Of a stretch of 58,229 nucleotides of DNA, positions 1 through 58,229 are shown one piece after another (position 1 is the first letter of the stretch; every line of letters starts with the position of its first letter). The translations under genes were made by a program, and so were the position numbers. Source of the stretch: a virus; the IMG/VR virus record IMGVR_UViG_3300043434_000302, positions 1 through 58,229 of that record; one strand, written 5' to 3'. The notes under the pieces were generated by a model. That model saw only the letters and a list, made by a program, of their open reading frames with translations. It did no database searches and had not been told where the DNA came from.

Positions 1-127
1 AGCGTGTAGTTTCCGTTTTGGACGTTCTGCGGGTATTCAACAGCACCTGATGGAGCCGCGCCAGATACCCAGCCAGTTCCGTCACTTGTCAGGACGTTAC
101 CCGCTGCGCCCGATGATGTAAGCCCAG
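1..127. repeat. Terminal direct repeat, copy 1 (assembly overlap)
   Basis: These 127 bases are identical to the last 127 bases of the window. The fibre gene that starts at 254 on the minus strand continues in frame across the join, so the molecule is circular or circularly permuted. A length of exactly 127 is a common assembler k-mer size, which makes an assembly overlap more likely than a biological terminal repeat. Confidence 0.97.
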
Positions 128-254
128 TGCCGCCTGATGTTGCTGGCGTGATGTTGCCACCAGCCCACACAGTGCCATCCCATACCCATGAACCACCATT
201 GGCGGTATAGACTTGGCCTACAGTCGGGCTGGTCGGGAAATCGAGTGCTGCCAT
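1..254 (-). CDS. Glycine-rich tail fibre, N-terminal part (gene continues at 58102..57064)
   Basis: This is the 5' part of a fibre gene split by the window ends. The ATG at 254 opens a frame that runs to position 1 and, because the ends overlap, continues from 58102 down to a stop at 57064. The whole protein is 430 residues. The N-terminal part begins MAALDFPTSPTVGQVYTAN and carries a GGTGL...GNVLTSDGTGW segment that also occurs in the fibres at 295-1752 and 2024-4096. It lies 40 bases downstream of the 485-residue fibre gene and is probably cotranscribed with it. A role in host recognition is inferred from position and from the glycine-rich C-terminal domain. Confidence 0.9.
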   Translation of the reverse strand, partial: MAALDFPTSPTVGQVYTANGGSWVWDGTVWAGGNITPATSGGTGLTSSGAAGNVLTSDGTGWVSGAAPSGAVEYPQNVQNGNYT

Positions 255-294
255 TGCTAATTCCTATGCAAATGTAATCATTACAGTGCTGACC

Positions 295-1752
295 TTAGAA
301 AAAGGTAATCGAGCCTGATGAGTTGAAAATGTATACCGTGTTGCCACCTACAGATGAAATCGTTGGAGAGCCTGTGGTTGATGTCGCTGCAATAGGCGAT
401 GATATAATAACAACGCCCGAACCGCCTGCGCTTCCCACATATCCGCCGCCGCCACCACCGCCGCCGCCTGTGTTTGCAGTGCCTGATGTTGCGCTGAGAT
501 TGCCGCCACCAGTGCCACCTCCGCCAGTGCCGCCAGTAGCGGAAAGCTGACCAGAGGGATTGCCACCACCACCACCACCACCGCGAACAACGGCAGAACC
601 TGTGATAGAAGATGACAGACCGTTACCCCCAGTTGACCCAGCACCAAAATTAGCACCAACTGCTCCAGCGCCACCGCCCCCAGCGCCATTATATGCAGAG
701 GCAGATGAACCACCCGCATTACCTTGGCCTAATGTGCCAGCACCAGCAATGTTTGGCGACCCTGCACTGCCGCCACCAGATCCGCCTTGAAGTAGTGCGA
801 CGCCACTATTAGCACCACCACCACCGCCGCCGACAGCAGTTGTAGTTCCAGTAATTGAAGTATTTGCGCCATTAGAACCGTTGGTAAAATTCGGCCCACC
901 GTTGCCACCCGCCCCAACCGCTACTGAAAGCGTTGTCGGAAATGGGCTGATATTGCTAGAGCCAGCAACATACCCACCAGCACCACCACCACCGCCGCCG
1001 TAGCCACCACCGCCGCCACCGCCTGCGATACTAAGAAACGTAAACGCAAAAATTTGATTTGCTATAGTTCCAGTCGTGCTTTCCCAGATATTAGTTCCGG
1101 TTTTAAGCAGTTGCACTGAATTATTTGGTTGCAAGCTAGGGTATGGCAAAGCAGACGCCGAACCGTTGGGAATTACCGAAACACCAGAAGCACTTAAAAT
1201 TATTTGCGTTGTTCCCCTGTTCACAATCGTAATCAAAGTGCCAATGGGGAATGCCACCGATGCGTTTGTTGGGATGGTGATTGTCTGTGCGCCAGTGTTG
1301 GCAGAATAAATGTGCTTACCAGCGTCAGCTAAAACAAGCGTGTAGTTGCCATTTTGCACATTTTGCGGACAGGTAACTGCCCCAGATTCACCTTGTGGGC
1401 CTTGTGGCCCTTGCTCCCCTGTCGGCCCCGCTGGGCCTGTCGCGCCAGTTTCACCTATGCTAAACGACACCCATTGCGCGGTGTTGCCATCATCATAATA
1501 AATATATGAAGCGCCGGTGTCGCTATCCCACCAAACTGTTCCTGCTGTTGGAGATGCTGGTGCAGTTTCGCTGATCACAACGCTTGCGCCACCGCCCGAA
1601 GCAGGGCTTGATACCCAGCCATCACCATCGCTGGTCAATACGTTACCAGCAGTGCCAGCGGAAGTTAAGCCCGTGCCGCCTTTGGTTGAAGGCAGTGTGC
1701 CTGACGCCGTCGATACGTTTACCGGAGGGAGAATGCTTGAGAGGGTTGCCAT
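295..1752 (-). CDS. Glycine-rich tail fibre with collagen-like segment
   Basis: The 485-residue protein is a modular fibre. The N-terminus shares the GGTGLTSAGTAGNVLTSDG repeat with its neighbours. A short collagen-like Gly-X-Y stretch (GATGPAGPTGEQGPQGPQG) follows near residue 105, then a beta-rich module (NVQNGNYTLVLADAGKHIY) almost identical to one in the next fibre. The C-terminal half is dominated by polyglycine runs and ends in a hydrophobic beta strand region (SGVVIISSPI). Polyglycine-rich tips are known in receptor-binding adhesins of some T4-like phages, so a receptor-binding role is plausible but inferred. The ATG at 1752 has GGAGAG upstream and follows the 88-residue gene directly. 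Confidence 0.9.
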   Translation of the reverse strand: MATLSSILPPVNVSTASGTLPSTKGGTGLTSAGTAGNVLTSDGDGWVSSPASGGGASVVISETAPASPTAGTVWWDSDTGASYIYYDDGNTAQWVSFSIGETGATGPAGPTGEQGPQGPQGESGAVTCPQNVQNGNYTLVLADAGKHIYSANTGAQTITIPTNASVAFPIGTLITIVNRGTTQIILSASGVSVIPNGSASALPYPSLQPNNSVQLLKTGTNIWESTTGTIANQIFAFTFLSIAGGGGGGGYGGGGGGAGGYVAGSSNISPFPTTLSVAVGAGGNGGPNFTNGSNGANTSITGTTTAVGGGGGGANSGVALLQGGSGGGSAGSPNIAGAGTLGQGNAGGSSASAYNGAGGGGAGAVGANFGAGSTGGNGLSSSITGSAVVRGGGGGGGNPSGQLSATGGTGGGGTGGGNLSATSGTANTGGGGGGGGGYVGSAGGSGVVIISSPIAATSTTGSPTISSVGGNTVYIFNSSGSITFF

Positions 1753-1753
1753 G

Positions 1754-2020
1754 TTACTCTCCGGTTGATGGCGACACGGGCCATGCGATGTTAGATGGGT
1801 CGGTCTGCGTCGTGATGTCGAGCAAGGTTTGGTGGTTTACCTTCGATGCAGCGGCGTCTGCCGAAGCGTCAGGACGCAGGTCTACAAACTCACCATCAAT
1901 ATAAGCCCAGCCAATGCCAGCGCCTTTTGGGAGCAAAACCCAGCCTTGTTCAGCGGCGTAATCCGCCTCTGCTTCGACCGAGTTAATAACCAAGGTATTT
2001 TCAATGATTGCATAGCTCAT
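1754..2020 (-). CDS. Small protein between two fibre genes, possible fibre chaperone
   Basis: This 88-residue acidic protein (MSYAIIENTLVINSVEAEAD...) lies three bases after the 690-residue fibre and one base before the 485-residue fibre. Its N-terminal pattern (a short strand, then a phrase on the gene's own value, a Trp-rich middle ending in GWAYIDGEFVDLRP) resembles small tail-fibre assembly proteins found next to fibre genes in many phages. It has no signal peptide or membrane segment. The chaperone call rests on position and general resemblance only. Confidence 0.75.
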   Translation of the reverse strand: MSYAIIENTLVINSVEAEADYAAEQGWVLLPKGAGIGWAYIDGEFVDLRPDASADAAASKVNHQTLLDITTQTDPSNIAWPVSPSTGE

Positions 2021-2023
2021 AGG

Positions 2024-4096
2024 TTAATACTCAATTATCACAACGCCAGCGGCCCCATCGCCACCGGTGCCACTTGAAGTATAAATACGCGACCCGCCGC
2101 CGCCACCGTATAATCCGCCGTCGGTGCCGAGTGTAGACATTGCGGGTGCTCCACCGCCAAGTATAGAGTTACCGCCTTGACCCACGCTCCATCCACCATT
2201 AGCGCTTGATTGCGAACCACCTTGACTAGCGCCGCCGCGGATGTTCAAATCCCCGCCACTTCCAACACCGCCAGTGGACCCTTGAAGCGAACCATTGGAT
2301 CGTCCGCCAGCTCCACCAGTTGCAGATATTGTAGTTATGGTCTCCGTGCCAGATGCAAGACTGGACGATCCACCACTCCCTCCGGTAGAAGTATATGCAG
2401 ACCCATTCCCGCCAGAACCAACTGTGACCGTTAATGTATTGCTAGGCGTTAAACCACTTAGAATTTTTATAGCGGCCCCTCCGCCAGCGCCACCCCCACT
2501 AGAGCCAGTGCCGTTTGCGCCGCTTGCGCCGCCGCCGCCACCGACAACAGTTACTTTAATCTTGGTGATGCCAGCAGGAATGGTAAACGTGCCAGATGAT
2601 GTGAATACTTCAATATTGCTAAACCCGCCAGCGGCGGTGGGTGCTGCGCTTGTCCATCCCGTACCATCACTAGTCAGGACGTTACCAGTAGCACCAGCCG
2701 ACGTTAAGCCAGTGCCGCCTTTGTTTGCGGGTATCGTGCCTGTCAGGTCACTCGTTGGGATTGTGGCTGAAGCGGTAAAGGGTGAAGTGCCGTTACCCTT
2801 AACGTAGCCGGTGAGGGTCGACACGCCCGTTCCGCCATCAGATACCTCAAGGGTTCCAGCAGTTGCGCCTCCAGCTCCGCCAGCTTGTGCGAATACGTCC
2901 CAAGTCGTACCGCTGTAAACAAACTGCACGCTGACGCCAGAGATGTCGCAGATAAGGTCGCTGGCATCGCCTTCAATGGTCGAGCCGTTACGCCCAATCG
3001 TCAAGTTATTTGTGGCCCATGATCCTACGCTATCAGTAACAATAACCTGATCGCCCACCGCTGGAGTGGCAGGAAGGGTAACTGTGAAGGATCCGCCGCT
3101 AGTGCTGGTTTGCACACCGTCATTTGCGGAAGCTGTATAGTTAGACGTCTTGACCGTAGTGTATGTTATGCCACCGGCTGCGGGGGGTTGCGATGACCAC
3201 GCCGTGCCATCGCTGGTCAGCACATTCCCAGCAGCGCCAACCGAAGTTATGCCGGTCCCGCCACTTCCTGCAGGCAGGGTACCAGTGACGTTCGTTGTGA
3301 GGCTTACGGTCGAAAGATACCCGCTTGGGTTTGATGCGTTGTAAGGCGTGTATCCAAGCGCCGTTACAATTGACTTGTTTTCCCACAGACTTGTCGATGT
3401 GTTGTAAAACAGGCCATCGTTGTTTGATGGAGTTTGAACCGCCACATCGTGCAACTCATCCATCTCATAGCCGTTTTGGACTTTGACAAATAACTTGCCC
3501 TGCGATGGGTGAGCGTGTTCCACCACAGCCATGTAAACCATGTGGCTTGGGGCATGTGGCTTGGTCGCCGTCAGTGTCCCAGCCGTTGTGGGGCTGAGGT
3601 ATAGTTGCTGCCCATCCGTGTAAGCAGACGTATCGATATTAGTGATGGTTCCGATCAGCGTGACGTTGCCATTGGAATTGTTGGCGATGTTGGCTGTGAC
3701 CAACCCAAGCGTCTGTGCTGACGTTGCATCGCTGGTTGCGATTGCCTTGCTGACAGTGGAAAGTTGACCAGTAGCGCCGCTAATATAGACAGCAGTGCCT
3801 TTTGTAAGCGTTGCGCCAGTGGTGTTACGAACAGGCAAAACAACATTGGATGTTGATCCAGCGACGGCAACAGATAGGTCGATGTTTGTCGTTCCAGTCA
3901 CGGCAATAGAGCCATCAGCCGATCCTATGGTCGGCTTTCCAGTCAGATCTGCATACGCGCCAGTAGTTGCTACGGTAGCGAGGGACGAGGTATCAGCCTT
4001 CGTCCCCAGCTCCGTATTCAGATTCGTGAAGTTTGCATCAACTTCATCGTTGGTAAGAGGCGAGCCTTTTCCAGACCGCGTAACAATAGTAGCCAT
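2024..4096 (-). CDS. Large glycine-rich tail fibre, 690 residues
   Basis: The N-terminus (MATIVTRSGKGSPLTNDEVDANFTNLN) is the conserved virion-attachment start seen in many phage fibres. The middle contains repeats of GTGITSVGAAGNVLTSDGTAW and GTGLTSAGATGNVLTSDGTGW, and a beta-helical-type segment around residues 100-220. The last 200 residues are Gly/Ser-rich (VVGGGGGASGANG...) and end GAAGVVIIEY, matching the design of the two following fibres. It is the first of three paralogous fibres in the late operon. A host-binding role is inferred. Confidence 0.9.
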   Translation of the reverse strand: MATIVTRSGKGSPLTNDEVDANFTNLNTELGTKADTSSLATVATTGAYADLTGKPTIGSADGSIAVTGTTNIDLSVAVAGSTSNVVLPVRNTTGATLTKGTAVYISGATGQLSTVSKAIATSDATSAQTLGLVTANIANNSNGNVTLIGTITNIDTSAYTDGQQLYLSPTTAGTLTATKPHAPSHMVYMAVVEHAHPSQGKLFVKVQNGYEMDELHDVAVQTPSNNDGLFYNTSTSLWENKSIVTALGYTPYNASNPSGYLSTVSLTTNVTGTLPAGSGGTGITSVGAAGNVLTSDGTAWSSQPPAAGGITYTTVKTSNYTASANDGVQTSTSGGSFTVTLPATPAVGDQVIVTDSVGSWATNNLTIGRNGSTIEGDASDLICDISGVSVQFVYSGTTWDVFAQAGGAGGATAGTLEVSDGGTGVSTLTGYVKGNGTSPFTASATIPTSDLTGTIPANKGGTGLTSAGATGNVLTSDGTGWTSAAPTAAGGFSNIEVFTSSGTFTIPAGITKIKVTVVGGGGGASGANGTGSSGGGAGGGAAIKILSGLTPSNTLTVTVGSGGNGSAYTSTGGSGGSSSLASGTETITTISATGGAGGRSNGSLQGSTGGVGSGGDLNIRGGASQGGSQSSANGGWSVGQGGNSILGGGAPAMSTLGTDGGLYGGGGGSRIYTSSGTGGDGAAGVVIIEY

Positions 4097-4118
4097 CTTA
4101 AACTCGCCTCAAAGAAAA

Positions 4119-4568
4119 TTATGCAGCGCCGATGGTCACAGTCCAAGTGATCGACATCGTGTCCGTTGCCTCTTTGTTTACAACACCAAAGACGGTGCGG
4201 CAAAGCATTGTTCCGTTGCTGGCTGCGTTGAACAAACCTGCTTCAGTCACTGCCCCAGTACCAACACCAGCGCCAAAAGTCGCAACATATGCAACGGCAT
4301 TGTCGGTGACCGTAGTCGAAACTAAAGCTGCGCGACCAAGCTCAGTGCCAAGTGCTGTGTTTCCACCCGCAGCAGCAGCAGTACCTGAACCAATAGCCAT
4401 GTTAGACATTGCTGCAGCAGTTGCATCTTTCATGCGGCTTGCAATGAAGCCAAGGCCAGTGCTGACAACTAGGTTGTCGACGGTCTGTTCTTGTTTGATT
4501 GTGCCATCAATATCAATGACTTGGATATTCAGTCGGCCAGTGGCCTTAATTATTTCGTTCGTGTTCAT
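4119..4568 (-). CDS. Tail-associated structural protein, 149 residues
   Basis: The protein (MNTNEIIKATGRLNIQVIDI...) belongs by sequence style to small phage tail proteins found just upstream of fibres, with a QTVDNLVVSTGLGFIASRM segment followed by an Ala/Gly-rich beta region. It has no catalytic motif or membrane helix. It lies between the repeat-rich tail protein at 4577 and the large fibre, so a baseplate or fibre-anchoring role is likely, inferred from context. Confidence 0.8.
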   Translation of the reverse strand: MNTNEIIKATGRLNIQVIDIDGTIKQEQTVDNLVVSTGLGFIASRMKDATAAAMSNMAIGSGTAAAAGGNTALGTELGRAALVSTTVTDNAVAYVATFGAGVGTGAVTEAGLFNAASNGTMLCRTVFGVVNKEATDTMSITWTVTIGAA

Positions 4569-4576
4569 GTTTAACC

Positions 4577-5587
4577 TCAGAATGTTCTTGTAGCGCCAAC
4601 GTAATCTTCCATGAAGTAACTTATATCGCAGTACCCTTGGCTTCTAACAAAGCCTGAGTCGGATGTCACCGCATGATCTACACGCGATTTACCGAAGGCC
4701 TTTGTCGACACCTCTGAGGTATACGCTGCATCGCTATACACTCTTGAGAAGGTTGAGACAATCGCGATGATGTCTTGAGTTACAGCTATGTCGGATCGTG
4801 ACTTAAAGAACTGAATTATTTGGTCATCGCCTACAGACGCGCCGTTAACGTCATCTGTCGCATAAGCCAAATCCGATAGAGCTTTATTAACTACGAGCGA
4901 GCGAACATCAAACGATTGCACGCCATCTACTTGCGTTTTTCCAAACGCCTTGCTTGAAACATCAGCGATAACAGGGTTGTCGGAAAATGTCCGCGCAAAG
5001 ATCGTTGTTTTTGATAGCACATCCATTGCAGCGGTCGATTCAGATAACGATCTTCCAATCGACTTGATCGAGATATCCGACACCGACAATGTATCCACTT
5101 TGCTTTTAGTGGTACTTTTGTGCGCATAATCCACTCCGGTTAACGCCTCTGTGAGCGATTTACCGGAACTTCGAAACATAGCTTCGCTTGCAGCCGCTGC
5201 ATCGTTTCTTGTGCGACCAAGTGACTTTACGGCTGTGTCGGTTACTGCCGCATTGTCCGACACTGTCTTGCCAAAAGCGCGGCGAACTTGATCAATGACA
5301 CCTGCCAAATCCGCAAATGTTCGAAAGATTAAGAACTGACCAAAGGCAGTGGTAATGTACGGACGAATTGAGGAGGTTGTGGCAGTGAGACGTCTGTAGG
5401 CTTGCTGGGCAGTAAGCAATACGTATTGGCTTGCGGACGACAGAAGCCTGTAACGAGCCTGCGCCTTAAGCTCTACGTGCTCAGTGGTGGCTGACAGCTC
5501 CGTGTACTCGAGTGGTGTTACCTCTAGCTTTCGGACATCTACTGAGTTGTCGCCAGTACCACCAGCTCTGATACCGGCATCTGCCAT
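4577..5587 (-). CDS. Repeat-containing tail protein, 336 residues
   Basis: The protein is built of imperfect repeats of about 30 residues. Each has an element such as KSLGRTRND, KSIGRSLSES, KAFGKTQVD or KAFGKSRVD followed by a short acidic and hydrophobic stretch (AVTDTAV, AYTSEVS). At least six copies are seen from residue 110 to the end, and the C-terminus is aromatic (GYCDISYFMEDYVGATRTF). Such repeats suggest an elongated tail or fibre-linked structure. It sits in the late operon between the Ig-like baseplate protein and the 149-residue tail protein. Confidence 0.8.
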   Translation of the reverse strand: MADAGIRAGGTGDNSVDVRKLEVTPLEYTELSATTEHVELKAQARYRLLSSASQYVLLTAQQAYRRLTATTSSIRPYITTAFGQFLIFRTFADLAGVIDQVRRAFGKTVSDNAAVTDTAVKSLGRTRNDAAAASEAMFRSSGKSLTEALTGVDYAHKSTTKSKVDTLSVSDISIKSIGRSLSESTAAMDVLSKTTIFARTFSDNPVIADVSSKAFGKTQVDGVQSFDVRSLVVNKALSDLAYATDDVNGASVGDDQIIQFFKSRSDIAVTQDIIAIVSTFSRVYSDAAYTSEVSTKAFGKSRVDHAVTSDSGFVRSQGYCDISYFMEDYVGATRTF

Positions 5588-5596
5588 TGGTTACTC

Positions 5597-5971
5597 CTAA
5601 GAAAACTGCTCGCGGATCTGCAGCTTAATCAGGTCATATACCGTTTGAATTCCACCACCAGCTTCGGTGTATTCGATCTCACCCTCAAATGTACCAGAGG
5701 TATCCAGAGTTGTGGCGTTAAATATGAAGACAACCTCACCTGCCACAGCATTGGTGTTTGTTCCGACAAGCGTTGACTTGGTGCTAGATCCGCCGATCTC
5801 GCGCACGCGCAGGCGAACGGTGGCTCCTGTAAGATTGACCGGAGCCCACGTAGTAGGATCATCTAGGTCAAGAGTCTTACCGGCTGCAGCCTGATTACGG
5901 TCACGCACAGTGATCTTGAGCTGGGGTAGCGTATCGCCCTGAACGAGATATAGGGTTTCTGAATAAGCCAT
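5597..5971 (-). CDS. BppU-N-like beta-sandwich baseplate protein
   Basis: This 124-residue protein starts MAYSETLYLVQGDTLPQLKI and reads like the N-terminal domain of phage baseplate upper proteins: a receding beta-sandwich with D-TTWAPVNLTGATVRLRVRE in the middle and GTFEGEIEYTEAGG near the end. It shares one base with the stop of the upstream gene (5971), indicating translational coupling. Its function as a small tail or baseplate subunit is inferred from this family resemblance. Confidence 0.75.
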   Translation of the reverse strand: MAYSETLYLVQGDTLPQLKITVRDRNQAAAGKTLDLDDPTTWAPVNLTGATVRLRVREIGGSSTKSTLVGTNTNAVAGEVVFIFNATTLDTSGTFEGEIEYTEAGGGIQTVYDLIKLQIREQFS

Positions 5972-6591
5972 TAGATGAACTCTCTTGCTTTAACCGTAAG
6001 TGCAGCGCCACTGTGGCCGAACTTAGCCTGACGCATAGCTGCAGCAACACCGCGCTCGTAAAGCTGCCTATTAGCACCGGCAGCAGCGCCATCCATCCAA
6101 GGCTGTCCAGACATCATCTGCAGTCGGAACAGGGCTCCAGCTACGAGCGTCTCACGATGCTCAAGGCCAATGGTGTCCGGAATCGACGTCGAGGACTGTG
6201 TAGGCTTAAGCGTGTACAGAACCTTAAGGTTCTCCCGTCCCTCTGGCTTAGGGCCAATTAAGACGTTTCGGTTGTCGTACTGTGAGAAGTACGTTGCGGG
6301 ACCGAAATCAGACAGCTCAATCTTCATGAAGGCGTCTTCATAAGGGACAGCCTCCAGCGGTCGACCGTCACGCAAGATCGACTTCACATGATTGGGCTCA
6401 GTGCCAGCGGGTGCGTCGAGCTCATAGTCCGTCACACCCCTTGTTACAGTCAGCGTCTGGGGCTCTGCACGATACAGATCTGTGCGTCCACAGAAGTCTA
6501 TGCAAGTGTCTCTGATAGCCCTCTCAGCGGTAAACTCAGGGCAGGACGGAGCCTCGCTCAGGACGTAGACGAAGAGGTCGCTGTACTTCAC
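5971..6591 (-). CDS. Head-tail adaptor or tail-tube-like protein, 206 residues
   Basis: The protein (MKYSDLFVYVLSEAPSCPEF...) is in the position of the connector proteins that bind below the portal in podoviruses. It has helical ends around a beta-rich centre (VTRGVTDYELDAP, NVLIGPKPEGRENLKVLYTLKP). It overlaps the upstream 223-residue adaptor by four bases. No catalytic motif is present. The adaptor call comes from gene order and general resemblance, so it could also be a tail completion protein. Confidence 0.8.
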   Translation of the reverse strand: MKYSDLFVYVLSEAPSCPEFTAERAIRDTCIDFCGRTDLYRAEPQTLTVTRGVTDYELDAPAGTEPNHVKSILRDGRPLEAVPYEDAFMKIELSDFGPATYFSQYDNRNVLIGPKPEGRENLKVLYTLKPTQSSTSIPDTIGLEHRETLVAGALFRLQMMSGQPWMDGAAAGANRQLYERGVAAAMRQAKFGHSGAALTVKAREFI

Positions 6592-7259
6592 TGGGCGGTA
6601 CGCCGTGGTTTCTGAGCTTCCATGCTTTCAAGTAAGCCGCCATCTGCCTGCGACTTGATGCCAAGAGACGTTGTGAACGCCTGATAGTACACAGCGGCGC
6701 GGTTGAGATTGGCGAACTCGCTGTCTTTCTGGTAAGCGCGGTACATCATGTAGTCCATCAGCGCGTTTGCGTAGATGTCGTCAATGCCGATCACTTGCGT
6801 GTCAGTCGTGTAGTTCGAAACAACGATATCAACCGGTGCCATCGCGTAGATGATATCGATCTCGTCGTCAGCAGCAGGCTTAGGGAAGACGTAAAAGTTC
6901 TTCGGGTCTAGCGCGTCGTAGACGTAGTGCTTTATGCCGTCACCGCCCACGGGAGTTTCGTACCACGTCGGAAGCTGGACATCGAGAATGCTGCGGTCGA
7001 CCTTAGTGATTGCTCGACCTTCAGTGTTGCGAAGCACGCTTATCAGGCGAAGTCCGTCTGCAGGCAATGTCTGTTTTGCAGCATTCACACATGTAAACGG
7101 AGCGTTAACTGCCTTCGCATCTGGGCGAAACAGCACGACCTGCCGCTGTGCATCATTAAGGTAGTTCAGCAACTCACTCTGAGTCCAACGAACAAACGTA
7201 GGATCTTGGAGTGTGATGCTAACCCGATTGATTAGATCAACAGCTTTGGTCGTCGCCAT
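6588..7259 (-). CDS. Phage adaptor protein (DUF6682-like)
   Basis: The 223-residue protein starts MATTKAVDLINRVSITLQDP and has the WTQSELLNYLNDAQRQVVLFRPDA helix typical of small head-completion adaptors of podoviruses. A beta-rich middle follows, then a helical end (DDIYANALMDYMMYRAYQKDSEF). It overlaps the next gene by four bases. The family is expected to build a ring under the portal; that role is taken from the family and position. Confidence 0.85.
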   Translation of the reverse strand: MATTKAVDLINRVSITLQDPTFVRWTQSELLNYLNDAQRQVVLFRPDAKAVNAPFTCVNAAKQTLPADGLRLISVLRNTEGRAITKVDRSILDVQLPTWYETPVGGDGIKHYVYDALDPKNFYVFPKPAADDEIDIIYAMAPVDIVVSNYTTDTQVIGIDDIYANALMDYMMYRAYQKDSEFANLNRAAVYYQAFTTSLGIKSQADGGLLESMEAQKPRRTAQ

Positions 7260-7264
7260 TTAGT

Positions 7265-7534
7265 TTATTCCCACTCAATAACTTCAAGGTCTGGATTGCC
7301 CTTATATAGAGGACTCCAGAACCATTCTACACCCGTTTTCAAATGGCGCACGATTTTTGGTTGGCGATCAGCTTTGACTTTAGCCTCAACAACCTTGCCC
7401 TTGTTATTTACGAGCGTTTTTACGTGCTCAACAAGATCTTCAATGCGGCGACGCTTGTCGAGCTCTACGGCGAACTTGTCTCGTGCGTAGATGTCGAGCT
7501 CGTCTTTGCTCATGTCTTCAATAGATTTTTCCAC
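7265..7534 (-). CDS. Small head-associated protein, 89 residues
   Basis: The protein begins with a short helical, acidic segment (MEKSIEDMSKDELDIYARDKFAVELDKRRR) that looks like the SAP/HeH-type mini-domains seen in small phage head proteins. It then becomes basic and ends WSPLYKGNPDLEVIEWE. It sits between the capsid gene and the adaptors. A head-stabilising role is possible but not shown by any motif. Confidence 0.8.
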   Translation of the reverse strand: MEKSIEDMSKDELDIYARDKFAVELDKRRRIEDLVEHVKTLVNNKGKVVEAKVKADRQPKIVRHLKTGVEWFWSPLYKGNPDLEVIEWE

Positions 7535-7559
7535 GGTGTACCTCGTTCTCTACAGAGTA

Positions 7560-7618
7560 GAGGGCGGTATCTGCTCCGCCCTCACCTATGAAGAGAGGGG
7601 CAGGGTTTCCCCCGCCCC
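7560..7618 (-). terminator. Double hairpin downstream of the capsid gene
   Basis: Two GC-rich hairpins follow the capsid stop codon: GGGGCGGGG...CCCTGCCCC at 7597-7618 and GAGGGCGG...CCGCCCTC at 7560-7583 (8 perfect pairs). Neither is followed by a good T tract, so they may be partial terminators or RNA-stabilising hairpins that set the level of capsid mRNA relative to the adaptors. Confidence 0.55.
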
Positions 7619-7625
7619 AATCCTA

Positions 7626-8486
7626 TTAGGCAGTCGTCTTGAGCTTCATGGTGACGAGGGCGTTAGGAACAACGACCTTGTAACCGTAAACCTTCAGACC
7701 GCGAACGCCGTCGCCGAACGTGTCGGTCAAGCGAACTGTTTCAGTCTTCACGAACTGCGAAGCGAAGCAGGTAGCTTTAGGGTGACCAGCAAGGCAGAAC
7801 GTCTTGCCAGCGTCGCCACCCGAACCAATCGAAAGCAAGTTCGACTGATAGATGGTGAAGCGGTCAACCTGACCAACCTTACCGTTGCGGAGTGGCGAAG
7901 CTGCGTCACCGGTCAAGTAAGCTTGACGCAGTTCCGACTTCTTCAACATCTCGATGTAGAGAGGCGAGAGAACGAGAAAACGATCCGAATCAGGGATGTT
8001 CAATTCGTCCAGCTTGCGGCCAGCTTCGAGGATGTGGTTCAGAAGGGTTGTTTCTGAAACCGACGCCTTGTCCAAAATGGTCGTTGCAGCGGTAGGGATG
8101 TTGCCGAGAACGTCGGTCTCAACAGCAATACGCATCTGCTCAGCAGCATCCTTCGATGCTTCATTCTGGAACGCGATGTCGGACTGAACCTTGAGGATGT
8201 CGTCTACCTTGAAGGCATACGACTTCGCCTTGTCGATGTTCAGCTCGACGATTTGAGTGGTGACATCAGCATACGAAACTGAGCCAGTGTAGTCGCCTAC
8301 AGTGACGTTAGGAACGGTGCGGATGTTTACCTTGTTACCCTGACCCGAGATTTCACCTTCATATTCGGTGTTCGAGATCGATGGGAGTACTGACGAGGCA
8401 TAAAACTTCGCTTGAAGCTTCTTCGAGAAAATTTCAGGAATGAAGTTCGCAGCGGAGTTTGAACCAGCGGTAGGAAAAGCAGGCAT
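7626..8486 (-). CDS. Major capsid protein
   Basis: The 286-residue protein (MPAFPTAGSNSAANFIPEIFSK...) follows the scaffold gene, as is usual. Features typical of HK97-fold coat proteins are visible: an N-arm, a VNIRTVPNVTVGDY segment followed by EL-rich helices with a long alpha helix region (NEASKDAAEQMRIAVETDV), and a C-terminal beta segment containing VKTETVRLTDTFGDGVRGLKVYGYKVV. It is isolated by small gaps on both sides, with hairpins after it, which suits a highly expressed gene. Confidence 0.93.
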   Translation of the reverse strand: MPAFPTAGSNSAANFIPEIFSKKLQAKFYASSVLPSISNTEYEGEISGQGNKVNIRTVPNVTVGDYTGSVSYADVTTQIVELNIDKAKSYAFKVDDILKVQSDIAFQNEASKDAAEQMRIAVETDVLGNIPTAATTILDKASVSETTLLNHILEAGRKLDELNIPDSDRFLVLSPLYIEMLKKSELRQAYLTGDAASPLRNGKVGQVDRFTIYQSNLLSIGSGGDAGKTFCLAGHPKATCFASQFVKTETVRLTDTFGDGVRGLKVYGYKVVVPNALVTMKLKTTA

Positions 8487-8517
8487 ATTAAATTGACCTT
8501 ATTACAACAGGATTGAA

Positions 8518-9432
8518 CTAACGGACTCGTCCCTCTAGATACGCCTGATCGATCTCTGCCGAACGTCGCTCGAATTCATCGAGTGGCATGCGGGTGATCT
8601 CTTGGCGGCTCCAAATTCGCTTGCCCGAGCTTGGGTCCGGTCGTCGGGCTTTGGGGAGCGTGGGTTCTGCAACCCGTCGCGCCTTCTCAACCTTTGAGAC
8701 CGGCTGTTGCGGCTGTGTATCGAAGACTTCCTTATAACGATTGATAAGCTCGACTACCTCATGGGCGCTGCCGTCATTGGCTACACGCTGCCATACAGGC
8801 GTCTGACGCTCTAACCATCCAACAAAGTCATCTGACGTGACGATATCGTCCATATCAGGGTGCGACTCGCGAATAGTGTCAAAGTGCTCGTTAAGAGTGC
8901 TCTGACTTTCAGTCGTTTTAACTTGGTCTCTATACTGTGTGACTGTCTGCTCTAGCTTTGCCAGCTTCTTCAGAAGCGGTGCAGCGATGTCTGGATATTC
9001 CTCAGCGAGGGTTTTCAGATCATCATCTTCACCGTCTCCTCTGTGCTGGACATTTTCCAGTTCAGAGCTCAGCTCCGCATTCCGCTGACGTAGCGCGATT
9101 ACTTCTTTGCGCAAATCCGCCGCTTCTTGCGTCGCCTTTGTCATTCGAGCCTGAGCATTCTTGATACGCTCGTTAGCGAGTTTGATCTGCTGCTGCAGGT
9201 CACCATCGCTTTCATCAGGATCTTGATCGCCGCGATCTTCTTCCTGTGGAATCTCTTCGCCGTCTTCCCCAGTGTCCGTCGATTCTACGGGTGGGTTTTC
9301 ATCTTCCTCTGGCTGCGGCGGGGTGTCGGTTTCTTCAGCATTCTGCTGATTCTCCGGTCCGTCCTGCTCTGCCATCATCTGTTTCAAAAGTTCGTCGGCT
9401 TCTTGCTCAAGCTTCTCAGGGTCTACCTTCAT
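8518..9432 (-). CDS. Capsid scaffolding protein
   Basis: The 304-residue protein is very acidic in its first 90 residues (EEDENPPVESTDTGEDGEE...). A long coiled coil follows (QQQIKLANERIKNAQARMTKATQEAADLRKEV) and it ends in a basic segment (SGKRIWSRQEITRM, RRSAEIDQAYLEGRVR). This composition and its position between portal and major capsid are characteristic of scaffolding proteins, whose basic C-terminus binds the coat protein. Confidence 0.9.
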   Translation of the reverse strand: MKVDPEKLEQEADELLKQMMAEQDGPENQQNAEETDTPPQPEEDENPPVESTDTGEDGEEIPQEEDRGDQDPDESDGDLQQQIKLANERIKNAQARMTKATQEAADLRKEVIALRQRNAELSSELENVQHRGDGEDDDLKTLAEEYPDIAAPLLKKLAKLEQTVTQYRDQVKTTESQSTLNEHFDTIRESHPDMDDIVTSDDFVGWLERQTPVWQRVANDGSAHEVVELINRYKEVFDTQPQQPVSKVEKARRVAEPTLPKARRPDPSSGKRIWSRQEITRMPLDEFERRSAEIDQAYLEGRVR

Positions 9433-9496
9433 ATCTCACCAATGTTTGCGGGTCCGCTACGGAGTGTCCGCGTTTCGTTTAGAAGACGGGTGTCTC

Positions 9497-9742
9497 TTAC
9501 GAGGTCGTCTTCGCGCTTAAAACCGCTTGTGCGGTATCTTCTAGTTCAAGGATGAAGCGCAACTCTGCTGCTCTACCTTGATCAAATTTGTGGTCCGGAA
9601 CGGTCTCCAACTTGTCCCTGCAAGCCTCCAGCCGCTCCATTAGAAAGATCATCAAGTCCTTCCACTGGGGCTGCGCCGCCAGTTGGATCACCGCCTGCGC
9701 CGCTTGCGGCGAGCATCTGCTGCTGTTGTGCTTGCGCTTCAA
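9497..9742 (-). CDS. Small protein overlapping the portal gene end
   Basis: The frame gives up to 81 residues, with a helical core WKDLMIFLMERLEACRDKLETV and RAAELRFILELEDTAQAVL. This type of small helical protein commonly lies between portal and scaffold genes. The start is uncertain: the ATG at 9742 overlaps the portal by 161 bases, while an ATG at 9652 has GGAAGG just upstream and would give 51 residues. The tryptophan-containing helix before 9652 favours the longer form. Function unknown. Confidence 0.7.
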   Translation of the reverse strand: MKRKHNSSRCSPQAAQAVIQLAAQPQWKDLMIFLMERLEACRDKLETVPDHKFDQGRAAELRFILELEDTAQAVLSAKTTS

Positions 9743-11618
9743 TTTGCAGCTCCTTGTCAGTCTTGATTACTTCGTCTGGGTTAATATCCATACTCTTTGC
9801 AATCTCTGTTAGCAACTCTTTACGTTTTGTTATAGCAACGTCCATAGGATTACTTATCAGAGACATAAATTGCAACAAGCGTTGCGAGCGAACTTCACGC
9901 TGAATGAGTGAAGTACTACCTCGAGCGGTCACATTAAGGTCGCCCTTAGCCTTCTCGTTGTCGCTCCACTCCATGTTCCAGTGATACAGAGACTTGATCA
10001 GAGGAATGATTAGGTAGTCGTCGACGTTCTTTAGTGTCGACTTCAGCGCGACGTTGGCGTTGCCCATCAGGATGGACATACCAGTGGCTGTCTTGTTGAG
10101 CTGTTGGCCTGCATCACCGTGCGTGTATGACGGCAAAGAGGTAGTTTCGTCGGCAAACTTGCGGAACATCTCGATGATGCTGGTCAGTCCATTAGCGTTT
10201 GCCACCGGCTGGTTAAAGCGGACAGCAGGGGCGTTGGGATCGCCGCCACTACGCAGGAAGACTTTCCAAGGATGCAGATCGGTTGGATCTTCACCGGCCT
10301 CTAGGAAGTCCATGTTGACTTCGACCATTGGTCCAGAGGAGATCGCCATGTTGTCGATAAAGATACGGGTCGCCGCGTTCATCGTCGACTGCGAATCGCG
10401 CATCATGCGAGGCACGCCTGTACCCCAGAACTGGTGCGGGTTACGCTCGTATGGGAAGCAATTGTAAGGAATGCGACCATCCGGAATCGGGTTCAGCGTG
10501 GCGCGGATTACTTTGCCAGCACAGATCCAAATGTTTGCGTCGTAGTCGTCGTCTTCTTCAGAACCCTCTGGCAGCTCTGCGCCTGCCTCAAGAAGGTCGG
10601 TTCCGTTGATGGATCCCCAGTACTCAAGCACTTCGAACCGATTGTTTGGCCCAGACTGCAGCTTGATGTTGGCGACTTCACGACGAATGCGCTCGTGATC
10701 TTCTTCAACGTGGTTACCACGAGGACTATCAGAGAGGATCTCTTCAATTGCGTCGCTGTCGAAGCCGTCAAGGTCACGCAGATCGCGGAACTGGCGGCGG
10801 GTAAGAACGTGGCGGCGGAACAAACCATGAAGGTCTTCGTTCGACGTCGCGTAAGGATCTGGATATATGTCGAAAATCGATACCGACTCGATGTCAGGCT
10901 TGACCTGCTCGACGACAGTAAGAGAGTGCGCCTGTACGCCGTTGACGTAGCTACGCTTCCAGCGCTTGTTGCGCTCGATTCTAACGGTGCCGCCCTTGAT
11001 GCAGCCGGTGCCGAAGATGCAGGACTCCATGATGGCTTCCTTAATCTTCTGCTCAGCATTGGCTTCGCCAAGTTGATCGCGGACAAGGATGGTCATTTCT
11101 GAGGCGGCTAGCTTGGCGCGGCGTCGAACCTCATCACGCACCTGATCCATGAGCTCATCGCGACGCTCATTGATGATATCGAGAACCATCGTTGGTGAAG
11201 CTACACCAGACGCCTGCATAATTTCAGCAGTGGCTTCTTTGGTGATCGCAGCCATCTCGAGCGGGTCCAGCTCAGGTATTGCTGTGGGATCGATGCTGTA
11301 GAAGTCCTGACCACTCTGGAAAAGAAGGTCAACCAGACGCGAAAACGCCGACATCACCTTAGTGCGGGTGAGGCCGACGAATACTTTCGAGCGTGTACCG
11401 GTTAGTTTGGCGAGGACGTCGGGGTCATACTCCCCCAAAAATTGGCGGAAACTCGAGAGCCACTCATCCTCAATATCATTACGGGCGTCTTTGTACTCAG
11501 TGAACAAAGATTGCAGACGCGGACCCAGACCCTGAAACTCTTCAAGGTCTTCCTCACGCTTCTCTACTGGTGCGAATTCTCCATTGTCTTCGTCTTCTAT
11601 TTCGTCTTCGTACATCAA
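9582..11618 (-). CDS. Portal protein
   Basis: The 678-residue protein is the right size and position for a podovirus portal, the dodecameric ring through which DNA enters the capsid. It has an acidic start, a long conserved core with FDIYPDPYATSNEDLHGLFRRHV, EVLEYWGSIN and IPYNCFPYERNPHQFWGTGVPRMMRDSQSTMNAA-type motifs, a helical crown region (LQFMSLISNPMDVAITKRKEL), and a Gln/Gly-rich C-terminus. Its start overlaps the large terminase stop by four bases. Confidence 0.95.
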   Translation of the reverse strand: MMYEDEIEDEDNGEFAPVEKREEDLEEFQGLGPRLQSLFTEYKDARNDIEDEWLSSFRQFLGEYDPDVLAKLTGTRSKVFVGLTRTKVMSAFSRLVDLLFQSGQDFYSIDPTAIPELDPLEMAAITKEATAEIMQASGVASPTMVLDIINERRDELMDQVRDEVRRRAKLAASEMTILVRDQLGEANAEQKIKEAIMESCIFGTGCIKGGTVRIERNKRWKRSYVNGVQAHSLTVVEQVKPDIESVSIFDIYPDPYATSNEDLHGLFRRHVLTRRQFRDLRDLDGFDSDAIEEILSDSPRGNHVEEDHERIRREVANIKLQSGPNNRFEVLEYWGSINGTDLLEAGAELPEGSEEDDDYDANIWICAGKVIRATLNPIPDGRIPYNCFPYERNPHQFWGTGVPRMMRDSQSTMNAATRIFIDNMAISSGPMVEVNMDFLEAGEDPTDLHPWKVFLRSGGDPNAPAVRFNQPVANANGLTSIIEMFRKFADETTSLPSYTHGDAGQQLNKTATGMSILMGNANVALKSTLKNVDDYLIIPLIKSLYHWNMEWSDNEKAKGDLNVTARGSTSLIQREVRSQRLLQFMSLISNPMDVAITKRKELLTEIAKSMDINPDEVIKTDKELQIEAQAQQQQMLAASGAGGDPTGGAAPVEGLDDLSNGAAGGLQGQVGDRSGPQI

Positions 11619-13201
11619 TACCCCACGACGCTATCGAACGGCTCGTACCTTGTCGCCGCAACTTTTGACTTGCGGTTACGCGGCATCGAGTTAAGTCCGA
11701 ATAGAGCTATTGCATATGACATTACTCTGTCATCAAAGCAACCCGACTTAGCATTCGTAATGCCTTTGTCATCAATAACGTAGTTACGCAACTCTTTTAC
11801 AAGTTCTACGTCCGCTATTCCACTATCACGCTTACGCAAAAGCGCTGCAAGATTATCGATAATCAATGGTTTTGTCTTACTAGACGTATAAAAACCTGCA
11901 CGCTTAGTCATTCTGTCTGCATACGCATCATCGACTGTATGTTCAACATAAAGATTTGGATAGCCCAGATCCTGCATGCGGCGGATTGTGGTCAGACCGT
12001 GGTTGTTTCGCTCAGGAATAATGTAGGCGCGGTTGAACATCTTGCCCAATGCGGCAAGCTGATCACCCAATTCATATGGATCGATGTGCAAGTGCCACGT
12101 CGCAACCTGCCTACCAAGCGAATCCAGCACCTGAGCAACTGTGTAGTCTCCATGCGCCAGACCTTCAGCTACGTCGACGCCGATGCAGTAGCGCTCATCT
12201 GGATCGATGCGCTTGATCCACTGCTTGTATGATCCCTTTTCGTGCGGCGTGACATTGCCGTCCTTGAAGCTGCCTTCTAGCTCTGGTGTGTAGCAGTTAC
12301 GCTCCGCGTCCATGAGGCAGTCTTCTTCAACAAAGCTGCGGCCAGAGAACAGGAACGCTTCTTCGGGCGTGCAGGGATACTCCTGCTTGAATAGATCCAG
12401 AGATCCAAGCTCGTCTATCTTCGACCGCCGCCAGTTCAACTTCTCGTTCGAGAGGCTGTATAGCGCAGCGAGCTTTGCTTCCTCTGCCGTGACGGCGAAA
12501 TACGGATCGCACTTCTTCTCGTACTCTGGAAGCCAGAACCACGGAATAAAGATGACAATCCAGTCGCTGTCGCCTCTTAGCGCCTTCATCACCTGTTCGT
12601 AGAACCAGCCGCCTGCGCCGTTCGCCGTGGACTCAACGATAACTTCGGAGTTTTCGGCGGGGACAGACTGCAGTAGACCTGCCACAATCTCGCCACTGTT
12701 TGGATAGAATGCTGCCTCAGATGCATGCACGTAGCGGTTTGTCATACCGCGACCAATGTTTGTGGATCGCGCAGTACCAATACGATACTGGGAATTCAGC
12801 TTGTCGAACTCAAGCGATGTGGTGGTGCTCGACTTCAGGGCTGGCTTAAAGATTGGGTGAGCCGCGTTGTCGTAGAAGAACTTGACCATGCGGAAGATGG
12901 CGGTGGTGGACTCAGCAAGGTGAGAGAGCACGAAGGCGTTGGCGTTCTTGGTCTTTGTGGTCTTCCAGTAAAAGCGGCCTTCCACGTATGTGGAGATGCC
13001 CATCTGACGGCCCTTAATGACCAGAGCTCGAATACGACCGGTTTCTGCTAGCTGCGTCTCGAGCTTATCGTGCAGGATAAGTTGACCGCGATTGAGCTTG
13101 AACGGCTTGATCTCGCTCTTCTTGTCGACAATGCGCAGCACGTTCTTTGCGTACATGGGGAAGTCCCCCATTAGCTTCTTTGCGACATCCTCTATTTCCA
13201 C
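11615..13201 (-). CDS. terL: Terminase large subunit
   Basis: This is the packaging motor. The ATPase P-loop variant is visible as KGRQMGIS at about residues 63-70. The C-terminal RNase H-like nuclease has acidic clusters in YCIGVDVAEGLAHGDYT and CFDDRVMSYAIAL. The start is chosen at the GTG at 13201, which has AAAGG upstream and overlaps the end of the preceding HNH gene. A GTG at 13231 would add ten residues that lie fully inside that HNH gene, and an ATG at 13171 would be shorter. The HNH gene directly upstream looks like an insertion that ends in the terL start region. Confidence 0.95.
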   Translation of the reverse strand: MEIEDVAKKLMGDFPMYAKNVLRIVDKKSEIKPFKLNRGQLILHDKLETQLAETGRIRALVIKGRQMGISTYVEGRFYWKTTKTKNANAFVLSHLAESTTAIFRMVKFFYDNAAHPIFKPALKSSTTTSLEFDKLNSQYRIGTARSTNIGRGMTNRYVHASEAAFYPNSGEIVAGLLQSVPAENSEVIVESTANGAGGWFYEQVMKALRGDSDWIVIFIPWFWLPEYEKKCDPYFAVTAEEAKLAALYSLSNEKLNWRRSKIDELGSLDLFKQEYPCTPEEAFLFSGRSFVEEDCLMDAERNCYTPELEGSFKDGNVTPHEKGSYKQWIKRIDPDERYCIGVDVAEGLAHGDYTVAQVLDSLGRQVATWHLHIDPYELGDQLAALGKMFNRAYIIPERNNHGLTTIRRMQDLGYPNLYVEHTVDDAYADRMTKRAGFYTSSKTKPLIIDNLAALLRKRDSGIADVELVKELRNYVIDDKGITNAKSGCFDDRVMSYAIALFGLNSMPRNRKSKVAATRYEPFDSVVGY

Positions 13202-13656
13202 AAACCCATACCTTTGACGATATCTAAGCACCAGTCGAGCAACTCATCGTCGTTCATGCGGCGCTTCATATAATTAACTGCAACGCAGACCAACCTTACA
13301 TTTCCGGCAGAGTACGGCTTGTTGGAGTCGATACGATCAATGCTGACATTAGTACCAACCGCATTACCTTCGAAGGTAAATCTCTTGCGGGTGACTGCGC
13401 ATCGCCCATCCTGTTTCTTTAGGAGCTCGAGCAAGTGATCGAGCGTGAAACAATCTGATGCGAACCCACCGCCTTTTGTTCTTCGCTTTGCATCTAGATA
13501 GCGGTGCTTGAGGTAGGCCTCAACGGAATCATATTTGCTGTGACGTCGCGCAGGTGGGCATGACGCGCAGCGGGAAGAGTACCGCCCAGTTTTAGGGTTT
13601 AGGCGGTACTCTGATTGGGGCTTTGATTGGCCGCAGTTGGTGCAGTTTCTCTGCAC
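13192..13656 (-). CDS. HNH endonuclease with N-terminal zinc finger
   Basis: The 154-residue protein has CTNCGQSKP...CASCPP zinc-binding cysteines at the start and an HNH-type core SIDRIDSNKPYSAGNVRLVC near residues 105-125, ending in a YMKRRMNDDELLDWC helix. It closely resembles the endonuclease at 15940-16629 in this core. Its stop overlaps the terL start. Free-standing HNH enzymes beside terminase genes are usually homing endonucleases, though some HNH proteins assist packaging cleavage, so either role is possible. Confidence 0.9.
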   Translation of the reverse strand: MQRNCTNCGQSKPQSEYRLNPKTGRYSSRCASCPPARRHSKYDSVEAYLKHRYLDAKRRTKGGGFASDCFTLDHLLELLKKQDGRCAVTRKRFTFEGNAVGTNVSIDRIDSNKPYSAGNVRLVCVAVNYMKRRMNDDELLDWCLDIVKGMGLWK

Positions 13657-13672
13657 CTGTCCACTTTCTTGC

Positions 13673-13843
13673 TTACTTCTTCTTTGCCTTCATGAGCATC
13701 TTCATCTTGCCAGCCATTTCCTTGGCTTTGCCTTTATACTCTTTGATTTCACCCTTGGCGTAAGCAGCTTTGCCGCCCTTTTTCTTTTCCATCTTTTCTT
13801 CCATCTTGGATTCTTTACCCTTGAACGGCATTGGCTTCTTCAT
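13673..13843 (-). CDS. Lysine-rich small protein
   Basis: The 56-residue protein starting MKKPMPFKGKESKMEEKMEKKKGG is about one third lysine and ends MLMKAKKK. The start at 13843 has GGAGAA five bases upstream and forms an ATGA overlap with the outer spanin stop, so the two are translationally coupled. Small basic proteins of this kind are common in tailed phage late operons and may bind DNA in the head; no function is shown here. Confidence 0.8.
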   Translation of the reverse strand: MKKPMPFKGKESKMEEKMEKKKGGKAAYAKGEIKEYKGKAKEMAGKMKMLMKAKKK

Positions 13844-14088
13844 TTGATTTCTCCACAAGCGGCCAACATGGCCTGTAACTTAGCCTCGTACCCCTTGCGG
13901 AGTTCTCGCTCCGCAAGCAGTACCTTTACTCTTTCAAATATTCCAGCGCTTTCTGCGACTGTTGGATAGATCGGGGCGACTGGCTGCTCTTTGATGCAAG
14001 GCACCGCCACTGGGATCTTGATTTCAATTGGTGGCTTGGACGCACAGCCAAGCAAGAGCAGGACTGGCAGCAGGGCTAAGGCACGCAT
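13840..14088 (-). CDS. Outer spanin lipoprotein (Rz1-like)
   Basis: The 82-residue protein starts MRALALLPVLLLLGCASKPP, a lipoprotein signal with lipobox LLGC, followed by a proline-rich stretch and a C-terminal helix. It pairs with the upstream inner spanin: the ATG at 14088 shares one base with that gene's TAA (TAATG). The inner and outer spanins together fuse the two membranes in the last step of lysis of Gram-negative cells. A longer frame begins upstream but would bury the signal peptide, so 14088 is preferred. Confidence 0.9.
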   Translation of the reverse strand: MRALALLPVLLLLGCASKPPIEIKIPVAVPCIKEQPVAPIYPTVAESAGIFERVKVLLAERELRKGYEAKLQAMLAACGEIK

Positions 14089-14438
14089 TACTGGTACTCC
14101 TTCAGTAGATCGAGGGCAGCAATGCATTCATCGCTGTTGGTCGGCACGGACACGAGGATGCGGGTTGCCTTACCGGCGTGCCACTTCTCCACGACGCGAG
14201 CCTCCTTGAGCGCCTTCTCTGCGGCAGCAGCCGATTTTTTTTCAACTACTTTGTATGCTTCGATCTGCGCATTCTGCTTCTCGACCTGAGCAGTCAAGTC
14301 TGTGTAGCGGATCTTCTGCTTGAGGAGATCATTCTCAAGCCCAGCGTTGGACACCCACAACCAGCCGATGACGGCCACAAGAATGGCGTACCCAAAAAAT
14401 CGGCGGAAACTCCACGCAACCCTCAACGCCTCAATCAT
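14088..14438 (-). CDS. Inner spanin (Rz-like)
   Basis: The 116-residue protein has one N-terminal membrane helix (FGYAILVAVIGWLWVSNA, about residues 15-33) and then a long periplasmic coiled coil (LENDLLKQKIRYTDLTAQVEK...). This is the type II membrane design of an inner spanin. It overlaps the holin gene by eight bases and abuts the outer spanin. One stretch near its start (SFRRFFG) is encoded by a copy of the CCGCCGA repeat described elsewhere. Confidence 0.88.
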   Translation of the reverse strand: MIEALRVAWSFRRFFGYAILVAVIGWLWVSNAGLENDLLKQKIRYTDLTAQVEKQNAQIEAYKVVEKKSAAAAEKALKEARVVEKWHAGKATRILVSVPTNSDECIAALDLLKEYQ

Positions 14439-14685
14439 TTCCTGACCCCTTAATCTTGCCCCATTCCCTCACAGCAAACGCAGCGGCAATGGCGGTAACC
14501 AATAGAGACAGCCCAGTCATATCACTGGGAGCCTCACCTTTTGCAAAGAGCATGTACAGCGGAGCGACGACGCCATGCACCGCCATAGTTCCAGCGATCC
14601 AGATGCAGGTCATAGGCCTCCACCACTTGCGGATCACGCACAGCGCTACAGCTTCAAAGTCTAGAAGGCGTTGCTTCAAGCTCAT
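14431..14685 (-). CDS. Putative holin
   Basis: The 84-residue protein has at least two membrane helices (WWRPMTCIWIAGTMAVHGVV and MTGLSLLVTAIAAAFAVREW) and an RP motif before the first, as in the three-helix holin family first noted in gene transfer agents. It lies between endolysin and spanin genes with four- and eight-base overlaps, completing the lysis cassette. It would open the inner membrane to release the endolysin. Confidence 0.82.
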   Translation of the reverse strand: MSLKQRLLDFEAVALCVIRKWWRPMTCIWIAGTMAVHGVVAPLYMLFAKGEAPSDMTGLSLLVTAIAAAFAVREWGKIKGSGND

Positions 14686-15155
14686 GCCTCGTTGTCCGAA
14701 ACTGGAGCATTGGAAGCTACGTGGACAGGACCACCGGTTACCGGTACGCCCTTCGGCCAGCGGATCGCTACACAGCGGCTCTTGGCAATACGCATCACGT
14801 TGACGGCGTTCTGTTGATTGCCGCCCAGTACACGGTAGTAGAAGCGGTCCTCGCCTACATAGAAGCCGACGTGACCACCGCCACTACGAGCGAACACAAG
14901 GATCGCGCCTTCACACACATGAGTGGGACGCAGGTTGGAGCCATATTCCTTCCACGCCAGTGCGCGATACCAATGCTGAGGAACGGGTAGACCTGCTTCA
15001 CGCAGGCAGTGGGCAACGAACGTGCCGCACCAAGGCGTCTCATCATCCTTCCACCAAGCACCAAGCTTGGCGAGCCACGCCTGAATTTTCGTATTGTGTT
15101 TTGGGCCAGCGACTTCCTTTAGGCCGATAGACTCACGAGCTATCTTCATCCACAT
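14682..15155 (-). CDS. Endolysin, CHAP-like cysteine peptidase/amidase (TIGR02594-like)
   Basis: The 157-residue protein contains a Cys-His-Asn arrangement typical of NlpC/P60-CHAP enzymes of the TIGR02594 type: PWCGTFVAH (Cys43), GGGHVGFY (His95) and GGNQQN (Asn113). It opens with ARESIGLKEVAG, usual for this family. No signal peptide is present, so export needs the holin encoded next. The TAATG overlap with the upstream small gene indicates coupling. Confidence 0.9.
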   Translation of the reverse strand: MWMKIARESIGLKEVAGPKHNTKIQAWLAKLGAWWKDDETPWCGTFVAHCLREAGLPVPQHWYRALAWKEYGSNLRPTHVCEGAILVFARSGGGHVGFYVGEDRFYYRVLGGNQQNAVNVMRIAKSRCVAIRWPKGVPVTGGPVHVASNAPVSDNEA

Positions 15156-15307
15156 TATTTTTTCTTTCGTGCAGCTCGCATGTTGTCCACGAGATTAGGA
15201 TAAGGTCGACCCGCTTTCTTGGCTGCAGCCTTAGCGCTCGCCTTCTGGCTATCAGTCAACGGTGTCGACTTCTTCTTTGGATTCGGCTTGTCCCATACTT
15301 TCTTCAT
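15155..15307 (-). CDS. Small basic protein, 50 residues
   Basis: The frame begins MKKVWDKPNPKKKSTPLTDS and ends MRAARKKK. It is rich in Lys and Ala (SQKASAKAAAKKAGRPYP) and shares a TAATG junction with the endolysin start. It resembles small hypothetical proteins with a KAGRPYPN-V-N motif found in phage genomes. Function unknown. Confidence 0.75.
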   Translation of the reverse strand: MKKVWDKPNPKKKSTPLTDSQKASAKAAAKKAGRPYPNLVDNMRAARKKK

Positions 15308-15316
15308 GTCCGCACC

Positions 15317-15943
15317 TCAGTAGTGGTATTCGTCCACGTCTCCATAGCGTGTAAAGTCGTGGTTTTCTACTGCAAAGAACTCACCAGACGCCTTAAAGTC
15401 TGGAGTGAGGACCACCTCTGGTGTCAGCGAGATGTCGTAAACGCGCATCCGATTATTGGGATAGGCGCAGAACTGGCCGTTCTCGAGCGCCAAGACGTTC
15501 ATAGCCTTGTGCTCAGACGGGATCTCAGACGTGCCGCAGTCGACCACGTCGTTGTCTGGATGGTAGTTGTCCAGTGTGAATAGATACTCCGCCTTCACAG
15601 TATCCCCGCTACGCAGACGCGCCTCGTACTGCATGCTGGCGATGAACTGCTTGCAGATCGAAACTACACCATAGTCCATGCAGTTCCAGAACTGTAGATC
15701 CGAAAGCGGGTAATCTGGCTTCGGCGTTTCCGGCCTCGACACAAAAGCGGAAATCGGAAGCTTATCGAAGAAGGCACCATACTCTGGAAGGTACGTCTCG
15801 AAGTACAGGGCTCGACCAGCAATGGACTTAGCCGTCACCCACACGCCTTTGACAAACTCGCCGTGGCCGTCCTTCATGTCGCGCAGATACTCTTTGCGCA
15901 CCCACACAGCTTGAGATGGGATGTTTACTAGGAGAGTGCTCAC
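15317..15943 (-). CDS. Conserved phage protein of unknown function, 208 residues
   Basis: The chosen start is the GTG at 15943, which overlaps the preceding HNH stop as GTGA and gives an N-terminus of VSTLLVNIPSQAVWVRKEYL. The protein is mixed alpha-beta, with a conserved-looking FWNCMDYGVVSICKQFIASMQYE centre. The end is aromatic and acidic (DFTRYGDVDEYHY). I do not recognise a catalytic site. A longer frame from 15985 exists but lies inside the HNH gene. Confidence 0.8.
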   Translation of the reverse strand: MSTLLVNIPSQAVWVRKEYLRDMKDGHGEFVKGVWVTAKSIAGRALYFETYLPEYGAFFDKLPISAFVSRPETPKPDYPLSDLQFWNCMDYGVVSICKQFIASMQYEARLRSGDTVKAEYLFTLDNYHPDNDVVDCGTSEIPSEHKAMNVLALENGQFCAYPNNRMRVYDISLTPEVVLTPDFKASGEFFAVENHDFTRYGDVDEYHY

Positions 15944-16629
15944 CACTTCACCTTGTCGGCGTTGTGAATAGCGACAGCCCTGCACCAGCGAATAAATTCC
16001 CCATTTGGCATGTTGCGCTTCATCATGTTGAGTTGCTTGTGGATCAACTGCACATTGTCCTCAGTGTACCCGTGACTACTGTCGATCCGGTCAATAGAAA
16101 CCGTCTCGTCCTTGTAGCCGTTAAGCAGCGGTATTCCAGACAGCGCACAGCAGCCTTCCTGCCGTTCCCACAGCCCATTCACAAAGTCCGCCGATAGCTC
16201 CCACTTAAGCCCCCGCTGTCTCGCGGATACCTCGAACTTCCGTAGCCAACCGACCCTTACGTTGCCATCGAAGCCAGTTGCCTCAGCAGTGAACGCCTTA
16301 TCTGCAGCGGCGCACGCCTTGCAACGCCATCCACTCGAACTACTGGTCTTGGCGTGATCCATTCTGGTGTACGCCTGCTCAGTTCCACACGAAGCACAGG
16401 AGCTACACCATTTGCCGTCATCGTTCTTGTAAACAGCATCCTTAGGCAGGTCTTTCGCTCGGTAGTCGATGCGGCAGTTTCTGCAGTTTTCCCTTTTCAG
16501 TGCGGCCAGTGCACCCGCCCGTGACGCGTAGTCGACTTCGCGTTCGCAACCTTTGCACGAAATAACGAAGCGGTCACCGCGTTCGTGTATGGGGGCGTCG
16601 ATCACTACCATTTCGTCTTCGAAGCCCAA
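15940..16629 (-). CDS. HNH homing-type endonuclease with zinc-finger repeats
   Basis: The 229-residue protein has several CxxC pairs (CKGCERE, CRNCR, CSSCASCG, CKACAAAD) and a C-terminal HNH-like core SIDRIDSSHGYTEDNVQLIH followed by MMKRNMPNGEFIRWC. The core matches the endonuclease at 13192-13656, so the two are paralogues or came from related elements. It overlaps both neighbours. An alternative start is the ATG at 16611. Confidence 0.9.
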   Translation of the reverse strand: MGFEDEMVVIDAPIHERGDRFVISCKGCEREVDYASRAGALAALKRENCRNCRIDYRAKDLPKDAVYKNDDGKWCSSCASCGTEQAYTRMDHAKTSSSSGWRCKACAAADKAFTAEATGFDGNVRVGWLRKFEVSARQRGLKWELSADFVNGLWERQEGCCALSGIPLLNGYKDETVSIDRIDSSHGYTEDNVQLIHKQLNMMKRNMPNGEFIRWCRAVAIHNADKVKW

Positions 16630-16868
16630 TAAGCCGCCGACATCTTTCCCTTGTCGATGTTCTTCGCGTGACGTGCCTTGAATGACTCATTGCGTTTGGA
16701 GCCATCCGGAGATCCCTTAACGCCCTGCTGGCCGAAGCGGATCGTCTTCACTGTGTCGCCAGACTTAGCAACGACCACATGAGACTTAGTTGGATGAGAT
16801 GGAGTCGCCTTGGGCTTGTTGTAGCCAGACACACCTGCCTTCTCGAGACGTGGATCTTTCTTACTCAC
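16605..16868 (-). CDS. DUF6321-like conserved protein
   Basis: The 87-residue basic protein starts at a GTG (16868) with AAGGGG upstream and reads SKKDPRLEKAGVSGYNKPK, then a conserved phage pattern with HPTKSHVVVAK, TIRFGQQGVKGS and FKARHAKNIDKGKMSAAYWA. The pattern matches the small phage family I know as DUF6321. Its function is not known. The 3' end overlaps the HNH gene start by 25 bases, suggesting that gene inserted or drifted into this position. Confidence 0.85.
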   Translation of the reverse strand: MSKKDPRLEKAGVSGYNKPKATPSHPTKSHVVVAKSGDTVKTIRFGQQGVKGSPDGSKRNESFKARHAKNIDKGKMSAAYWASKTKW

Positions 16869-16880
16869 CGAATTCCCCTT

Positions 16881-16985
16881 CTACCGCCATTGCTCCTTTA
16901 TGGCCTGTGACTCATTCAACACCCGCTCAAGAGGATACTTCGGCTTCCTCTCCTTGCGAGCCTTCTTCTTTATCTTTCGATCCAT
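16881..16985 (-). CDS. Possible small basic peptide, 34 residues
   Basis: A short frame encodes MDRKIKKKARKERKPKYPLE followed by a helical end (NESQAIKEQWR). It runs just upstream of the DUF6321-like gene in the same direction. There is no strong ribosome binding site; an in-frame ATG four codons earlier is possible. The sequence looks protein-like rather than random, but support is limited. Confidence 0.4.
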   Translation of the reverse strand: MDRKIKKKARKERKPKYPLERVLNESQAIKEQWR

Positions 16986-17542
16986 GCCACTACGCATCCA
17001 AGGCGGATGAGGAAGGCTCCTTCGTAGATCTCAATGCCGAAGCTGAAGACGTTGAAGGACAAGCAGAGGTTAAAGCTGGTTGCCCCGCTGCCAATTGATA
17101 GACCTGTAAGTTTCTCTCGCATGCAGCGTAACTACTGACATTGTGAGGGATAGGCAACAGTCAATCATTCTTCGCATAATTCTTATGGGGTAAACATGAT
17201 TTGTTTATTTTTATTTTTTTTGGGTTGGGTTCCTAAAAAGACCCCCCCGTCTGTTATGGATGGGGTTGGGGAGTAGGGGTACGAAACATAGGGCTACACA
17301 TTGAGATAGGTCTTATGGAACCGTGCAGGTCGAGGCGGGGTCGCGGCACCACGTCCCCCCCCCCTCCCCCTCCCCCCTATACACACACGCGCCGCACAGG
17401 AGGCATGCCACCTACGATCCGCAGCCGTTTTCTATGGGGAAAAGCCCAAGGCCTACGCAAAATCCAAAGCCCCAGAAAAAAACCCAAGAAAAACAAAGGG
17501 CAAACGACGACAACCTAGTCAGGGTCGTGGTCGTATGCTCAC
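16986..17542. other. Noncoding region between small terminase and late genes
   Basis: This 557-base stretch has no convincing gene on either strand. It holds long homopolymer-like tracts: T-rich at 17200-17222, a run of G-rich DNA near 17262-17280, and a C-rich block at 17353-17378 with ten Cs in a row followed by alternating CA. Because it borders terS, it could hold the packaging recognition site or late promoter; no specific motif proves this. Confidence 0.6.
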
Positions 17543-18007
17543 CTATTGCAGCGTGTCGCTGTCGTCTTCGTCCGTCATGTCTAGGTTTGCGAGGAAGTCG
17601 CCGCCATTGATGGTCTCTATCTGTTTCTTCTCCGGTGCAAAGATCCCTTCGACCTTGCCCAGTAGCTCGAGCGCACGGATACGGGCGGCTGCAGGGCTGT
17701 CATCGTCCTTGGCCTCAGCCATGAGCTTGGAGACGATCCAATCAGCATCGAGAGAGAGCCTCTCCTTCTGCTCTGTCAGCGTTGGCTTCAGCCTCTTCTG
17801 TATCTTCTCCATTTTGAGCAGGTCACATGCGGTCACTCGCGAACCTTTCGGTGCATAACCTGCTGTGATGGCTGCTTGCGATCCGTTGCCACCATTAGCG
17901 ATGTAGGCGTGGATAAACGCCTGTTGCTTTGGCGTGATGTAGTCAGGGTTCTGGCTAGCCATGATCCGTGCCTTACCCTCTGGGCTGAGCTCTTTCTCTT
18001 TAGTCAT
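17543..18007 (-). CDS. terS: Terminase small subunit
   Basis: The 154-residue protein has the N-terminal helix-turn-helix pattern of terminase small subunits: YITPKQQAFIHAYIANGGNGSQAAITAGYAP-type sequence at residues 23-55, where A-x-AGY is the hallmark. A helical oligomerisation segment and an acidic end (DMTDEDDSDTLQ) follow. It recognises the phage packaging site and recruits the large subunit encoded 4.3 kb downstream. The gap between terS and terL is filled by lysis and HNH genes, which is unusual. Confidence 0.88.
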   Translation of the reverse strand: MTKEKELSPEGKARIMASQNPDYITPKQQAFIHAYIANGGNGSQAAITAGYAPKGSRVTACDLLKMEKIQKRLKPTLTEQKERLSLDADWIVSKLMAEAKDDDSPAAARIRALELLGKVEGIFAPEKKQIETINGGDFLANLDMTDEDDSDTLQ

Positions 18008-18079
18008 TCAATTGATCCTCATTGCAGTCTGTCTGCTGTCTCTCCCTATACAGTCTTACCCCTCTATTGGAAAGAACAT

Positions 18080-18127
18080 GACGGGATCGCCGCCCTCTGG
18101 GTTTTTCCGCCGAATTTTTGGGGATGG
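18080..18127 (+). repeat. CCGCCGAATTTTTGGGG repeat, copy 1
   Basis: This copy reads GACGGGATCGCCGCCC, then TTTTTCCGCCGAATTTTTGG and GGATGG. It shares about 45 positions with the copy at 18671-18714 and the shorter core with 18459-18486 and 31446-31471. It lies between the divergent terS and the 73-residue gene, next to a possible rightward promoter. Confidence 0.75.
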
Positions 18128-18128
18128 C

Positions 18129-18157
18129 TTGACGCCTTCATCTCCCCTGATTATTGG
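18129..18157 (+). promoter_or_regulatory. Possible sigma70-type promoter
   Basis: TTGACG at 18129-18134 and TATTGG at 18152-18157 are separated by 17 bases, 26 bases before the start codon at 18184. The -10 box is weak, so this is a moderate candidate for driving the 73-residue gene. Confidence 0.45.
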
Positions 18158-18183
18158 CGGCTCGTTCACTACACAAAGGAGGC

Positions 18184-18405
18184 ATGAACATGTACACGCG
18201 AAACGATCCGATCATCGATAAGGTCTCATCCAATCTGTACCTTGTCGATATCAACGAGAAGTCTTTTGAGCTGGGGCGCTGGCCCTACGGACACAAGCGT
18301 GGATCGATCTGGAAAGCTTACGAAGTGACTGAAGACGAAGTCCGGTTCATCGAGACTTTCACCACCATGAAGGACGCTATGAGAGTCATGAAGGCTATGG
18401 CTTAG
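18184..18405 (+). CDS. Small protein of unknown function, 73 residues
   Basis: The protein (MNMYTRNDPIIDKVSSNLYL...) has a strong ribosome binding site AAAGGAGG at 18175-18182, which fixes the start at 18184. The composition is soluble, with aromatic beta strands and a helical end (TTMKDAMRVMKAMA). It is flanked by a possible promoter and a strong terminator, so it may be a single-gene transcription unit. Such compact units next to terS often express early or moron-type functions; nothing in the sequence shows which. Confidence 0.8.
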   Translation: MNMYTRNDPIIDKVSSNLYLVDINEKSFELGRWPYGHKRGSIWKAYEVTEDEVRFIETFTTMKDAMRVMKAMA

Positions 18406-18433
18406 TCTCTCCCCTACTACAGGGAGATAACAG

Positions 18434-18464
18434 GGGGTCGGCATCGCTGGCCCCTTTTGTTTTT
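18434..18464 (+). terminator. Rho-independent terminator
   Basis: A nine-pair stem GGGGTCGGC/GCTGGCCCC with a three-base loop (two G-U pairs) is followed by TTTTGTTTTT. It ends the 73-residue gene's transcript. The T tract merges with the next copy of the CCGCCGA repeat. Confidence 0.85.
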
Positions 18465-18486
18465 CCGCCGAATTTTTGGGGATGGC
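18459..18486 (+). repeat. CCGCCGAATTTTTGGGG repeat, copy 2
   Basis: The core TTTTTCCGCCGAATTTTTGG followed by GGATGGCG is identical over 25 bases to copy 1. It ends against the 3' end of the tRNA-Trp gene. Confidence 0.75.
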
Positions 18487-18559
18487 GAAGGTGGCAGGAT
18501 TCGAACCTGCGCTCGCGGTTTTGGAGACCGCTGCTTTAGGCCAGCTAAGCTACACCAAC
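18483..18559 (-). tRNA. trnW: tRNA-Trp (anticodon CCA)
   Basis: The minus strand folds as a standard tRNA of 77 bases: D stem GCTT/AAGC, anticodon stem GCGGT/ACCGC with loop CTCCAAA (anticodon CCA), T arm GCAGG-TTCGAAT-CCTGC, discriminator G73 and an encoded CCA end (18483-18485). The seven-pair acceptor stem GTTGGTG/CACCTTC has two adjacent T-T mismatches at positions 2-71 and 3-70, which is odd. The tRNA could support translation of phage proteins late in infection. Confidence 0.92.
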
Positions 18560-18564
18560 ACAGT

Positions 18565-18629
18565 GACCCCGCTAGTGTGCTTCACTACTCAGTCGATCAG
18601 GCTTTTCACATCGAGAGGCCAGCGGGGTC
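18565..18629. repeat. Inverted repeat enclosing possible structured RNA
   Basis: A perfect nine-base inverted repeat GACCCCGCT (18565-18573) and AGCGGGGTC (18621-18629) encloses 47 bases that can themselves form small hairpins (TCGAT...ATCGA and AGTG...CACT). It lies six bases upstream of the tRNA 5' end, so it would be in the same minus-strand precursor. It might be a processing structure; identity unknown. Confidence 0.5.
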
Positions 18630-18670
18630 TATCTCTCCCCATTACCTTCTATCGCCTACATGATCAACAG

Positions 18671-18714
18671 ACGGGATCGCGGCCCTTGGATTTTTCCGCC
18701 GAAATTTTAGGCGA
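18671..18714 (+). repeat. CCGCCGAATTTTTGGGG repeat, copy 3 (diverged)
   Basis: ACGGGATCGCGGCCCTTGGA followed by TTTTTCCGCCGAAATTTTAG is a diverged copy of the element at 18080-18127. It overlaps the 3' end of the 87-residue minus-strand gene. Confidence 0.65.
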
Positions 18715-18970
18715 AATTGATCAGGGCCAAGCCTACTGTCACCGCCAACCAGATCACCCGCTCTGCCATCTTGACCGCACCAGACTGATTCGTCGCTGCC
18801 TTCTCGAGCAGCCTCAAACGATCCTCATGATCGTCGATGGCGTCCCTGTGTCCATGCAGGCGTTCATCCACCCGCGACAGAAGCTTCAGCGCATCTGCAA
18901 TGGATTTCATCTCATCTTCTATGCGCCCAAGGCGATGGTCAATTGCTGGCAAATCCACTGCGGTTCTCAC
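18707..18970 (-). CDS. Coiled-coil protein with C-terminal membrane helix (XhlA/DUF7201-like)
   Basis: The 87-residue protein begins with heptad-like helices (IDHRLGRIEDEMKSIADALKLLSRVDERL...) and ends in a membrane helix (VIWLAVTVGLALINFA). This architecture is shared by XhlA-like and DUF7201-like phage proteins, some of which assist lysis or anchor complexes at the membrane. It is in the late direction, upstream of the tRNA, away from the main lysis cassette. Confidence 0.78.
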   Translation of the reverse strand: MRTAVDLPAIDHRLGRIEDEMKSIADALKLLSRVDERLHGHRDAIDDHEDRLRLLEKAATNQSGAVKMAERVIWLAVTVGLALINFA

Positions 18971-19100
18971 TGGTTAATCACTGCGTCTTCCATATCATCG
19001 AGCGCTCTTTTACGCGAGAACAAACAAAGTTTTTTCGAAACTTTTTCAATACGTTATTCGTCATGCCATAAAAAAATACAAAAAAATGTTTGGGGGTGGG

Positions 19101-19130
19101 TTGACACATCAAAATACCTTCGACTATTAA
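19101..19130 (+). promoter_or_regulatory. Strong sigma70-type early promoter
   Basis: A perfect -35 box TTGACA (19101-19106) and a -10 box TATTAA (19125-19130) are spaced by 18 bases. The location at the head of the rightward operon of small genes makes it the likely early promoter, read by the host RNA polymerase, since the phage shows no RNA polymerase of its own. Confidence 0.75.
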
Positions 19131-19187
19131 CTAGGTCGTCGGCAGCGACACAAAACACTGACCCGCTCTTTGACATTGTGAAACGCT

Positions 19188-19259
19188 TGATACCTACGGG
19201 GGCTCCGGTCCCCGCTAGGATCATCACACCGCAGTCCGCTGCCGTCTGGTGATTTTAGC
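19188..19259 (+). promoter_or_regulatory. Structured leader with inverted copy of the CCAGA/CGAGGAT-type element
   Basis: A GC-rich hairpin CGGGG...CCCCG lies at 19197-19214. Read on the opposite strand, 19214-19259 gives GCTAAAATC-ACCAGA-CGGCAG-CGGA-CTGCGG ending in CCTAGC. It shares the run ACCAGACGGC and the two-helix layout with the element at 20000-20048, though the 3' side of the loop differs. The first early gene's ribosome binding site AAGGAG follows directly. Function unknown. Confidence 0.4.
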
Positions 19260-19272
19260 AAGGAGAAAGTAA

Positions 19273-19491
19273 ATGAATAAACAAGTTCTAATCGACGCCG
19301 TCCGCGATCATGCACTGGCGAACTACAACAGCAACGGCTGGGATTATCTGGTTGAGTGCTGGGAAGACGGAGACATCCTCGAGGTGATCGAGGGTGCCAC
19401 CAGCGAGAAGCAGGCCATCGCCAAGGCCAAGAAAGCTCTCGCACCGCTCGACGAATATCGGAGTGAGGTTCGATCATCCGGCGAGTGGTGA
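19273..19491 (+). CDS. Small early protein, 72 residues
   Basis: The first gene of the early operon encodes MNKQVLIDAVRDHALANYNS followed by a WDYLVECWEDGDILEVI core and a charged end. It has the ribosome binding site AAGGAGAAAGT shared with two other early genes. Acidic, soluble, no membrane helix. I do not recognise the family; small proteins in this position often take over host processes. Confidence 0.85.
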   Translation: MNKQVLIDAVRDHALANYNSNGWDYLVECWEDGDILEVIEGATSEKQAIAKAKKALAPLDEYRSEVRSSGEW

Positions 19492-19495
19492 TCCA

Positions 19496-19545
19496 CTGAC
19501 TTCCCCAGACCGTGGGGTTCTGCTCCACGGCGAGGATGAATTCAG
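19496..19545 (+). ncRNA. CCAGA/CGAGGAT internal-loop RNA, copy 1
   Basis: Helix P1 pairs CTGACTTC (19496-19503) with GAATTCAG (19538-19545), with one mismatch at the fifth position. The inner helix pairs CCGTGG (19510-19515) with CCACGG (19525-19530). Between them lie the conserved strands CCCAGA (19504-19509) and CGAGGAT (19531-19537). It sits five bases after a stop codon, and the ribosome binding site AAAGGAG begins at 19547. See the finding on this motif. Confidence 0.8.
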
Positions 19546-19560
19546 CAAAGGAGAAAGTAA

Positions 19561-19743
19561 ATGCGTTACCCAATCATCGATACCACCCGCAGCTACACCG
19601 TCGAGCGCAACGTCTACGGCGACGAGTACGCTGGCTGGACTGTAGTTGAGCACTGCCCAGTACATGGCCTGCAGCCGTGGGAGTTTGTCCACGCAACATA
19701 CGATGAGGCGAAGGACAGTCTGGAAGCGTTCTTCGCGGACTAA
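19561..19743 (+). CDS. Small early protein, 60 residues
   Basis: The protein (MRYPIIDTTRSYTVERNVYG...) has a compact beta-rich look with WTVVEHCPVHGLQPWEFVHAT and a helical acidic end. The two histidines and one cysteine in CPVHG are not enough to claim metal binding. The ribosome binding site AAAGGAG lies right after the structured RNA copy 1. Function unknown. Confidence 0.82.
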   Translation: MRYPIIDTTRSYTVERNVYGDEYAGWTVVEHCPVHGLQPWEFVHATYDEAKDSLEAFFAD

Positions 19744-19754
19744 TCATTAACGGG

Positions 19755-19770
19755 GGGGGCTTCGGCCCCC
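19755..19770 (+). promoter_or_regulatory. TTCG-capped intergenic hairpin
   Basis: GGGGGC-TTCG-GCCCCC forms a six-pair stem with an ultrastable TTCG loop, 11 bases after a stop codon and before the ribosome binding site of the next gene. No T tract follows, so RNA stabilisation or processing is more likely than termination. A similar hairpin lies at 27955-27974. Confidence 0.65.
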
Positions 19771-19794
19771 AATAATCCAAGGAAGGTAATTAAT

Positions 19795-20004
19795 ATGACC
19801 AACATTGAAGCAATTATGCGCACAGCCGATCAATTGATCTTTGCAGCCGATGGCTATGCAGACGACGAAATGGTCTGGTTCGACAACGAACGATGGTTCG
19901 CAGGACGGCTGCGCGAGATGGCCGATGATCTTATCGATGACAACATCGAAAGCTGGGCCGTCTTCCAGCTAAACAAGGCGCACGCCGCTGGCTTCAATTA
20001 CTAA
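19795..20004 (+). CDS. Small early protein, 69 residues
   Basis: The acidic helical protein starts MTNIEAIMRTADQLIFAADG and contains DDEMVWFDNERWFAGRLREMADDLIDDNIESW. The ribosome binding site AAGGAAGG precedes it. Its TAA stop lies inside the outer helix of the next structured RNA element, so the RNA can fold fully only when no ribosome covers the stop. Function unknown. Confidence 0.82.
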   Translation: MTNIEAIMRTADQLIFAADGYADDEMVWFDNERWFAGRLREMADDLIDDNIESWAVFQLNKAHAAGFNY

Positions 20005-20048
20005 CACCACCAGACGGCGGAGCGATCCGCCGCGAGGATGGCGCTAGT
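20000..20048 (+). ncRNA. CCAGA/CGAGGAT internal-loop RNA, copy 2
   Basis: P1 pairs ACTAACACC (20000-20008) with GGCGCTAGT (20040-20048), with mismatches at positions 5 and 7. P2 pairs CGGCGGA (20015-20021) with TCCGCCG (20026-20032), capped by the GNRA loop GCGA. The conserved loop strands are ACCAGA (20009-20014) and CGAGGAT (20033-20039). The helices differ completely from copies 1 and 3 yet remain paired. The upstream stop codon TAA (20002-20004) lies in P1. Confidence 0.8.
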
Positions 20049-20070
20049 GCCAAATACGAAAGGAATGTTT

Positions 20071-20445
20071 ATGTCTTTGAATTGGGATGTCTCGAAGATC
20101 GAGAACAACAAGGAAGTCTGCTTCACAGGTGAGGGCGACAATCGCTGCCTCGATCCCGTGACCAACACGTTGATCTGGTACACGTTGTGCCTTGGCATTG
20201 GCGAGATCAGCGAGAAAACCGTCGATGAGTTCTACATTCGCATGAACCTGTTCGACAGGCTCAGCACCGGACCCATGCACTGGGAGGCTGCAGGCTATCG
20301 CTCGATCACTCTCGAGGAGCTGCGGCAGCACATTGGCCTACACACCAACGTAGGTCGCGGTGAAGCACGCAGCAAATGGTTCAAGCGCAAGGTCGACGGC
20401 GTTGTCCGCGATCTCGAGTATGACCTGCGCAAGCAAGTCGCATAG
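20071..20445 (+). CDS. Conserved early phage protein, 124 residues
   Basis: The start at 20071 is set by AAAGGA at 20059-20064; earlier in-frame ATGs are too close to it or lie in the structured RNA. The protein (MSLNWDVSKIENNKEVCF...) has a conserved TNTLIWYTLCLGIGEISEKTVDEFYIRM core seen in podovirus early proteins of unknown role. Its TAG stop is part of stem II of hammerhead A. Confidence 0.85.
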   Translation: MSLNWDVSKIENNKEVCFTGEGDNRCLDPVTNTLIWYTLCLGIGEISEKTVDEFYIRMNLFDRLSTGPMHWEAAGYRSITLEELRQHIGLHTNVGRGEARSKWFKRKVDGVVRDLEYDLRKQVA

Positions 20446-20503
20446 TCGAAACCCCTTCGGGGGTCTGGTACGGACTGACCGCCTGCCACTGATGAGACTG
20501 GTC
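20444..20503 (+). ncRNA. Type II hammerhead ribozyme A
   Basis: Core GAAA (20048 offset, at 20448-20451) leads into stem III ACCCC-TTCG-GGGGT (20451-20464), then the cleavage nucleotide C at 20465. Stem I follows (TGG...CCA with an inner CGG/CCG), then CTGATGA at 20489-20495. Stem II closes with AGTC (20444-20447) and GACT (20496-20499). The predicted cut is after 20465. The 3' GGTC can pair with GACC in stem loop I. It starts within the stop codon of the upstream gene. Confidence 0.93.
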
Positions 20504-20517
20504 GAATGGAGATCAAC

Positions 20518-20691
20518 ATGATTGACGGATTAAAAACATTTTGTGCTGGCTTGGTCGTTCTGATCATTGCCAGCCTCATCATCGTCCAGCCCCGCTACAT
20601 TGGCTATGGCTGCAAGAACGCAGATGTTCCGCTGTTCGCTAAGTACGAAAGCGACTTCCCCACATGTGAGCGGATCGAACCAATTTTCTAA
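20518..20691 (+). CDS. Small membrane protein, 57 residues
   Basis: The start at 20518 follows GGAG at 20508-20511. The protein has one membrane helix (TFCAGLVVLIIASLIIV, about residues 6-22) and a short C-terminal domain with two cysteines (GYGCKNADVPLF...FPTCERI), which could form a disulfide if it faces the periplasm. It begins after the ribozyme A cleavage point, so it would be on a transcript with a 5' hydroxyl end. Function unknown. Confidence 0.8.
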   Translation: MIDGLKTFCAGLVVLIIASLIIVQPRYIGYGCKNADVPLFAKYESDFPTCERIEPIF

Positions 20692-20703
20692 GGGAGAGCA
20701 CCA

Positions 20704-21033
20704 ATGACACAAGTTATCGATCTTGAACGCTTCGCCACCAAGGGCGAGGTCACTGTAGTGAAACGTCTGGTCCGCATCGTGCTCGAGCGCGGATACATTG
20801 TCAGCATCAATGACGGCGAAGAGTGGACCGTCAAGCTCAGCACTGACCGCAAAGAGATTCTGTCCGCCCTTGGAACCACTGGCGAGGACATCATCCGCCT
20901 TTACAAGGACGGCGAACGGGCCGGATCGATCTGGCTGGTCTACGGCAACGCTGAGGACGGCAGCGAGCTGATCGCGGATCACAGTGACAACGAGGCATGC
21001 CACAGCATCTACGCTGAGGTGTACCCCAACTGA
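20704..21033 (+). CDS. Early protein of unknown function, 109 residues
   Basis: The protein (MTQVIDLERFATKGEVTVVK...) has AAGGGAGAG ten bases upstream of the ATG. It is an acidic alpha-beta protein with a DDGEEWTVKLSTDRKEIL-like centre and GTTGEDIIRLYKDGERAGSIWL. It follows the membrane protein by 12 bases. Its stop TGA is inside helix P1 of the next structured RNA. Confidence 0.83.
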   Translation: MTQVIDLERFATKGEVTVVKRLVRIVLERGYIVSINDGEEWTVKLSTDRKEILSALGTTGEDIIRLYKDGERAGSIWLVYGNAEDGSELIADHSDNEACHSIYAEVYPN

Positions 21034-21080
21034 CTTCCCCAGACTGCGGTTCTTCGGAGCCGCAGCGAGGATGAATTCAG
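21030..21080 (+). ncRNA. CCAGA/CGAGGAT internal-loop RNA, copy 3
   Basis: P1 pairs CTGACTTC (21030-21037) with GAATTCAG (21073-21080). P2 pairs CTGCGGTTC (21044-21052) with GAGCCGCAG (21057-21065) around a TTCG loop. The loop strands are CCCAGA (21038-21043) and CGAGGAT (21066-21072), identical to copy 1. The ribosome binding site AAGGAG follows P1 immediately. Confidence 0.82.
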
Positions 21081-21094
21081 CAAGGAGAAAGTGA

Positions 21095-21277
21095 ATGACC
21101 GAAGAGAAACTGGATGACTACACCGCCGTCATGATCTGCGAAGGCGTCGAAGATGCGGACTATGACCGCACCGTCGAAGCTTGGCAGTACCTGCATGACA
21201 CTGGCCTTGCCTACCGCCTCCAAGGATGGTTTGGCCGCTACGCTCAGTCGCTGATCGAACAAGGGATCATTGGCTAG
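21095..21277 (+). CDS. Small acidic early protein, 60 residues
   Basis: The protein (MTEEKLDDYTAVMICEGVED...) is acidic and helical, with a TVEAWQYLHDTGLAYRLQGWFGRYAQSL stretch that resembles short phage proteins of the DUF-type small helical class. AAGGAG precedes the ATG by eight bases. It lies between structured RNA copy 3 and hammerhead B, so its transcript would carry an RNA element at each end. Confidence 0.82.
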   Translation: MTEEKLDDYTAVMICEGVEDADYDRTVEAWQYLHDTGLAYRLQGWFGRYAQSLIEQGIIG

Positions 21278-21278
21278 C

Positions 21279-21340
21279 AGTCGAAACGCCTTCGGGCGTC
21301 TGCGATGGGATGGCCTCCCCGCACTGATGAGACAGGCCAT
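21279..21340 (+). ncRNA. Type II hammerhead ribozyme B
   Basis: Stem II strand GTC (21280-21282), core GAAA (21283-21286), stem III ACGCC-TTCG-GGCGT (21286-21299), cleavage C at 21300, stem I TGCG..GGGA-TGGCC-TCCC.CGCA (21301-21323), CTGATGA (21324-21330) and stem II GAC (21331-21333) give the full hammerhead. Loop I TGGCC can pair with GGCCA at 21335-21339 to form a pseudoknot. The cut is predicted after 21300. Confidence 0.95.
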
Positions 21341-21354
21341 ATATGGAGAATGAC

Positions 21355-21618
21355 ATGGATGATGATGATTATATGGAACTTGGTGGCCTAATCGGCGAGT
21401 ACGGGATTACAAACGTCTTTAGCGCCGCGCTGGCCCATCAAGAGCAGTACTTCGAAGAAAGGCTGGCTGATTTGCTAAAGGCTGCTTCTAATGCCTTAGC
21501 CGATCTTGAAGGCATCATGCCGGAGTTTGAGCCAAGCGGTGATCGCGAGCATCCCGCATGGCAAACCATCACCGATCTTCGAAATGCAATTGAAATGGCG
21601 AAGGCAGGCTTTGAATAG
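21355..21618 (+). CDS. Early protein of unknown function, 87 residues
   Basis: The start at 21355 is preferred because GGAG lies eight bases upstream; an ATG at 21343 overlaps the ribozyme tail. The protein (MDDDDYMELGGLIGEYGITN...) is acidic and mostly helical, with a coiled segment SAALAHQEQYFEERLADLLKAASNALADLE. Its stop TAG forms part of stem II of hammerhead C. Confidence 0.82.
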   Translation: MDDDDYMELGGLIGEYGITNVFSAALAHQEQYFEERLADLLKAASNALADLEGIMPEFEPSGDREHPAWQTITDLRNAIEMAKAGFE

Positions 21619-21678
21619 TCGAAACGCCTTCGGGCGTCTGCGATGGGATGGCCTCCCCGCACTGATGAGACAGGCCAT
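21617..21678 (+). ncRNA. Type II hammerhead ribozyme C
   Basis: This copy is identical to hammerhead B over about 60 bases: AGTC (21617-21620), GAAA (21621-21624), stem III ACGCC-TTCG-GGCGT (21624-21637), cleavage C at 21638, stem I (21639-21661), CTGATGA (21662-21668), GAC (21669-21671) and the 3' pseudoknot strand GGCCA (21673-21677). It begins in the stop codon of the 87-residue gene. Confidence 0.95.
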
Positions 21679-21694
21679 GTAAGGAACAAGAATA

Positions 21695-22069
21695 ATGAAA
21701 ATCGTGTCTATACATTTTGACGGGGCAACCCGTTTCCAGAAGCCGTATGCCTACCTAACCGACATCGACGATATCAGTGTCGGTGATACCGTTGTCGTGG
21801 ACTCTCCGCATAACGGATTCGCATGCGTGAAGGTTGTAAGCATCGGGGAAACTGCTGAGCAGATCGAGAAGGCCCACAAGTGGATCGTCTGCAAAGTTGA
21901 TACCACATCGTATCTTGAGCGCTTGGAACGCGAAGAAAGGCGTAAGACCGTTATCGCAAAGCTCAAGAAGCTCGAGCAGCACCTTGTCGAAGAGGATCGT
22001 TTCGCGATGCTGGCTAAGCTCAGCCCAGAGGCATCCGCCCTACTCGAGGAGCTCAAAACGCTGAAGTAG
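21695..22069 (+). CDS. Early protein of unknown function, 124 residues
   Basis: The protein (MKIVSIHFDGATRFQKPYAY...) has an N-terminal beta domain with ISVGDTVVVDSPHNGFACVKVVSI, the look of a small SH3-like barrel, then a long basic coiled coil (LERLEREERRKTVIAKLKKLEQHLVEED). AAGGAA lies ten bases before the ATG. Its TAG stop is in stem II of hammerhead D. Similar two-part proteins occur in other phages without assigned function. Confidence 0.83.
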   Translation: MKIVSIHFDGATRFQKPYAYLTDIDDISVGDTVVVDSPHNGFACVKVVSIGETAEQIEKAHKWIVCKVDTTSYLERLEREERRKTVIAKLKKLEQHLVEEDRFAMLAKLSPEASALLEELKTLK

Positions 22070-22128
22070 TCGAAACGGGCTCAGGCCCGTCTGGCGGGGT
22101 TGCCTCCCGTCACTGATGAGACAGGCAA
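22068..22128 (+). ncRNA. Type II hammerhead ribozyme D
   Basis: GTC (22069-22071), GAAA (22072-22075), stem III ACGGGC-TCAG-GCCCGT (22075-22090), cleavage C at 22091, stem I TGGCGGG/CCCGTCA (22092-22112, one G-T pair), CTGATGA (22113-22119) and GAC (22120-22122). Stem III differs from the other copies at several paired positions and remains complementary. Loop I TTGCCT (22100-22105) is a perfect complement of AGGCAA at 22123-22128, just before the ribosome binding site. Confidence 0.95.
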
Positions 22129-22139
22129 AGGAGACTGAA

Positions 22140-22220
22140 ATGACTGACAACAAACTGCACGTAGCAATACGCTGCGGCATCTTCGCGATCATCGTGATTG
22201 CCGCCAACATTTGCGCATAA
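22140..22220 (+). CDS. Very small membrane protein, 26 residues
   Basis: The frame encodes MTDNKLHVAIRCGIFAIIVI and ends AANICA, mostly one membrane helix. AAAGGAG at 22127-22133 supports the start, directly after the pseudoknot strand of hammerhead D. Small single-helix phage proteins can modulate host membranes or other phages; nothing here specifies the role. Confidence 0.65.
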   Translation: MTDNKLHVAIRCGIFAIIVIAANICA

Positions 22221-22223
22221 GCC

Positions 22224-22382
22224 ATGCAGTGGCGCGTGATCCTGATGGCGGATGGCAAAAGCGCTGTCCGCCACGTCAAAGCCAACAGCGCAGCCCTCGC
22301 GAGATGGAACGCTATCGGCGACTACAAACTAGAGACGGGACTAGATGCCACGGTGGCTCACATCGTGCGTACCAACCGTTAA
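22224..22382 (+). CDS. Small basic protein, 52 residues
   Basis: The frame encodes MQWRVILMADGKSAVRHVKA and continues to HIVRTNR. It starts four bases after the previous stop, so translation is probably coupled. It is basic with an alpha-beta look. No known motif. Confidence 0.65.
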   Translation: MQWRVILMADGKSAVRHVKANSAALARWNAIGDYKLETGLDATVAHIVRTNR

Positions 22383-22395
22383 TGTATTTATATGC

Positions 22396-22424
22396 TTGAC
22401 GCATAAAACCAGCGTCATTATGGG
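22396..22424 (+). promoter_or_regulatory. Possible promoter or operator before ardC
   Basis: TTGACG (22396-22401) and TATGGG (22419-22424) are 17 bases apart. The same stretch holds a perfect inverted repeat TGACGC/GCGTCA with nine bases between, which could be an operator or RNA hairpin. Either would control the antirestriction gene that starts at 22447. Confidence 0.4.
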
Positions 22425-22446
22425 CATTTATAGAAGGGAATCGATT

Positions 22447-23316
22447 ATGAAACAGGACGTTTACGAAACGGTCACCAACAAGGTGCTCGAGATGATGGAG
22501 ACACATGGCGCGAACTGGATCAACCCGTTCGCTCGCAAGGGCAAAGCCCTCCAGCCACACAACATCATCAGCAAGAAGCCATACCGTGGCATCAACCACA
22601 TGATGCTGCTCTGGTCACCATATGAAACGTCTGCTTGGGGAACCTTCAAGCAGTGGAACGAGAAGGACTGCAAAGTCCGCAAGGGTGAGAAGTCCACCCC
22701 CATCGTTTTCTGGCAGTTCATCGAGAAGGAAGACGACAAGGGCCAGAAGGTCACCATCCCTTTCCTTCGTCAGTACTATGCATTCAACGTAGCTCAGGTA
22801 GAGGGTGACTTTGCTGAGCGTCTATTGACCTGTACAGATAATGGTACAGGTGCAGAGGATATCGCGGCGGCTGAGGATTTTTTCCGCCAAATCCCTGCGG
22901 ATGTACATCACACACCAACTGGTCGTGCGTACTACAACCCCATGAACGACTTCATCAGCATGCCAAGCAAGGATGTCTTTGAAGATACGCCGACAAGCAC
23001 TGCGACTGAGAGCTACTACAGCACACTGTCACATGAGCTGACGCACTGGACGGGTCACACGTCACGTCTGGATCGCCTCACCAAGTCGCGCTTCGGTGAC
23101 GAAAGCTATGCACGGGAAGAGCTGGTCGCTGAGATCGGGGCCGCATTGCTGTGCGCCCACCTCGAGATCAGTTCCTCGCCTCGCCCAGATCATGCCCAGT
23201 ACCTCAACGGATGGATGAAGGCGCTGTCAGATCACAAGAAGGAATTCGTATCAGCAGCAGCGGCTGCATCTAAAGCAGTCGATTTCGTAATTGAAGCAGC
23301 AGGAAAGGAAGCCTAA
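22447..23316 (+). CDS. ArdC-like antirestriction protein
   Basis: The 289-residue protein has an N-terminal ssDNA-binding-type domain (DUF1738-like: NPFARKG, PYRGINHMMLLW, WGTFKQWNEKDCKVRKGEK). A C-terminal zincin-like domain has the metal site HELTHWTGH at residues 196-204 and a downstream EELVAEIGA glutamate. ArdC proteins on plasmids and phages shield incoming DNA from restriction. The start at 22447 follows GAAGGG. It fits an early gene made soon after DNA entry. Confidence 0.9.
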   Translation: MKQDVYETVTNKVLEMMETHGANWINPFARKGKALQPHNIISKKPYRGINHMMLLWSPYETSAWGTFKQWNEKDCKVRKGEKSTPIVFWQFIEKEDDKGQKVTIPFLRQYYAFNVAQVEGDFAERLLTCTDNGTGAEDIAAAEDFFRQIPADVHHTPTGRAYYNPMNDFISMPSKDVFEDTPTSTATESYYSTLSHELTHWTGHTSRLDRLTKSRFGDESYAREELVAEIGAALLCAHLEISSSPRPDHAQYLNGWMKALSDHKKEFVSAAAAASKAVDFVIEAAGKEA

Positions 23317-23441
23317 TGATTACCAGAATTACACCGCACAAAAGCAAGTTGCGCATTTCTTCGGACAGTGTCTGGCCCCTACGCAGTGCAACGGGGCGGA
23401 CGTTTGCTGAGGAACGGAAAAACAGCATAGGAGGAAAGACT

Positions 23442-23711
23442 GTGACATTGAATGACCACGTAGCATCCGCCATCAAATCATTGGAGGCGGCGAACGAGAT
23501 CAGAGCAGCCCATGCGTCTCTGCCCTACAGCCAGCAGCCACAGGTTCATGACGAACTACTGATCCAATTGCTGGAGGCGATGATCGAGTTCGACGAAGCA
23601 CCGCAGGGAACCATCGAAGAGCTCACCCGCGAGGATGAACAGTACACAACCCGTTTCCCTCTGCCAGACGATGCTGAGTGGGATTACGCCGTTGCCATAG
23701 GTGCAGCATGA
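23442..23711 (+). CDS. Early protein of unknown function, 89 residues
   Basis: The GTG at 23442 is chosen because AGGAGG lies at 23429-23434. A frame from the ATG at 23316, coupled to ardC by TAATG, would add 42 residues of less protein-like sequence. The product (VTLNDHVASAIKSLEAANEI...) is acidic and helical, ending in EWDYAVAIGAA. No known motif. Confidence 0.72.
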   Translation: MTLNDHVASAIKSLEAANEIRAAHASLPYSQQPQVHDELLIQLLEAMIEFDEAPQGTIEELTREDEQYTTRFPLPDDAEWDYAVAIGAA

Positions 23712-23842
23712 GCGACTACTTCAAGCTACTAGCCAAGTATGTGCCGCCAATGCCTGAGCAGCATTTGTTAAAGCTCAATAGTGAGCAGCTACGTGCATAT
23801 GAGAAGTCCCGCAACAAGCTATCAGAGGAGCGGCACAAATGA
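23708..23842 (+). CDS. Small protein, 44 residues
   Basis: The frame encodes MSDYFKLLAKYVPPMPEQHL and a helical end (NSEQLRAYEKSRNKLSEERHK). It overlaps both neighbours by ATGA junctions, so it is part of a tightly coupled string of genes. Function unknown. Confidence 0.72.
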   Translation: MSDYFKLLAKYVPPMPEQHLLKLNSEQLRAYEKSRNKLSEERHK

Positions 23843-24288
23843 GCGACATTGAAACCGAAAAGTTTAGGCAAATTGGCATAGACCTGATTAACGAATATCG
23901 TCAGCAACGTGGGATTAGGCTACTCGATTGGCTGGTAATCGACACCCCTGAAACTAGTGCCTTTATCCGCTCCATCCAACTGCACGAAAAAACCAAGCAG
24001 GAACTTGCCGACTGCAAGCAGGAACTTAGCGACTTCCGGCAAGAGGTGAGCGATGCGGTTGTGTCAGTTTGCGCACAGCGCTTCTGTGAAAACTCTTGGA
24101 CTGTTGGCGATAGGCAAGACCACGTTGATATGCTTCACCGCTTCATCATCCCCAAGCCCAAGCCTGACCCGCTGGTGGCTGCGCTAGAGGGTGTGACGTT
24201 TGACCATTACCCACTTAACGACGCCAAGACCATCCGCGCCGTGCTGGACGCCGCTGGCTTTGAGATAAGGGAAAAGAACGATGTGTAA
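23839..24288 (+). CDS. Coiled-coil protein of unknown function, 149 residues
   Basis: The protein (MSDIETEKFRQIGIDLINEY...) has a coiled segment TKQELADCKQELSDFRQEVSD and a C-terminal LNDAKTIRAVLDAAGFEIREKNDV. The end resembles that of the next gene (LEARGLEIREKSDD), which suggests a shared short C-terminal motif. It overlaps both neighbours. Not recognised. Confidence 0.8.
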   Translation: MSDIETEKFRQIGIDLINEYRQQRGIRLLDWLVIDTPETSAFIRSIQLHEKTKQELADCKQELSDFRQEVSDAVVSVCAQRFCENSWTVGDRQDHVDMLHRFIIPKPKPDPLVAALEGVTFDHYPLNDAKTIRAVLDAAGFEIREKNDV

Positions 24289-24631
24289 TGAACACGAACG
24301 CTTTTACAAAACCGTTCCAATAGTCGGCACGATACCGGCGAACAGCAGCGGCGGAGGCGGCACTGGTTTGCAGACTGTGGTCTGCGGCAAAGTTGCAGCG
24401 GCTGGCACTGACCGAATTGGTGGGGCTGGCGTTGTGATGCATACTGTTGTCGTGGACGCACAGAGCAATGCGCTGCGTGAGGAGAACGAACGGCTGCGTG
24501 AGCATTTAATCAGCGCACTTGATACGTTGAAAGACGCAGAGGTCTGTGATGACAACTGCGGCCCCTGCAATGAAGCCCGTGCAGAACTGGAAGCCCGTGG
24601 GCTGGAGATAAGGGAAAAGAGCGATGACTGA
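24281..24631 (+). CDS. Early protein of unknown function, 116 residues
   Basis: The protein begins MCNEHERFYKTVPIVGTIPA, has a Gly-rich segment (SSGGGGTGLQTVVCGKVAAAG), then a leucine-zipper-like helix (NALREENERLREHLISALDTLKD) and a CDDNCGPCNEA cysteine cluster that may bind zinc. It overlaps the previous gene by eight bases and the next by eight. Confidence 0.78.
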   Translation: MCNEHERFYKTVPIVGTIPANSSGGGGTGLQTVVCGKVAAAGTDRIGGAGVVMHTVVVDAQSNALREENERLREHLISALDTLKDAEVCDDNCGPCNEARAELEARGLEIREKSDD

Positions 24632-24971
24632 ATATGGACGCATACACACAGACGGAAGCCGCTCCGGTGGGCAGCCTTTGATCAAGACAGAAGCAATGGA
24701 CAACCTGATTGCACAGGATGCAGACTTGATTGACGTTGCCTCCAAGGTGACGGAAGCAGACCGTGAAGTTCTTATTCGCATCAGCAATTCAGATGACGAA
24801 ACTGCCCAGCGCATCCGGCGCGGACTGATATACACATGGGAAGTCGGAGAGATTGCCCGTCACCGCCTAGAAGAACGCGCAAAGATTGTGGCGTGGCTGC
24901 GAGAGCAAGATGGGCATGGATACGACGCGATGCGGGCCGACTGCATTGAAGCAGGGGAGCATTTGAAATGA
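24624..24971 (+). CDS. Early protein of unknown function, 115 residues
   Basis: The protein (MTEYGRIHTDGSRSGGQPLI...) is acidic and helical, with ETAQRIRRGLIYTWEVGEIARHRLEERAKIVAWLREQDGHGYDAM. It overlaps its neighbours by eight and four bases. No motif was recognised. Confidence 0.78.
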   Translation: MTEYGRIHTDGSRSGGQPLIKTEAMDNLIAQDADLIDVASKVTEADREVLIRISNSDDETAQRIRRGLIYTWEVGEIARHRLEERAKIVAWLREQDGHGYDAMRADCIEAGEHLK

Positions 24972-25405
24972 CCGACGATTTAGTGCAGCGATTGCGGGAA
25001 TATAACCAGCAGTGTGCGTATAGCTCCCTTATTAATCCAGACGGATACGAAGCAGCCAACCGCATCGAAGCCCAAGCGACGGAGATTGAACGGCTTAAAG
25101 TTCAACTGTCAGTGGAAACTGAGCCTTCACCCTACTGCCCTATCTGTGGGTCTTGCGGAGACGAAGGGTGTTGCGGGTCAAAGCGGTGTCTTTATCCAGC
25201 AGCCGAATGGCGAGCAGGATGGCGAGCAGGTTATGAAGATGGCGTTCAGGCGTGTGTTTGGGCGCTAGAGGCCGACGCCAAACTATGCGATTGCGCTGCG
25301 CTTGAAGCGAATGAGTGCGCTTGTGGCGCATGGGATGATTACAAGACTATAACATCAGATAGGGCGATTGAGATCGTCCGCGCATTACAGGAGCAAAGCA
25401 AATGA
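24968..25405 (+). CDS. Cysteine-rich early protein, 145 residues
   Basis: The N-terminus (MTDDLVQRLREYNQQCAYSS...AANRIEAQATEIERLK) is a helical motif common in small phage proteins. The middle has CPICGSCGDEGCCGSKRC, arranged like a zinc-binding site, and a second cluster CDCAALEANECACG lies near residue 115. It may bind metal or nucleic acid; unproven. Confidence 0.8.
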   Translation: MTDDLVQRLREYNQQCAYSSLINPDGYEAANRIEAQATEIERLKVQLSVETEPSPYCPICGSCGDEGCCGSKRCLYPAAEWRAGWRAGYEDGVQACVWALEADAKLCDCAALEANECACGAWDDYKTITSDRAIEIVRALQEQSK

Positions 25406-25590
25406 TGATTGATATAAAACTAAATGTAGATCAGCTAGACGGCATTGTCCGCGCATGGTTGAAGGAAACACTAAAGTCAGTGCAGTACAACGCAGCGGCG
25501 CATTATGTCCATCCAGAAGATGCCAAGCATTACAGGAAAGACATAAAGGCGCTTAAGTACATATTGGATTACATTGGGGATGGTGAATGA
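25402..25590 (+). CDS. Small protein, 62 residues
   Basis: The protein (MMIDIKLNVDQLDGIVRAWL...) resembles short phage proteins with the pattern V-D-LKE-L---HPEDAKHYRKDIKALKYILDY. It starts with an ATGATG overlap on the previous stop. Function unknown. Confidence 0.8.
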   Translation: MMIDIKLNVDQLDGIVRAWLKETLKSVQYNAAAHYVHPEDAKHYRKDIKALKYILDYIGDGE

Positions 25591-25655
25591 TCCGCCGCAT
25601 CATCGACTGGCTCATAGAGCGCATGTTTATAAACGAAAAGGATTGGGATCAATGA
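25587..25655 (+). CDS. Very small protein, 22 residues
   Basis: The frame encodes MIRRIIDWLIERMFINEKDW and ends DQ. It has ATGA overlaps with both neighbours, which is the main evidence that it is translated. It could be an amphipathic helix. Confidence 0.5.
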   Translation: MIRRIIDWLIERMFINEKDWDQ

Positions 25656-25729
25656 CCCTGCGCCAGTTCCTGATGGACAACTTCGGCTGGGACGTTTACG
25701 AATGGGCTCCAGACGAAATTAGATTTTAG
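25652..25729 (+). CDS. Very small protein, 25 residues
   Basis: The frame encodes MTLRQFLMDNFGWDVYEWAP and ends DEIRF. It continues the string of ATGA-coupled genes. Function unknown. Confidence 0.5.
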   Translation: MTLRQFLMDNFGWDVYEWAPDEIRF

Positions 25730-26010
25730 AAATACCCCACCTCAGCTCCTTTCAATCTCGACAACTACGGCGGGATAGACGGCTAGACAGCGGAAGTATC
25801 AAACACCTTTGAGGAACGGGGATCGGACATAAAGTAAGGTGTGAATGTCTAGCAACGTAGAAGTTTTCGCTCTGCGGCGAACAGAAAAATAACAGCCGCA
25901 ACTCACCCGAAAAACACAACTAATTTTTTCGACTGATGCTTAGACATTAGTTGAAGCACCGCTGCTTTAGCCGTATGGCTGGAGGTTCCACCTATGTAAT
26001 GGAGATTACA
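25730..26010 (+). promoter_or_regulatory. Leader of the ribonucleotide reductase gene
   Basis: This 281-base gap precedes the reductase. It contains a spaced inverted repeat ACACCTT...AAGGTGT, a GCTT...AAGC hairpin around TAGACATTAGTT, and AGCC...GGCT and GGAGG elements near the gene. GGAG precedes the ATG at 26011. I did not find the B12 box of cobalamin riboswitches. It may be a regulated leader of an unknown kind. Confidence 0.45.
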
Positions 26011-27948
26011 ATGCAACTACCAACTGACTACCAATCCTATATTCACAAGTCCCGCTACGCCCGTTTCATTGATGAGAAAGGCCGTCGTGAACACTGGGAC
26101 GAAACCGTGTCTCGCTACTTCGACTTCTTCGAGGAAGAGCTCGAGACCCACAACGGACACAAGGTGTCTGCTGGCCTGCGCAGTGAGCTCGAGGACGCTG
26201 TCCTAAGCCTCGCCGTCATGCCATCTATGCGTGCTTTGATGACCGCAGGAGAGGCGCTGCGCCGTGAGAGCGTGGCTGGATACAACTGCAGCTACCTGCC
26301 CATAGATCGGCCCAAGGCTTTCGCTGAGGCGCTCTACGTGCTTATGTGTGGCACAGGCGTTGGCTTCTCTGTCGAACGTCAAGAGATCAGCAAGCTGCCA
26401 GTAGTGCCTGAGCACTTCGACCGCACCGCATTCGACATTGTTGTTGGTGACAGCAAGATTGGTTGGGCTGAGGCATATCACACGCTACTGACATGCCTAT
26501 TCGCTGGCACTATTCCTAATGTGGACTACAGCCAGATTCGCGCAGCAGGCGAGCGGCTCAAGGTATTTGGTGGACGTGCGTCTGGCCCTGATCCTTTGCG
26601 CGACCTGTTTGAATTCACGATCCGCACCATGCGCAATGCCGCTGGCCGGAAGCTGAACAGTCTCGAGGTTCATGAGATCGTTTGCAAGATCGGTGAGATC
26701 GTTGTTGTTGGTGGCGTCCGCCGTTCCGCTGAGATCAGCCTTTCGAATCTGTCCGACCAGCGCATGCGTGACGCCAAGTCTGGCAACTGGTGGATCGAGA
26801 AGCCTTACCTCGCCTTGGCAAACAACTCAGCCTCTTACACTGAGAAGCCAGAGGTCGGTCAGTTCATGGACGAATGGTCTGCACTGTACCGCTCGCGGTC
26901 TGGTGAGCGTGGCATCTTCAATCGTGAGGGAGCCATCAATAAGATACTGCGCCTTGGTCGTCGTGACCATCGCTATGACTTCGGCACTAACCCATGTGGT
27001 GAGATCGTGCTTCGCCCTCGCGGCTTCTGCAACTTGACTGAGGCAGTGGTGCGTGAGAACGATAGCCTTGGAGATCTAAAAGAAAAGGTGCGCCTCGCAT
27101 CGATCCTTGGCACATGGCAGTCCACCCTCACCCGCTTCAACTTCATCGAGCCAGAGTGGCGGCGTAACGCAGAGGAAGAACGCCTGCTTGGCGTGTCCCT
27201 AACTGGCATCTATGACAATGCACTGATGCGTGGTGACAACGGTCTTGATCGTCTTGGCACAGCACTTGAGAAGCTGAAGGCAACCGCCATCAAGGCAAAC
27301 CGTCTCGAGGCGCACGACATTGGTATCAACCCATCTGTCGCCGTCACTACGGTTAAGCCGTCCGGCACTGTGTCGCAGTTGGTGAACAGCCCAAGCGGAA
27401 TCCACCAAGGTCATGCCCAGTACTACATCCGGCGCGTGACTGGTGACAACAAAGATCCAATCACCGCCTTCATGGGTGATGCTGGCATTCCTAACGAGCC
27501 ACACGCATCCAAGCCACAAGGCATGACGGTCTTTGCGTTTCCTGTGAAGCTTGGTGATGGTACTACCACTCGCGATGACGTGACTGCGTTGCAGCATCTC
27601 GAGCTAGTCCGCACCTACAATACGCATTGGTCAGAGCATGCGGTGTCCTGCACCATCAGCGTGAAGGAACCAGAGTGGCCTAGCGTTGGCGGTTGGGTGT
27701 TCGATCACTTCGATGACATCTGTGGCCTGTCGTTCTTGCCTCATTTCGAGGGCGACAGCTCATACACGCAGATGCCTTACGAGACGATCTCAAAGGCTGA
27801 GTACGAGCAACGGCTCGCTGCTATGCCAAAGGAGATCGATTGGTCTGGCCTCGCCTTCTATGAGAAGGGGATCGACACAGTAACCGGCACACGCGAACTG
27901 GCCTGTGTTGGCAACACCTGCGAGATCGTTGACGCACAGTCTTTATAA
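26011..27948 (+). CDS. nrdJ: Class II (adenosylcobalamin-dependent) ribonucleotide reductase
   Basis: The 645-residue protein makes deoxyribonucleotides for phage DNA synthesis. The active-site signature NPCGEI lies at 327-332 with CNLTEAVV just after. VAGYNCSYLPIDRP carries the first redox cysteine near residue 90, and the C-terminal pair is in ELACVGNTCEI. The single-chain length and these motifs match class II enzymes and no small radical-generating subunit gene is nearby. The start at 26011 has GGAG upstream; a longer frame runs into the leader. Confidence 0.92.
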   Translation: MQLPTDYQSYIHKSRYARFIDEKGRREHWDETVSRYFDFFEEELETHNGHKVSAGLRSELEDAVLSLAVMPSMRALMTAGEALRRESVAGYNCSYLPIDRPKAFAEALYVLMCGTGVGFSVERQEISKLPVVPEHFDRTAFDIVVGDSKIGWAEAYHTLLTCLFAGTIPNVDYSQIRAAGERLKVFGGRASGPDPLRDLFEFTIRTMRNAAGRKLNSLEVHEIVCKIGEIVVVGGVRRSAEISLSNLSDQRMRDAKSGNWWIEKPYLALANNSASYTEKPEVGQFMDEWSALYRSRSGERGIFNREGAINKILRLGRRDHRYDFGTNPCGEIVLRPRGFCNLTEAVVRENDSLGDLKEKVRLASILGTWQSTLTRFNFIEPEWRRNAEEERLLGVSLTGIYDNALMRGDNGLDRLGTALEKLKATAIKANRLEAHDIGINPSVAVTTVKPSGTVSQLVNSPSGIHQGHAQYYIRRVTGDNKDPITAFMGDAGIPNEPHASKPQGMTVFAFPVKLGDGTTTRDDVTALQHLELVRTYNTHWSEHAVSCTISVKEPEWPSVGGWVFDHFDDICGLSFLPHFEGDSSYTQMPYETISKAEYEQRLAAMPKEIDWSGLAFYEKGIDTVTGTRELACVGNTCEIVDAQSL

Positions 27949-27954
27949 CAACAG

Positions 27955-27974
27955 GGAGGGGCTTCGGCCCCTCC
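27955..27974 (+). promoter_or_regulatory. TTCG-capped intergenic hairpin
   Basis: GGAGGGGC-TTCG-GCCCCTCC gives eight perfect pairs directly after the reductase stop and before AAGGAGG of the next gene. No T tract follows. It matches the hairpin at 19755-19770 in design. Confidence 0.7.
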
Positions 27975-27991
27975 AATACAAGGAGGTAAGT

Positions 27992-28282
27992 ATGTTTTTA
28001 GGTGAAATTAAAGCGGAAGCACTTCGGATCTGGGACATCCGCGACAGGGATCTGATTGGCGACAATCGCTTTGTTGAGATGACCCGTCCCCGCATGGCGC
28101 TGTACAAGGTCTATCGAGATCGGGGTATGTCACTGTCGCAGATCGGTCGCTACTTAAAGCGTGATCACTCAACTGTTCTGAGTGGCCTGCGCAGGATCGA
28201 AGTTGTTATGGCAGAAGACCCGACCTACAGGGAGCAGGTCGAGTCTCTCGCTTCATTTTCTATGAATGATCTTAAACTCTGA
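27992..28282 (+). CDS. DnaA domain IV-like DNA-binding protein
   Basis: The 96-residue protein contains a helix-turn-helix close to the DnaA origin-binding domain: GMSLSQIGRYLKRDHSTVL at about residues 45-63, where RDHSTV is the DnaA signature. It lacks the ATPase domains. It may bind DnaA-box-like sites on phage or host DNA, to start phage replication or to compete with host DnaA. AAGGAGG precedes the ATG. Its last 30 bases overlap the end of the convergent gene at 28253. Confidence 0.88.
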   Translation: MFLGEIKAEALRIWDIRDRDLIGDNRFVEMTRPRMALYKVYRDRGMSLSQIGRYLKRDHSTVLSGLRRIEVVMAEDPTYREQVESLASFSMNDLKL

Positions 28283-28714
28283 TATCGGAACCTCAATCAT
28301 AGGTTCCTTATCCTCCCAGTCCCCGCGCTTGGTTGTTCCACCGAACACGATATTGATGGGGGCTGGGACATTGATGTAACCAACGCAGTCCTGCCACTCC
28401 ACGATCAACATCGATCTGATGTCCGTGTCTCGAGATAGCGACAGCAGGTTCATGTATTTGTGCAGCGAGACTTGATAGGTGGGGTACGTGTGTATCGGAT
28501 TCCCCCGCGACTTGAGCTCAGCCCAAGACATGATCTCCTTCCCCCGCAGCAGCGCAAAGTCTGCTGAGTAGCGGCGAGGAAGCTTTACAACCTCCACCCC
28601 CCACTTATCCGCCAGCACAGTGATGACGGCTCGCTCATTAGCTAGTGTTGTTTCGTTCTCATATATCAACTGACCATCTTTCTCTGCTGTTTCCAAAGGG
28701 ATAATACTAAGCAC
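28253..28714 (-). CDS. PD-(D/E)XK-type nuclease-like protein
   Basis: The 153-residue protein has a plausible nuclease core with Asp52 (SADFALL) and Glu66-x-Lys68 (SWAELKSRG), preceded by a helix with Glu (LANERAVITVLADKWG). This arrangement fits the PD-(D/E)XK fold of small phage endonucleases. It is last in the leftward replication operon and overlaps the previous gene by 49 bases, so the start may be later than 28714. Confidence 0.72.
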   Translation of the reverse strand: MLSIIPLETAEKDGQLIYENETTLANERAVITVLADKWGVEVVKLPRRYSADFALLRGKEIMSWAELKSRGNPIHTYPTYQVSLHKYMNLLSLSRDTDIRSMLIVEWQDCVGYINVPAPINIVFGGTTKRGDWEDKEPMIEVPISEFKIIHRK

Positions 28715-28974
28715 TCGACTAGTGAACGCGACCAGTAAGGATCAGCATCAAGCGGTATGTCGTCGATAGCCGCTCTCCGACCTTCCTTAGTTGGTATCGC
28801 AAATATTCTCTCCGCAAGACAACCCACCATGTGATCTCTGACCAGAGCGCGGAACTCTTCCGGCACATGGCGGTTAATCCACTGCATTCTTTCTTCATGT
28901 GTATTCCCCCTTGCTGCTTGCTCTGCCCAAACCATCGACTTCAGTCGCGTCGCCTTCGGCCCCACCTTCTTCAC
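28666..28974 (-). CDS. Protein of unknown function, 102 residues
   Basis: The basic helical protein (MKKVGPKATRLKSMVWAEQA...) has THEERMQWINRHVPEEFRALVRDHMVGCLAERIFAI. It lies between two nuclease-like genes and overlaps both neighbours. No motif recognised. Confidence 0.75.
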   Translation of the reverse strand: MKKVGPKATRLKSMVWAEQAARGNTHEERMQWINRHVPEEFRALVRDHMVGCLAERIFAIPTKEGRRAAIDDIPLDADPYWSRSLVECLVLSLWKQQRKMVS

Positions 28975-29276
28975 TGCATAAGGCCTAACAATGTAGTAAG
29001 CGGAATGACGGCCACTGACTTCTCGTTGTCGGCACGCAGGATCAGGCCAGCGTTCTCACCCAAAGCCTCCAGCATCCAAGCTGGTAATTCTTTTCTGCGC
29101 TTAGCTTCAAAAACCCACGGCTTGTCACTGAAGGACGGCGTGATCTCCACGTCACCCTTGGCATAGCTGGTTGCGCCAGACAGGGGTACGCGCTGAGCAA
29201 ACAAGCCATACTCCTTGGCCTGATTAACTAGCTCGCGCTCATACACCGCGCCCTTCGTTCTCGAAAGTTTTCCCAT
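28971..29276 (-). CDS. Holliday-junction resolvase-like nuclease (Hjc type)
   Basis: The 101-residue protein shows the archaeal-type resolvase pattern: KGAVYERELVNQAKEYG (Glu13), RVPLSGAT, GDVEI (Asp42) and VFEAKRR (Glu57, Lys59). This is a PD-(D/E)XK fold that cuts branched DNA, useful to resolve recombination intermediates before packaging. It overlaps the next gene by four bases and the preceding homing endonuclease by one. Confidence 0.85.
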   Translation of the reverse strand: MGKLSRTKGAVYERELVNQAKEYGLFAQRVPLSGATSYAKGDVEITPSFSDKPWVFEAKRRKELPAWMLEALGENAGLILRADNEKSVAVIPLTTLLGLMQ

Positions 29277-29824
29277 TAGTTAACATGCCTCCACGTAATT
29301 TGGTTAATGATTTGCCGTACCGTTCCCTCCGATACTTTGTATCGTTTAGCTATGGATCTAATCTGCCCATGAATGCCACTAAAGTCTCCGCGAATGCTCC
29401 GGACTAACTCATCATTCAGAATGCTGTTTCCGTTGCGCTCACCCTCACATGTTGTTCCGTGCCTCACTCGATCTTGCTGGTTCTCTTTTTGAGTACACCA
29501 TCTAAGATTGCTGTAGTGGTTGTTAGTTTTGTCGTTATCCCAGTGCGCCACAACAGGGCGCATTGCGTCTAGCGGCCCATGCCATGCCTCGCACACCAGT
29601 CGATGAGCAAGAACCTCCTTCCTTCTTCCGTCTTGCCAAAGACCGTATCTGATATACCCAACCGATTGCTTTGATGGCTTCAGCAGACGCCCCTCTCTCC
29701 TGACGCGCCCCGACTCAGAGATTTCGTAGTTAGGGAAATGCGGAACTGGTCGCCACTCTTCCTCTGCCACACCACTATCCCCGTTCAAACGTGTATTTGA
29801 TTTCTTGCCAGATCGTCCGTCCAT
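29276..29824 (-). CDS. NUMOD4-HNH homing endonuclease
   Basis: The 182-residue protein has an N-terminal NUMOD4 motif (EEWRPVPHFPNYEISESGRVRR), an HNH core with HRLVCEAWHG, VVAHWDNDKTNNHYSNLRWCT and KENQQDR, and a C-terminal helix-turn-helix (GQIRSIAKRYKVSEGTVRQI). This is the standard layout of free-standing homing endonucleases. Its 5' end overlaps the membrane-protein gene by 50 bases. Confidence 0.92.
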   Translation of the reverse strand: MDGRSGKKSNTRLNGDSGVAEEEWRPVPHFPNYEISESGRVRREGRLLKPSKQSVGYIRYGLWQDGRRKEVLAHRLVCEAWHGPLDAMRPVVAHWDNDKTNNHYSNLRWCTQKENQQDRVRHGTTCEGERNGNSILNDELVRSIRGDFSGIHGQIRSIAKRYKVSEGTVRQIINQITWRHVN

Positions 29825-30068
29825 CGAAGACCCTGCGCAGGATGTAGCCCCTAGCTACAGAGACCACCGTGAATATTCCGGTGATGATCAGGTTCTGTGT
29901 CCATGTGACGGGGATATCCATTGCCGTCGCGACGAAGTACCAAGTGATCAGAGATATAAAGAAGCCAACCGTCGTGTTGGTCACCGCCTCAAACAAACTA
30001 TCCAAGCGATGCTGTCTATCCGCTTTACGATGGTGGCTATCGCTTAGCTCTATTGATTTCTTTTTCAT
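29775..30068 (-). CDS. Small membrane protein (DUF7220-like)
   Basis: The 97-residue protein starting MKKKSIELSDSHHRKADRQH has two membrane helices (TTVGFFISLITWYFVATAM and NLIITGIFTVVSVARGYIL) followed by RRVFDGRTIWQEI. This matches a phage membrane family I know as DUF7220. The start at 30068 shares a TAATG junction with the HNH gene upstream. Confidence 0.83.
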   Translation of the reverse strand: MKKKSIELSDSHHRKADRQHRLDSLFEAVTNTTVGFFISLITWYFVATAMDIPVTWTQNLIITGIFTVVSVARGYILRRVFDGRTIWQEIKYTFERG

Positions 30069-30652
30069 TAATTCACTCCTACAAATGCCGGAGCCGCTAA
30101 TTCCGCAATGATTGCAGCTCCCTTTGACATGTTTTCGTTGGCCGTAATAATCCGCAGGTTCCAAGGAACGTGCAAACCACACACCGTTTTTCCCTGCATT
30201 GGAACGATATGATCAACGTGATACTGAACGCCTGTTTGTTTGGTCATTGAGCTGGCCTGCTCATAAATAGAGGTCATCTCAAGATGCTGCTGCTCTGTAA
30301 GCCTCATGGTCCTACGCTTCTTCGCTGCGTAGCGCCTTGCGTTCATCTCCGCGACACGACCAGCATTACTCCGCTTCCACTCAGCCAACTGTGCTGCCCG
30401 TTTTTCGGCGTTGTTTTGACGGTAAAGGCGATTTGCTTCACTGTTCTCGTTGTAACGCTGCCTATTCTTCTCTCTTAGCGCCTCCGCATTTTGTTTGTAG
30501 TACTCCTGCCTATACTCCTTGGCTTTAACTGCATTGCTTTCACTCCATGCTTTGTACCGAAGGCGCGTGCAATCCCTGCAGTGACGTCCGCATGCCGTAA
30601 AATCGTCGACCGTTTTTGTAACACCACACTTGCGACACAGCTTGCTTGTCAT
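30068..30652 (-). CDS. HNH endonuclease with zinc finger
   Basis: The 194-residue protein starting MTSKLCRKCGVTKTVDDFTA has paired CxxC sites (CRKCG, CRDCTRL), a long charged helix (EYYKQNAEALREKNRQRYNENSEAN) and an HNH core QYHVDHIVPMQGKTVCGLHVPWNL. A longer frame upstream lies inside the neighbouring gene. It is a likely homing endonuclease. Confidence 0.88.
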   Translation of the reverse strand: MTSKLCRKCGVTKTVDDFTACGRHCRDCTRLRYKAWSESNAVKAKEYRQEYYKQNAEALREKNRQRYNENSEANRLYRQNNAEKRAAQLAEWKRSNAGRVAEMNARRYAAKKRRTMRLTEQQHLEMTSIYEQASSMTKQTGVQYHVDHIVPMQGKTVCGLHVPWNLRIITANENMSKGAAIIAELAAPAFVGVN

Positions 30653-30674
30653 AGGCTGTCCATCTTGTGTTGTT

Positions 30675-31019
30675 TCATGATCCCGACTCCAATAGATCAC
30701 AGACCTTTTGAAGCGCGGACCTGTGACGCACCCTGAGATCGTCGTACCAAGCACAATCGACATTTGCCAACTCGACTATGCGTCGCACAACCTCTGGCGA
30801 CGATTCTTCCGGAGCCCACTGCCCCTCTAAGCCCTCACAAGAGCAGTGACTACCCTCTACTAACCAAAGCTTGTCGTCGCGCTTGAAAAGCACGAGAGCT
30901 TCTCCACTGTAATTCTCGTATTCATAGGCGGCGAATAGAACCTCTGGCTCAGGCTCGCTCATGATAAAATTGTTCTGCACGTCCCCCCAATTAGAGAAGA
31001 TGTCAAAGTAAACGCTCAT
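30675..31019 (-). CDS. Protein of unknown function, 114 residues
   Basis: The start at 31019 follows AAAGGG. The acidic protein (MSVYFDIFSNWGDVQNNFIM...) has a LWLVEGSHCSCEGLEGQWAPE segment that is repeated in many small phage proteins with one or two Cys and Trp residues. It lies between the diphosphohydrolase-like gene and the HNH gene. Role unknown. Confidence 0.78.
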   Translation of the reverse strand: MSVYFDIFSNWGDVQNNFIMSEPEPEVLFAAYEYENYSGEALVLFKRDDKLWLVEGSHCSCEGLEGQWAPEESSPEVVRRIVELANVDCAWYDDLRVRHRSALQKVCDLLESGS

Positions 31020-31020
31020 A

Positions 31021-31932
31021 TCAAATCCCTTTATCCTTGATCGTGTAGTGGTGCGGGTTCTTGTCGCCGTGGATCTCGACGTTTTGCCGTGCCAATTCAT
31101 TCATGTGTGAATAGAAGTTGACGCTGCGCGGTGGACGATCATCCTCACACTTGTCTTGGATCATCGCGTCACGCAGCACGACCAGCGAGCAGATCGCTTT
31201 AGTCACATGGCTGAGCTGAGAGTCCGGATCGATGTCTTCACCCTCCCACCAACTGAACAGGTGACGGATAGTTGCGTCGTAATAGACAGATGCCCTTACG
31301 CCTACACCGCGATAGTTGTGGCGACCGTACTTCAGTGCGCCTTCGAGCATCCCTACTCCTACCTCAGCTAGTACTGCTGCTGATACGGTGGACATGGGAG
31401 CTTTCTTTATTCCGACAGCGTCTTTCGGGTTCGTTGGCTTCTGGGTTTTTTCCGCCGAATTTTCGGGGATGACTATTGGGAACGTGTCGTCATCAATCTC
31501 TTGGGCATGCCGCCAGAAAACGATGTCGCCATCTTTACCGGAGTGCTTCCAGTAAAGCTTAGCTGCATCCCTCTCCATCAGTGCTTGACCGCCACGCAAA
31601 ACAACATCGACCTTGCCAGAAGGTCGCGGCTCATGCTTCTTTGCGCCGTTCCATGCCGTCCAACAGACTGTTGGGTTCTCTTCGATGGAACGCCACGCAA
31701 TGATGCTGGTATCCGATAAGCCATTGCCCCAAAAGAACGAACGAACATCGCCCTCTTTTTTCTCTCCACTGCCATACAGCACCTCAACATTGCCCAAAAG
31801 CGGACTCTCTGGTGCGTCTGTGTTCCAGCCATGAGGTACACGCACATTCTGATTCCGACTCTCTAGAACGTCCCCGTACATATATAAGCGCTCGTTCTCC
31901 TTCATCTTGCGCATATAGTCGTGCTCATCCAT
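31021..31932 (-). CDS. Two-domain protein with dATP/dGTP diphosphohydrolase-like (DUF5664) C-terminus
   Basis: The 303-residue protein has an unrecognised N-terminal domain (residues 1-150), a linker, and a C-terminal helical domain: NPKDAVGIKKAPMSTV, EVGVGMLEGALKYGRHNYRG, YYDATIRHLFSWWEGEDIDPDSQLSH, KAICSLVVL. That pattern is known from DUF5664 and MazZ-type dATP/dGTP diphosphohydrolases, all-alpha enzymes that trim nucleotide pools. The linker is encoded by a copy of the CCGCCGA repeat. No purZ or datZ was seen, so there is no sign of a Z genome. Confidence 0.82.
   Translation of the reverse strand: MDEHDYMRKMKENERLYMYGDVLESRNQNVRVPHGWNTDAPESPLLGNVEVLYGSGEKKEGDVRSFFWGNGLSDTSIIAWRSIEENPTVCWTAWNGAKKHEPRPSGKVDVVLRGGQALMERDAAKLYWKHSGKDGDIVFWRHAQEIDDDTFPIVIPENSAEKTQKPTNPKDAVGIKKAPMSTVSAAVLAEVGVGMLEGALKYGRHNYRGVGVRASVYYDATIRHLFSWWEGEDIDPDSQLSHVTKAICSLVVLRDAMIQDKCEDDRPPRSVNFYSHMNELARQNVEIHGDKNPHHYTIKDKGI
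31446..31471 (+). repeat. CCGCCGAATTTTTGGGG repeat, copy in a gene linker
   Basis: TTTTTTCCGCCGAATTTTCG followed by GGGATG matches the 18.1-18.7 kb copies. It encodes the linker between the two domains of the diphosphohydrolase-like protein. Confidence 0.6.
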
Positions 31933-32236
31933 TATCGCTCTCCTTAACTAGGAGCTGGCACTCAGCCAGTAACTCCTCTTGTGTTCCAAACATCTCTTCG
32001 AACCTACGCTTCCAAGGGTGAACCGAAACGAACTCCCCCTTGCCGTCACCACCTTGGTGGTGCAGGTAGCAGAGCGGAATCGTTTTGAAGTGAGCGCCGG
32101 TTTTCGTGCGCCCATCCATATGATGGATCGAGATCTCTGGCTGATGAAAGCCGATCTTCTTGCACGCGACACAGCCAAGCTGGCCGACTGCATCCATCCA
32201 TTTCCGCTCTGCAGGTGTCGGCGTCCGTCCCTTCAT
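31925..32236 (-). CDS. Ref-like HNH nuclease (RecA-dependent nuclease family)
   Basis: The 103-residue protein has GCVACKKIG, ISIHHMDGRTKTGAHFKTIPLC and YLHHQGGDG. This is the HNH and metal pattern of the phage P1 Ref family, which cuts DNA in a RecA-filament-dependent way. It lies in the nucleotide and replication operon with overlaps to both neighbours. Whether it needs RecA here cannot be read from sequence. Confidence 0.85.
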   Translation of the reverse strand: MKGRTPTPAERKWMDAVGQLGCVACKKIGFHQPEISIHHMDGRTKTGAHFKTIPLCYLHHQGGDGKGEFVSVHPWKRRFEEMFGTQEELLAECQLLVKESDNG

Positions 32237-32238
32237 GC

Positions 32239-32658
32239 TCAGTACTTCTTGCCGCCATCTCGCATGCGATTTTCAATCTTATGATCTTCGCGGCTCATGT
32301 TGTAGAGGATCTTCTCCATGATGGCATCACCAATGTCGAAGCCCTTTGCTGCCGCCAGATCAAAGATCCGGATGACTGCATCAGCGAGCTCAACCTCGAG
32401 ACCTGAGCGATGAGGAAGCTTGTCGTCCATCAATCCCTTGCGGTCAGCCTCCATCGCCTCTGCGACTTCGCTGACGATGAGCATCAGCACCTCGCCCACA
32501 TTGCGCGTTTCATGAGTAGACTGACCCGTCTTGAGATCAGTCCACCAGCCAGCGGCTTTGTTGATGTCGAAGATTGTGCGGGACAGGGCCGTCACTACAG
32601 AGGCGTAAATAACGATGCCCTCTTCCGACTTATTCCTGTCAGTGAATGGATTATTCAT
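32239..32658 (-). CDS. MazG-like nucleotide pyrophosphohydrolase
   Basis: The 139-residue all-helical protein has the MazG-type metal site: LMLIVSEVAEAMEADRKG, with paired glutamates, and LEVELADAVIRIFDLAAAKGFD further on. Such enzymes hydrolyse noncanonical dNTPs or ppGpp-like nucleotides. The start at 32658 overlaps the upstream gene by four bases. It complements the DUF5664-like enzyme two genes downstream. Confidence 0.88.
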   Translation of the reverse strand: MNNPFTDRNKSEEGIVIYASVVTALSRTIFDINKAAGWWTDLKTGQSTHETRNVGEVLMLIVSEVAEAMEADRKGLMDDKLPHRSGLEVELADAVIRIFDLAAAKGFDIGDAIMEKILYNMSREDHKIENRMRDGGKKY

Positions 32659-32987
32659 GTGTTGTATGCCTTTCGTTCTAAGCGTAGCGTTGCTGCCTTT
32701 GTTCTCCAATACTCGAAAGCGATCTCTCTCGCCTTCAGCTCTGCCTTGGCATAGGCAAGGTCGCCCTTAGCTACACCGTGGTCGAGTCGCGCCGTATAGA
32801 CCGCATCACTTTCGTCTGCGTACCGTGCTTGCGCGGCTGCACTTTTATTACCGTTCATTTCACCCTCGAGCATTGCCTTAGCAATAACCCGTTTGACGTC
32901 AGCCTCTGTCTTTAGGACGCGATACTCCGCATCCCTCAACATGACAGCTACCTCGCGGATGGCTTGGGCGAAGTTTTCTTCAGTCAT
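32655..32987 (-). CDS. Conserved phage protein, 110 residues
   Basis: The protein (MTEENFAQAIREVAVMLRDA...) is helical with KAMLEGEMNGNKSAAAQARYADESDAVYTARLDHGVAKG, a pattern seen in small proteins of replication operons of other phages. The ATG at 32987 is preferred over an upstream TTG. Unknown function. Confidence 0.8.
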   Translation of the reverse strand: MTEENFAQAIREVAVMLRDAEYRVLKTEADVKRVIAKAMLEGEMNGNKSAAAQARYADESDAVYTARLDHGVAKGDLAYAKAELKAREIAFEYWRTKAATLRLERKAYNT

Positions 32988-33234
32988 CTTCGCCAACCAT
33001 CATGCGGATGTGTTCCATCTTTGCGATCTCCAGTGTCGAAATGATGTCTGGGATGTAGGCCTCAGTCGACGCCATGAACAAGCCACCATTCTTCCTCCAG
33101 CCGACAAGCATTAACGTGTCGAACGACTCCGCCTCCTCAAGCGCTGCGGTTAGGATTACTGCAGGCGGTATAGTTTCGTAAGTAACATCCGGCCCACCTT
33201 TGGGAAAACGGATCACATTGTCTTGGTCGCTCAT
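32980..33234 (-). CDS. Conserved phage protein, 84 residues
   Basis: The protein (MSDQDNVIRFPKGGPDVTYE...) has a VILTAALEEAESFDTLMLVGWRKNGGLFMAST beta-alpha pattern recalling the small phage family that starts with NVI-FP. It overlaps the primase-helicase stop by four bases. Function unknown. Confidence 0.8.
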   Translation of the reverse strand: MSDQDNVIRFPKGGPDVTYETIPPAVILTAALEEAESFDTLMLVGWRKNGGLFMASTEAYIPDIISTLEIAKMEHIRMMVGEDD

Positions 33235-35063
33235 ATAAATTCCTCTTCCATTTCAACTGGCACTGGTGGCTGTGAAAATTGCACATACTTTCGCGGCTGC
33301 TCCCCGCGCTTTCCAATGAACTGCATTGCCTTTCCGCCCCAGTAGGTTCCGACATAGCCTTCCCACTCACCATTGCGCTGCTTACTGCAGGTAAGGCGTG
33401 AGTCTGGTACTGCCAAAAGTTCAGGAGGGACTGGCTCATATTCTGAGAGCTCCGATATCTCGCGTTCCTTCTTCTTGTTGCGCCAGATCGTGAGGACGGT
33501 GTCCGCCAAGTCGGTAATAGAGCCCGAGCCCTTCACATCCATCTTGCCTGTTGGGGTTTCCTCGTTCTCGCCCTTGCGCGAGTGCGTGACTAAGAACACT
33601 GTGGTTCCAGTCGTGTTTTTGAAGTCGCATAGTTCCTCCATGAACCTCTTCTGAGCACTATAGTCGTCGTCGTCGATACCACATTTGGACATGTTGTCTA
33701 TGAAGAAAACATCAATGCCGTATTTTTTCCGTGCATAACGGAAGACCTCGAGCATCTTCGTTGTCTTCGCTGTGCCGACAAGATCGAACAGCCAAAGCTT
33801 CTGCGCATACCAGTCGATGCATGCGTTGGCATACGCCAGCGTAGGATCTCCCGTCGCTATACCCGCAGCTTGTCTGGTCAGACGTGTAAGCAAACGACGT
33901 GCTGGCATTTCCATCGAGGCGATGCACACGCGCTTGCTCTGGAGCATTGCGTCCAGCGCGAACTGACCAGCGAGCTGTGACTTGCCGTGTCCGTTAACAC
34001 CATTGAGGATCACAAGCTCCGCATCGCGGAACCGAAGGTTGCCTTCAAGATCTTCGATCAACGGCTGGAAGCCACGGCTGTCTTGGTCGTTGTTGTACAG
34101 CTCGCGAAGGATGTCCTCGCGATACTCCGTTGCGCAGCGCAGCTCCTGCGGATCGTAGCCAGCAGCCAGATCGCGGATCGCTTTGATCTCCACACCAGCC
34201 AACAGGCAGTCGTTCATATCCTTATGCGGCAGTGATGCGCGGATGCAGCGGTGAATGCCAAGTCGGTCGGCAATCTCTCTAGCAGCGAGCTCGCCCTCTT
34301 CGTCCATGTCCAGAGCCAGCACGATGGTTTCGAATCGCTCGAGGTTGTCGTACTCGTTCTCGATCCATTGCTGCTTCGCGCCCTTGCCTCCGCCGAATGG
34401 AACAGACAGCGCCGACACACCCATCTGGTACGCAGCCATCGCGTCGAACTCACCTTCAGTGATCCATATCTCACGAGCATTTGGATCAACCGCTTGCCAG
34501 CCGAAGAGGCATGGCATCTGACCTGCGGATGTCGGCCCCTGCTTTTTCTTGTCGTTCATGTCGCGGAACTTAATCATCCGCGCTTCGCCAAGTGGATCGA
34601 TGAAGGGAAACAGGATGCGGTCACCGTCAACAGCGATCCGAAACGCCTTCAGCGTGTTAGAAGTTAGGCCACGTTTTTCTAACAGGGAGGTCTCTATTGG
34701 AGTCGCCTCGACCTTGCGTGTCCGCTCTGGTCTGACCGGCGATTGGTACTCCTTCTGCGTCGTGACGAACGACGGTCGCTCCACACCCAGCCACGAGCGA
34801 ACCTCATCCATCGCCTCGATCAGACTTAGGCTATGCACCGCACGCCAAAGGTCGATCAAGTCGCCGCCACTCTCACCTGTTGAGAAGTCGCTCCATACAC
34901 CAGCCTTCGGACCAGTCATGTGGATGCGCAGTGACTGCCCCTTCTCACCACCAAGCCCACCGACGCAGTACTCAGATCCATTAACGATTCCCGCTGGCAG
35001 CAAGTGCCGTAGCGCTGGAAGCATGTTGCCGTTAAGGCGCTCCGATAATTCCCGTAAATCCAT
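33231..35063 (-). CDS. DNA primase-helicase (T7 gp4/Twinkle-like)
   Basis: The 610-residue protein joins a primase half to a RecA-fold helicase half. Toprim motifs are WITEGEFDAMAAY near residue 200 and LALDMDEEGELAA near 250. The helicase P-loop GVNGHGKSQ lies near 355, followed by CIASMEMP, a Walker B-like VFFIDNMSKCG and VFLVTHSRKG. The N-terminus has GLGGEKGQSLRIHMTGP but no clear CHC2-type zinc ribbon, so primase activity may be altered. It is the core replication enzyme; no phage DNA polymerase was found, so the host enzyme is probably used. Confidence 0.93.
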   Translation of the reverse strand: MDLRELSERLNGNMLPALRHLLPAGIVNGSEYCVGGLGGEKGQSLRIHMTGPKAGVWSDFSTGESGGDLIDLWRAVHSLSLIEAMDEVRSWLGVERPSFVTTQKEYQSPVRPERTRKVEATPIETSLLEKRGLTSNTLKAFRIAVDGDRILFPFIDPLGEARMIKFRDMNDKKKQGPTSAGQMPCLFGWQAVDPNAREIWITEGEFDAMAAYQMGVSALSVPFGGGKGAKQQWIENEYDNLERFETIVLALDMDEEGELAAREIADRLGIHRCIRASLPHKDMNDCLLAGVEIKAIRDLAAGYDPQELRCATEYREDILRELYNNDQDSRGFQPLIEDLEGNLRFRDAELVILNGVNGHGKSQLAGQFALDAMLQSKRVCIASMEMPARRLLTRLTRQAAGIATGDPTLAYANACIDWYAQKLWLFDLVGTAKTTKMLEVFRYARKKYGIDVFFIDNMSKCGIDDDDYSAQKRFMEELCDFKNTTGTTVFLVTHSRKGENEETPTGKMDVKGSGSITDLADTVLTIWRNKKKEREISELSEYEPVPPELLAVPDSRLTCSKQRNGEWEGYVGTYWGGKAMQFIGKRGEQPRKYVQFSQPPVPVEMEEEFI

Positions 35064-35064
35064 T

Positions 35065-35940
35065 TCAGTAGCTCCGTTCGCTCTTACCGTTTACTGCTTG
35101 CTCTAGCGCTTCGATATCCGCCTTCATCACCTTCAGTGAATCCCAAAGATCTTGATTGTCTTTCTCCAGCTTGCACCTATCGAGCAACATCTCCTTCTTA
35201 TAGCGAAGGTCACTAAGTTTCTCGCGTGCTTGCTTAAAGGATAGTCCCGCCATTGGACTGACTACAGCATTAGCCTTACCCTTCGGCACGAACATGCCTG
35301 TCCATCCGCCATTGATGTTGTGGTCAATGATCTGGCGAACGGACCACCCTGCATCCACGCCTTCACGTAGGACATTGATTGCCAGCTTCCTCGCCTGATC
35401 GGTAAGCGGTTTTTTGATTTGCTTGCGCTGCTCTTCCCAATCCGACCATGCATCTGCATCAATCCAATCTGGGATAGAGAAGGCGTCAGCCTTCTTACTA
35501 TTCCCTTTATTCTCTTCCTTATCTTTATTCCCTTTATTGTTCTGTGTCGCGGTGGTGTCGCGGTCCTGTCGCGCTGCTGTCGCGGTCCTGTCGCTCTGCC
35601 CTTTAGGATCGAGCTGGAAAGCATTGTAATTGTTGATAGAAATGATGGTGACACCTGTCGCGCTATCGACTGACACCATGTCGCGGTCAACGAGACGTGT
35701 GAGAAAGCGATTTGCCCAATCTTTGCTGCGTTCTAGGTGCGTCGCCATGTCCCGTACCGACATTGCAAGCTGTCCACGCTGCAGTTTTATGGGGCGATCT
35801 TTGTAGCGCACATCCACTTCTCTCCACGATGCTCGCAGCACCATCCACGCAAAGGCCATAGCCTCCGCATCAGTGCGAAAGATCGAGTGATCCAATAGAC
35901 GGCGGTAAATTAGGACGTACCCGCCCAACTCATGTGACAT
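35065..35940 (-). CDS. Replication initiation-type protein with winged helix
   Basis: The 291-residue protein has an N-terminal winged-helix domain typical of phage O/DnaD-like replication proteins (GYVLIYRRLLDHSIFRTDAEAMAFAWMVLRASWR, MSVRDMATHLERSKDWANRFL). A low-complexity Lys/Asn/Glu linker follows near residues 125-150, then a conserved DAWSDWEEQRKQIKKPLT and INGGWTGMFVPK module. It is first in the leftward operon, next to the structured divergent region that is the best origin candidate. Confidence 0.83.
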   Translation of the reverse strand: MSHELGGYVLIYRRLLDHSIFRTDAEAMAFAWMVLRASWREVDVRYKDRPIKLQRGQLAMSVRDMATHLERSKDWANRFLTRLVDRDMVSVDSATGVTIISINNYNAFQLDPKGQSDRTATAARQDRDTTATQNNKGNKDKEENKGNSKKADAFSIPDWIDADAWSDWEEQRKQIKKPLTDQARKLAINVLREGVDAGWSVRQIIDHNINGGWTGMFVPKGKANAVVSPMAGLSFKQAREKLSDLRYKKEMLLDRCKLEKDNQDLWDSLKVMKADIEALEQAVNGKSERSY

Positions 35941-35995
35941 TCAAAACCTCCAATCTCTGCGGTCCTTCACCGCTCTTGTTCGTTCGCTTAAAAAT

Positions 35996-36078
35996 GTGAC
36001 GGCAGGGCTAATGCGAAATTTGGAGGTTTCGCACAAGCGAACATTAGCCGGTTCCCGTCGCGATACGGTAGCCGTCAC
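35996..36078. repeat. Nested inverted repeats forming a three-way structure
   Basis: GTGACGG (35996-36002) pairs with CCGTCAC (36072-36078). Inside, GGCTAATG (36006-36013) pairs with CATTAGCC (36042-36049), which encloses CGAAA/TTTCG (36014-36018, 36027-36031). CCGT/ACGG (36055-36058, 36065-36068) forms a second arm. All stems listed are perfect. Confidence 0.75.
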
Positions 36079-36203
36079 AAGCTGTACATATTTCCGCTTT
36101 TCTTTTTGCGCAAGGGAAAATGTGTTGTCGTCCTATATCTGCTGTGGAGATTTTTTCTACGCAGCTTTATATGCGCCGCGCACAGATGACACATGGCTAA
36201 TCT

Positions 36204-36212
36204 TTTTCCACA
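36204..36212 (+). promoter_or_regulatory. DnaA-box-like site
   Basis: TTTTCCACA differs from the consensus TTATCCACA at one position. The phage encodes a DnaA domain IV-like protein, which could bind such a site. Confidence 0.35.
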
Positions 36213-36230
36213 TGTTTCGAAACACAGGAA

Positions 36231-36258
36231 TTGACGCAGCGAAATTAGTCTCTATGTT
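36231..36258 (+). promoter_or_regulatory. Promoter of the recombination operon
   Basis: TTGACG (36231-36236) and TATGTT (36253-36258) are 16 bases apart, about 40 bases before the start codon at 36301. It is likely read by host sigma70-type polymerase. Confidence 0.55.
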
Positions 36259-36300
36259 GTGCATCGACACGGCAGTACGTGTTCGCAGAAAGGAATGTAT

Positions 36301-36942
36301 ATGGAGACTGTTTCGAATCCCAAGACGAAGAGCGTCTGGGAAACTCTTTCAGCCATAAACGTCAACGACCACATCGAGAAGAAGAGTGGCTTCTCATATC
36401 TGTCTTGGTCGTGGGCGTGGGCAACATTGATGGATCACTATCCCGACGCTGAATTCTATTTTGAGAATCAGACGGGAGAGCACGGCCTTCTAAACAACGA
36501 TGGCGTCATCCGCTATCCGGATGGAACCGCAGAAGTTCGTTGCGTGTTGACTGTCGACGCCACCACACACACGATGTGGTTGCCGGTGATGGACTACAAG
36601 AACCAAGCCATCAAGAATCCAAACGCACGCGACATCAATGACGCAAAGATGCGTTGCCTCGTGAAGTCAATGTCTCTGTTTGGCCTTGGCCTATACATCT
36701 ACGCTGGTGAAGATTTGCCAGACGCAAACAAGCAGAAGCCTGCTCCTGCAGCAGACCCCGTAGTTGGCCTCGCTGATGAAAAGTCTCAGCTACTTAAGGC
36801 TGTGACTGATGCAGCAACGCTCGATGATCTGAAGGCCGCTTTCACCAAGGCAAGCAAGTACGCACGCAATCGCAATGATGACGTGCTCTTGGCCGAAATC
36901 ACGAAGACCAAGGACGCACGCAAAGCCGCGCTCTCCAAGTAA
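36301..36942 (+). CDS. Single-strand annealing protein (Sak3/DUF1071-like)
   Basis: The 213-residue protein shows the Sak3-type core: SGFSYLSWSWAWATLMDHYP, the TMWLPVMDYKNQAIKNPN strand and DINDAKMRCLVKSMSLFGLGLYIYAGEDLP. These proteins anneal complementary single strands in phage recombination. The C-terminus is helical and basic. The start at 36301 is set by AAAGGA at 36289-36294. The next gene encodes its partner exonuclease. Confidence 0.9.
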   Translation: METVSNPKTKSVWETLSAINVNDHIEKKSGFSYLSWSWAWATLMDHYPDAEFYFENQTGEHGLLNNDGVIRYPDGTAEVRCVLTVDATTHTMWLPVMDYKNQAIKNPNARDINDAKMRCLVKSMSLFGLGLYIYAGEDLPDANKQKPAPAADPVVGLADEKSQLLKAVTDAATLDDLKAAFTKASKYARNRNDDVLLAEITKTKDARKAALSK

Positions 36943-36953
36943 GGATCTATCGA

Positions 36954-37856
36954 ATGGAACAGAGAAGTGACGAATGGTTTAAGGCGCGTGTAGGCGTCAT
37001 CACCGGAAGCCGTGTTGGCGGAATCCTTGGTGTTAACCCATTCCAGAAGACTGACGATGTGATGCGTGACATGGTTCGTGAGCACTTCGGAGCCGCTCGT
37101 GAATTCACTGGCAACGCCGCCACCAATCACGGTGAGCGCATGGAGCCTGTGGCATTAGCGTTCTACGAGTCCGTGGCTGGCGTCACAGTTACCCAGACTG
37201 GCATCGTTATGCACGATGACTACGGCTGGCTTGGTGCATCACCTGATGGGCTGATCGGTTTTGACGGTGGCTTGGAGATCAAGTGTCCGTTCTGGGCGAA
37301 GCAACCGTATTCGGTGCATGATAAACCAAGTTACTACGCACAGTGCCAACACGTCATGGAGGTGTGTGATCTCAAGTGGATGGATTTCTTCTGCTACATA
37401 CGGGAGGACTTATATCTTCTCGAGCGGCTGGAGCGTCACCCCACTTGGTTCGCCAACAACCTTCCAAAGCTTGAAGCGTTTCGCAAAAAGTACCTCGAAA
37501 TAATCGGGGACGAAACCAAAGCTAAGGCATACCTAGATACGGAGGTCGCTGTCGTATCAAACGTGCGCACTGAGTTGATGTCGGATCTCTTTCTTGAGAT
37601 CAAGGCGAAAGAGGCAGAGATTGCTCCGTTAAAGGATGCATACGAAGCTCTCAAAAAAAAACTGGGCTCTGAGTTCGGTTCTTTCCAGACGGGCCGCATT
37701 ACGGTTCAGAAGGTTGAGAAGAAGGGTGCGGTAGACCATGCCGCTGTTTACAAAACCGTAGACGTTGACGGTCTCTTAGCCGCAAAAGGCAAGTCCATCG
37801 AGGACTTTAGAAAAGAGAACGTCACCAGCTACAACGTGAAAATCATAGAGGACTGA
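36954..37856 (+). CDS. YqaJ-type recombination exonuclease
   Basis: The 300-residue protein is a lambda-exonuclease-like PD-(D/E)XK enzyme. The catalytic signature is GASPDGLIG...LEIKCPF with Asp98, Glu108 and Lys110, and the N-terminal GSRVGGILGVNPF and HGERMEP motifs are also present. The C-terminal third (from about residue 205) is a helical extension. With the annealing protein encoded 11 bases upstream it makes a two-component recombination system. Confidence 0.92.
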   Translation: MEQRSDEWFKARVGVITGSRVGGILGVNPFQKTDDVMRDMVREHFGAAREFTGNAATNHGERMEPVALAFYESVAGVTVTQTGIVMHDDYGWLGASPDGLIGFDGGLEIKCPFWAKQPYSVHDKPSYYAQCQHVMEVCDLKWMDFFCYIREDLYLLERLERHPTWFANNLPKLEAFRKKYLEIIGDETKAKAYLDTEVAVVSNVRTELMSDLFLEIKAKEAEIAPLKDAYEALKKKLGSEFGSFQTGRITVQKVEKKGAVDHAAVYKTVDVDGLLAAKGKSIEDFRKENVTSYNVKIIED

Positions 37857-37857
37857 T

Positions 37858-38040
37858 ATGGGACGGCCTAGAAAAGATAACCAGAACCGTCTGGTTCAAA
37901 CAACGATTGACGACGTGATGTATCGCGCACTGTGCGAGATGTCGATTAAGGAAGACAGGCCTATCGCTGGCGTCGTGCGGCAGGCAATCAATCTCTACCT
38001 TGCGCACATTGATCGTATGCGCAAAGTTGAACTATCATAA
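37858..38040 (+). CDS. Ribbon-helix-helix DNA-binding protein
   Basis: The 60-residue protein (MGRPRKDNQNRLVQTTIDDV...) has the Arc/CopG pattern: a strand RLVQTTIDD, a helix VMYRALCEMSIKE and a second helix IAGVVRQAINLYLAHID. It starts one base after the exonuclease stop. It is the only clear small transcription regulator in the genome, so it may control early or recombination promoters. Confidence 0.85.
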   Translation: MGRPRKDNQNRLVQTTIDDVMYRALCEMSIKEDRPIAGVVRQAINLYLAHIDRMRKVELS

Positions 38041-38052
38041 GAAAGGCACAGG

Positions 38053-38355
38053 ATGGCTTACGAACAAAAACCAAATACATTTTCTCTTTTCCGCGACAGC
38101 GAGGAACGGATTGAGGAGCGCAAGAAGTTCTATCGCGAGAAGGATTGGGACCCTGAAGGCGTTCCTATCTACAGCGGCAGGATGCTGCTCGAGAACGGCG
38201 AAGAGCTGAACATCGAAGCTCGCGTTATCGATGGAGCAAAGGGCAAGTTCTTTGCTGGTCGCGTGTGGAAGAAGAAGTTGGTTGACGGACCAGCACAGGC
38301 GCAGCGTCAGGCTCCGCCAGCACAAGACGATCTGGACGACGACGTACCGTTTTAA
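38053..38355 (+). CDS. Single-stranded DNA-binding-like protein
   Basis: The 100-residue protein has an OB-like core (VPIYSGRMLLENGEELNIEARVI, KFFAGRVWKK) and an acidic end DDLDDDVPF typical of SSB C-terminal tips that bind partner proteins. It is in the recombination operon. A sequence-divergent SSB is the best reading. Confidence 0.78.
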   Translation: MAYEQKPNTFSLFRDSEERIEERKKFYREKDWDPEGVPIYSGRMLLENGEELNIEARVIDGAKGKFFAGRVWKKKLVDGPAQAQRQAPPAQDDLDDDVPF

Positions 38356-38471
38356 TGACAAATAAATACGGAAGGGGTGGCTTTGGTCACCCCTTCTTAG
38401 GTAAATGGAACGACACTGCTAAGTGGTTCCTTAAATATTGGGGTTCTTTAACTGATGTTGGTAATTGTTAG
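38355..38471 (+). CDS. Possible small protein, 38 residues, over a strong hairpin
   Basis: A TAATG junction opens a frame encoding MTNKYGRGGFGHPFLGKWND and ending TDVGNC. It covers the perfect hairpin GAAGGGGTG...CACCCCTTC at 38372-38397. The frame is plausible because of the junction, but the region may equally be a noncoding hairpin between genes. Confidence 0.45.
   Translation: MTNKYGRGGFGHPFLGKWNDTAKWFLKYWGSLTDVGNC
38372..38397 (+). terminator. Hairpin, possible weak terminator
   Basis: GAAGGGGTG and CACCCCTTC form a nine-pair stem with loop GCTTTGGT. The tail TTAGGT is not a full T tract, so termination would be partial. Confidence 0.5.
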
Positions 38472-38802
38472 AAATGAAGGATCTCTTGTTTATGGAGGCA
38501 CGAGTCTTGATGAAGATCTTGAACACACCTTTGATCACGCTATCTGTGTTCAGAAGGTAGGTCAGGATATTGGCGGCGAGTTTGCTGAGATCTCTGTTAA
38601 GCGCAGTGATGGCTCAGAGGAGCTGTTCCAACTTGATCATAGGAATAAGGAGCACACCATCGACGGCGTTGTCGTGGTTGCCCTCATTGGCTTTATCAAG
38701 TGGAAGACAGATGACCAGCGCCTGCCAGCGGTAAGGCTTGGTTTTGATGCTCCTCGAAGCTACAGACTGGTTCGAGATAACGCGATCAAGCGTACTGAAT
38801 AA
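38455..38802 (+). CDS. Protein of unknown function, 115 residues
   Basis: The protein (MLVIVRNEGSLVYGGTSLDE...) is acidic and beta-rich with KRSDGSEELFQLDHRNKEHTIDGVVVVALIGFIKW. There is no good ribosome binding site, so it may be translated by coupling to the preceding small frame. Not recognised. Confidence 0.72.
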   Translation: MLVIVRNEGSLVYGGTSLDEDLEHTFDHAICVQKVGQDIGGEFAEISVKRSDGSEELFQLDHRNKEHTIDGVVVVALIGFIKWKTDDQRLPAVRLGFDAPRSYRLVRDNAIKRTE

Positions 38803-38827
38803 GTTAAATTGAAAGGTTGTGGTCGAT

Positions 38828-39709
38828 ATGGATATGATGACGACTGTTAGTGCCTCCAACCACTCACCGACTGGAGGGTTTGTGGAAGGCAAGACTTGGA
38901 ACGAAGCCGCAAGGCGGTGGCTGGACGGACGGACCACTAAGTGGACCAAGCAGGAGCAACACTATATAGAGGTGCTCTCGCAATACTTAGGTGGCCTGCC
39001 TCTTGGCCGCATTACAAAGGGCGTGTTGGCGGATCTTCGCGACGACATGCTCAAGACCCGCGCTGCGTCTACCGTCAACCGTTACTTGACAGTGCTGCGG
39101 TCAGTGCTGAATATGGCGCGGGACGAGTGGGAATGGATCGACACCGTACCCAAGATCAAGAGGATGGAAGAAGCCTCAAGGGTCAGGTACATCGATAAGG
39201 ATGAAGCTCGCCGCCTGATCAGGGAGCTGCCGTCACATTTGAAGGACAAGGTTATCTTCGCCCTCACCACTGGACTTCGAGACGCCAACGTCCGCGAGCT
39301 TCGCTGGGAAGAGGTCGACCTTCAGAACAGGATGGTGACAATCGATGGGGTTCGGATGAAGAACGGGAAGCCGCTTTCTATTCCTCTGAACGATACCGCA
39401 TACGACGTAGTCTGGAAAAGGTTCAGGGCGAAGGACAGGAACACTGAGTGGGTGTTTGCGTATGGCGGCAAGCCAGTACAGCGCAGCAACACGAAGGCTT
39501 TCAGGAATGCTCTAAAGAGAGCTGGGATCGAGAACTTCAGATGGCACGACCTGCGGCATACGTGGGCCTCATGGCATATCCAGAAGGGTACTCACACCGC
39601 TGCCGTTCGTGAGATGGGTGGCTGGTCTGATGACCGGATGGTTCAACGCTATGCGCATTTGTCGACAAAGCACCTGCGTCAAGCTGCGGATAACGTAGGT
39701 TCTCTATAA
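38828..39709 (+). CDS. int: Tyrosine recombinase (phage integrase)
   Basis: The 293-residue protein has a SAM-like N-terminal DNA-binding domain and a catalytic domain with the active-site set: Arg151 (TGLRDANVREL), His240 and Arg243 (WHDLRHTWAS), the GGWSDDRMVQ element and the nucleophile Tyr275 (QRYAHLS). The start at 38828 follows GAAAGG; an upstream GTG is too close to it. It would insert the phage into a host site or resolve multimers. No excisionase or repressor was recognised. Confidence 0.92.
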   Translation: MDMMTTVSASNHSPTGGFVEGKTWNEAARRWLDGRTTKWTKQEQHYIEVLSQYLGGLPLGRITKGVLADLRDDMLKTRAASTVNRYLTVLRSVLNMARDEWEWIDTVPKIKRMEEASRVRYIDKDEARRLIRELPSHLKDKVIFALTTGLRDANVRELRWEEVDLQNRMVTIDGVRMKNGKPLSIPLNDTAYDVVWKRFRAKDRNTEWVFAYGGKPVQRSNTKAFRNALKRAGIENFRWHDLRHTWASWHIQKGTHTAAVREMGGWSDDRMVQRYAHLSTKHLRQAADNVGSL

Positions 39710-39754
39710 GAAAACCTCTTGTAGCTTCAATGCTTACGCGATAAACCTAACGGG

Positions 39755-39789
39755 ACTGTGATGCGCTTTGGAAGTCAGTGTATCACAGT
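39755..39789. repeat. Inverted repeat downstream of integrase, possible attP arm or core
   Basis: ACTGTGAT (39755-39762) and ATCACAGT (39782-39789) are perfect inverted copies 19 bases apart, 45 bases after the integrase stop. Integrase-binding core sites often have this layout, but no host tRNA-like sequence was recognised here. Confidence 0.4.
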
Positions 39790-39802
39790 CATTTTCTAGA
39801 AT

Positions 39803-39840
39803 AAAAAGCCCCCGATCCTTATGTGGTCAGGGGCTTTTTT
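39803..39840. terminator. Bidirectional rho-independent terminator
   Basis: AAAAAGCCCC...GGGGCTTTTTT forms a stem with A and T tracts on both sides. It lies between the convergent integrase and giant protein genes and can end both transcripts. Confidence 0.92.
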
Positions 39841-39841
39841 A

Positions 39842-42800
39842 TTAGCGCTTCTCCGCCTCTTCGATGAGGTCGTTGAACTCCGTCATGATGGCGGTGATCT
39901 CGTCGTCAAGCTTCTGCGTCTCTGACGGCTTAGCCCCTTCAAGGATCATCTTGCGACGCTCCCTGCGTAGGTCAGATACGTCACGGTAGTAAGACCCAAC
40001 GGAGTCGATAAGTTCTGCCTTCGGGTTCTCATCAAAGACCTCCGTGGTGTCCTGATCATTCTCTTCCCTAAGCTTGACCGTCTTCTTGAGCTCGTTGACG
40101 GCCTTGACGTTGTCGTAGAACTTGCCTCCTTCAGACGTCTTCCCACCGACTTCCCCATAGAAGCGCCTCACGAAGGCTATGTCGTTTGCTTCTATCTGCT
40201 CGCCACTGGATCCCTTCTCGAGAGTTGCTGTACTGCGGTACAGGAATTGCATGGGTGGCAGAACTTGCTCTACGAAGAACTTGATCTCTTCTGGGGTTGG
40301 TGACATGCCTCCAACCTCATACTCATCGCCGCCAGTGACATAGTTAATGACCTCCGCCGCCCTGCTGTACATGGCGTACATGACGGTGGTATCTCCCCGT
40401 GCGCGGCTCATGCCGGTGGTTGGGTTCAGGTCGTTGAAGTCCTTGTTGTAAATACGACGACCAAGACCATCTTCGTTCATCGCGTATTGGACGAACATAT
40501 CGAAGACTGATGGTGAGACAAACTCAATGAACCCAGCGCCGTAGGCAATTGGGTTGACGGAGTTAATCATGACCTTCGCTGAGCCACCAACAAACTGTCC
40601 GAATGAAAGCTGTCCTCTTGCTGCCTCAACCATGCGCCGACCAATGGCAGGGAACATGTTGTAGAAGTACGGCATTGGGATAGCGACATACTTGTCGGTG
40701 TCTGCGAACAGGCCAAGAGGGATAATGAAGGCGTGGTCCTTCACCCACTCTGGTATGTCGTCCTCGTCGTAACCAGCAGCGGCAAGTGCCAAGCCTTGAA
40801 TGACGCCCAGTCCAACGCCGCCAATCAAGATCTTCTTTCCAGCCTTACCCAGCATGGTCTTAATGTTGCGGTCAGTCGATGCGATAGAAGCGTTGGCAAA
40901 GCCGTACAGAGAATTGATCTCGCGTGTCCATTGGCCCTTCTGGTTGAAGTTCACCGTAATGTTCTTCGCGATCTCCGCCGCCTGCGCGTCTGTCATTCCC
41001 TTGTCGATAGCAATCTTAAAGGTGGCAAGACGTGTGGCATTTTCGAGCGCATCATTCCACGCCGTCACATAATCAACGACGACCTTTGGAGCACTCGTCT
41101 TTCCTGTAGACAACTGCTTGACTGCCTTCTGCAACTCCGCCTCCAGTTTTTCTGGATCGCGGTCGAAGTTCTTGAAAAACGACTCTCGAATAGCGGTGCG
41201 TCCACCGGCCTTCTCGAATCTATCGAACAGGTCAGCAACTTCCTGAGATCCAGCAGGCGTAGGCTCGCCACTATCAGTAGCGCGTATGACTCGCACCAGC
41301 TTCTTTGCATACAAAGGAGCCTTAGCCATGATCTTGAATTGCTCACCGTCCAGCGGCGTGCTGGTTAGGTTGACCATCACACCCCAGATGTCGCGTGTGA
41401 AGTTGACCGGTCCAAATTCTGGCATGTATTGAGTGCGCAACTGCGACCACATGCGCGTAATTCGTCCGACATTATTGATAAATGCTGCAGACGCGCCCTC
41501 GAGTGTTGGTAGATCCTCGTTCTTCAATACTGCAGCGATGTCTGTAGCCATCTTCTCGTCAGGATTAAAGACGATGAACTTGTCCGTTCCATCAACGCGA
41601 GTAGCAAAGACGTTTGGCTGGCGCTTGAAGGCGGTGTCGACGATGGTGTCTACGTTGCCAGTGCGTTTGTTGTACGCCCTCTTCGTTGGCGACTTGAAGA
41701 TGTCGTCAGCAAGATCAGGGTCCATGCCCATCGAAACCAACTGCTTGCGCACTTGATCAAGAGTGGCCGTCGACGGATCGATGACCATCCAGAAAGTCTG
41801 GTCCTTGTTTTCCAGCGCAGCCTGAAACACCGTATTGCCAAGACGGTTTGCCTCAGCGCGATTGATAGCCGCCTCCCGCTGCGTAACGATGTTGGCGATA
41901 ATGCTGCTGACCGGCTTGCTTGAGCCAACCGCTGCCTTCAAGGCTGATCCCTCTACGCTTGCGCCACGAGTGCCGAGTGCATGACCACCATCGACACCTT
42001 CGCGGAACAGAGGGACGTAGAACTTATAAGCATTGCGCAGGTTACGAACCGTCTCCGCTGACTCTATGCCAGAGTCCTGCAGTACTTGCAGCGTTCCGTT
42101 TGTTATAACGTCCAGCTTCTTGGCTACAGTCTCAAGGCGGTTACGCTTGGCGGGAGACAGTGCAGCTAAGTAAGCTTTGGCTGCGGCGTCGTTGATGCCA
42201 GAGCCACCATCTTTGAATGCGTCGTTGCGCTGGCGGATAATAGCGTTGCGCTCTACCGCATGCCGGTTGTGCATGTAGGTTTCTACTTCATTGATAGACA
42301 GCGCTTGTTTGCTGATCTCCTTCAGCACTGGCTGCAGTTCATTGAGGTGGAACTCTTGCGTTGTGTATGCAGCACGACTGCCCATCAACTGCTCAGCGCG
42401 GTCGATGTTTGTCTTATCGTTATAGAAGTCGTCGATGTTCTTTGTAAGCTGCTTAACAGAGCGCGTCCTGTTTACGAGTTTCTCGTACCAGTTAACAAGC
42501 CTTGGGAATCGCTCAGCCATTGGGTCCACGCCAAGAACAGCGGGGCCGGTCTTAAACTTAGGTGCGTTCGGACGGATGCTTGGCTTGGTTGCTTTGCCAC
42601 CAATGTTCAGATTGGCTGGACGGCGGACACCAGAGAAACGAATGCCTTCGCCGCTCATCATCTCACGAATACGGCCAGCGTTTGCATAGTTAAACGGCAC
42701 CGCTTCAGACAAGACGGTATTAGTGTCGCCGCTGTTGTACTGATCACTGCGACCTCCACGTTGCGGGGCAAGCGTGAAGTTGTTCAGATCCTCGAGCTGA

Positions 42801-45800
42801 CCGGCACGCCCATCCTGTCGCCGCAGAATAACTGGAACCTGCTCTATGCCAGCAGCCTTGAACGCAGCCATACGGTGACGGCCTTCATGACCCATCACGC
42901 GACGAGGCTGCTCCTTGCCCGAAGCCATGTAAGGTTCAGCGATCTCAAGGAACAGTGGCTGGTCTACTCGACGCAACTCATCAACATTCAATGTGCGAGC
43001 GCGAGTCTTTTCTGGATCCATCGTTGCGAGGAGATCACGCCCCTTGCTCGACAGGGTAAGACCAAGGAACTGATCTGGAGACATGAAGGTGATCCAAGCC
43101 TTAGTCTTGTTATCATCATCAGGATAGGACAGATCCTGCAGCAGTAGATCGGTACGCTCTGGTGTGTAGACCGCACGATTAGTTCGGCCAGAGTACTGGA
43201 CGTTACCAGCCTTGCTCGATTGAGCTGCTACGGCGTCATCGTACTGGTCGAAGTACTCGCCCTCGCCCTTCGTATAGAAATCGCTGCGTGCAGGATCATG
43301 GTACATGAAGACAACGTCTGGCTCTCCGTTGTTGAAGGCGGAGAACTCAGTCTTGTCCCAGTTATCTGAAGCTGCCTCATCGCTCCATTTGACTCTCGAT
43401 GCGACCTTAAAGCCAGCCGTCGAGTACAGGTAAGGCAGGACAGTGTCGTATGCGTCAAGTCGGCGAGCGCCTAACCAAACCGCCATGCGTGCGAGCGGGA
43501 TAGCAACACCCCTAGCTTCTGATGTCGGATGCTTGAACACCGACACAAGGTCATCGCCCTTAATAGCAAAGCCAGTGAGCCCATCCTCAGTGAGGAACAG
43601 GCGCATGTCGGCGTAATCTTTCTTATCGTAGACGTAGACTGCAGCACCAGCCTTATTGGCCTTCTGCGCTTCAGATATCAGTCGATGGTAAAGCTTGGCG
43701 GAAGCTTGTCCAGCAGTTAGTTCGAGGAACTTTGGAGCATCAACACCCGCCACAGCGAGTGCGTTCTTTACCTTTACTGAGTGGCTGTATGTAGCAACTA
43801 CAGGTGTGCGGCCCTCTATGCTCCGCGCAAGGTTTCCACCAGCTTTTCTGCTGACATGTTCGGATGGTCTTCCAGAAGTTGCTGACCCAGCGCCATCAAG
43901 AATGGGGAATTCTTTATTGAGTCTGGTAACGACTGAATCTTGGATGAAGCGTCTGGCGTCTCTGGGCGCGAATTCATTAGCGGCCCCAGATTGTCCGTTA
44001 GCGTTTTGATTGACGGCTCCTCCGCCCAGAACGCTTCCTGATCCTTGTCCCCGTCCCCCCTTGGGTTGAATGGCGGTACTGATTTGCCCATCTGTAAATC
44101 CTCTTTTCTTGGCAATGCGAACAAACTCGTCGTAGTAGCTGGTTTCGCCAGCACTACCCGCATCGTCTGCGCCCTTACCCTTTTCCCGTACACCAAACTT
44201 CTTAGACCACAGTCGCTTCTCTGGATACCAGAGAACGGCCTGAAGATCAGCATTCGTAATGTTAATACTATCGCCTTGCAAGATCTGCTGCGACTTAGCA
44301 ACAATATCCCGTATCCAAGTGCGCTGCCAATCAGCCTTCGGTGCATCCTTTGTGTCTTCAAAGCTGGCAAGAAGGCGCTGTGCAGCAAGCGCGGTCTCTG
44401 GCTTAACCTTCTCTCCGCTGTCATAGGCGGCGCGGTTAACCTTAAAGTCCTTCTCGAAGGCCTTGGACTCAGCCTGCGCAACCTCAAGCAGCTCTGGTCC
44501 ATATGCGTTTGTCGGACGACCATCATCAGCCAGCGCTTTAGTAAGACGCTCTTCCTGCTGCTGAATAAGCTCAGGATCCGCACCAATAAGGTCACCAGTC
44601 ATGCGGCCCCACGTCCGCATAAACCACATGTCGATGGTTACGGGATCGTAGCGACCATTGAGGTTTGAGTAGAAGCCAAAGCCAATCTTTGGGCCAAGCA
44701 CTGCGCTGCCGTAGACCATCTCTTCGGATGCGCCAGACACATTGCTAAAGCCAGCGGCTCGCAGCTCGCGGACTGTGAACTTGGTGGCAAAGAACTTCGA
44801 GACTGCCTCAGCGCCATACTTTTCAACGATTGAGTTGAAGAGTTTCGCGTTGGAGATAATCGAGGATGCGGCCTTGCCCCAACCTTCGTTCTCAGGGAAC
44901 TTACCATTCTTCTTATAGTGCTCGTACCAGCGCTCAGCAAACACAGCATTGGCATCGACAGATTGATTCTGCGAAGTAATAGCAAGAGCTGCAGTAAAGT
45001 GCAGTTGAGCGCCTACATCAGTAGCGATCTCAGGGTGGATCATGGAGGCGACGGCAGTGGCTTTGCGCATCTCCTCTGTGTACCAGCCAGAAGCGTTTCG
45101 CTTGCCAGAACGAGCCAGCTCAGACTTAACTTCATGGGCTACGGTTTGCGCAAGAAGGTCATCCTTTTGACCGGCTGCAGTAATAGGCCGCCCAAGAATA
45201 GAAAGCGTGCGTTTTTGGATTTCAATCGCAGCTTCAGTGACACCCATCGTCCCTTGCTTAACGTCTGGCTGGGCGAACAGTTCGTCAGCAGAAAGCTTTG
45301 ATGCCTTAATGTTCTTTTTGAACTCGCCTGTGGCGCTGTCTTTCTTGCGCCCAGAGTACTGGATCTGCTGTTCGTCATCTCTGAGCGGAGCAGCCTCAGT
45401 CATGTTCTCCTGAGCCTTGCCGGTGCGGTAGCCCTCAAAGATTTCGGCGACAGACTCAACGCCATTGATGCGGAAGATGTTGCGGAAGCCGCGAAGCATG
45501 TCGCTGATGAAGTCGACAACGCGAATGAAGCTGGCCTTTAGCCCCTTCATGTCAACGCCACGGTCTTTAGCGTCTACGAGAGCACCAAAGGCTACGGCCT
45601 GAGCCTCGAAGCGAGACAGTGGTGTGTCGCCCAAGCTGGCAATGAGGCCGTCATATACACTGCCTTCGCCATCCGTCGTCAGCGTCTTCAGCTTGCGCAG
45701 GATGCTTGGGTCGAGATCGTCAATCCGCATATCGTCGCGGAACGAATTATTAAGAAGCTTGAATGCGTCTGGATCGTAGGCGCGTAGCATGTCCTGAATA

Positions 45801-48800
45801 ACGTGGAACGCCTCATGCGCAGCGTTTTCTCTGGATGCGCCCGTTACGTTATCGCTTAGGGAAAGGGTGATCAGGCCACGGAATCCATTAGGGCTAATCT
45901 TATAGGCGTCATACGAACCACCGGCTTCTTCGCCAAGATCTACACCACTTGCTGCCGCAGCTTTTGCATCACTTGCCGTTATGCTTGGAACAAAAAGGAT
46001 ATCTACCTTTGCGTTTTTTGGCAGAACGCGAGATACAACTTCGCCCATCTGGAAGGCGTAGTAGAGCTGCGTTACATCGTAGTTGTTTTGCTTCAGTAAT
46101 GAACGAAGACGGCTGGCAACGACTTTGCCTTGCGCCCCGCGAGCAGCAATCTTGTCGAGCCTGTCTTGAATGACGGCGTCATAATCTATGTCTGGCTTAG
46201 ACACCTCTTCGCTATCAGCGGTCTTGTCCTTGCTTAGCGGGGTGTCGCGAACAACGTCACTGGCCTTCTTGCGTGGAGCACGGACAGTTTCGCGACGGCC
46301 AGAGTAGCGTGTACCGCCATCATCCCGCTTAGTGTTGAGCTGGCTGATGAGCTCTGGGCCAATATCCTCAGCTCCCATGTCCTTGTCCTTGGACATGCGC
46401 TTGATCTCAGCAAGGTCTGCGTCGTCGATAAGACCTTCTTTATGAACCTTGGTGGCGTAGCGAACAACACCGTTGCGGTCGTCGTTAAGGATCTTGTCTT
46501 CGATACTTTCGACGTGCTTTTCAACCTTGCCGCCATCATCTTGGACAGGCTTCTTCGGCGCAGGTTCTTGGTCAGCTTCGGCTGGCGCTGCTTCTTCGGC
46601 AGGGGCTTCTTCGGTAGGAGCTGTTTCCTCAGCAGGTGCGGTCTGGACTTCCGGTGCCTGCAGTCGAGGCGTGGCAGGAGGACCACTGATTTCGTTTGGA
46701 CCCTCTACATTGCCCTCTACGTTTGGCGCACGCTCTTGCTGTGGATTAACCTGCGCGTTCTGCGCCTGTTGTTCCACCGGCAACTGGTCGGTGTTTGCCT
46801 CAAAGCCCGTCATGCGGGTAGGCGAGATCGTGGTAGGCAGTCCTGCGTCCTGTGTAGGCACCAGAGCTCGCGTACTAGTGCGATCTACTGACTGACGCGG
46901 GTTGAGGTCTGTACCTGTACCCTTGCGTGGCTTGCGCAGATCTCCAGCAAGCTCTTGCGACATGCGCGGCGTGCCACGAACGACGCGATCAAACATTGCG
47001 TTCGGATCAACATCCTCTGAGATAATGACAGGAGTACCGTTGCCATCTACTTCTGTGGGTGACTCGTACTGAATGCGAACCTTGCCACCTTCTGCGCCAA
47101 CAATGGTTGCAGCAATGCCGCCAAGATCCTCGCCGTAGACGGCTGGGTTGAGGAAGAACTGGCTCTCTGGTTCCGGAGCACCTGCACGCAGATCTTCGCG
47201 CTGTGTGAGCTCGCCTGTGGCTGTGTCAAATCGGCGTTGACGAACGTCCGCCAAGCGGAATGCTTGCTGAGCCTCACGTTCCCGCTGAGCTTCATTGGTC
47301 ACATCTTCTTGTGACATGACAACACTGCCTTCACCGCCTCGTTCTGGGCGTGCAAAAAGAGTGCCGGTCTGAGCAGTTGGTTGATAGTTGCTGACGGCGT
47401 TACGCAGGCCGCTGACGAACTGCTTGCCGGTCGACTCTAACGACTTTGCGATGGATGAGAGGGTTGGGCTTTCAGCAATGACGGCTGGGTTAATCTTTGC
47501 CAGCTCGTCGCCAATCATCTGCTTTGAAGTGCTGACAGAGTTGGTGCCGCCAAACATTCCAGAGATACGACGAACGGCTTCAGGCTCGACTCGAGATGCC
47601 TCTTCCTGATTAAGGATGCGAGCAACCTGCTCGACCTTCGTCACGTCGCTCACCGGCTGCGACATGATGTCGGCAATGCGCGGGTTCGACTCGTTGTTAC
47701 GAGCAATATCAAGGATCTGCTCTGGCGTGTAATTCATGCCGCCACCACCGCCGCCGCCTTCACGAGGTGGTGTTGCTTCGCCTCGAGCGGAGAGTGCTGA
47801 GACCAGCTCTTCATCTTCCATTGGTCGTGGCTGGTCGTCAGGAGCATTTCCAGTCAGTCGATTAACAGCGCTCGCACCAGCGCCGATACCACCACCCATT
47901 AATCCGCCAACAATTGCGCCTTCGCCAGCAGCTTTAGCAACGCCTTCTAATGTACCTACATTAGAGCCAACACGCTGCATTGAGACGTTGTTGATGAGCT
48001 GCTCAGATCCTGACTGTGGAGCTTCTTGAGCGGACTCCGCAGCGGTACCTATGCCAAGTTCTTTTAGTGTGCCTCGCCCAGCACTGCCACTTAAAATTCG
48101 AGCCTCAAACACAGAGGCGGGAATCGACATCAGGGCAGTGGTGGCTCCAGTGCTTAGTGCAGCGGCGCGACCCACTTGATTTGCTGCTGCATTCTTTGCC
48201 GCCTCAAAGTCGCCATTGTTTTCAGCAAGAAGCTTTTTACCTAAAGTGCTTTGAGCAAATGCCTCTGGATCGCTATTGATCTGCTCGAGGGCTTGGGCAG
48301 TAACATCTGAACCTGCACTCAAGCCAGCCTGCGTACCTTCTACACCCATGCCAGCAACCGTCATGATTGCTCGTTTACCGACAACTTGAGCCGCCTCTCG
48401 ACCACCCATAGCCGCAGTCGCACCAAACAACTTTGCCAAGCGCGGCGTTTGCGAAATGATCTTTGCGCCAATTGCAGCGACAGCCGCTTCTGGAGCCAAG
48501 GCACCTACTGCTGCAGTTGCAATAGCCCCGCCTACAAGCTCAGGAATTGACTCTGCTACGCCAAGCATGGCGGCGTATGCACGCTGACCAAGGCCCATGT
48601 CCTTGCCAAGAACGCCTTTTTCACGAGCCTCGCGACCGTAGTCAGTCATTTCTGCACTGGCTATTTTCTGGGTGCGGCGAGCTTGATTCTGGAGCCTTGC
48701 GTTTCCAGTTGCGTACCCAATGCGCTTGTCAATATTTGCCATACGAGATGACATGGCGCTGCCAATGTCGCCAAGAAAGCTTTCGTTTTTACCACTTGCT

Positions 48801-49147
48801 GCCTTTGCAACAAGCCGATCCCTATTCAACTGCAAAACTCGCAACTGCTGATCGCGAGTCCCAGCCATGCCTGTCTGCCTCGATGCTCGCAGACCGGCCT
48901 CGTTGTTTGGAAGTGACTTTAGCAAGTTGATCTTCTGGTCAACTTGGGCAATTTCTTGGTTCAACAAATTGGAAAGATTGCTGTTACCTGATGGGCGGTT
49001 TCTGACCTGTGCCTGTGAACTTGCCTGCCCAGTACGCTGAGACACTGGCTGCGCTCTTTGTGCTGGTGGTGGTGTGTCTTTTACCTGATCCCACTGGATG
49101 CTCTGCGCCCAAAGTTGCGCACTTCTCTCATAATTCTTTTCAGCCAT
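39842..49147 (-). CDS. Giant polyvalent protein, 3,101 residues (LPD38-type end, HExxH, ParB-like segment)
   Basis: This single gene takes 16% of the genome and is last in the late operon, after the internal virion genes. An Ala/Gly-rich, membrane-active-looking region lies at about 190-430 and a Pro/Glu/Ala-rich linker at 780-900. A metalloprotease-like HEAFH is at 1111-1115. An acetyltransferase-like part lies near 1876-1918 and a ParB-like GHEGRHR at 2086-2092. The C-terminal part (from about 2600) resembles LPD38 with FNQKGQWTREINSLYGFANA and hydrophobic helices. A motif Y/F-S-G occurs between domains at about 948, 1264, 1985 and 2171. It is probably ejected into the host with the DNA; this role is inferred. 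Confidence 0.9.
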   Translation of the reverse strand: MAEKNYERSAQLWAQSIQWDQVKDTPPPAQRAQPVSQRTGQASSQAQVRNRPSGNSNLSNLLNQEIAQVDQKINLLKSLPNNEAGLRASRQTGMAGTRDQQLRVLQLNRDRLVAKAASGKNESFLGDIGSAMSSRMANIDKRIGYATGNARLQNQARRTQKIASAEMTDYGREAREKGVLGKDMGLGQRAYAAMLGVAESIPELVGGAIATAAVGALAPEAAVAAIGAKIISQTPRLAKLFGATAAMGGREAAQVVGKRAIMTVAGMGVEGTQAGLSAGSDVTAQALEQINSDPEAFAQSTLGKKLLAENNGDFEAAKNAAANQVGRAAALSTGATTALMSIPASVFEARILSGSAGRGTLKELGIGTAAESAQEAPQSGSEQLINNVSMQRVGSNVGTLEGVAKAAGEGAIVGGLMGGGIGAGASAVNRLTGNAPDDQPRPMEDEELVSALSARGEATPPREGGGGGGGMNYTPEQILDIARNNESNPRIADIMSQPVSDVTKVEQVARILNQEEASRVEPEAVRRISGMFGGTNSVSTSKQMIGDELAKINPAVIAESPTLSSIAKSLESTGKQFVSGLRNAVSNYQPTAQTGTLFARPERGGEGSVVMSQEDVTNEAQREREAQQAFRLADVRQRRFDTATGELTQREDLRAGAPEPESQFFLNPAVYGEDLGGIAATIVGAEGGKVRIQYESPTEVDGNGTPVIISEDVDPNAMFDRVVRGTPRMSQELAGDLRKPRKGTGTDLNPRQSVDRTSTRALVPTQDAGLPTTISPTRMTGFEANTDQLPVEQQAQNAQVNPQQERAPNVEGNVEGPNEISGPPATPRLQAPEVQTAPAEETAPTEEAPAEEAAPAEADQEPAPKKPVQDDGGKVEKHVESIEDKILNDDRNGVVRYATKVHKEGLIDDADLAEIKRMSKDKDMGAEDIGPELISQLNTKRDDGGTRYSGRRETVRAPRKKASDVVRDTPLSKDKTADSEEVSKPDIDYDAVIQDRLDKIAARGAQGKVVASRLRSLLKQNNYDVTQLYYAFQMGEVVSRVLPKNAKVDILFVPSITASDAKAAAASGVDLGEEAGGSYDAYKISPNGFRGLITLSLSDNVTGASRENAAHEAFHVIQDMLRAYDPDAFKLLNNSFRDDMRIDDLDPSILRKLKTLTTDGEGSVYDGLIASLGDTPLSRFEAQAVAFGALVDAKDRGVDMKGLKASFIRVVDFISDMLRGFRNIFRINGVESVAEIFEGYRTGKAQENMTEAAPLRDDEQQIQYSGRKKDSATGEFKKNIKASKLSADELFAQPDVKQGTMGVTEAAIEIQKRTLSILGRPITAAGQKDDLLAQTVAHEVKSELARSGKRNASGWYTEEMRKATAVASMIHPEIATDVGAQLHFTAALAITSQNQSVDANAVFAERWYEHYKKNGKFPENEGWGKAASSIISNAKLFNSIVEKYGAEAVSKFFATKFTVRELRAAGFSNVSGASEEMVYGSAVLGPKIGFGFYSNLNGRYDPVTIDMWFMRTWGRMTGDLIGADPELIQQQEERLTKALADDGRPTNAYGPELLEVAQAESKAFEKDFKVNRAAYDSGEKVKPETALAAQRLLASFEDTKDAPKADWQRTWIRDIVAKSQQILQGDSINITNADLQAVLWYPEKRLWSKKFGVREKGKGADDAGSAGETSYYDEFVRIAKKRGFTDGQISTAIQPKGGRGQGSGSVLGGGAVNQNANGQSGAANEFAPRDARRFIQDSVVTRLNKEFPILDGAGSATSGRPSEHVSRKAGGNLARSIEGRTPVVATYSHSVKVKNALAVAGVDAPKFLELTAGQASAKLYHRLISEAQKANKAGAAVYVYDKKDYADMRLFLTEDGLTGFAIKGDDLVSVFKHPTSEARGVAIPLARMAVWLGARRLDAYDTVLPYLYSTAGFKVASRVKWSDEAASDNWDKTEFSAFNNGEPDVVFMYHDPARSDFYTKGEGEYFDQYDDAVAAQSSKAGNVQYSGRTNRAVYTPERTDLLLQDLSYPDDDNKTKAWITFMSPDQFLGLTLSSKGRDLLATMDPEKTRARTLNVDELRRVDQPLFLEIAEPYMASGKEQPRRVMGHEGRHRMAAFKAAGIEQVPVILRRQDGRAGQLEDLNNFTLAPQRGGRSDQYNSGDTNTVLSEAVPFNYANAGRIREMMSGEGIRFSGVRRPANLNIGGKATKPSIRPNAPKFKTGPAVLGVDPMAERFPRLVNWYEKLVNRTRSVKQLTKNIDDFYNDKTNIDRAEQLMGSRAAYTTQEFHLNELQPVLKEISKQALSINEVETYMHNRHAVERNAIIRQRNDAFKDGGSGINDAAAKAYLAALSPAKRNRLETVAKKLDVITNGTLQVLQDSGIESAETVRNLRNAYKFYVPLFREGVDGGHALGTRGASVEGSALKAAVGSSKPVSSIIANIVTQREAAINRAEANRLGNTVFQAALENKDQTFWMVIDPSTATLDQVRKQLVSMGMDPDLADDIFKSPTKRAYNKRTGNVDTIVDTAFKRQPNVFATRVDGTDKFIVFNPDEKMATDIAAVLKNEDLPTLEGASAAFINNVGRITRMWSQLRTQYMPEFGPVNFTRDIWGVMVNLTSTPLDGEQFKIMAKAPLYAKKLVRVIRATDSGEPTPAGSQEVADLFDRFEKAGGRTAIRESFFKNFDRDPEKLEAELQKAVKQLSTGKTSAPKVVVDYVTAWNDALENATRLATFKIAIDKGMTDAQAAEIAKNITVNFNQKGQWTREINSLYGFANASIASTDRNIKTMLGKAGKKILIGGVGLGVIQGLALAAAGYDEDDIPEWVKDHAFIIPLGLFADTDKYVAIPMPYFYNMFPAIGRRMVEAARGQLSFGQFVGGSAKVMINSVNPIAYGAGFIEFVSPSVFDMFVQYAMNEDGLGRRIYNKDFNDLNPTTGMSRARGDTTVMYAMYSRAAEVINYVTGGDEYEVGGMSPTPEEIKFFVEQVLPPMQFLYRSTATLEKGSSGEQIEANDIAFVRRFYGEVGGKTSEGGKFYDNVKAVNELKKTVKLREENDQDTTEVFDENPKAELIDSVGSYYRDVSDLRRERRKMILEGAKPSETQKLDDEITAIMTEFNDLIEEAEKR

Positions 49148-49174
49148 TTGTGTACTTTCTTAGAGAGAAGCGAA

Positions 49175-50353
49175 TTAATACCGGCTCTGTTCCTGACGAG
49201 CCAAGCCCTTTAACAAAAACTCTGTTATGTAGCGAGGGTCATTTTCAGTGAGTGCGGCATAAGTATTTGCCAGCTTTTGATAATCTGCCGTATTAACATC
49301 TCCGCCTCTTACCTTCACTGTGTCTTTGCCCTGCAACTTCATGTTCTTCATTCGCTGCTCAACAAAACTTATTTCACTTTCAATGATCTCTCTCGCCTGC
49401 ACTGGCTGAGATGCAATGAACTGCTTTGCTATGTCGGCCTTTGCCTCATTGCTGTTTGCAATCTGATTGAATACGCTGGCGTAACCAGAGCCCTTGCCCA
49501 AAAACGTATCAACGTCTTGCCTGCCGGTATATGTTTCTTTCTTTCCCGTTTTAGCGTTAACGCCGCTGAAGGTAATGATAAATTCATTCTTGTTCTTGGG
49601 GTTAATGTCCATGCCAACAACCGTTGAGTTTTTATAACCCTTTTTCTGCTCAGTTTTCTGAATGCTGAGCCCTGCATAAGGAAGTATTTTTCTAAGAACC
49701 TTCGGGTCTTTGCGCCATTCACCAAATGGATCTTGAAGAGCTCTGGCAAAGTCTGGTGCGCCGATAACTAGGGCGGCCTCTTGTGCCTGCCTTCTTCCAA
49801 TGAGAGCAGTTACTGAAGGTGGGGCAACTTCACCACGCGCTCTTTTTGCAGCGTAAATCATGAAGGCTTGGTTCTCTCTGCTGAGTCCACCACCACTGCC
49901 ATCGCTACCACCACCACGATTAGAGCGGTTATAAGCGCCCGTCTGCGCCTGTATTTGCCCAATCTGCGCCCCCTTGTACCGTAGGTCCATCTGCTTGTCG
50001 CGTTCTGCGTACTTCGCATTAATGGTCGCGACTTCGGAAGTACTTTTTGCTGTCGACAGCTCGAGTGCTTGCATTTGTTGCCTATACTCGACTTGTGCTG
50101 GGCTCCAATACTCTTCATTCACCCTCAGCGTATTTGCGCCGATCTTCATTTGCTGGCTGTGCTCGTCTGTTCGCATGCCAAGCTCTTTCTCGCGCATGCC
50201 AAGCTCTACATCGAGCCGCTTGTCAGCCTTCTCGCGAAGCTGACGGCTGAATGCCATCTCTTCTTCGTCCCGCGCTTCATCGCGATACGACTTCATAATG
50301 CCAAGGCCTTGGCCTAGAGCGTTTGAGAATGATTGTGCTGGATCAATTGCCAT
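49175..50353 (-). CDS. Internal virion-type protein, 392 residues
   Basis: The protein (MAIDPAQSFSNALGQGLGIM...) starts like phage internal virion proteins, with a coiled coil near residues 25-115 (RLDVELGMREKELGMRTDEHSQQM) and a Gly/Ser-rich linker (NRSNRGGGSDGSGGG). A conserved C-terminal domain follows, with FIASQPVQAREIIESEISF. It lies directly upstream of the giant protein. A role in the ejected tail extension is inferred by position. Confidence 0.8.
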   Translation of the reverse strand: MAIDPAQSFSNALGQGLGIMKSYRDEARDEEEMAFSRQLREKADKRLDVELGMREKELGMRTDEHSQQMKIGANTLRVNEEYWSPAQVEYRQQMQALELSTAKSTSEVATINAKYAERDKQMDLRYKGAQIGQIQAQTGAYNRSNRGGGSDGSGGGLSRENQAFMIYAAKRARGEVAPPSVTALIGRRQAQEAALVIGAPDFARALQDPFGEWRKDPKVLRKILPYAGLSIQKTEQKKGYKNSTVVGMDINPKNKNEFIITFSGVNAKTGKKETYTGRQDVDTFLGKGSGYASVFNQIANSNEAKADIAKQFIASQPVQAREIIESEISFVEQRMKNMKLQGKDTVKVRGGDVNTADYQKLANTYAALTENDPRYITEFLLKGLARQEQSRY

Positions 50354-50364
50354 GAACTAATGCC

Positions 50365-50880
50365 TTAAAAGATGTCGAACACTGAGTCGAGAAGTAACGC
50401 TGCGCCAGCACCAATAAGAAGAGGCGTTGCGATTGCTCCAATACCAGCTAGTGCTCCGGTTGATGGTGCTGCGGTTACTGCTAGCTCTGGCGCGACGGTG
50501 GCAGCAATTTCTGGTGCGACGGTGGCAGCAATCTCTGGTGCAGCAGTTGCGACAACTTCCGGTGCAACAGTTGCGACTACTTCCGGTGCAACAGTTGTAG
50601 CGGCTTCCTGTGCAGCCAGCTTACTTATTCCATCAATGCCAATCCTTTGACCGAAGCTCTCAATACCTTTTTGAGTAGCAGCGTTAGCCATATAGTTGTT
50701 CACACCAATGGATCCGCCAAGACCTGCGCCGGTAGTCACCATGCTTGAGCGCTGTGCAGCTCGTGCTGCATCAAGCTGCTGCTGTGCGGCATTACGGTTT
50801 GCTTCTAGGCCTGCGCTCTGCTGAAAGCCAACAGACGCCTGCCCAAGAGTGTTACGGCCTACGCCAATAAGACCAGCCAT
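50365..50880 (-). CDS. Internal virion-type protein with TVAPE repeats, 171 residues
   Basis: The protein has an N-terminal helix (QQQLDAARAAQRSS), a central array of about six eight-residue repeats (TVAPEVVA, TAAPEIAA, TVAPELAV) at residues 95-143 and a C-terminal hydrophobic segment (GIGAIATPLLIGAGAALLL). The repeat DNA is nearly exact and may vary in copy number. It resembles small internal virion proteins placed before larger ones. Confidence 0.8.
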   Translation of the reverse strand: MAGLIGVGRNTLGQASVGFQQSAGLEANRNAAQQQLDAARAAQRSSMVTTGAGLGGSIGVNNYMANAATQKGIESFGQRIGIDGISKLAAQEAATTVAPEVVATVAPEVVATAAPEIAATVAPEIAATVAPELAVTAAPSTGALAGIGAIATPLLIGAGAALLLDSVFDIF

Positions 50881-51596
50881 TATTGACCTCCTCCTGCGGG
50901 TTGCCCTGATCCAGACATAAGTGAAAGAGCACGCTCTTCATCTGCCATACGGGCTTGGTTCATTGCGGCTACTCGACCGCCAGTAATATCGTTCGAGTTT
51001 GCAATAGATGGTCCGCTGTATTGAAGTCCGTAGCGACCCATTGAACGCTGTTGCTGACCCTGCATGTTTACGCCTGCGTTCGTCACTGACTGGTTTGCTC
51101 GAGCAACGTCAAAGCCAAGATCTCTGGTATTGCGACCATCAATTTGTCCAACAAGATAATCTTCTACGGGAGCAAATCGGTTCAGGTAATCCTGATACTG
51201 AGCTCGCGTAACGGCAGCGCTTAGGTTTGAAGCACCCTCTTTTTTATCCATTAAATAGTTGGATGGATCGATGTTTCCGTATGCGCTGCTTGTTGGGTTG
51301 TAACTTACGTTACCTCCATACAAGCCACCACCTGCACCAGTAGTGATTGTGTTTGGATCAGCCGCAGTAAAATTAGTGATTGGATAAGTGAACTCCGTTC
51401 CCAAGCCAAGCGGTAGCCTGCGCTGGGTGAATACATTATTTGATGGTTGAGTGGCAGGTGAGGTGCTCATCGTAGCTGGAGCAGCCTGCTTTGACGCAAC
51501 GCTGTAATCGTTTAATTCCGAAAACGCAGTACGAAACTGTTGCGGGACTTGATCTTCACCGCCCATGATCGTTGCAAGGTTGTCAAAAAAGCTCAT
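50880..51596 (-). CDS. Tail or internal virion protein, 238 residues
   Basis: The protein (MSFFDNLATIMGGEDQVPQQ...) has a low-complexity Ala/Ser/Thr start, GNVSYNPTSSAYGNIDPSNYLM, and a coiled end with QQQRSMGRYGLQYSG and MNQARMADEERALSLM. The segment RFAPVEDYLVGQIDGRNTRDLGFDVARANQ is also seen in form in the next protein (FAPLEDQYIQQVFDVRNQ), so the two are distantly related. Late virion function inferred. Confidence 0.8.
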   Translation of the reverse strand: MSFFDNLATIMGGEDQVPQQFRTAFSELNDYSVASKQAAPATMSTSPATQPSNNVFTQRRLPLGLGTEFTYPITNFTAADPNTITTGAGGGLYGGNVSYNPTSSAYGNIDPSNYLMDKKEGASNLSAAVTRAQYQDYLNRFAPVEDYLVGQIDGRNTRDLGFDVARANQSVTNAGVNMQGQQQRSMGRYGLQYSGPSIANSNDITGGRVAAMNQARMADEERALSLMSGSGQPAGGGQ

Positions 51597-51599
51597 TTG

Positions 51600-52217
51600 T
51601 TATCCGCCCGTTGAACTAGTTGTGCCGCTGAAGGTCGGCGAAGGAGACCGTGGCCTCTGGAGTCTGCTGTCTACAGCAGGTGCAGCAGCGTAGCCAAGGC
51701 CAGCCGATACACCAGAGCGGATTGCACTGCTTTTATTAAACGCAGACTCTGCTGAGGCAGTAGCTCTTTCCTGCGACTGACGAGCAAGCCCAGCCATACC
51801 TTCAATTGCATCGGCTGACTGACCCTGACCAATCGCCATCACGCCACGCAGGCCTTGATAGAAGCGATCTGTGTTGGCGACCTTTGCGCCAGATACGCCG
51901 ACACCCTGCCCGACTGCTTGAGCACGCCGCAAAGCTGCACTGTTTTCTTGGAATGCGCCAGAGGATGGATCGACGCCCTGCTGGATCATCTGATCTGTAA
52001 GCTTATCCTGACCTGTCTGGAACTCTTTCTGGAACTGCGCAGCAGCATTGCCGCCAGCGGTTTCATAGTTCGACTGATTGCGAACATCGAAGACCTGCTG
52101 AATGTACTGGTCCTCAAGTGGAGCAAAGACTTCCCTATACCGATTGAACCGCTGTGCAGCGATTTCAGCTAGAGCTCTTTCTTGCTCTGTCTCGTCTACT
52201 TTGGAACCCTTACCCAT
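51600..52217 (-). CDS. Tail or internal virion protein, 205 residues
   Basis: The protein (MGKGSKVDETEQERALAEIA...) is helical and Gln/Ala-rich, with REVFAPLEDQYIQQVFDVRNQSNYE and a helix-rich middle, and ends in a Ser/Pro-rich tail. It matches a class of conserved podovirus proteins placed between tail tip and internal virion genes. It shares one base with the GNAT-like gene stop. Confidence 0.8.
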   Translation of the reverse strand: MGKGSKVDETEQERALAEIAAQRFNRYREVFAPLEDQYIQQVFDVRNQSNYETAGGNAAAQFQKEFQTGQDKLTDQMIQQGVDPSSGAFQENSAALRRAQAVGQGVGVSGAKVANTDRFYQGLRGVMAIGQGQSADAIEGMAGLARQSQERATASAESAFNKSSAIRSGVSAGLGYAAAPAVDSRLQRPRSPSPTFSGTTSSTGG

Positions 52218-52615
52218 TACAGTTTCTTCCTATACGTCGTGCAGACATTTTGGTAACCATGTTTTTCGGCTACTCTCTTGAATCCCGCACGCGGGGAAGA
52301 GAATTCGATATAGCCTGATTCCGCAGCTTTTGCTAGCTCTTCTAGCTCATGCTGGTGCAGGTCTATCGCATTACCCGTTTTACTGTACGCAACGTCAACA
52401 ACAAGCACAGTGCGGTCCAGATACGGATGTTTGTATTGGCTCAATACAACAAAACTCTCACTATCAAAAGAATGCATAAACAAAAATGCTTTTCCTGCCA
52501 AGAGCGCGTTATAAATATCTTCCGGCGTCCACTCAGCATCCGTCTTTTCTGCCACCTCGAGCAGCGCTGTGAGAATGAATTCCCTACATTCACGGACATC
52601 TATACTGCTCATCAT
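52217..52615 (-). CDS. GNAT-like protein, 132 residues
   Basis: The protein has the layout of a small acetyltransferase-fold protein found among tail genes of podoviruses: VRECREFILTALLEVAEKTD, TPEDIYNALLAGKAFLF, the strand VLVVDVAYSKTG and the end GFKRVAEKHGYQNV. Catalytic acetyl-CoA motifs are weak, so it could be a structural relic of the fold. Confidence 0.72.
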   Translation of the reverse strand: MMSSIDVRECREFILTALLEVAEKTDAEWTPEDIYNALLAGKAFLFMHSFDSESFVVLSQYKHPYLDRTVLVVDVAYSKTGNAIDLHQHELEELAKAAESGYIEFSSPRAGFKRVAEKHGYQNVCTTYRKKL

Positions 52616-53307
52616 AAGTACGTTACATCCACGATTAAGGCTTGGCCGTTGTTGTCGATTGCGGCGTTGTTATCTCGAGACGCAAGTGACCTTTGGTCAA
52701 CCGTCAACGTCACAGATCCGGTGTTGTTCTTCACGTATACTGATGACGTTGGTATTTCGTACAGGGCTTCGCCACGGTTATTTACGCCCAAAAACACAGA
52801 GGCATCTTCCCATCCAAGTTGCGCAGACGGAATGACGGCATAGTTTCTGCTCGCGCTTAGGCTAATAGTTCCGCCGCCATATCCACGGGTGACGTTGATC
52901 AACTCTCTGATTGCCATTGGCTTGGTGCTGAGGCTAAAGGCGATTGTCCCACTTGGTGTGTAGATATCGAAGCCAGCGCCGTTGCTTTGACCTTGAACGG
53001 CAGGCTCGAACCGATACCAGTTAACAACCGTACCAATAGGACCAAGTACCCATATGCGGTAGTTACGTGTAGTTCCATTTAGCCATTGTCGGCGTATATG
53101 CACACCGGCTGTGTCGCAGCGGAATGCGTAGAGGGAGTAAGCATCTACGGTAAAAGATGCCACGACGGTGCTGCCGTATATCACTCCCTGCGCAATTATG
53201 TTGCTACTCGTCGTAACAGTACCAGAGCCGGTACAGTTGTAGTGAATTCCTTCGCCGTCAATTTGGATTGCGCCGGAATTGTTGTAGATCGTCATGCCTG
53301 CTGGCAT
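52612..53307 (-). CDS. Tail tip-associated protein, 231 residues
   Basis: The beta-rich protein starts MPAGMTIYNNSGAIQIDGEG, a start resembling that of the next gene's MPQGLQVWDDQGRLLVDLGD, so both may sit on the same structure. It has VDAYSLYAFRCDTAGVHIRRQW and ends LIVDVTYL. It overlaps both neighbours by one to four bases. Confidence 0.78.
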   Translation of the reverse strand: MPAGMTIYNNSGAIQIDGEGIHYNCTGSGTVTTSSNIIAQGVIYGSTVVASFTVDAYSLYAFRCDTAGVHIRRQWLNGTTRNYRIWVLGPIGTVVNWYRFEPAVQGQSNGAGFDIYTPSGTIAFSLSTKPMAIRELINVTRGYGGGTISLSASRNYAVIPSAQLGWEDASVFLGVNNRGEALYEIPTSSVYVKNNTGSVTLTVDQRSLASRDNNAAIDNNGQALIVDVTYL

Positions 53308-53588
53308 CAGCGCACTCCGTAAATTAGCGTTCCAGACACAGGAACCGACGACCAGCTCATGGTCGATCCACTAAATGTCACGGATGGCATTGTGGTTGGG
53401 CCAGTAACAGCCTCCTCTGTCGATGGTATCCACACGAAGAAAGGTGTTCCGCTTTGCAGAAGTACGTTCGTTGTTGATCCAGCAGTGTTTGCGGCAACGG
53501 CTGCGGAGCCTGCGAGACGGCCAAGCCAATCACCAAGATCAACTAACAGACGACCCTGATCGTCCCACACCTGCAGGCCTTGCGGCAT
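53307..53588 (-). CDS. Small tail tip protein, 93 residues
   Basis: The protein (MPQGLQVWDDQGRLLVDLGD...) is short and beta-rich, with FFVWIPSTEEAVTGPTTMPS. Proteins like this follow tail tip genes in several phages. It shares one base with both neighbours' ends. Confidence 0.78.
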   Translation of the reverse strand: MPQGLQVWDDQGRLLVDLGDWLGRLAGSAAVAANTAGSTTNVLLQSGTPFFVWIPSTEEAVTGPTTMPSVTFSGSTMSWSSVPVSGTLIYGVR

Positions 53589-54901
53589 TACCAGACACCC
53601 ATACGAACACGCATAGTGCCGTTTGCGTCATAGACCCTGATCTGATTGCTTTCAATCTCGAGCCTTGCGCCAGACGCTGCAGTGCGCAGAAGGCCAATGT
53701 TTGCAGTGATGGCTGAAAGGCTGTTTGCTACGATCTTGTCTGCGTTGACGCTAACGATCTTTGCGGATTCGATGGTGGCGTTGCCGATCTTGGCATTCGT
53801 GATCGAGCCGTTTTGGATCGTTGCAGAATCTATGTAGACACCAGCCGGAACACTAACGCCATTTACTGTTGTCGTCGTTGTTGTAACGATGAACGGCGTC
53901 TTTGGCGGAATGCTTGGTCCAGATGGGCTGGAAATTGAAAAGCGATCTGCGCGGACAATGAAGCTTGAAAATGGCGTTGCATTGTTTGCTGTCGACGCAA
54001 GACCAAAACCTGAGACGTATCCATTGGTATCTATCTTTACTGTGTACTGAGCATTAAGTCCGTTGGTAGTCGAAGTCAGCGTCTGGATTGAAGTCGTGTT
54101 GCCACTGACCGTTGAGGTCAACTGGCTGATTGATGTCGCTTGATTAGCCGTTGTTGTCTGGAGGTTAGTAATGTTGCTTTCAGCGACTCCAGTACGTGTG
54201 CCAAGAGAAGTAATCTGTGTGGCCTGCGATGCGTTCACATCCTGAACACTTATAATGGCGGAGCCGTTTGCAGTTATCTGTGTCTGCAAGTCAGTCTGCA
54301 CTGCGTTAAGGCGTGCATTTACGCTTCCTGTTAGCGTGCTCGCGCCATCAATGAGATTGATGCGAGTTCCAAGCGTTGAATAAAGCTGGGACTCCGTAAT
54401 AGAATTGGTTAGCAGGTCCAGAATGAACTGTGTATTTGGTAACGTAACTCCCACAACGCCAGCAGATTGGCTTGTAGCAGACTCGATTCCATTTTCGTTT
54501 ACGTTAGCTATCCAGTAGTAGTACGTCTTACTTGATCCAACTAAGTCCGAATAAATCCGTCCTTCGATGTTTGCCAATACCTCTGCGTCAGCAAAGACGT
54601 TTGTGTTTGAGCGATAGATGCGAGTGTTGCTGTGACCTACGTAGTCTACGTAGTCCCACGTCAGAACAACGGTCTCGAATGCTCCATCCGCTTGAAGGTT
54701 AGTTGGGACGGACGGAGCTTGCACTTCACCTGTAGCAGTACTGCTACCGACATTAATTCCATTGCGTTCAAAGAAGCCAGCGCTGCGCATGTCGGCAACG
54801 GTAACAGCACTATCCTCGACGCTCTCAACCCTCTGGCGAACAGCTTCAAGAAAACGCCTAGTCTCCGGATCTCCTTTAATAGGAGTCTTTGGTAAGCTCA
54901 C
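53588..54901 (-). CDS. Tail tip protein with FN3 domain and GpJ/DUF1983-like end
   Basis: The 437-residue protein has a fibronectin type III-like domain near residues 65-155 (PTNLQADGAFETVVLTWDYV...YYYWIANVNENGIES). A long coiled region follows (QTQITANGSAII, TTANQATSISQLTSTV), then a C-terminal part like the end of lambda J-type tip proteins (VSVPAGVYIDSATIQNGSIT...ARLEIESNQIRVYD). It probably forms a host-contacting structure at the tail end. Confidence 0.82.
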   Translation of the reverse strand: MSLPKTPIKGDPETRRFLEAVRQRVESVEDSAVTVADMRSAGFFERNGINVGSSTATGEVQAPSVPTNLQADGAFETVVLTWDYVDYVGHSNTRIYRSNTNVFADAEVLANIEGRIYSDLVGSSKTYYYWIANVNENGIESATSQSAGVVGVTLPNTQFILDLLTNSITESQLYSTLGTRINLIDGASTLTGSVNARLNAVQTDLQTQITANGSAIISVQDVNASQATQITSLGTRTGVAESNITNLQTTTANQATSISQLTSTVSGNTTSIQTLTSTTNGLNAQYTVKIDTNGYVSGFGLASTANNATPFSSFIVRADRFSISSPSGPSIPPKTPFIVTTTTTTVNGVSVPAGVYIDSATIQNGSITNAKIGNATIESAKIVSVNADKIVANSLSAITANIGLLRTAASGARLEIESNQIRVYDANGTMRVRMGVW

Positions 54902-56577
54902 TGGAATTCCTCCGGCGACTCCGCAATCAGCACTTGGTTCACATCATTAGAACCAGTGATACGGAACTGAAATTCTTTTGAAAGATAGCCAGACGGTAGG
55001 CGGAACATGGATCCGCTTGTCACAGACTGCGTGTGCTTTTGTACGCCATCGGCGTATAGCGTGAAGGTTACCGGATAAGCTTCCGCATCAACGATTCCGC
55101 AGGATGGGTTGATGGGCTTCTCCATCCGCACTTCTTTTGACTGCCATATATATGGTGACGCAGATCCTGCATCGAACTTGCGGACAGTACTGACCCCTGC
55201 TGTTTCGATCACTAGATACAGAGCATCGTCTGTCGGATCGTTATAACCGGCCTTGGCGTAGTAGTTTAGGGTTGAGATCTGTGGGTACTCACCGCGACCG
55301 TCGAAGACGTAACCGCCGCTCTGGGCTCCGTTCTGCCAGAAGAAGATGTACCGACCTTCGTAATGGTAGCCGTGAATGCTCGATGGGTTCAGGGCCTGCC
55401 ACTGGTCGCGTGTGAAGATTCCTTCAGTGATTAGGCTAACGCCACTCTCTCCCGCCGCCACAATCCCGTCAGGCGAGGCATACAGCGCAACCTCGCCCAT
55501 GTCGGCTATAGACCTACCAGAGACGCAAGCTTGGTTGTTGTCGATCTCTGTAGCCGTCATAGCAGCAGGTGAGGATCCAGTCATCAGGACAGGCTTACCT
55601 GTCGTCATAACCATCAAGCCAATGCTGATACTGGCGAGGCCAACGACTCGAGACTTAGTAGTCAACGAGTAGGCTTTGGGAAATGCATGAGGAAGGTATG
55701 CTTCAGAGAAAAATACAGACCGTCCAGAGAAACCTGCAAGAATGCCGTTGGGCATCGACGTCAGCCCAAGCATGGGGCCGTCAGGATGGTTACCAGTGTT
55801 CTCGTCAGGCGGAGGATTCCAATTGGTCGATGGAATTATTTCTCCCAGATCTTCGTCTAAGATTGCGTCGGTAGTCGACGTGGCGCTGTACGCCATATCC
55901 TTAACGAACTGGAACTCTCCGTTTACGTTGGTGCGGTAGACACGGCGAAGGGCTGGCTTCGATACGGTGTTGTAGATATGGGCTGGGACAGCTCCTGTCA
56001 TCGATATCGTTACAGTCTCCCCTGTTTTTACCTCGATGATAGAAGAGGCAGGAGAAGGACCAGACTCCTCGCCAAGACCCGACACCCACGTATAAACGTA
56101 AGAGCGAGACAGTGCGGTGATCGTGGCGTCGGTTATCGGTGTCGTTACTGAAACAGTAGGCGCGTCCGTAGGTGTAGGCACGCCAAGCTTTCGAGTTACC
56201 GAAGGCTCATATGTAGGCGCAACAGATCCAGTGACCTCAGTACCAATCGCCATGCGAGGAAATAGCTGACCCGTCCAATACAGACGGTCGTATGGATCTT
56301 CAGCAATTGGCGATGGAACGGCGTGGACATCTGTGGTCCACACAAGCCAGTAAGAATTGCCCTGCCGGTCGCGATGTTTGTAGATCGTGCGAGTGGTGTT
56401 TGGAACAACGAAAGCGACGTTGTTGTGGTCAAGTCCAGCAAGAGGAGCACGCCAAGCAGATAGACGGCCAGAATCAAAGCGTGCGTTCTCAGCAATCGTT
56501 GCCGCTGTGTCCGGCAATAGGCGCGAAGAAACTTGAGGTAACACACCACCAAACGTCTGCAGTTTAATACTAGCCAT
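54898..56577 (-). CDS. P22 gp10-like tail hub/stabilisation protein
   Basis: The 559-residue protein starts MASIKLQTFGGVLPQVSSRL and has repeated beta segments that suggest a propeller or barrel hub (NGILAGFSGRSVFFSEAY, LASISIGLMVMTTGKPVLMTG, GVSLITEGIFTRDQWQALNP). This matches packaged-DNA stabilisation or tail hub proteins of podoviruses. It overlaps the tail tip gene by four bases. GGAGG lies upstream. Confidence 0.82.
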   Translation of the reverse strand: MASIKLQTFGGVLPQVSSRLLPDTAATIAENARFDSGRLSAWRAPLAGLDHNNVAFVVPNTTRTIYKHRDRQGNSYWLVWTTDVHAVPSPIAEDPYDRLYWTGQLFPRMAIGTEVTGSVAPTYEPSVTRKLGVPTPTDAPTVSVTTPITDATITALSRSYVYTWVSGLGEESGPSPASSIIEVKTGETVTISMTGAVPAHIYNTVSKPALRRVYRTNVNGEFQFVKDMAYSATSTTDAILDEDLGEIIPSTNWNPPPDENTGNHPDGPMLGLTSMPNGILAGFSGRSVFFSEAYLPHAFPKAYSLTTKSRVVGLASISIGLMVMTTGKPVLMTGSSPAAMTATEIDNNQACVSGRSIADMGEVALYASPDGIVAAGESGVSLITEGIFTRDQWQALNPSSIHGYHYEGRYIFFWQNGAQSGGYVFDGRGEYPQISTLNYYAKAGYNDPTDDALYLVIETAGVSTVRKFDAGSASPYIWQSKEVRMEKPINPSCGIVDAEAYPVTFTLYADGVQKHTQSVTSGSMFRLPSGYLSKEFQFRITGSNDVNQVLIAESPEEFQ

Positions 56578-56605
56578 CTATAAGCCTATCTGCTTACCTC
56601 CTCAC

Positions 56606-56619
56606 CTCCATGCATGGAG
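56606..56619. promoter_or_regulatory. Perfect palindrome in the gap before the tail hub gene
   Basis: CTCCATGCATGGAG is a perfect 14-base palindrome in the 117-base gap between the 119-residue gene and the hub gene. It could be an operator or a hairpin around the ribosome binding site. No clear promoter boxes were seen. Confidence 0.4.
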
Positions 56620-56694
56620 AGGCGTTAAATTAAGTTTCTATTTTATCTAATGCTTCATCGCTAATGATGAGCCAAAAAGCAAGTTAGATCACTT

Positions 56695-57054
56695 CTATGC
56701 CGCAGTTACATCGGTTACCTGTTCCCATGCCAATGCAGCTTCGTCCCAAAGGTACAGATTTCCGTCATCAGGACGTGGCGTTGGAGCATCCCAAAGGCAA
56801 GTGTCATCGTTTAGTATCCATGACGGAAATGGCTGTGGCGCGTAAAAAGCATCGCGATCTGCGTCATAGGTGAAACCAATGCCAGCATAGTTCATACGCA
56901 GCGGACGGCCTTCTGGATGCTGACCGCCATAAGTGTTGTATGATGTCTGCACCCAAAGCGATGGGTCGCCAAATGCGCCTGTATCGATAACGTCCTGTTC
57001 AATGACCAGAACCTCTGTGACGGTGCCGTCAATAACTTTTGCAAAATGTGTCAT
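56695..57054 (-). CDS. Conserved protein next to fibre, possible fibre assembly protein, 119 residues
   Basis: The protein (MTHFAKVIDGTVTEVLVIEQ...) is a conserved aquatic-phage type, with WVQTSYNTYGGQHPEGRPLRMNYAGIGFTYD and WILNDDTCLWDAPTPRPDDGN. It directly follows a glycine-rich fibre, as the 88-residue gene follows another. A fibre chaperone or attachment role is plausible. Confidence 0.82.
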   Translation of the reverse strand: MTHFAKVIDGTVTEVLVIEQDVIDTGAFGDPSLWVQTSYNTYGGQHPEGRPLRMNYAGIGFTYDADRDAFYAPQPFPSWILNDDTCLWDAPTPRPDDGNLYLWDEAALAWEQVTDVTAA

Positions 57055-57063
57055 GATGTTTCC

Positions 57064-58229
57064 TTAGAATGTAATCGTGCCAGATGATGTGAATTTGTAA
57101 ATCGTGTTAATCCCTGATGTTGTAATTGTTGGTGAGCCTGTGGTTGAAGCTGCCACAATAGGGGTTGAGACAATTACCACACCAGAGCCTCCATTTGCGT
57201 TAGAACCAGCGCCGCCACCTAAGTTTGTGCCGCCATTAGTTCCAACTCCCGAAGAGCCATTACCGCCGCCGCCAACGCCACCTACACCAGAGCCGTAATC
57301 GGCTCCACCAGCACCACCGCCAGCATAAAAGATTGAAGTGCCTGTAATTGATGATGCAAGACCCGCGCCACCGTTTTGTGGCGTCCCATTACCCGAACCA
57401 ATTGCTGCTGCGCCAGCACCGCCGCCGCTTCCTCCTGCAATACGGCTAAAATCATCTGCATATGAGCCATTACCCCCAGCATTACCTTGCCCAGCAGTGC
57501 CTGTTCCTCCTCCTCCGAGCCACCAGCCTCCGCCACCAGAACCACCATTTCCAGCAGCTCCGCCGCCACCGCCGCCGCCGCCACCTACCGCAGAAGTTAC
57601 TCCCGTAAGTGTAGAATTAGCGCCATTTGAACCAGCAAGGTCGCCTGACCCAGTGGCTGCAGTTCCGCCAGCGCCAACAGTAACTGTGAGTGTTGAACCG
57701 ATAGGTATAGCAGTTGCACCGCTTACGAAGCCACCTCCACCGCCACCGCCGCCGCCGCGACCTTGGCTGGAATATCTCCCGCCGCCACCACCGCCTGCGA
57801 CTACCAAGTAAGATAGCAATGCGTTGGTCAATGCCCCAAACGTGGAAACCCAAGAATTTGTCGCGGTTTTAAGTAGTTGTAGGGATGTATTTGGCACTAT
57901 GATAGGCGCGGACAAAGCTGTCCCGTTACCGTTTACGTAAATTGATAAACCAGATGCGCCCAAAAGTATGTTGTTTGTCCCAAAGTTCACAATCGTAATC
58001 ACCGTCCCAATCGGAAACGCAACTGATGCGTGGGTCGGAATTGTGATGGTTTGTGAACCAGTATTGGTGGAATAGATTTGCCTGCCTGCGTCCCCAAGAA
58101 CTAGCGTGTAGTTTCCGTTTTGGACGTTCTGCGGGTATTCAACAGCACCTGATGGAGCCGCGCCAGATACCCAGCCAGTTCCGTCACTTGTCAGGACGTT
58201 ACCCGCTGCGCCCGATGATGTAAGCCCAG
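57064..58229 (-). CDS. Glycine-rich tail fibre, C-terminal part (gene starts at 254)
   Basis: This is the 3' part of the 430-residue fibre that begins at 254 and crosses the window ends; 58103-58229 repeats 1-127. The part contains the module NVQNGNYTLVLGDAGRQIY, shared with the 485-residue fibre, then long polyglycine runs (GGGGGGGGGFVSGA, GGGGGGGGGAAGNGGSGGGG) and the beta end SGVVIVSTPIVAASTTGSP. No stop codon or frameshift interrupts the join. Receptor binding is inferred. Confidence 0.9.
   Translation of the reverse strand, partial: GLTSSGAAGNVLTSDGTGWVSGAAPSGAVEYPQNVQNGNYTLVLGDAGRQIYSTNTGSQTITIPTHASVAFPIGTVITIVNFGTNNILLGASGLSIYVNGNGTALSAPIIVPNTSLQLLKTATNSWVSTFGALTNALLSYLVVAGGGGGGRYSSQGRGGGGGGGGGFVSGATAIPIGSTLTVTVGAGGTAATGSGDLAGSNGANSTLTGVTSAVGGGGGGGGGAAGNGGSGGGGWWLGGGGTGTAGQGNAGGNGSYADDFSRIAGGSGGGAGAAAIGSGNGTPQNGGAGLASSITGTSIFYAGGGAGGADYGSGVGGVGGGGNGSSGVGTNGGTNLGGGAGSNANGGSGVVIVSTPIVAASTTGSPTITTSGINTIYKFTSSGTITF
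58103..58229. repeat. Terminal direct repeat, copy 2 (assembly overlap)
   Basis: This is identical to positions 1-127. It shows that the sequence closes on itself. Confidence 0.97.

Follow-up and report, generated by a model that had tools for sequence, protein, structure and literature searches.

A covarying hairpin RNA between phage genes that exchanges with type II hammerhead ribozymes at homologous junctions

Conserved RNAs found near hammerhead-associated genes, the RAGATH motifs of Weinberg and co-workers, are said to have included some that became new ribozyme classes. Clustered hammerheads flank single genes in prophages, an arrangement that is taken to imply processing into gene-length mRNAs (Perreault 2011, PMC3088659). 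In phage T7, RNase III cleaves the mRNA at hairpin sites (PMC4858673). The stretch of viral DNA analyzed here in full (the window; 58,229 bases) encodes a podovirus-like gene set of terminase, head-tail adaptor, primase/helicase, internal virion protein, and ribonucleotide reductase. Within it, the junctions of a small-gene array (~19,270 to 22,200) hold three copies of an RNA element, four type II hammerheads, and one plain GC-rich hairpin with a UUCG loop, all on the plus strand. The hammerheads lie at 20444–20506 (26.3 bits), 21279–21341 (39.6 bits), 21617–21679 (39.6 bits), and 22068–22130 (49.1 bits); three of the four reach the Rfam type II gathering score, and the first, which falls below that score of 37, has a complete core and occupies the same kind of slot.

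The three elements share a common arrangement. E1 (19496–19545) consists of an outer helix P1 (19496–19503/19538–19545), a 1×2 loop formed by a residue M (19504) and AU (19536–19537), a two-base-pair CC/GG helix (19505–19506/19534–19535), a 3×3 RGA/CGA loop (19507–19509/19531–19533), and a P2 hairpin (19510–19530). The same parts are found in E2 (20001–20047) as P1 20001–20008/20040–20047, M 20009, AU 20038–20039, CC/GG 20010–20011/20036–20037, RGA/CGA 20012–20014/20033–20035, and a P2 hairpin with a GCGA loop at 20015–20032, the TAA of the upstream gene occupying 20002–20004. In E3 (21030–21080) they are P1 21030–21037/21073–21080, M 21038, AU 21071–21072, CC/GG 21039–21040/21069–21070, RGA/CGA 21041–21043/21066–21068, and a P2 hairpin with a TTCG loop at 21044–21065; here the TGA of the upstream gene (20704–21033) is at 21031–21033. 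The original prediction, which had placed three elements with a common core at these sites, is borne out: the pattern CCAGAC-N(10-40)-GCGAGGATG has exactly three matches in the window, all of them E1–E3, and the predicted helices were reproduced by single-sequence folding in each case. A chance origin of the core is ruled out by the absence of any match in 100 shuffles and by the way in which core-only matches fall into two groups according to inner helix. An antisense match at 19215–19258 (21.5 bits) lacks CGAGGAT and was left out of the counts. The predicted limits hold for E1 and E3, whereas E2 is better described as 20001–20047 than as 20000–20048. A mismatch said to recur at the fifth position of the outer helix proved not to be a rule, since in the common 8-bp register E1 and E3 are mismatched at pair 5 (C·T) and E2 at pairs 4 and 6 (A·C in both).

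The internal loop CCAGA/CGAGGAT is conserved as predicted, but it is not a single loop, as compensating changes indicate that its CC and GG are base-paired. We scanned IMG/VR for a compensated core and for two half-changed controls under identical constraints, counting as complete those elements in which P2 has 5 bp or more and six or more of the eight outer pairs are formed. The compensated CG/CG core gave 7 complete elements among 69 distinct matches, whereas the uncompensated controls gave none among 62 and none among 61. For the wild-type core, at least 48 of the 84 distinct matches listed were complete elements, and one more had P2 without P1. Thus, the “internal loop” is two loops around two base pairs, and the core reads M–[2 bp]–RGA...CGA–[2 bp]–AU within a hairpin of P1 (~8 bp), the M/AU loop, 2 bp, the RGA/CGA loop, and P2 (~6–12 bp). 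Across 78 distinct elements the first core pair is C-G, U-A, or A-U and the second C-G, G-C, or U-A, and 10 of them have C in place of the first core G, balanced by a compensating G in its partner. Altered cores found by the covariance model (CGRGA with CGACGAU, UCGGA with CGAGAAU) likewise keep the two base pairs. Model searches, in which the loop residues were free to vary, returned few departures: the third CGA residue is C at L014 9561, at L176 3305, and in L621, and one copy, L053 4110, is degenerate (CAAGGAC). The P2 hairpin averages ~81% G+C and ends in varied loops, GNRA and UUCG among them. P1 may differ strongly (CAGCGCCC/GGGCGCUG) or be longer (L623), and the outer helix CTGA..TCAG is not a fixed feature, as it reads CAGCGCCC/GGGCGCTG in Erythrobacter phages.

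When RGA/CGA and AU are required together with any two Watson-Crick core pairs, copies that have both the sequence and the structure number at least 78 distinct ones; they come from contigs of IMG/VR, from a prophage of Sphingomonas laterariae, and from two phages of Erythrobacter. The first IMG/VR scan, made with the core sequence alone, returned 45 loci; 12 matches in 11 of these have an inner helix of 8–10 bp, and the remaining matches have one of 4 bp or less. Conservation of a coding sequence is ruled out as the source of the core, since 34 of the 45 loci held matches without helices and dropped out. An alignment of 56 distinct sequences was assembled without trouble from the core scan, two further scans, relatives reached through the anti-restriction gene, and one genome scan; admission required an inner helix of 5 bp or more and five or more of nine outer pairs. 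In this alignment, 13 of 15 pairs (eight in P1 and seven in P2) show changes on both sides, 90.7% of cells are paired compared with 67.8% in shuffles and 29–47% when slid, and the covariation score is 0.573 compared with 0.173 in shuffles (0 of 500). The outer helix is unpaired at pairs 4, 5, and 6 in 18, 23, and 26 of the 56 rows.

Because the aligned sequences had been chosen partly for pairing, we also tabulated all core matches irrespective of it. Among the 144 core matches in this unselected table, 54 have a P2 of at least 6 bp, each with at least six of eight outer pairs, and those with a P2 of 4 bp or less mostly have three to five outer pairs; the outer-helix filter thus cost no core match having an inner helix of at least 6 bp. 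Some search patterns forced CT[AG][AC] at the start of P1, which inflates both the frequency of CTGA/CTAA and the stop-codon register, while other scans, including the core-only first scan, left the start of P1 free. Further homologues with compensating changes, whose absence would have refuted the original prediction, were found. The prediction that a conserved loop between compensating helices marks a selected RNA is thereby upheld; we judge the family to be selected and structured because of the both-side changes in 13 of 15 pairs and the compensated core variants, and we regard it as secure that these hairpins at phage gene boundaries form a new family of structured RNAs.

No described class accounts for the element. 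An Rfam 15 scan of the window and 39 further distinct loci found no family at any element, in agreement with the prediction that no known class has this loop; the best chance match, freshwater-2 on E1 (18.1 versus 49.9 bits, E 8.2), was absent from the other copies. Hammerhead models (RF02276 and its clan; CUGANGA/GAAA core and three stems) gave no match at E1–E3, and the neighboring hammerheads were detected. No published description was found in the literature searched, and an earlier one is possible, especially in subscription papers. As to the RAGATH motifs, the comparison was with Rfam, in which no family of any name matched. The kink-turn consensus has a three-nucleotide bulge followed by tandem sheared G·A pairs. 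This class was rejected, as a single residue (R) separates the 2-bp helix from GA in E1–E3 and in all 56 alignment rows. A CsrA/RsmA site, with GGA in a loop, was rejected as well: the Gs are paired, and variants such as CGACGAU lack GGA.

The elements occupy a narrow position between genes. Of the 78 distinct copies, 75 are flanked on the same strand by both a nearby upstream stop and a nearby downstream start (a stop of the upstream frame lies close by in 76 and a downstream start in 77); on the opposite strand, 38 of 78 passed a comparable check for the upstream side. The element fills the gap from a stop codon to the ribosome-binding site that follows, irrespective of gene identity. A UGA or UAA inside P1 is the stop itself in 55 of 64 copies, a count made after L005, L151, one place in L195, and L259 had been dropped by hand as false or duplicate matches; this register was partly imposed by the search patterns. 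Copies found without a P1 constraint have the stop inside or just before P1, and one has no clear upstream frame; in the Erythrobacter copies, L588, and L610, it is located outside P1. All three reading frames are represented among the downstream starts (20/24/16). Upstream genes include those for RecT, major head protein, primase, RusA, HNH, anti-restriction, and virion proteins, and with genes of so many kinds a link to one gene family was rejected. A gene c5 upstream of the element in L058 was unconfirmed on checking and was dropped.

The original prediction had likened this placement to that of the hammerheads, and the likeness goes further than position, as the two RNAs occupy the same stop codon–SD slots in the same phages and exchange at four homologous junctions. 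We compared relatives of the window phage, leaving out the near-identical L049 and L050; homologues at the four junctions share 37–88% amino acid identity. Upstream of gene c0 (20071–20445), the element is present in the window, L053, L054, L055, and L176, whereas a hammerhead is present in L014, L057, and L058, whose c0 homologues are 37–43% identical to that of the window. Downstream of c0, there is a hammerhead in the window, L014, L053, L054, L055, and L057, while L176 and L287 have an element instead. Upstream of c3 (20518–20691), the window, L014, L053, L054, and L055 carry a hammerhead, and L176 and L287 an element (c3 74% identical). Downstream of c2 (20704–21033), the arrangement is reversed, with an element in the window, L014, L053, L054, L055, and L057 and a hammerhead in L287 (c2 41% identical). 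Both RNAs are gene-agnostic and occur in several copies per phage; unlike the hammerhead, the element has neither the CUGANGA/GAAA core nor a three-way junction and is a single hairpin with two small loops. The evidence for exchange comes from a single phage group, since 28 loci of distant element-bearing phages contained no hammerhead or other Rfam ribozyme at threshold. A fifth junction, the one that follows a 60-residue gene at 19561, has the plain hairpin in the window (19742–19796) and an element variant in L014 (9561–9611). At that place a stable hairpin as such may suffice, and a cut is perhaps unneeded.

Copies with a known host or near named relatives so far point to alphaproteobacterial hosts. 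The Sphingomonas laterariae carrier (L259/L025) is a prophage, and Erythrobacter phages vB_EliS_R6L and ZS04 carry two copies in bases 1–48000 (record positions 15136–15189 and 30829–30881) and three in 20000–65260, respectively, at 32–42 bits. Carrier L206 has the Erythrobacter phages as its nearest named relatives, and L610 has phages of Erythrobacter and Sphingopyxis; for L177, phages of Mesorhizobium, Aurantimonas, and Rhodobacter are among them, together with one of Microcystis. On chromosomes, the only strong match among 397 Sphingomonas-family genomes was the known prophage, which was also the one found among 385 genomes of its class; nine weak matches (22.9–31.1 bits) occurred in the 397 genomes, and the complete element was absent from the three inspected (the centers of L291, L293, and L299). 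Within these surveys and inspections, no full element was seen on a host chromosome outside a prophage. The model found no element in CRP-7 (1–30000), CRP-810, MW202692, the fecal contig L556, Sphingopyxis VSN-002, Rhodobacter RcapNL, Mesorhizobium vB_MseS-P1, or Aurantimonas AmM-1, nor in L253, which the genome scan had picked up by chance and which was searched whole, and BLAST searches of named phages with short element queries gave chance-level matches that were not counted. Whole-record searches covered 24 records, 23 of which had one to four matches apiece, weak antisense ones aside. For phages with a single copy, there is little obvious gain from one cut, which counts against processing.

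As the element replaces hammerheads at the same junctions, it would most simply perform the same processing role. We consider it fairly probable, from the genomic arrangement, that the element marks a boundary at which polycistronic phage mRNA is cut into single-gene messages, the job proposed for clustered phage hammerheads. Acting in cis, it would allow the message to be severed after one gene's stop codon and ahead of the following gene's ribosome-binding site. The cut, presumably in or next to the core, would leave the upstream message its stop codon and the downstream message its SD, so that both messages would be left whole; a ribosome terminating at the stop codon may briefly open P1 and the core.

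Two agents of such a cut can be envisaged. A host double-strand RNase of the RNase III type, acting as at the T7 R sites (R0.3–R1.3, R4.7, and R18.5), is a tentative possibility. The folds of E1–E3 have the T7-type layout of an intergenic hairpin with lower stem, small internal loop, and GC-rich upper stem with tetraloop, the total length is similar, and the summed stack of the element, ~20–26 steps, comes close to two helical turns. Folding around the positions that we take to be those of the RNase III cuts in T7 gave, at 7 or 8 of ten places, a lower stem, a small loop, and a 9–10-bp upper stem with a tetraloop. The T7 loops are, however, unrelated in sequence to those of the element and vary among sites, being kept much less strictly than the element's loop residues, which persist across unrelated helices; the element covariance model R1 has no match in the T7 genome up to E 1, the outer helix is often broken at pairs 4–6, and host chromosomes have not yielded the full element outside a prophage. 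That the RNA cuts itself, as the original prediction had suggested among its options, with the two loops as active site and P1 and P2 as arms of a new small self-cleaving class, is an almost equally tentative possibility, and the same grade applies to its being a putative simple, one-hairpin ribozyme spread in alphaproteobacterial phages and interchangeable with hammerheads at gene boundaries. Self-cleavage would fit a nearly invariant core between helices free to vary, the replacement of a proven ribozyme type at homologous junctions, and the lack of a gene partner common to the copies. Most natural ribozymes nevertheless have more parts than this element, whose core offers only ~9 unpaired residues and which lacks a junction or pseudoknot; its known hosts and near relatives are alphaproteobacterial, while hammerheads occur in many hosts, and loop residues kept while helices drift are also typical of a protein site. 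The strict conservation of the core loops thus appears to favor self-cleavage over a host nuclease, and the distribution, so far alphaproteobacterial, appears to favor a host nuclease over self-cleavage.

Each reading without a cut is, taken singly, less probable still. A gene-boundary hairpin serving as a barrier to 3′-5′ exonucleases or as an insulator between genes is unlikely: it would agree with the plain GC hairpin at one homologous junction and with the high G+C content of P2, but would leave the conserved RGA/CGA and AU residues and the need for P1 unexplained. A host or phage RNA-binding protein might instead use the element to control downstream translation or transcript elongation, as put sites of HK022 control transcript elongation. 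The conserved internal loop adjoins the SD, and several copies per genome would allow co-regulation; yet the flanking genes are unrelated, the element exchanges with hammerheads, and CGACGAU-type variants exclude CsrA-type GGA recognition, so that we hold this to be quite unlikely. Of the translation control elements suggested in the original prediction, a readthrough or frameshift signal is disfavored and was rejected by the spread of downstream starts over all frames. The stop in or beside P1, at a fixed register in most copies, could have suggested such a signal, but that register is in part a product of the search patterns, the stop leaves P1 in several carriers, and UAA is used as well as UGA; we regard it as extremely improbable.

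The element is an undescribed, covariation-supported RNA family that stands, at homologous junctions, where related phages have a proven ribozyme type, and the exchange makes testable the old question of what clustered phage ribozymes do. Self-cleavage would make the element a ribozyme class of its own, and a new one; cutting by a host nuclease would mean that phages alternate between an RNA and a protein catalyst in carrying out one and the same step. If two unrelated RNAs do serve the same junctions, the selected product would be the gene-length message and not the ribozyme.

The leader of the array's first gene (window 19175-19262) contains two strong hairpins, with a joint predicted folding energy of -36.9 kcal/mol. 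Its reverse strand matches the covariance model of the element, the conserved RNA hairpin found at gene boundaries, at 21.5 bits; an identical 21.5-bit reverse-strand match is present in nine more loci, some of them from the same contigs, and locus L176 scores 21.4 bits. Because this match recurs in other loci, the leader is conserved in its own right.

Within the array, a type II hammerhead with a full core (window 20444-20506) scores 26.3 bits, short of the Rfam gathering score of 37 bits, and relatives carry similar copies. Directly past the array, at 22345-23316, lies a gene of the anti-restriction protein family phrog_7245. A different anti-restriction gene, ardA, is flanked by hammerheads according to Perreault 2011 (PMC3088659). 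Farther along, the minus strand carries one reading frame that spans 39842-49147 and encodes 3101 residues.

The apical loop of P2, the element's inner hairpin, is GGTGCGATC in elements of L025, L166, L186, L196, L201, L206 and L228. This loop is commoner than other P2 loops and spread over several different contigs, and it may be stable or functional.

Unannotated copies of the element also lie at gene boundaries in Erythrobacter phages R6L (L555, 30829-30881 and 15136-15189) and ZS04 (L554, 19092-19144, 20322-20382 and 35153-35206), cultivated phage-host pairs in which the element can be tested.

Follow-up and report, generated by a model that had tools for sequence, protein, structure and literature searches.

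Four predicted type II hammerhead ribozymes and a second structured RNA element between the genes of one phage operon

Introduction

Why would a single phage operon carry a potentially self-cleaving RNA motif in gap after gap between its genes, and what would become of the transcript? The question is raised by IMG/VR record IMGVR_UViG_3300043434_000302, which we analysed whole (58,229 bases, hereafter the window). That it is a tailed phage is evident from its genes for a terminase, a portal-like head-tail adaptor, tail proteins and internal virion proteins; further genes encode an integrase, an annealing protein of the Sak type and an exonuclease of the YqaJ/RecE type. Among annotated phage records, the best match to its terminase comes from Roseobacter phage CRP-7 (35% identity). 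Positions 39842-49147 are taken up by an open reading frame of 3101 aa that includes an LPD38 polyvalent-protein domain.

The operon lies on the + strand and is probably an early one. Most of its genes have no assigned function: A (19273-19491, 72 aa), B (19561-19743, 60 aa), C (19795-20004, 69 aa, stop at 20004), D (20071-20445, about 124 aa), E (20518-20691, 57 aa), F (20704-21033, 109 aa, phrog_22565), H (21355-21618, 87 aa) and I (21695-22069, 124 aa, phrog_3489). Gene G (21095-21277, 60 aa) belongs to phrog_3908 / DUF7417, and gene J (22140-22220) encodes 26 aa. Downstream of the array, also on the + strand, lies a gene for an ArdC-type anti-restriction protein (22447-23316; ArdcN plus zincin-like peptidase). 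In other bacteria, ardA has been found downstream of hammerheads (PMC3088659).

The operon leader (19101-19262) is conserved. It holds a candidate promoter, TTGACA-18-TATTAA (19101-19130, + strand), which was picked by eye, is kept in the related contig L249 and is absent from the output of the consensus scan. It also holds an inverted repeat, ATCACACC..TGGTGAT, followed by TTTT right before the first Shine-Dalgarno sequence. The gap between genes B and C contains a G-run hairpin, GGGGGGGCTTCGGCCCCC (19754-19772), without a T run.

Results

Identity of the four hammerhead copies

A preliminary description of this DNA had pointed to four intergenic segments with the parts of a hammerhead in type II order, and all four are present. 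They fall within 1.7 kb of the phage record, on the + strand: no. 1 in the gap between genes D and E (20444-20506), no. 2 between G and H (21279-21341), no. 3 between H and I (21617-21679) and no. 4 between I and J (22068-22130). Every copy has a stem II (GUC/GAC), GAAA, a capped stem III with an A15.1-U16.1 pair, C17, a closed stem I and CUGAUGA. The core requirements of the motif (CUGANGA, GAA, A15.1-U16.1 and an H17 other than G) are thus found in four of four copies, and stems III and I are closed by loops while stem II is open, as in the type II order. The cut sites proposed earlier, after C20465, C21300, C21638 and C22091, coincide with the C17 positions read from the sequence and stand as the predicted cleavage sites. 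Copies 2 and 3, which flank gene H, are identical, so that the four copies, although all there, represent three independent ribozyme sequences when this pair is counted once.

The covariance model of this class (Rfam RF02276, Hammerhead_II) has a gathering cut-off of 37 bits and bears out three of the four copies: no. 4 scores 49.1 bits, and nos. 2 and 3 score 39.6 bits each. Copy 1, by contrast, reaches 26.3 bits, below the cut-off, with an E value of 9.5e-5 within its own genome. Copy 1 is nevertheless supported because a ribozyme of the same type in a related contig (L312, 2839-2903) scores 37.6 bits and passes. Against the family as a whole, the copies share the core, the stem order, the short stem II and the pseudoknot described below; besides the low score of copy 1, they differ in that all carry a GUC/GAC stem II. 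No hammerhead of another type reaches its Rfam cut-off elsewhere in the window.

Could these be chance or inactive look-alikes? The low score of copy 1 is the one point in favour of this reading, which we regard as hardly credible given the strictly intergenic placement of the copies, the covariation and the behaviour of shuffled sequence. A search for the exact pattern GTCGAAAC..GTC..CTGATGAGAC gave four matches in the window and none in 100 dinucleotide shuffles, and a structural descriptor gave no match in 40 shuffled windows, which rules out chance similarity. Thermodynamic z-scores of the ribozymes are near zero. The minimum-energy fold of copy 1 is the three-way hammerhead. In a nested fold of copy 2, stem I and the pseudoknot are in competition. 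With the covariance model, the intact cores, the covariation in relatives and the strictly intercistronic position all supporting the assignment, we conclude from the sequence that each of the four is a type II hammerhead ribozyme whose core is intact.

A pseudoknot and its covariation

The strongest extra evidence for the hammerheads is a pseudoknot, common in type II, in which loop I can pair with the 3' tail, the bases directly 3' of stem II. It is present in four of four copies and was overlooked in the preliminary description. In copy 1 it pairs 20476-20480 with 20500-20504 (UGACC:GGUCG, the outer pair being U-G), and in copy 4 it pairs 22100-22105 with 22123-22128 (UUGCCU:AGGCAA). Copies 2 and 3 share AUGGCCU:AGGCCAU, at 21310-21316 with 21334-21340 and at 21648-21654 with 21672-21678, respectively. 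Fast cleavage requires this pseudoknot (Perreault et al., 2011; PMC3088659).

We aligned 16 distinct ribozyme copies from this phage and its relatives (alignment A4). Standard pairs fill 94.5% of the pair cells, against 25-41% when the partners are slid. Two-sided changes occur in 8 of the 17 pairs, three of them in the pseudoknot, and the core bases never change. The stem III covariation that had been noted within the window is real in this wider set of relatives.

Position relative to stop and start codons

The ribozymes of this lineage are fitted closely to the flanking genes. Among 21 ribozymes from the phage and related contigs, 20 have the stop codon of the preceding gene 5-8 nt ahead of GAAA, and in all 21 the next start codon, with its Shine-Dalgarno sequence, follows 20-27 nt past CUGAUGA. 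The whole intergenic space thus consists of a ribozyme and a ribosome-binding site. In three of the four window copies the distance to the stop is 5 nt, so that stem II has the final two bases of the stop (TAGTCGAAA) at its edge, and the TAG stop of gene D supplies the first bases of ribozyme 1. A similar arrangement is found among 128 descriptor matches in other viral contigs, where a qualifying stop lies at most 30 nt before GAAA, or overlaps the element, in 96, and a start lies within 60 nt in 121.

This spacing bears on a reading in which the ribozymes act as a negative control, cleavage inactivating the message unless ribosomes at the flanking stop and start keep the ribozyme unfolded. 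GAAA and stem III would lie under a ribosome terminating at the stop, and the strand that forms the pseudoknot under one initiating on the downstream gene. Because the reading frames and Shine-Dalgarno sequences would stay intact after cleavage, however, loss of function is not expected, and judged from the sequence we consider such control quite improbable. Cutting as such may depend on translation, in that a ribosome at either flanking codon would cover part of the ribozyme.

Gene exchange among relatives

Seven viral contigs (L246-L252) carry a close homologue of gene F (72-88%), and in each of them the same operon contains between two and four type II hammerheads, every one with the pseudoknot. 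Copy 1 is conserved in four of them (L246, L249, L251 and L252). A further contig, L312, has three more hammerheads with the pseudoknot, all above the Rfam cut-off and one of them of the copy 1 type.

The genes between the elements are swapped among relatives whose ArdC proteins are 90-99% identical. Where the window reads gene G, hammerhead, gene H, hammerhead, gene I, contig L249 reads gene G, hammerhead, gene I; contig L251 has an additional 44-aa gene, with a ribozyme of its own, before gene D. One ribozyme of L246 is a chimera, combining the stem III seen in no. 2 with the stem I seen in no. 4. Between relatives, highly identical blocks of DNA begin or end inside ribozymes. Taken together, the block ends, the swapped genes and the chimeric copy indicate that the ribozymes are also the joints of a modular region, and these joints could be exploited by the phage's annealing protein.

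One may go further and suppose that the ribozyme repeats persist mainly because they give homologous recombination between cassettes a place to land in the DNA, with cleavage incidental or lost. Identity blocks that end within ribozymes, chimeric and duplicated copies, and the phage's own Sak-type annealing protein and YqaJ/RecE-type exonuclease would all suit this account. DNA homology alone, on the other hand, does not require compensatory changes in the stems and the pseudoknot around invariant core bases, and both the pseudoknot and the spacing to stop and start codons are maintained. We therefore think it unlikely that recombination is the main reason for their retention. The presence of the ribozymes, their structure, covariation, position, conservation and mosaic exchange are matters of observation.

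A second RNA element

The motif CCAGAC-hairpin-GCGAGGATG occurs three times (at 19505, 20010 and 21039) where none is expected, in operon gaps that hold no hammerhead. It is the core of an element that we call M2, whose consensus comprises a stem P1 with the upstream stop codon, an internal loop NCC(A/G)GAC / GCGAGG(A/C)U and a hairpin P2. All three copies are on the + strand. Copy 1, with the internal loop CCCAGAC/GCGAGGAU, lies between genes A and B just downstream of the gene A stop (19494-19547; 68.5 bits with our model R1) and shows covariation. Copy 2, of a subtype marked by ACC, lies between genes C and D (19999-20049; 60.8 bits), and copy 3 between genes F and G (21028-21082; 72.6 bits); the TAA stop of gene C and the TGA stop of gene F, respectively, fall in the 5' strand of P1. 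With this model, true copies score at least 40 bits and noise at most 17.

In an alignment of 26 M2 copies, 12 pairs show two-sided changes, and the covariation value is 0.44 compared with 0.13 in shuffles (0 of 500 reaching it); extending the set to 40 copies leaves this picture unchanged. In a first set of 29 sites, the stop codon of the open upstream frame occupies a constant position within the lower stem in 28 (two of these frames run off the contig end). In all 49 sites of a second set, collected separately and lying after 23 unrelated gene families, the stop is at that place or at most 8 nt upstream. Since collection mostly used the core motif, conservation of the core is partly by construction, which does not apply to the covariation or the stop position. 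The first loose scans for M2 gave matches nearly all of which were due to chance.

M2 is present in more than 60 viral contigs (among them L226, L244, L303, L308, L311, L319, L329 and L461-L508). In L461-L508, which carry the ACC type, the sequence is nearly the same from contig to contig in many cases, and a conserved near-palindrome, GGCGCTAGTGCC, comes after it; the hairpin of this type is usually capped by a GNRA-like tetraloop. We found no Rfam family at its cut-off for M2, no description of it in the literature that we searched, and, by DNA search, no real match to M2 or the operon in cultured phages.

What might M2 be? Neither its hairpin nor stem III of the hammerheads is followed by a T run, so neither is an intrinsic terminator, and no such terminator was found in the array. 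M2 recalls the attC sites of integrons, which likewise fold and overlap the stop of a cassette gene. This identity was rejected: the alignment (A3) has no conserved AAC/GTT crossover, and the phage integrase scores 29 against an integron integrase cut-off of 265. Nor is M2 a general partner of hammerheads, as none was found in 100 independent loci with the hammerhead pattern, and the fetched DNA held a hammerhead at one of 49 new M2 sites. The association is thus specific to this lineage and offers little argument for M2 being a ribozyme.

Candidate roles for M2 are a processing site, a 3'-end protector, a translation element and a new ribozyme. Tentatively, and well short of likely, it could be an undescribed class of phage RNA that does the hammerheads' job at gene ends, possibly by self-cleavage or processing, the two elements alternating in exchangeable cassettes. 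With a structure kept across unrelated genes and absent from Rfam, M2 may in any case be a new phage RNA class.

Discussion

Returning to the hammerheads, we consider it probable that they cut themselves and so release mRNAs of gene length whose ends are protected, the ribozyme repeats also marking points at which cassettes are swapped. As the operon is transcribed, each ribozyme would fold, with stems I, II and III and the pseudoknot, and cut after C17. On the upstream mRNA, the stem III hairpin would then form the 3' end, just past the stop codon, and carry a 2',3'-cyclic phosphate; the downstream mRNA would start with a 5' hydroxyl and the hairpin of stem I, ahead of a Shine-Dalgarno sequence of its own. 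Hairpin ends bearing a cyclic phosphate or a 5' hydroxyl are poor substrates for the usual bacterial exonucleases and for 5'-monophosphate-dependent RNase E. Such capped, non-standard ends should withstand exonucleases and 5'-end-dependent decay, and each small gene would give an independent, longer-lived message. Genes could also be gained or lost as cassettes with their neighbours undisturbed. Cleavage in the cell, end protection and independent expression are what the sequence would predict, the latter two by way of what is generally known of RNA decay.

Cleaved ends might instead be re-joined into circular or spliced RNAs, as was raised by Perreault et al. (2011), though that study detected no such products (PMC3088659). 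Nor was an RNA ligase seen among the phage proteins scanned, and re-joining seems to us very improbable.

For release of gene-length messages by cleavage, a familiar parallel is phage T7, whose long early transcript is cut between genes by host RNase III, leaving hairpin ends. Cuts in the intergenic regions and hairpin ends are common to both; here the RNA itself would do the cutting, with no host enzyme. To our knowledge, no role of phage hammerheads has been proven since 2011.

The closest precedent is the clusters of hammerheads flanking prophage genes, for which processing into gene-length RNAs was proposed; three tandem arrays cleaved in vitro, and one triple array also did so in E. coli (Perreault et al., 2011; PMC3088659). 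As here, those ribozymes are of type II, form the pseudoknot of loop I with the 3' tail, and occur several to an operon beside short phage genes. What sets the present operon apart is that its ribozymes overlap or abut the stop codon, that they are the sites of cassette exchange, and that gaps of the same operon hold a second RNA element; the present phage group does not figure in the text consulted. The preliminary description had implied novelty by stating that such ribozymes usually occur singly or in small numbers. This does not hold, given the prophage clusters already reported (PMC3088659) and the arrays of up to nine in IMG/VR contigs. Among the matches listed in our IMG/VR scan, 24 of 78 loci have at least two hammerheads, a proportion that is indicative only as the stretches are partial, and the larger arrays have nine (L079, about 4 kb), seven (L088), six (L018), five (L026) and four copies (L075 and L093). 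Four hammerheads in 1.7 kb are a good new case of a clustering already described, and their novelty is limited.

The same design can be seen in a cultured phage. CRP-7 (MK613349) has a type II hammerhead at 570-633 (50.1 bits) that begins in the TAG stop of a small frame and is followed by a start codon, but this is the only copy in the 50 kb searched. In the region concerned (MK613349.1, 423-660), both the small gene that ends in the hammerhead and the ribozyme itself are unannotated. The annotated start of gp02 (619) falls inside the ribozyme, and its likely start is at 660. The lineage described here, with four near-identical cassettes and relatives that have naturally gained or lost ribozyme-bounded genes, offers a compact test system, to which CRP-7 adds a distantly related cultured phage whose hammerhead likewise abuts the stop codon.
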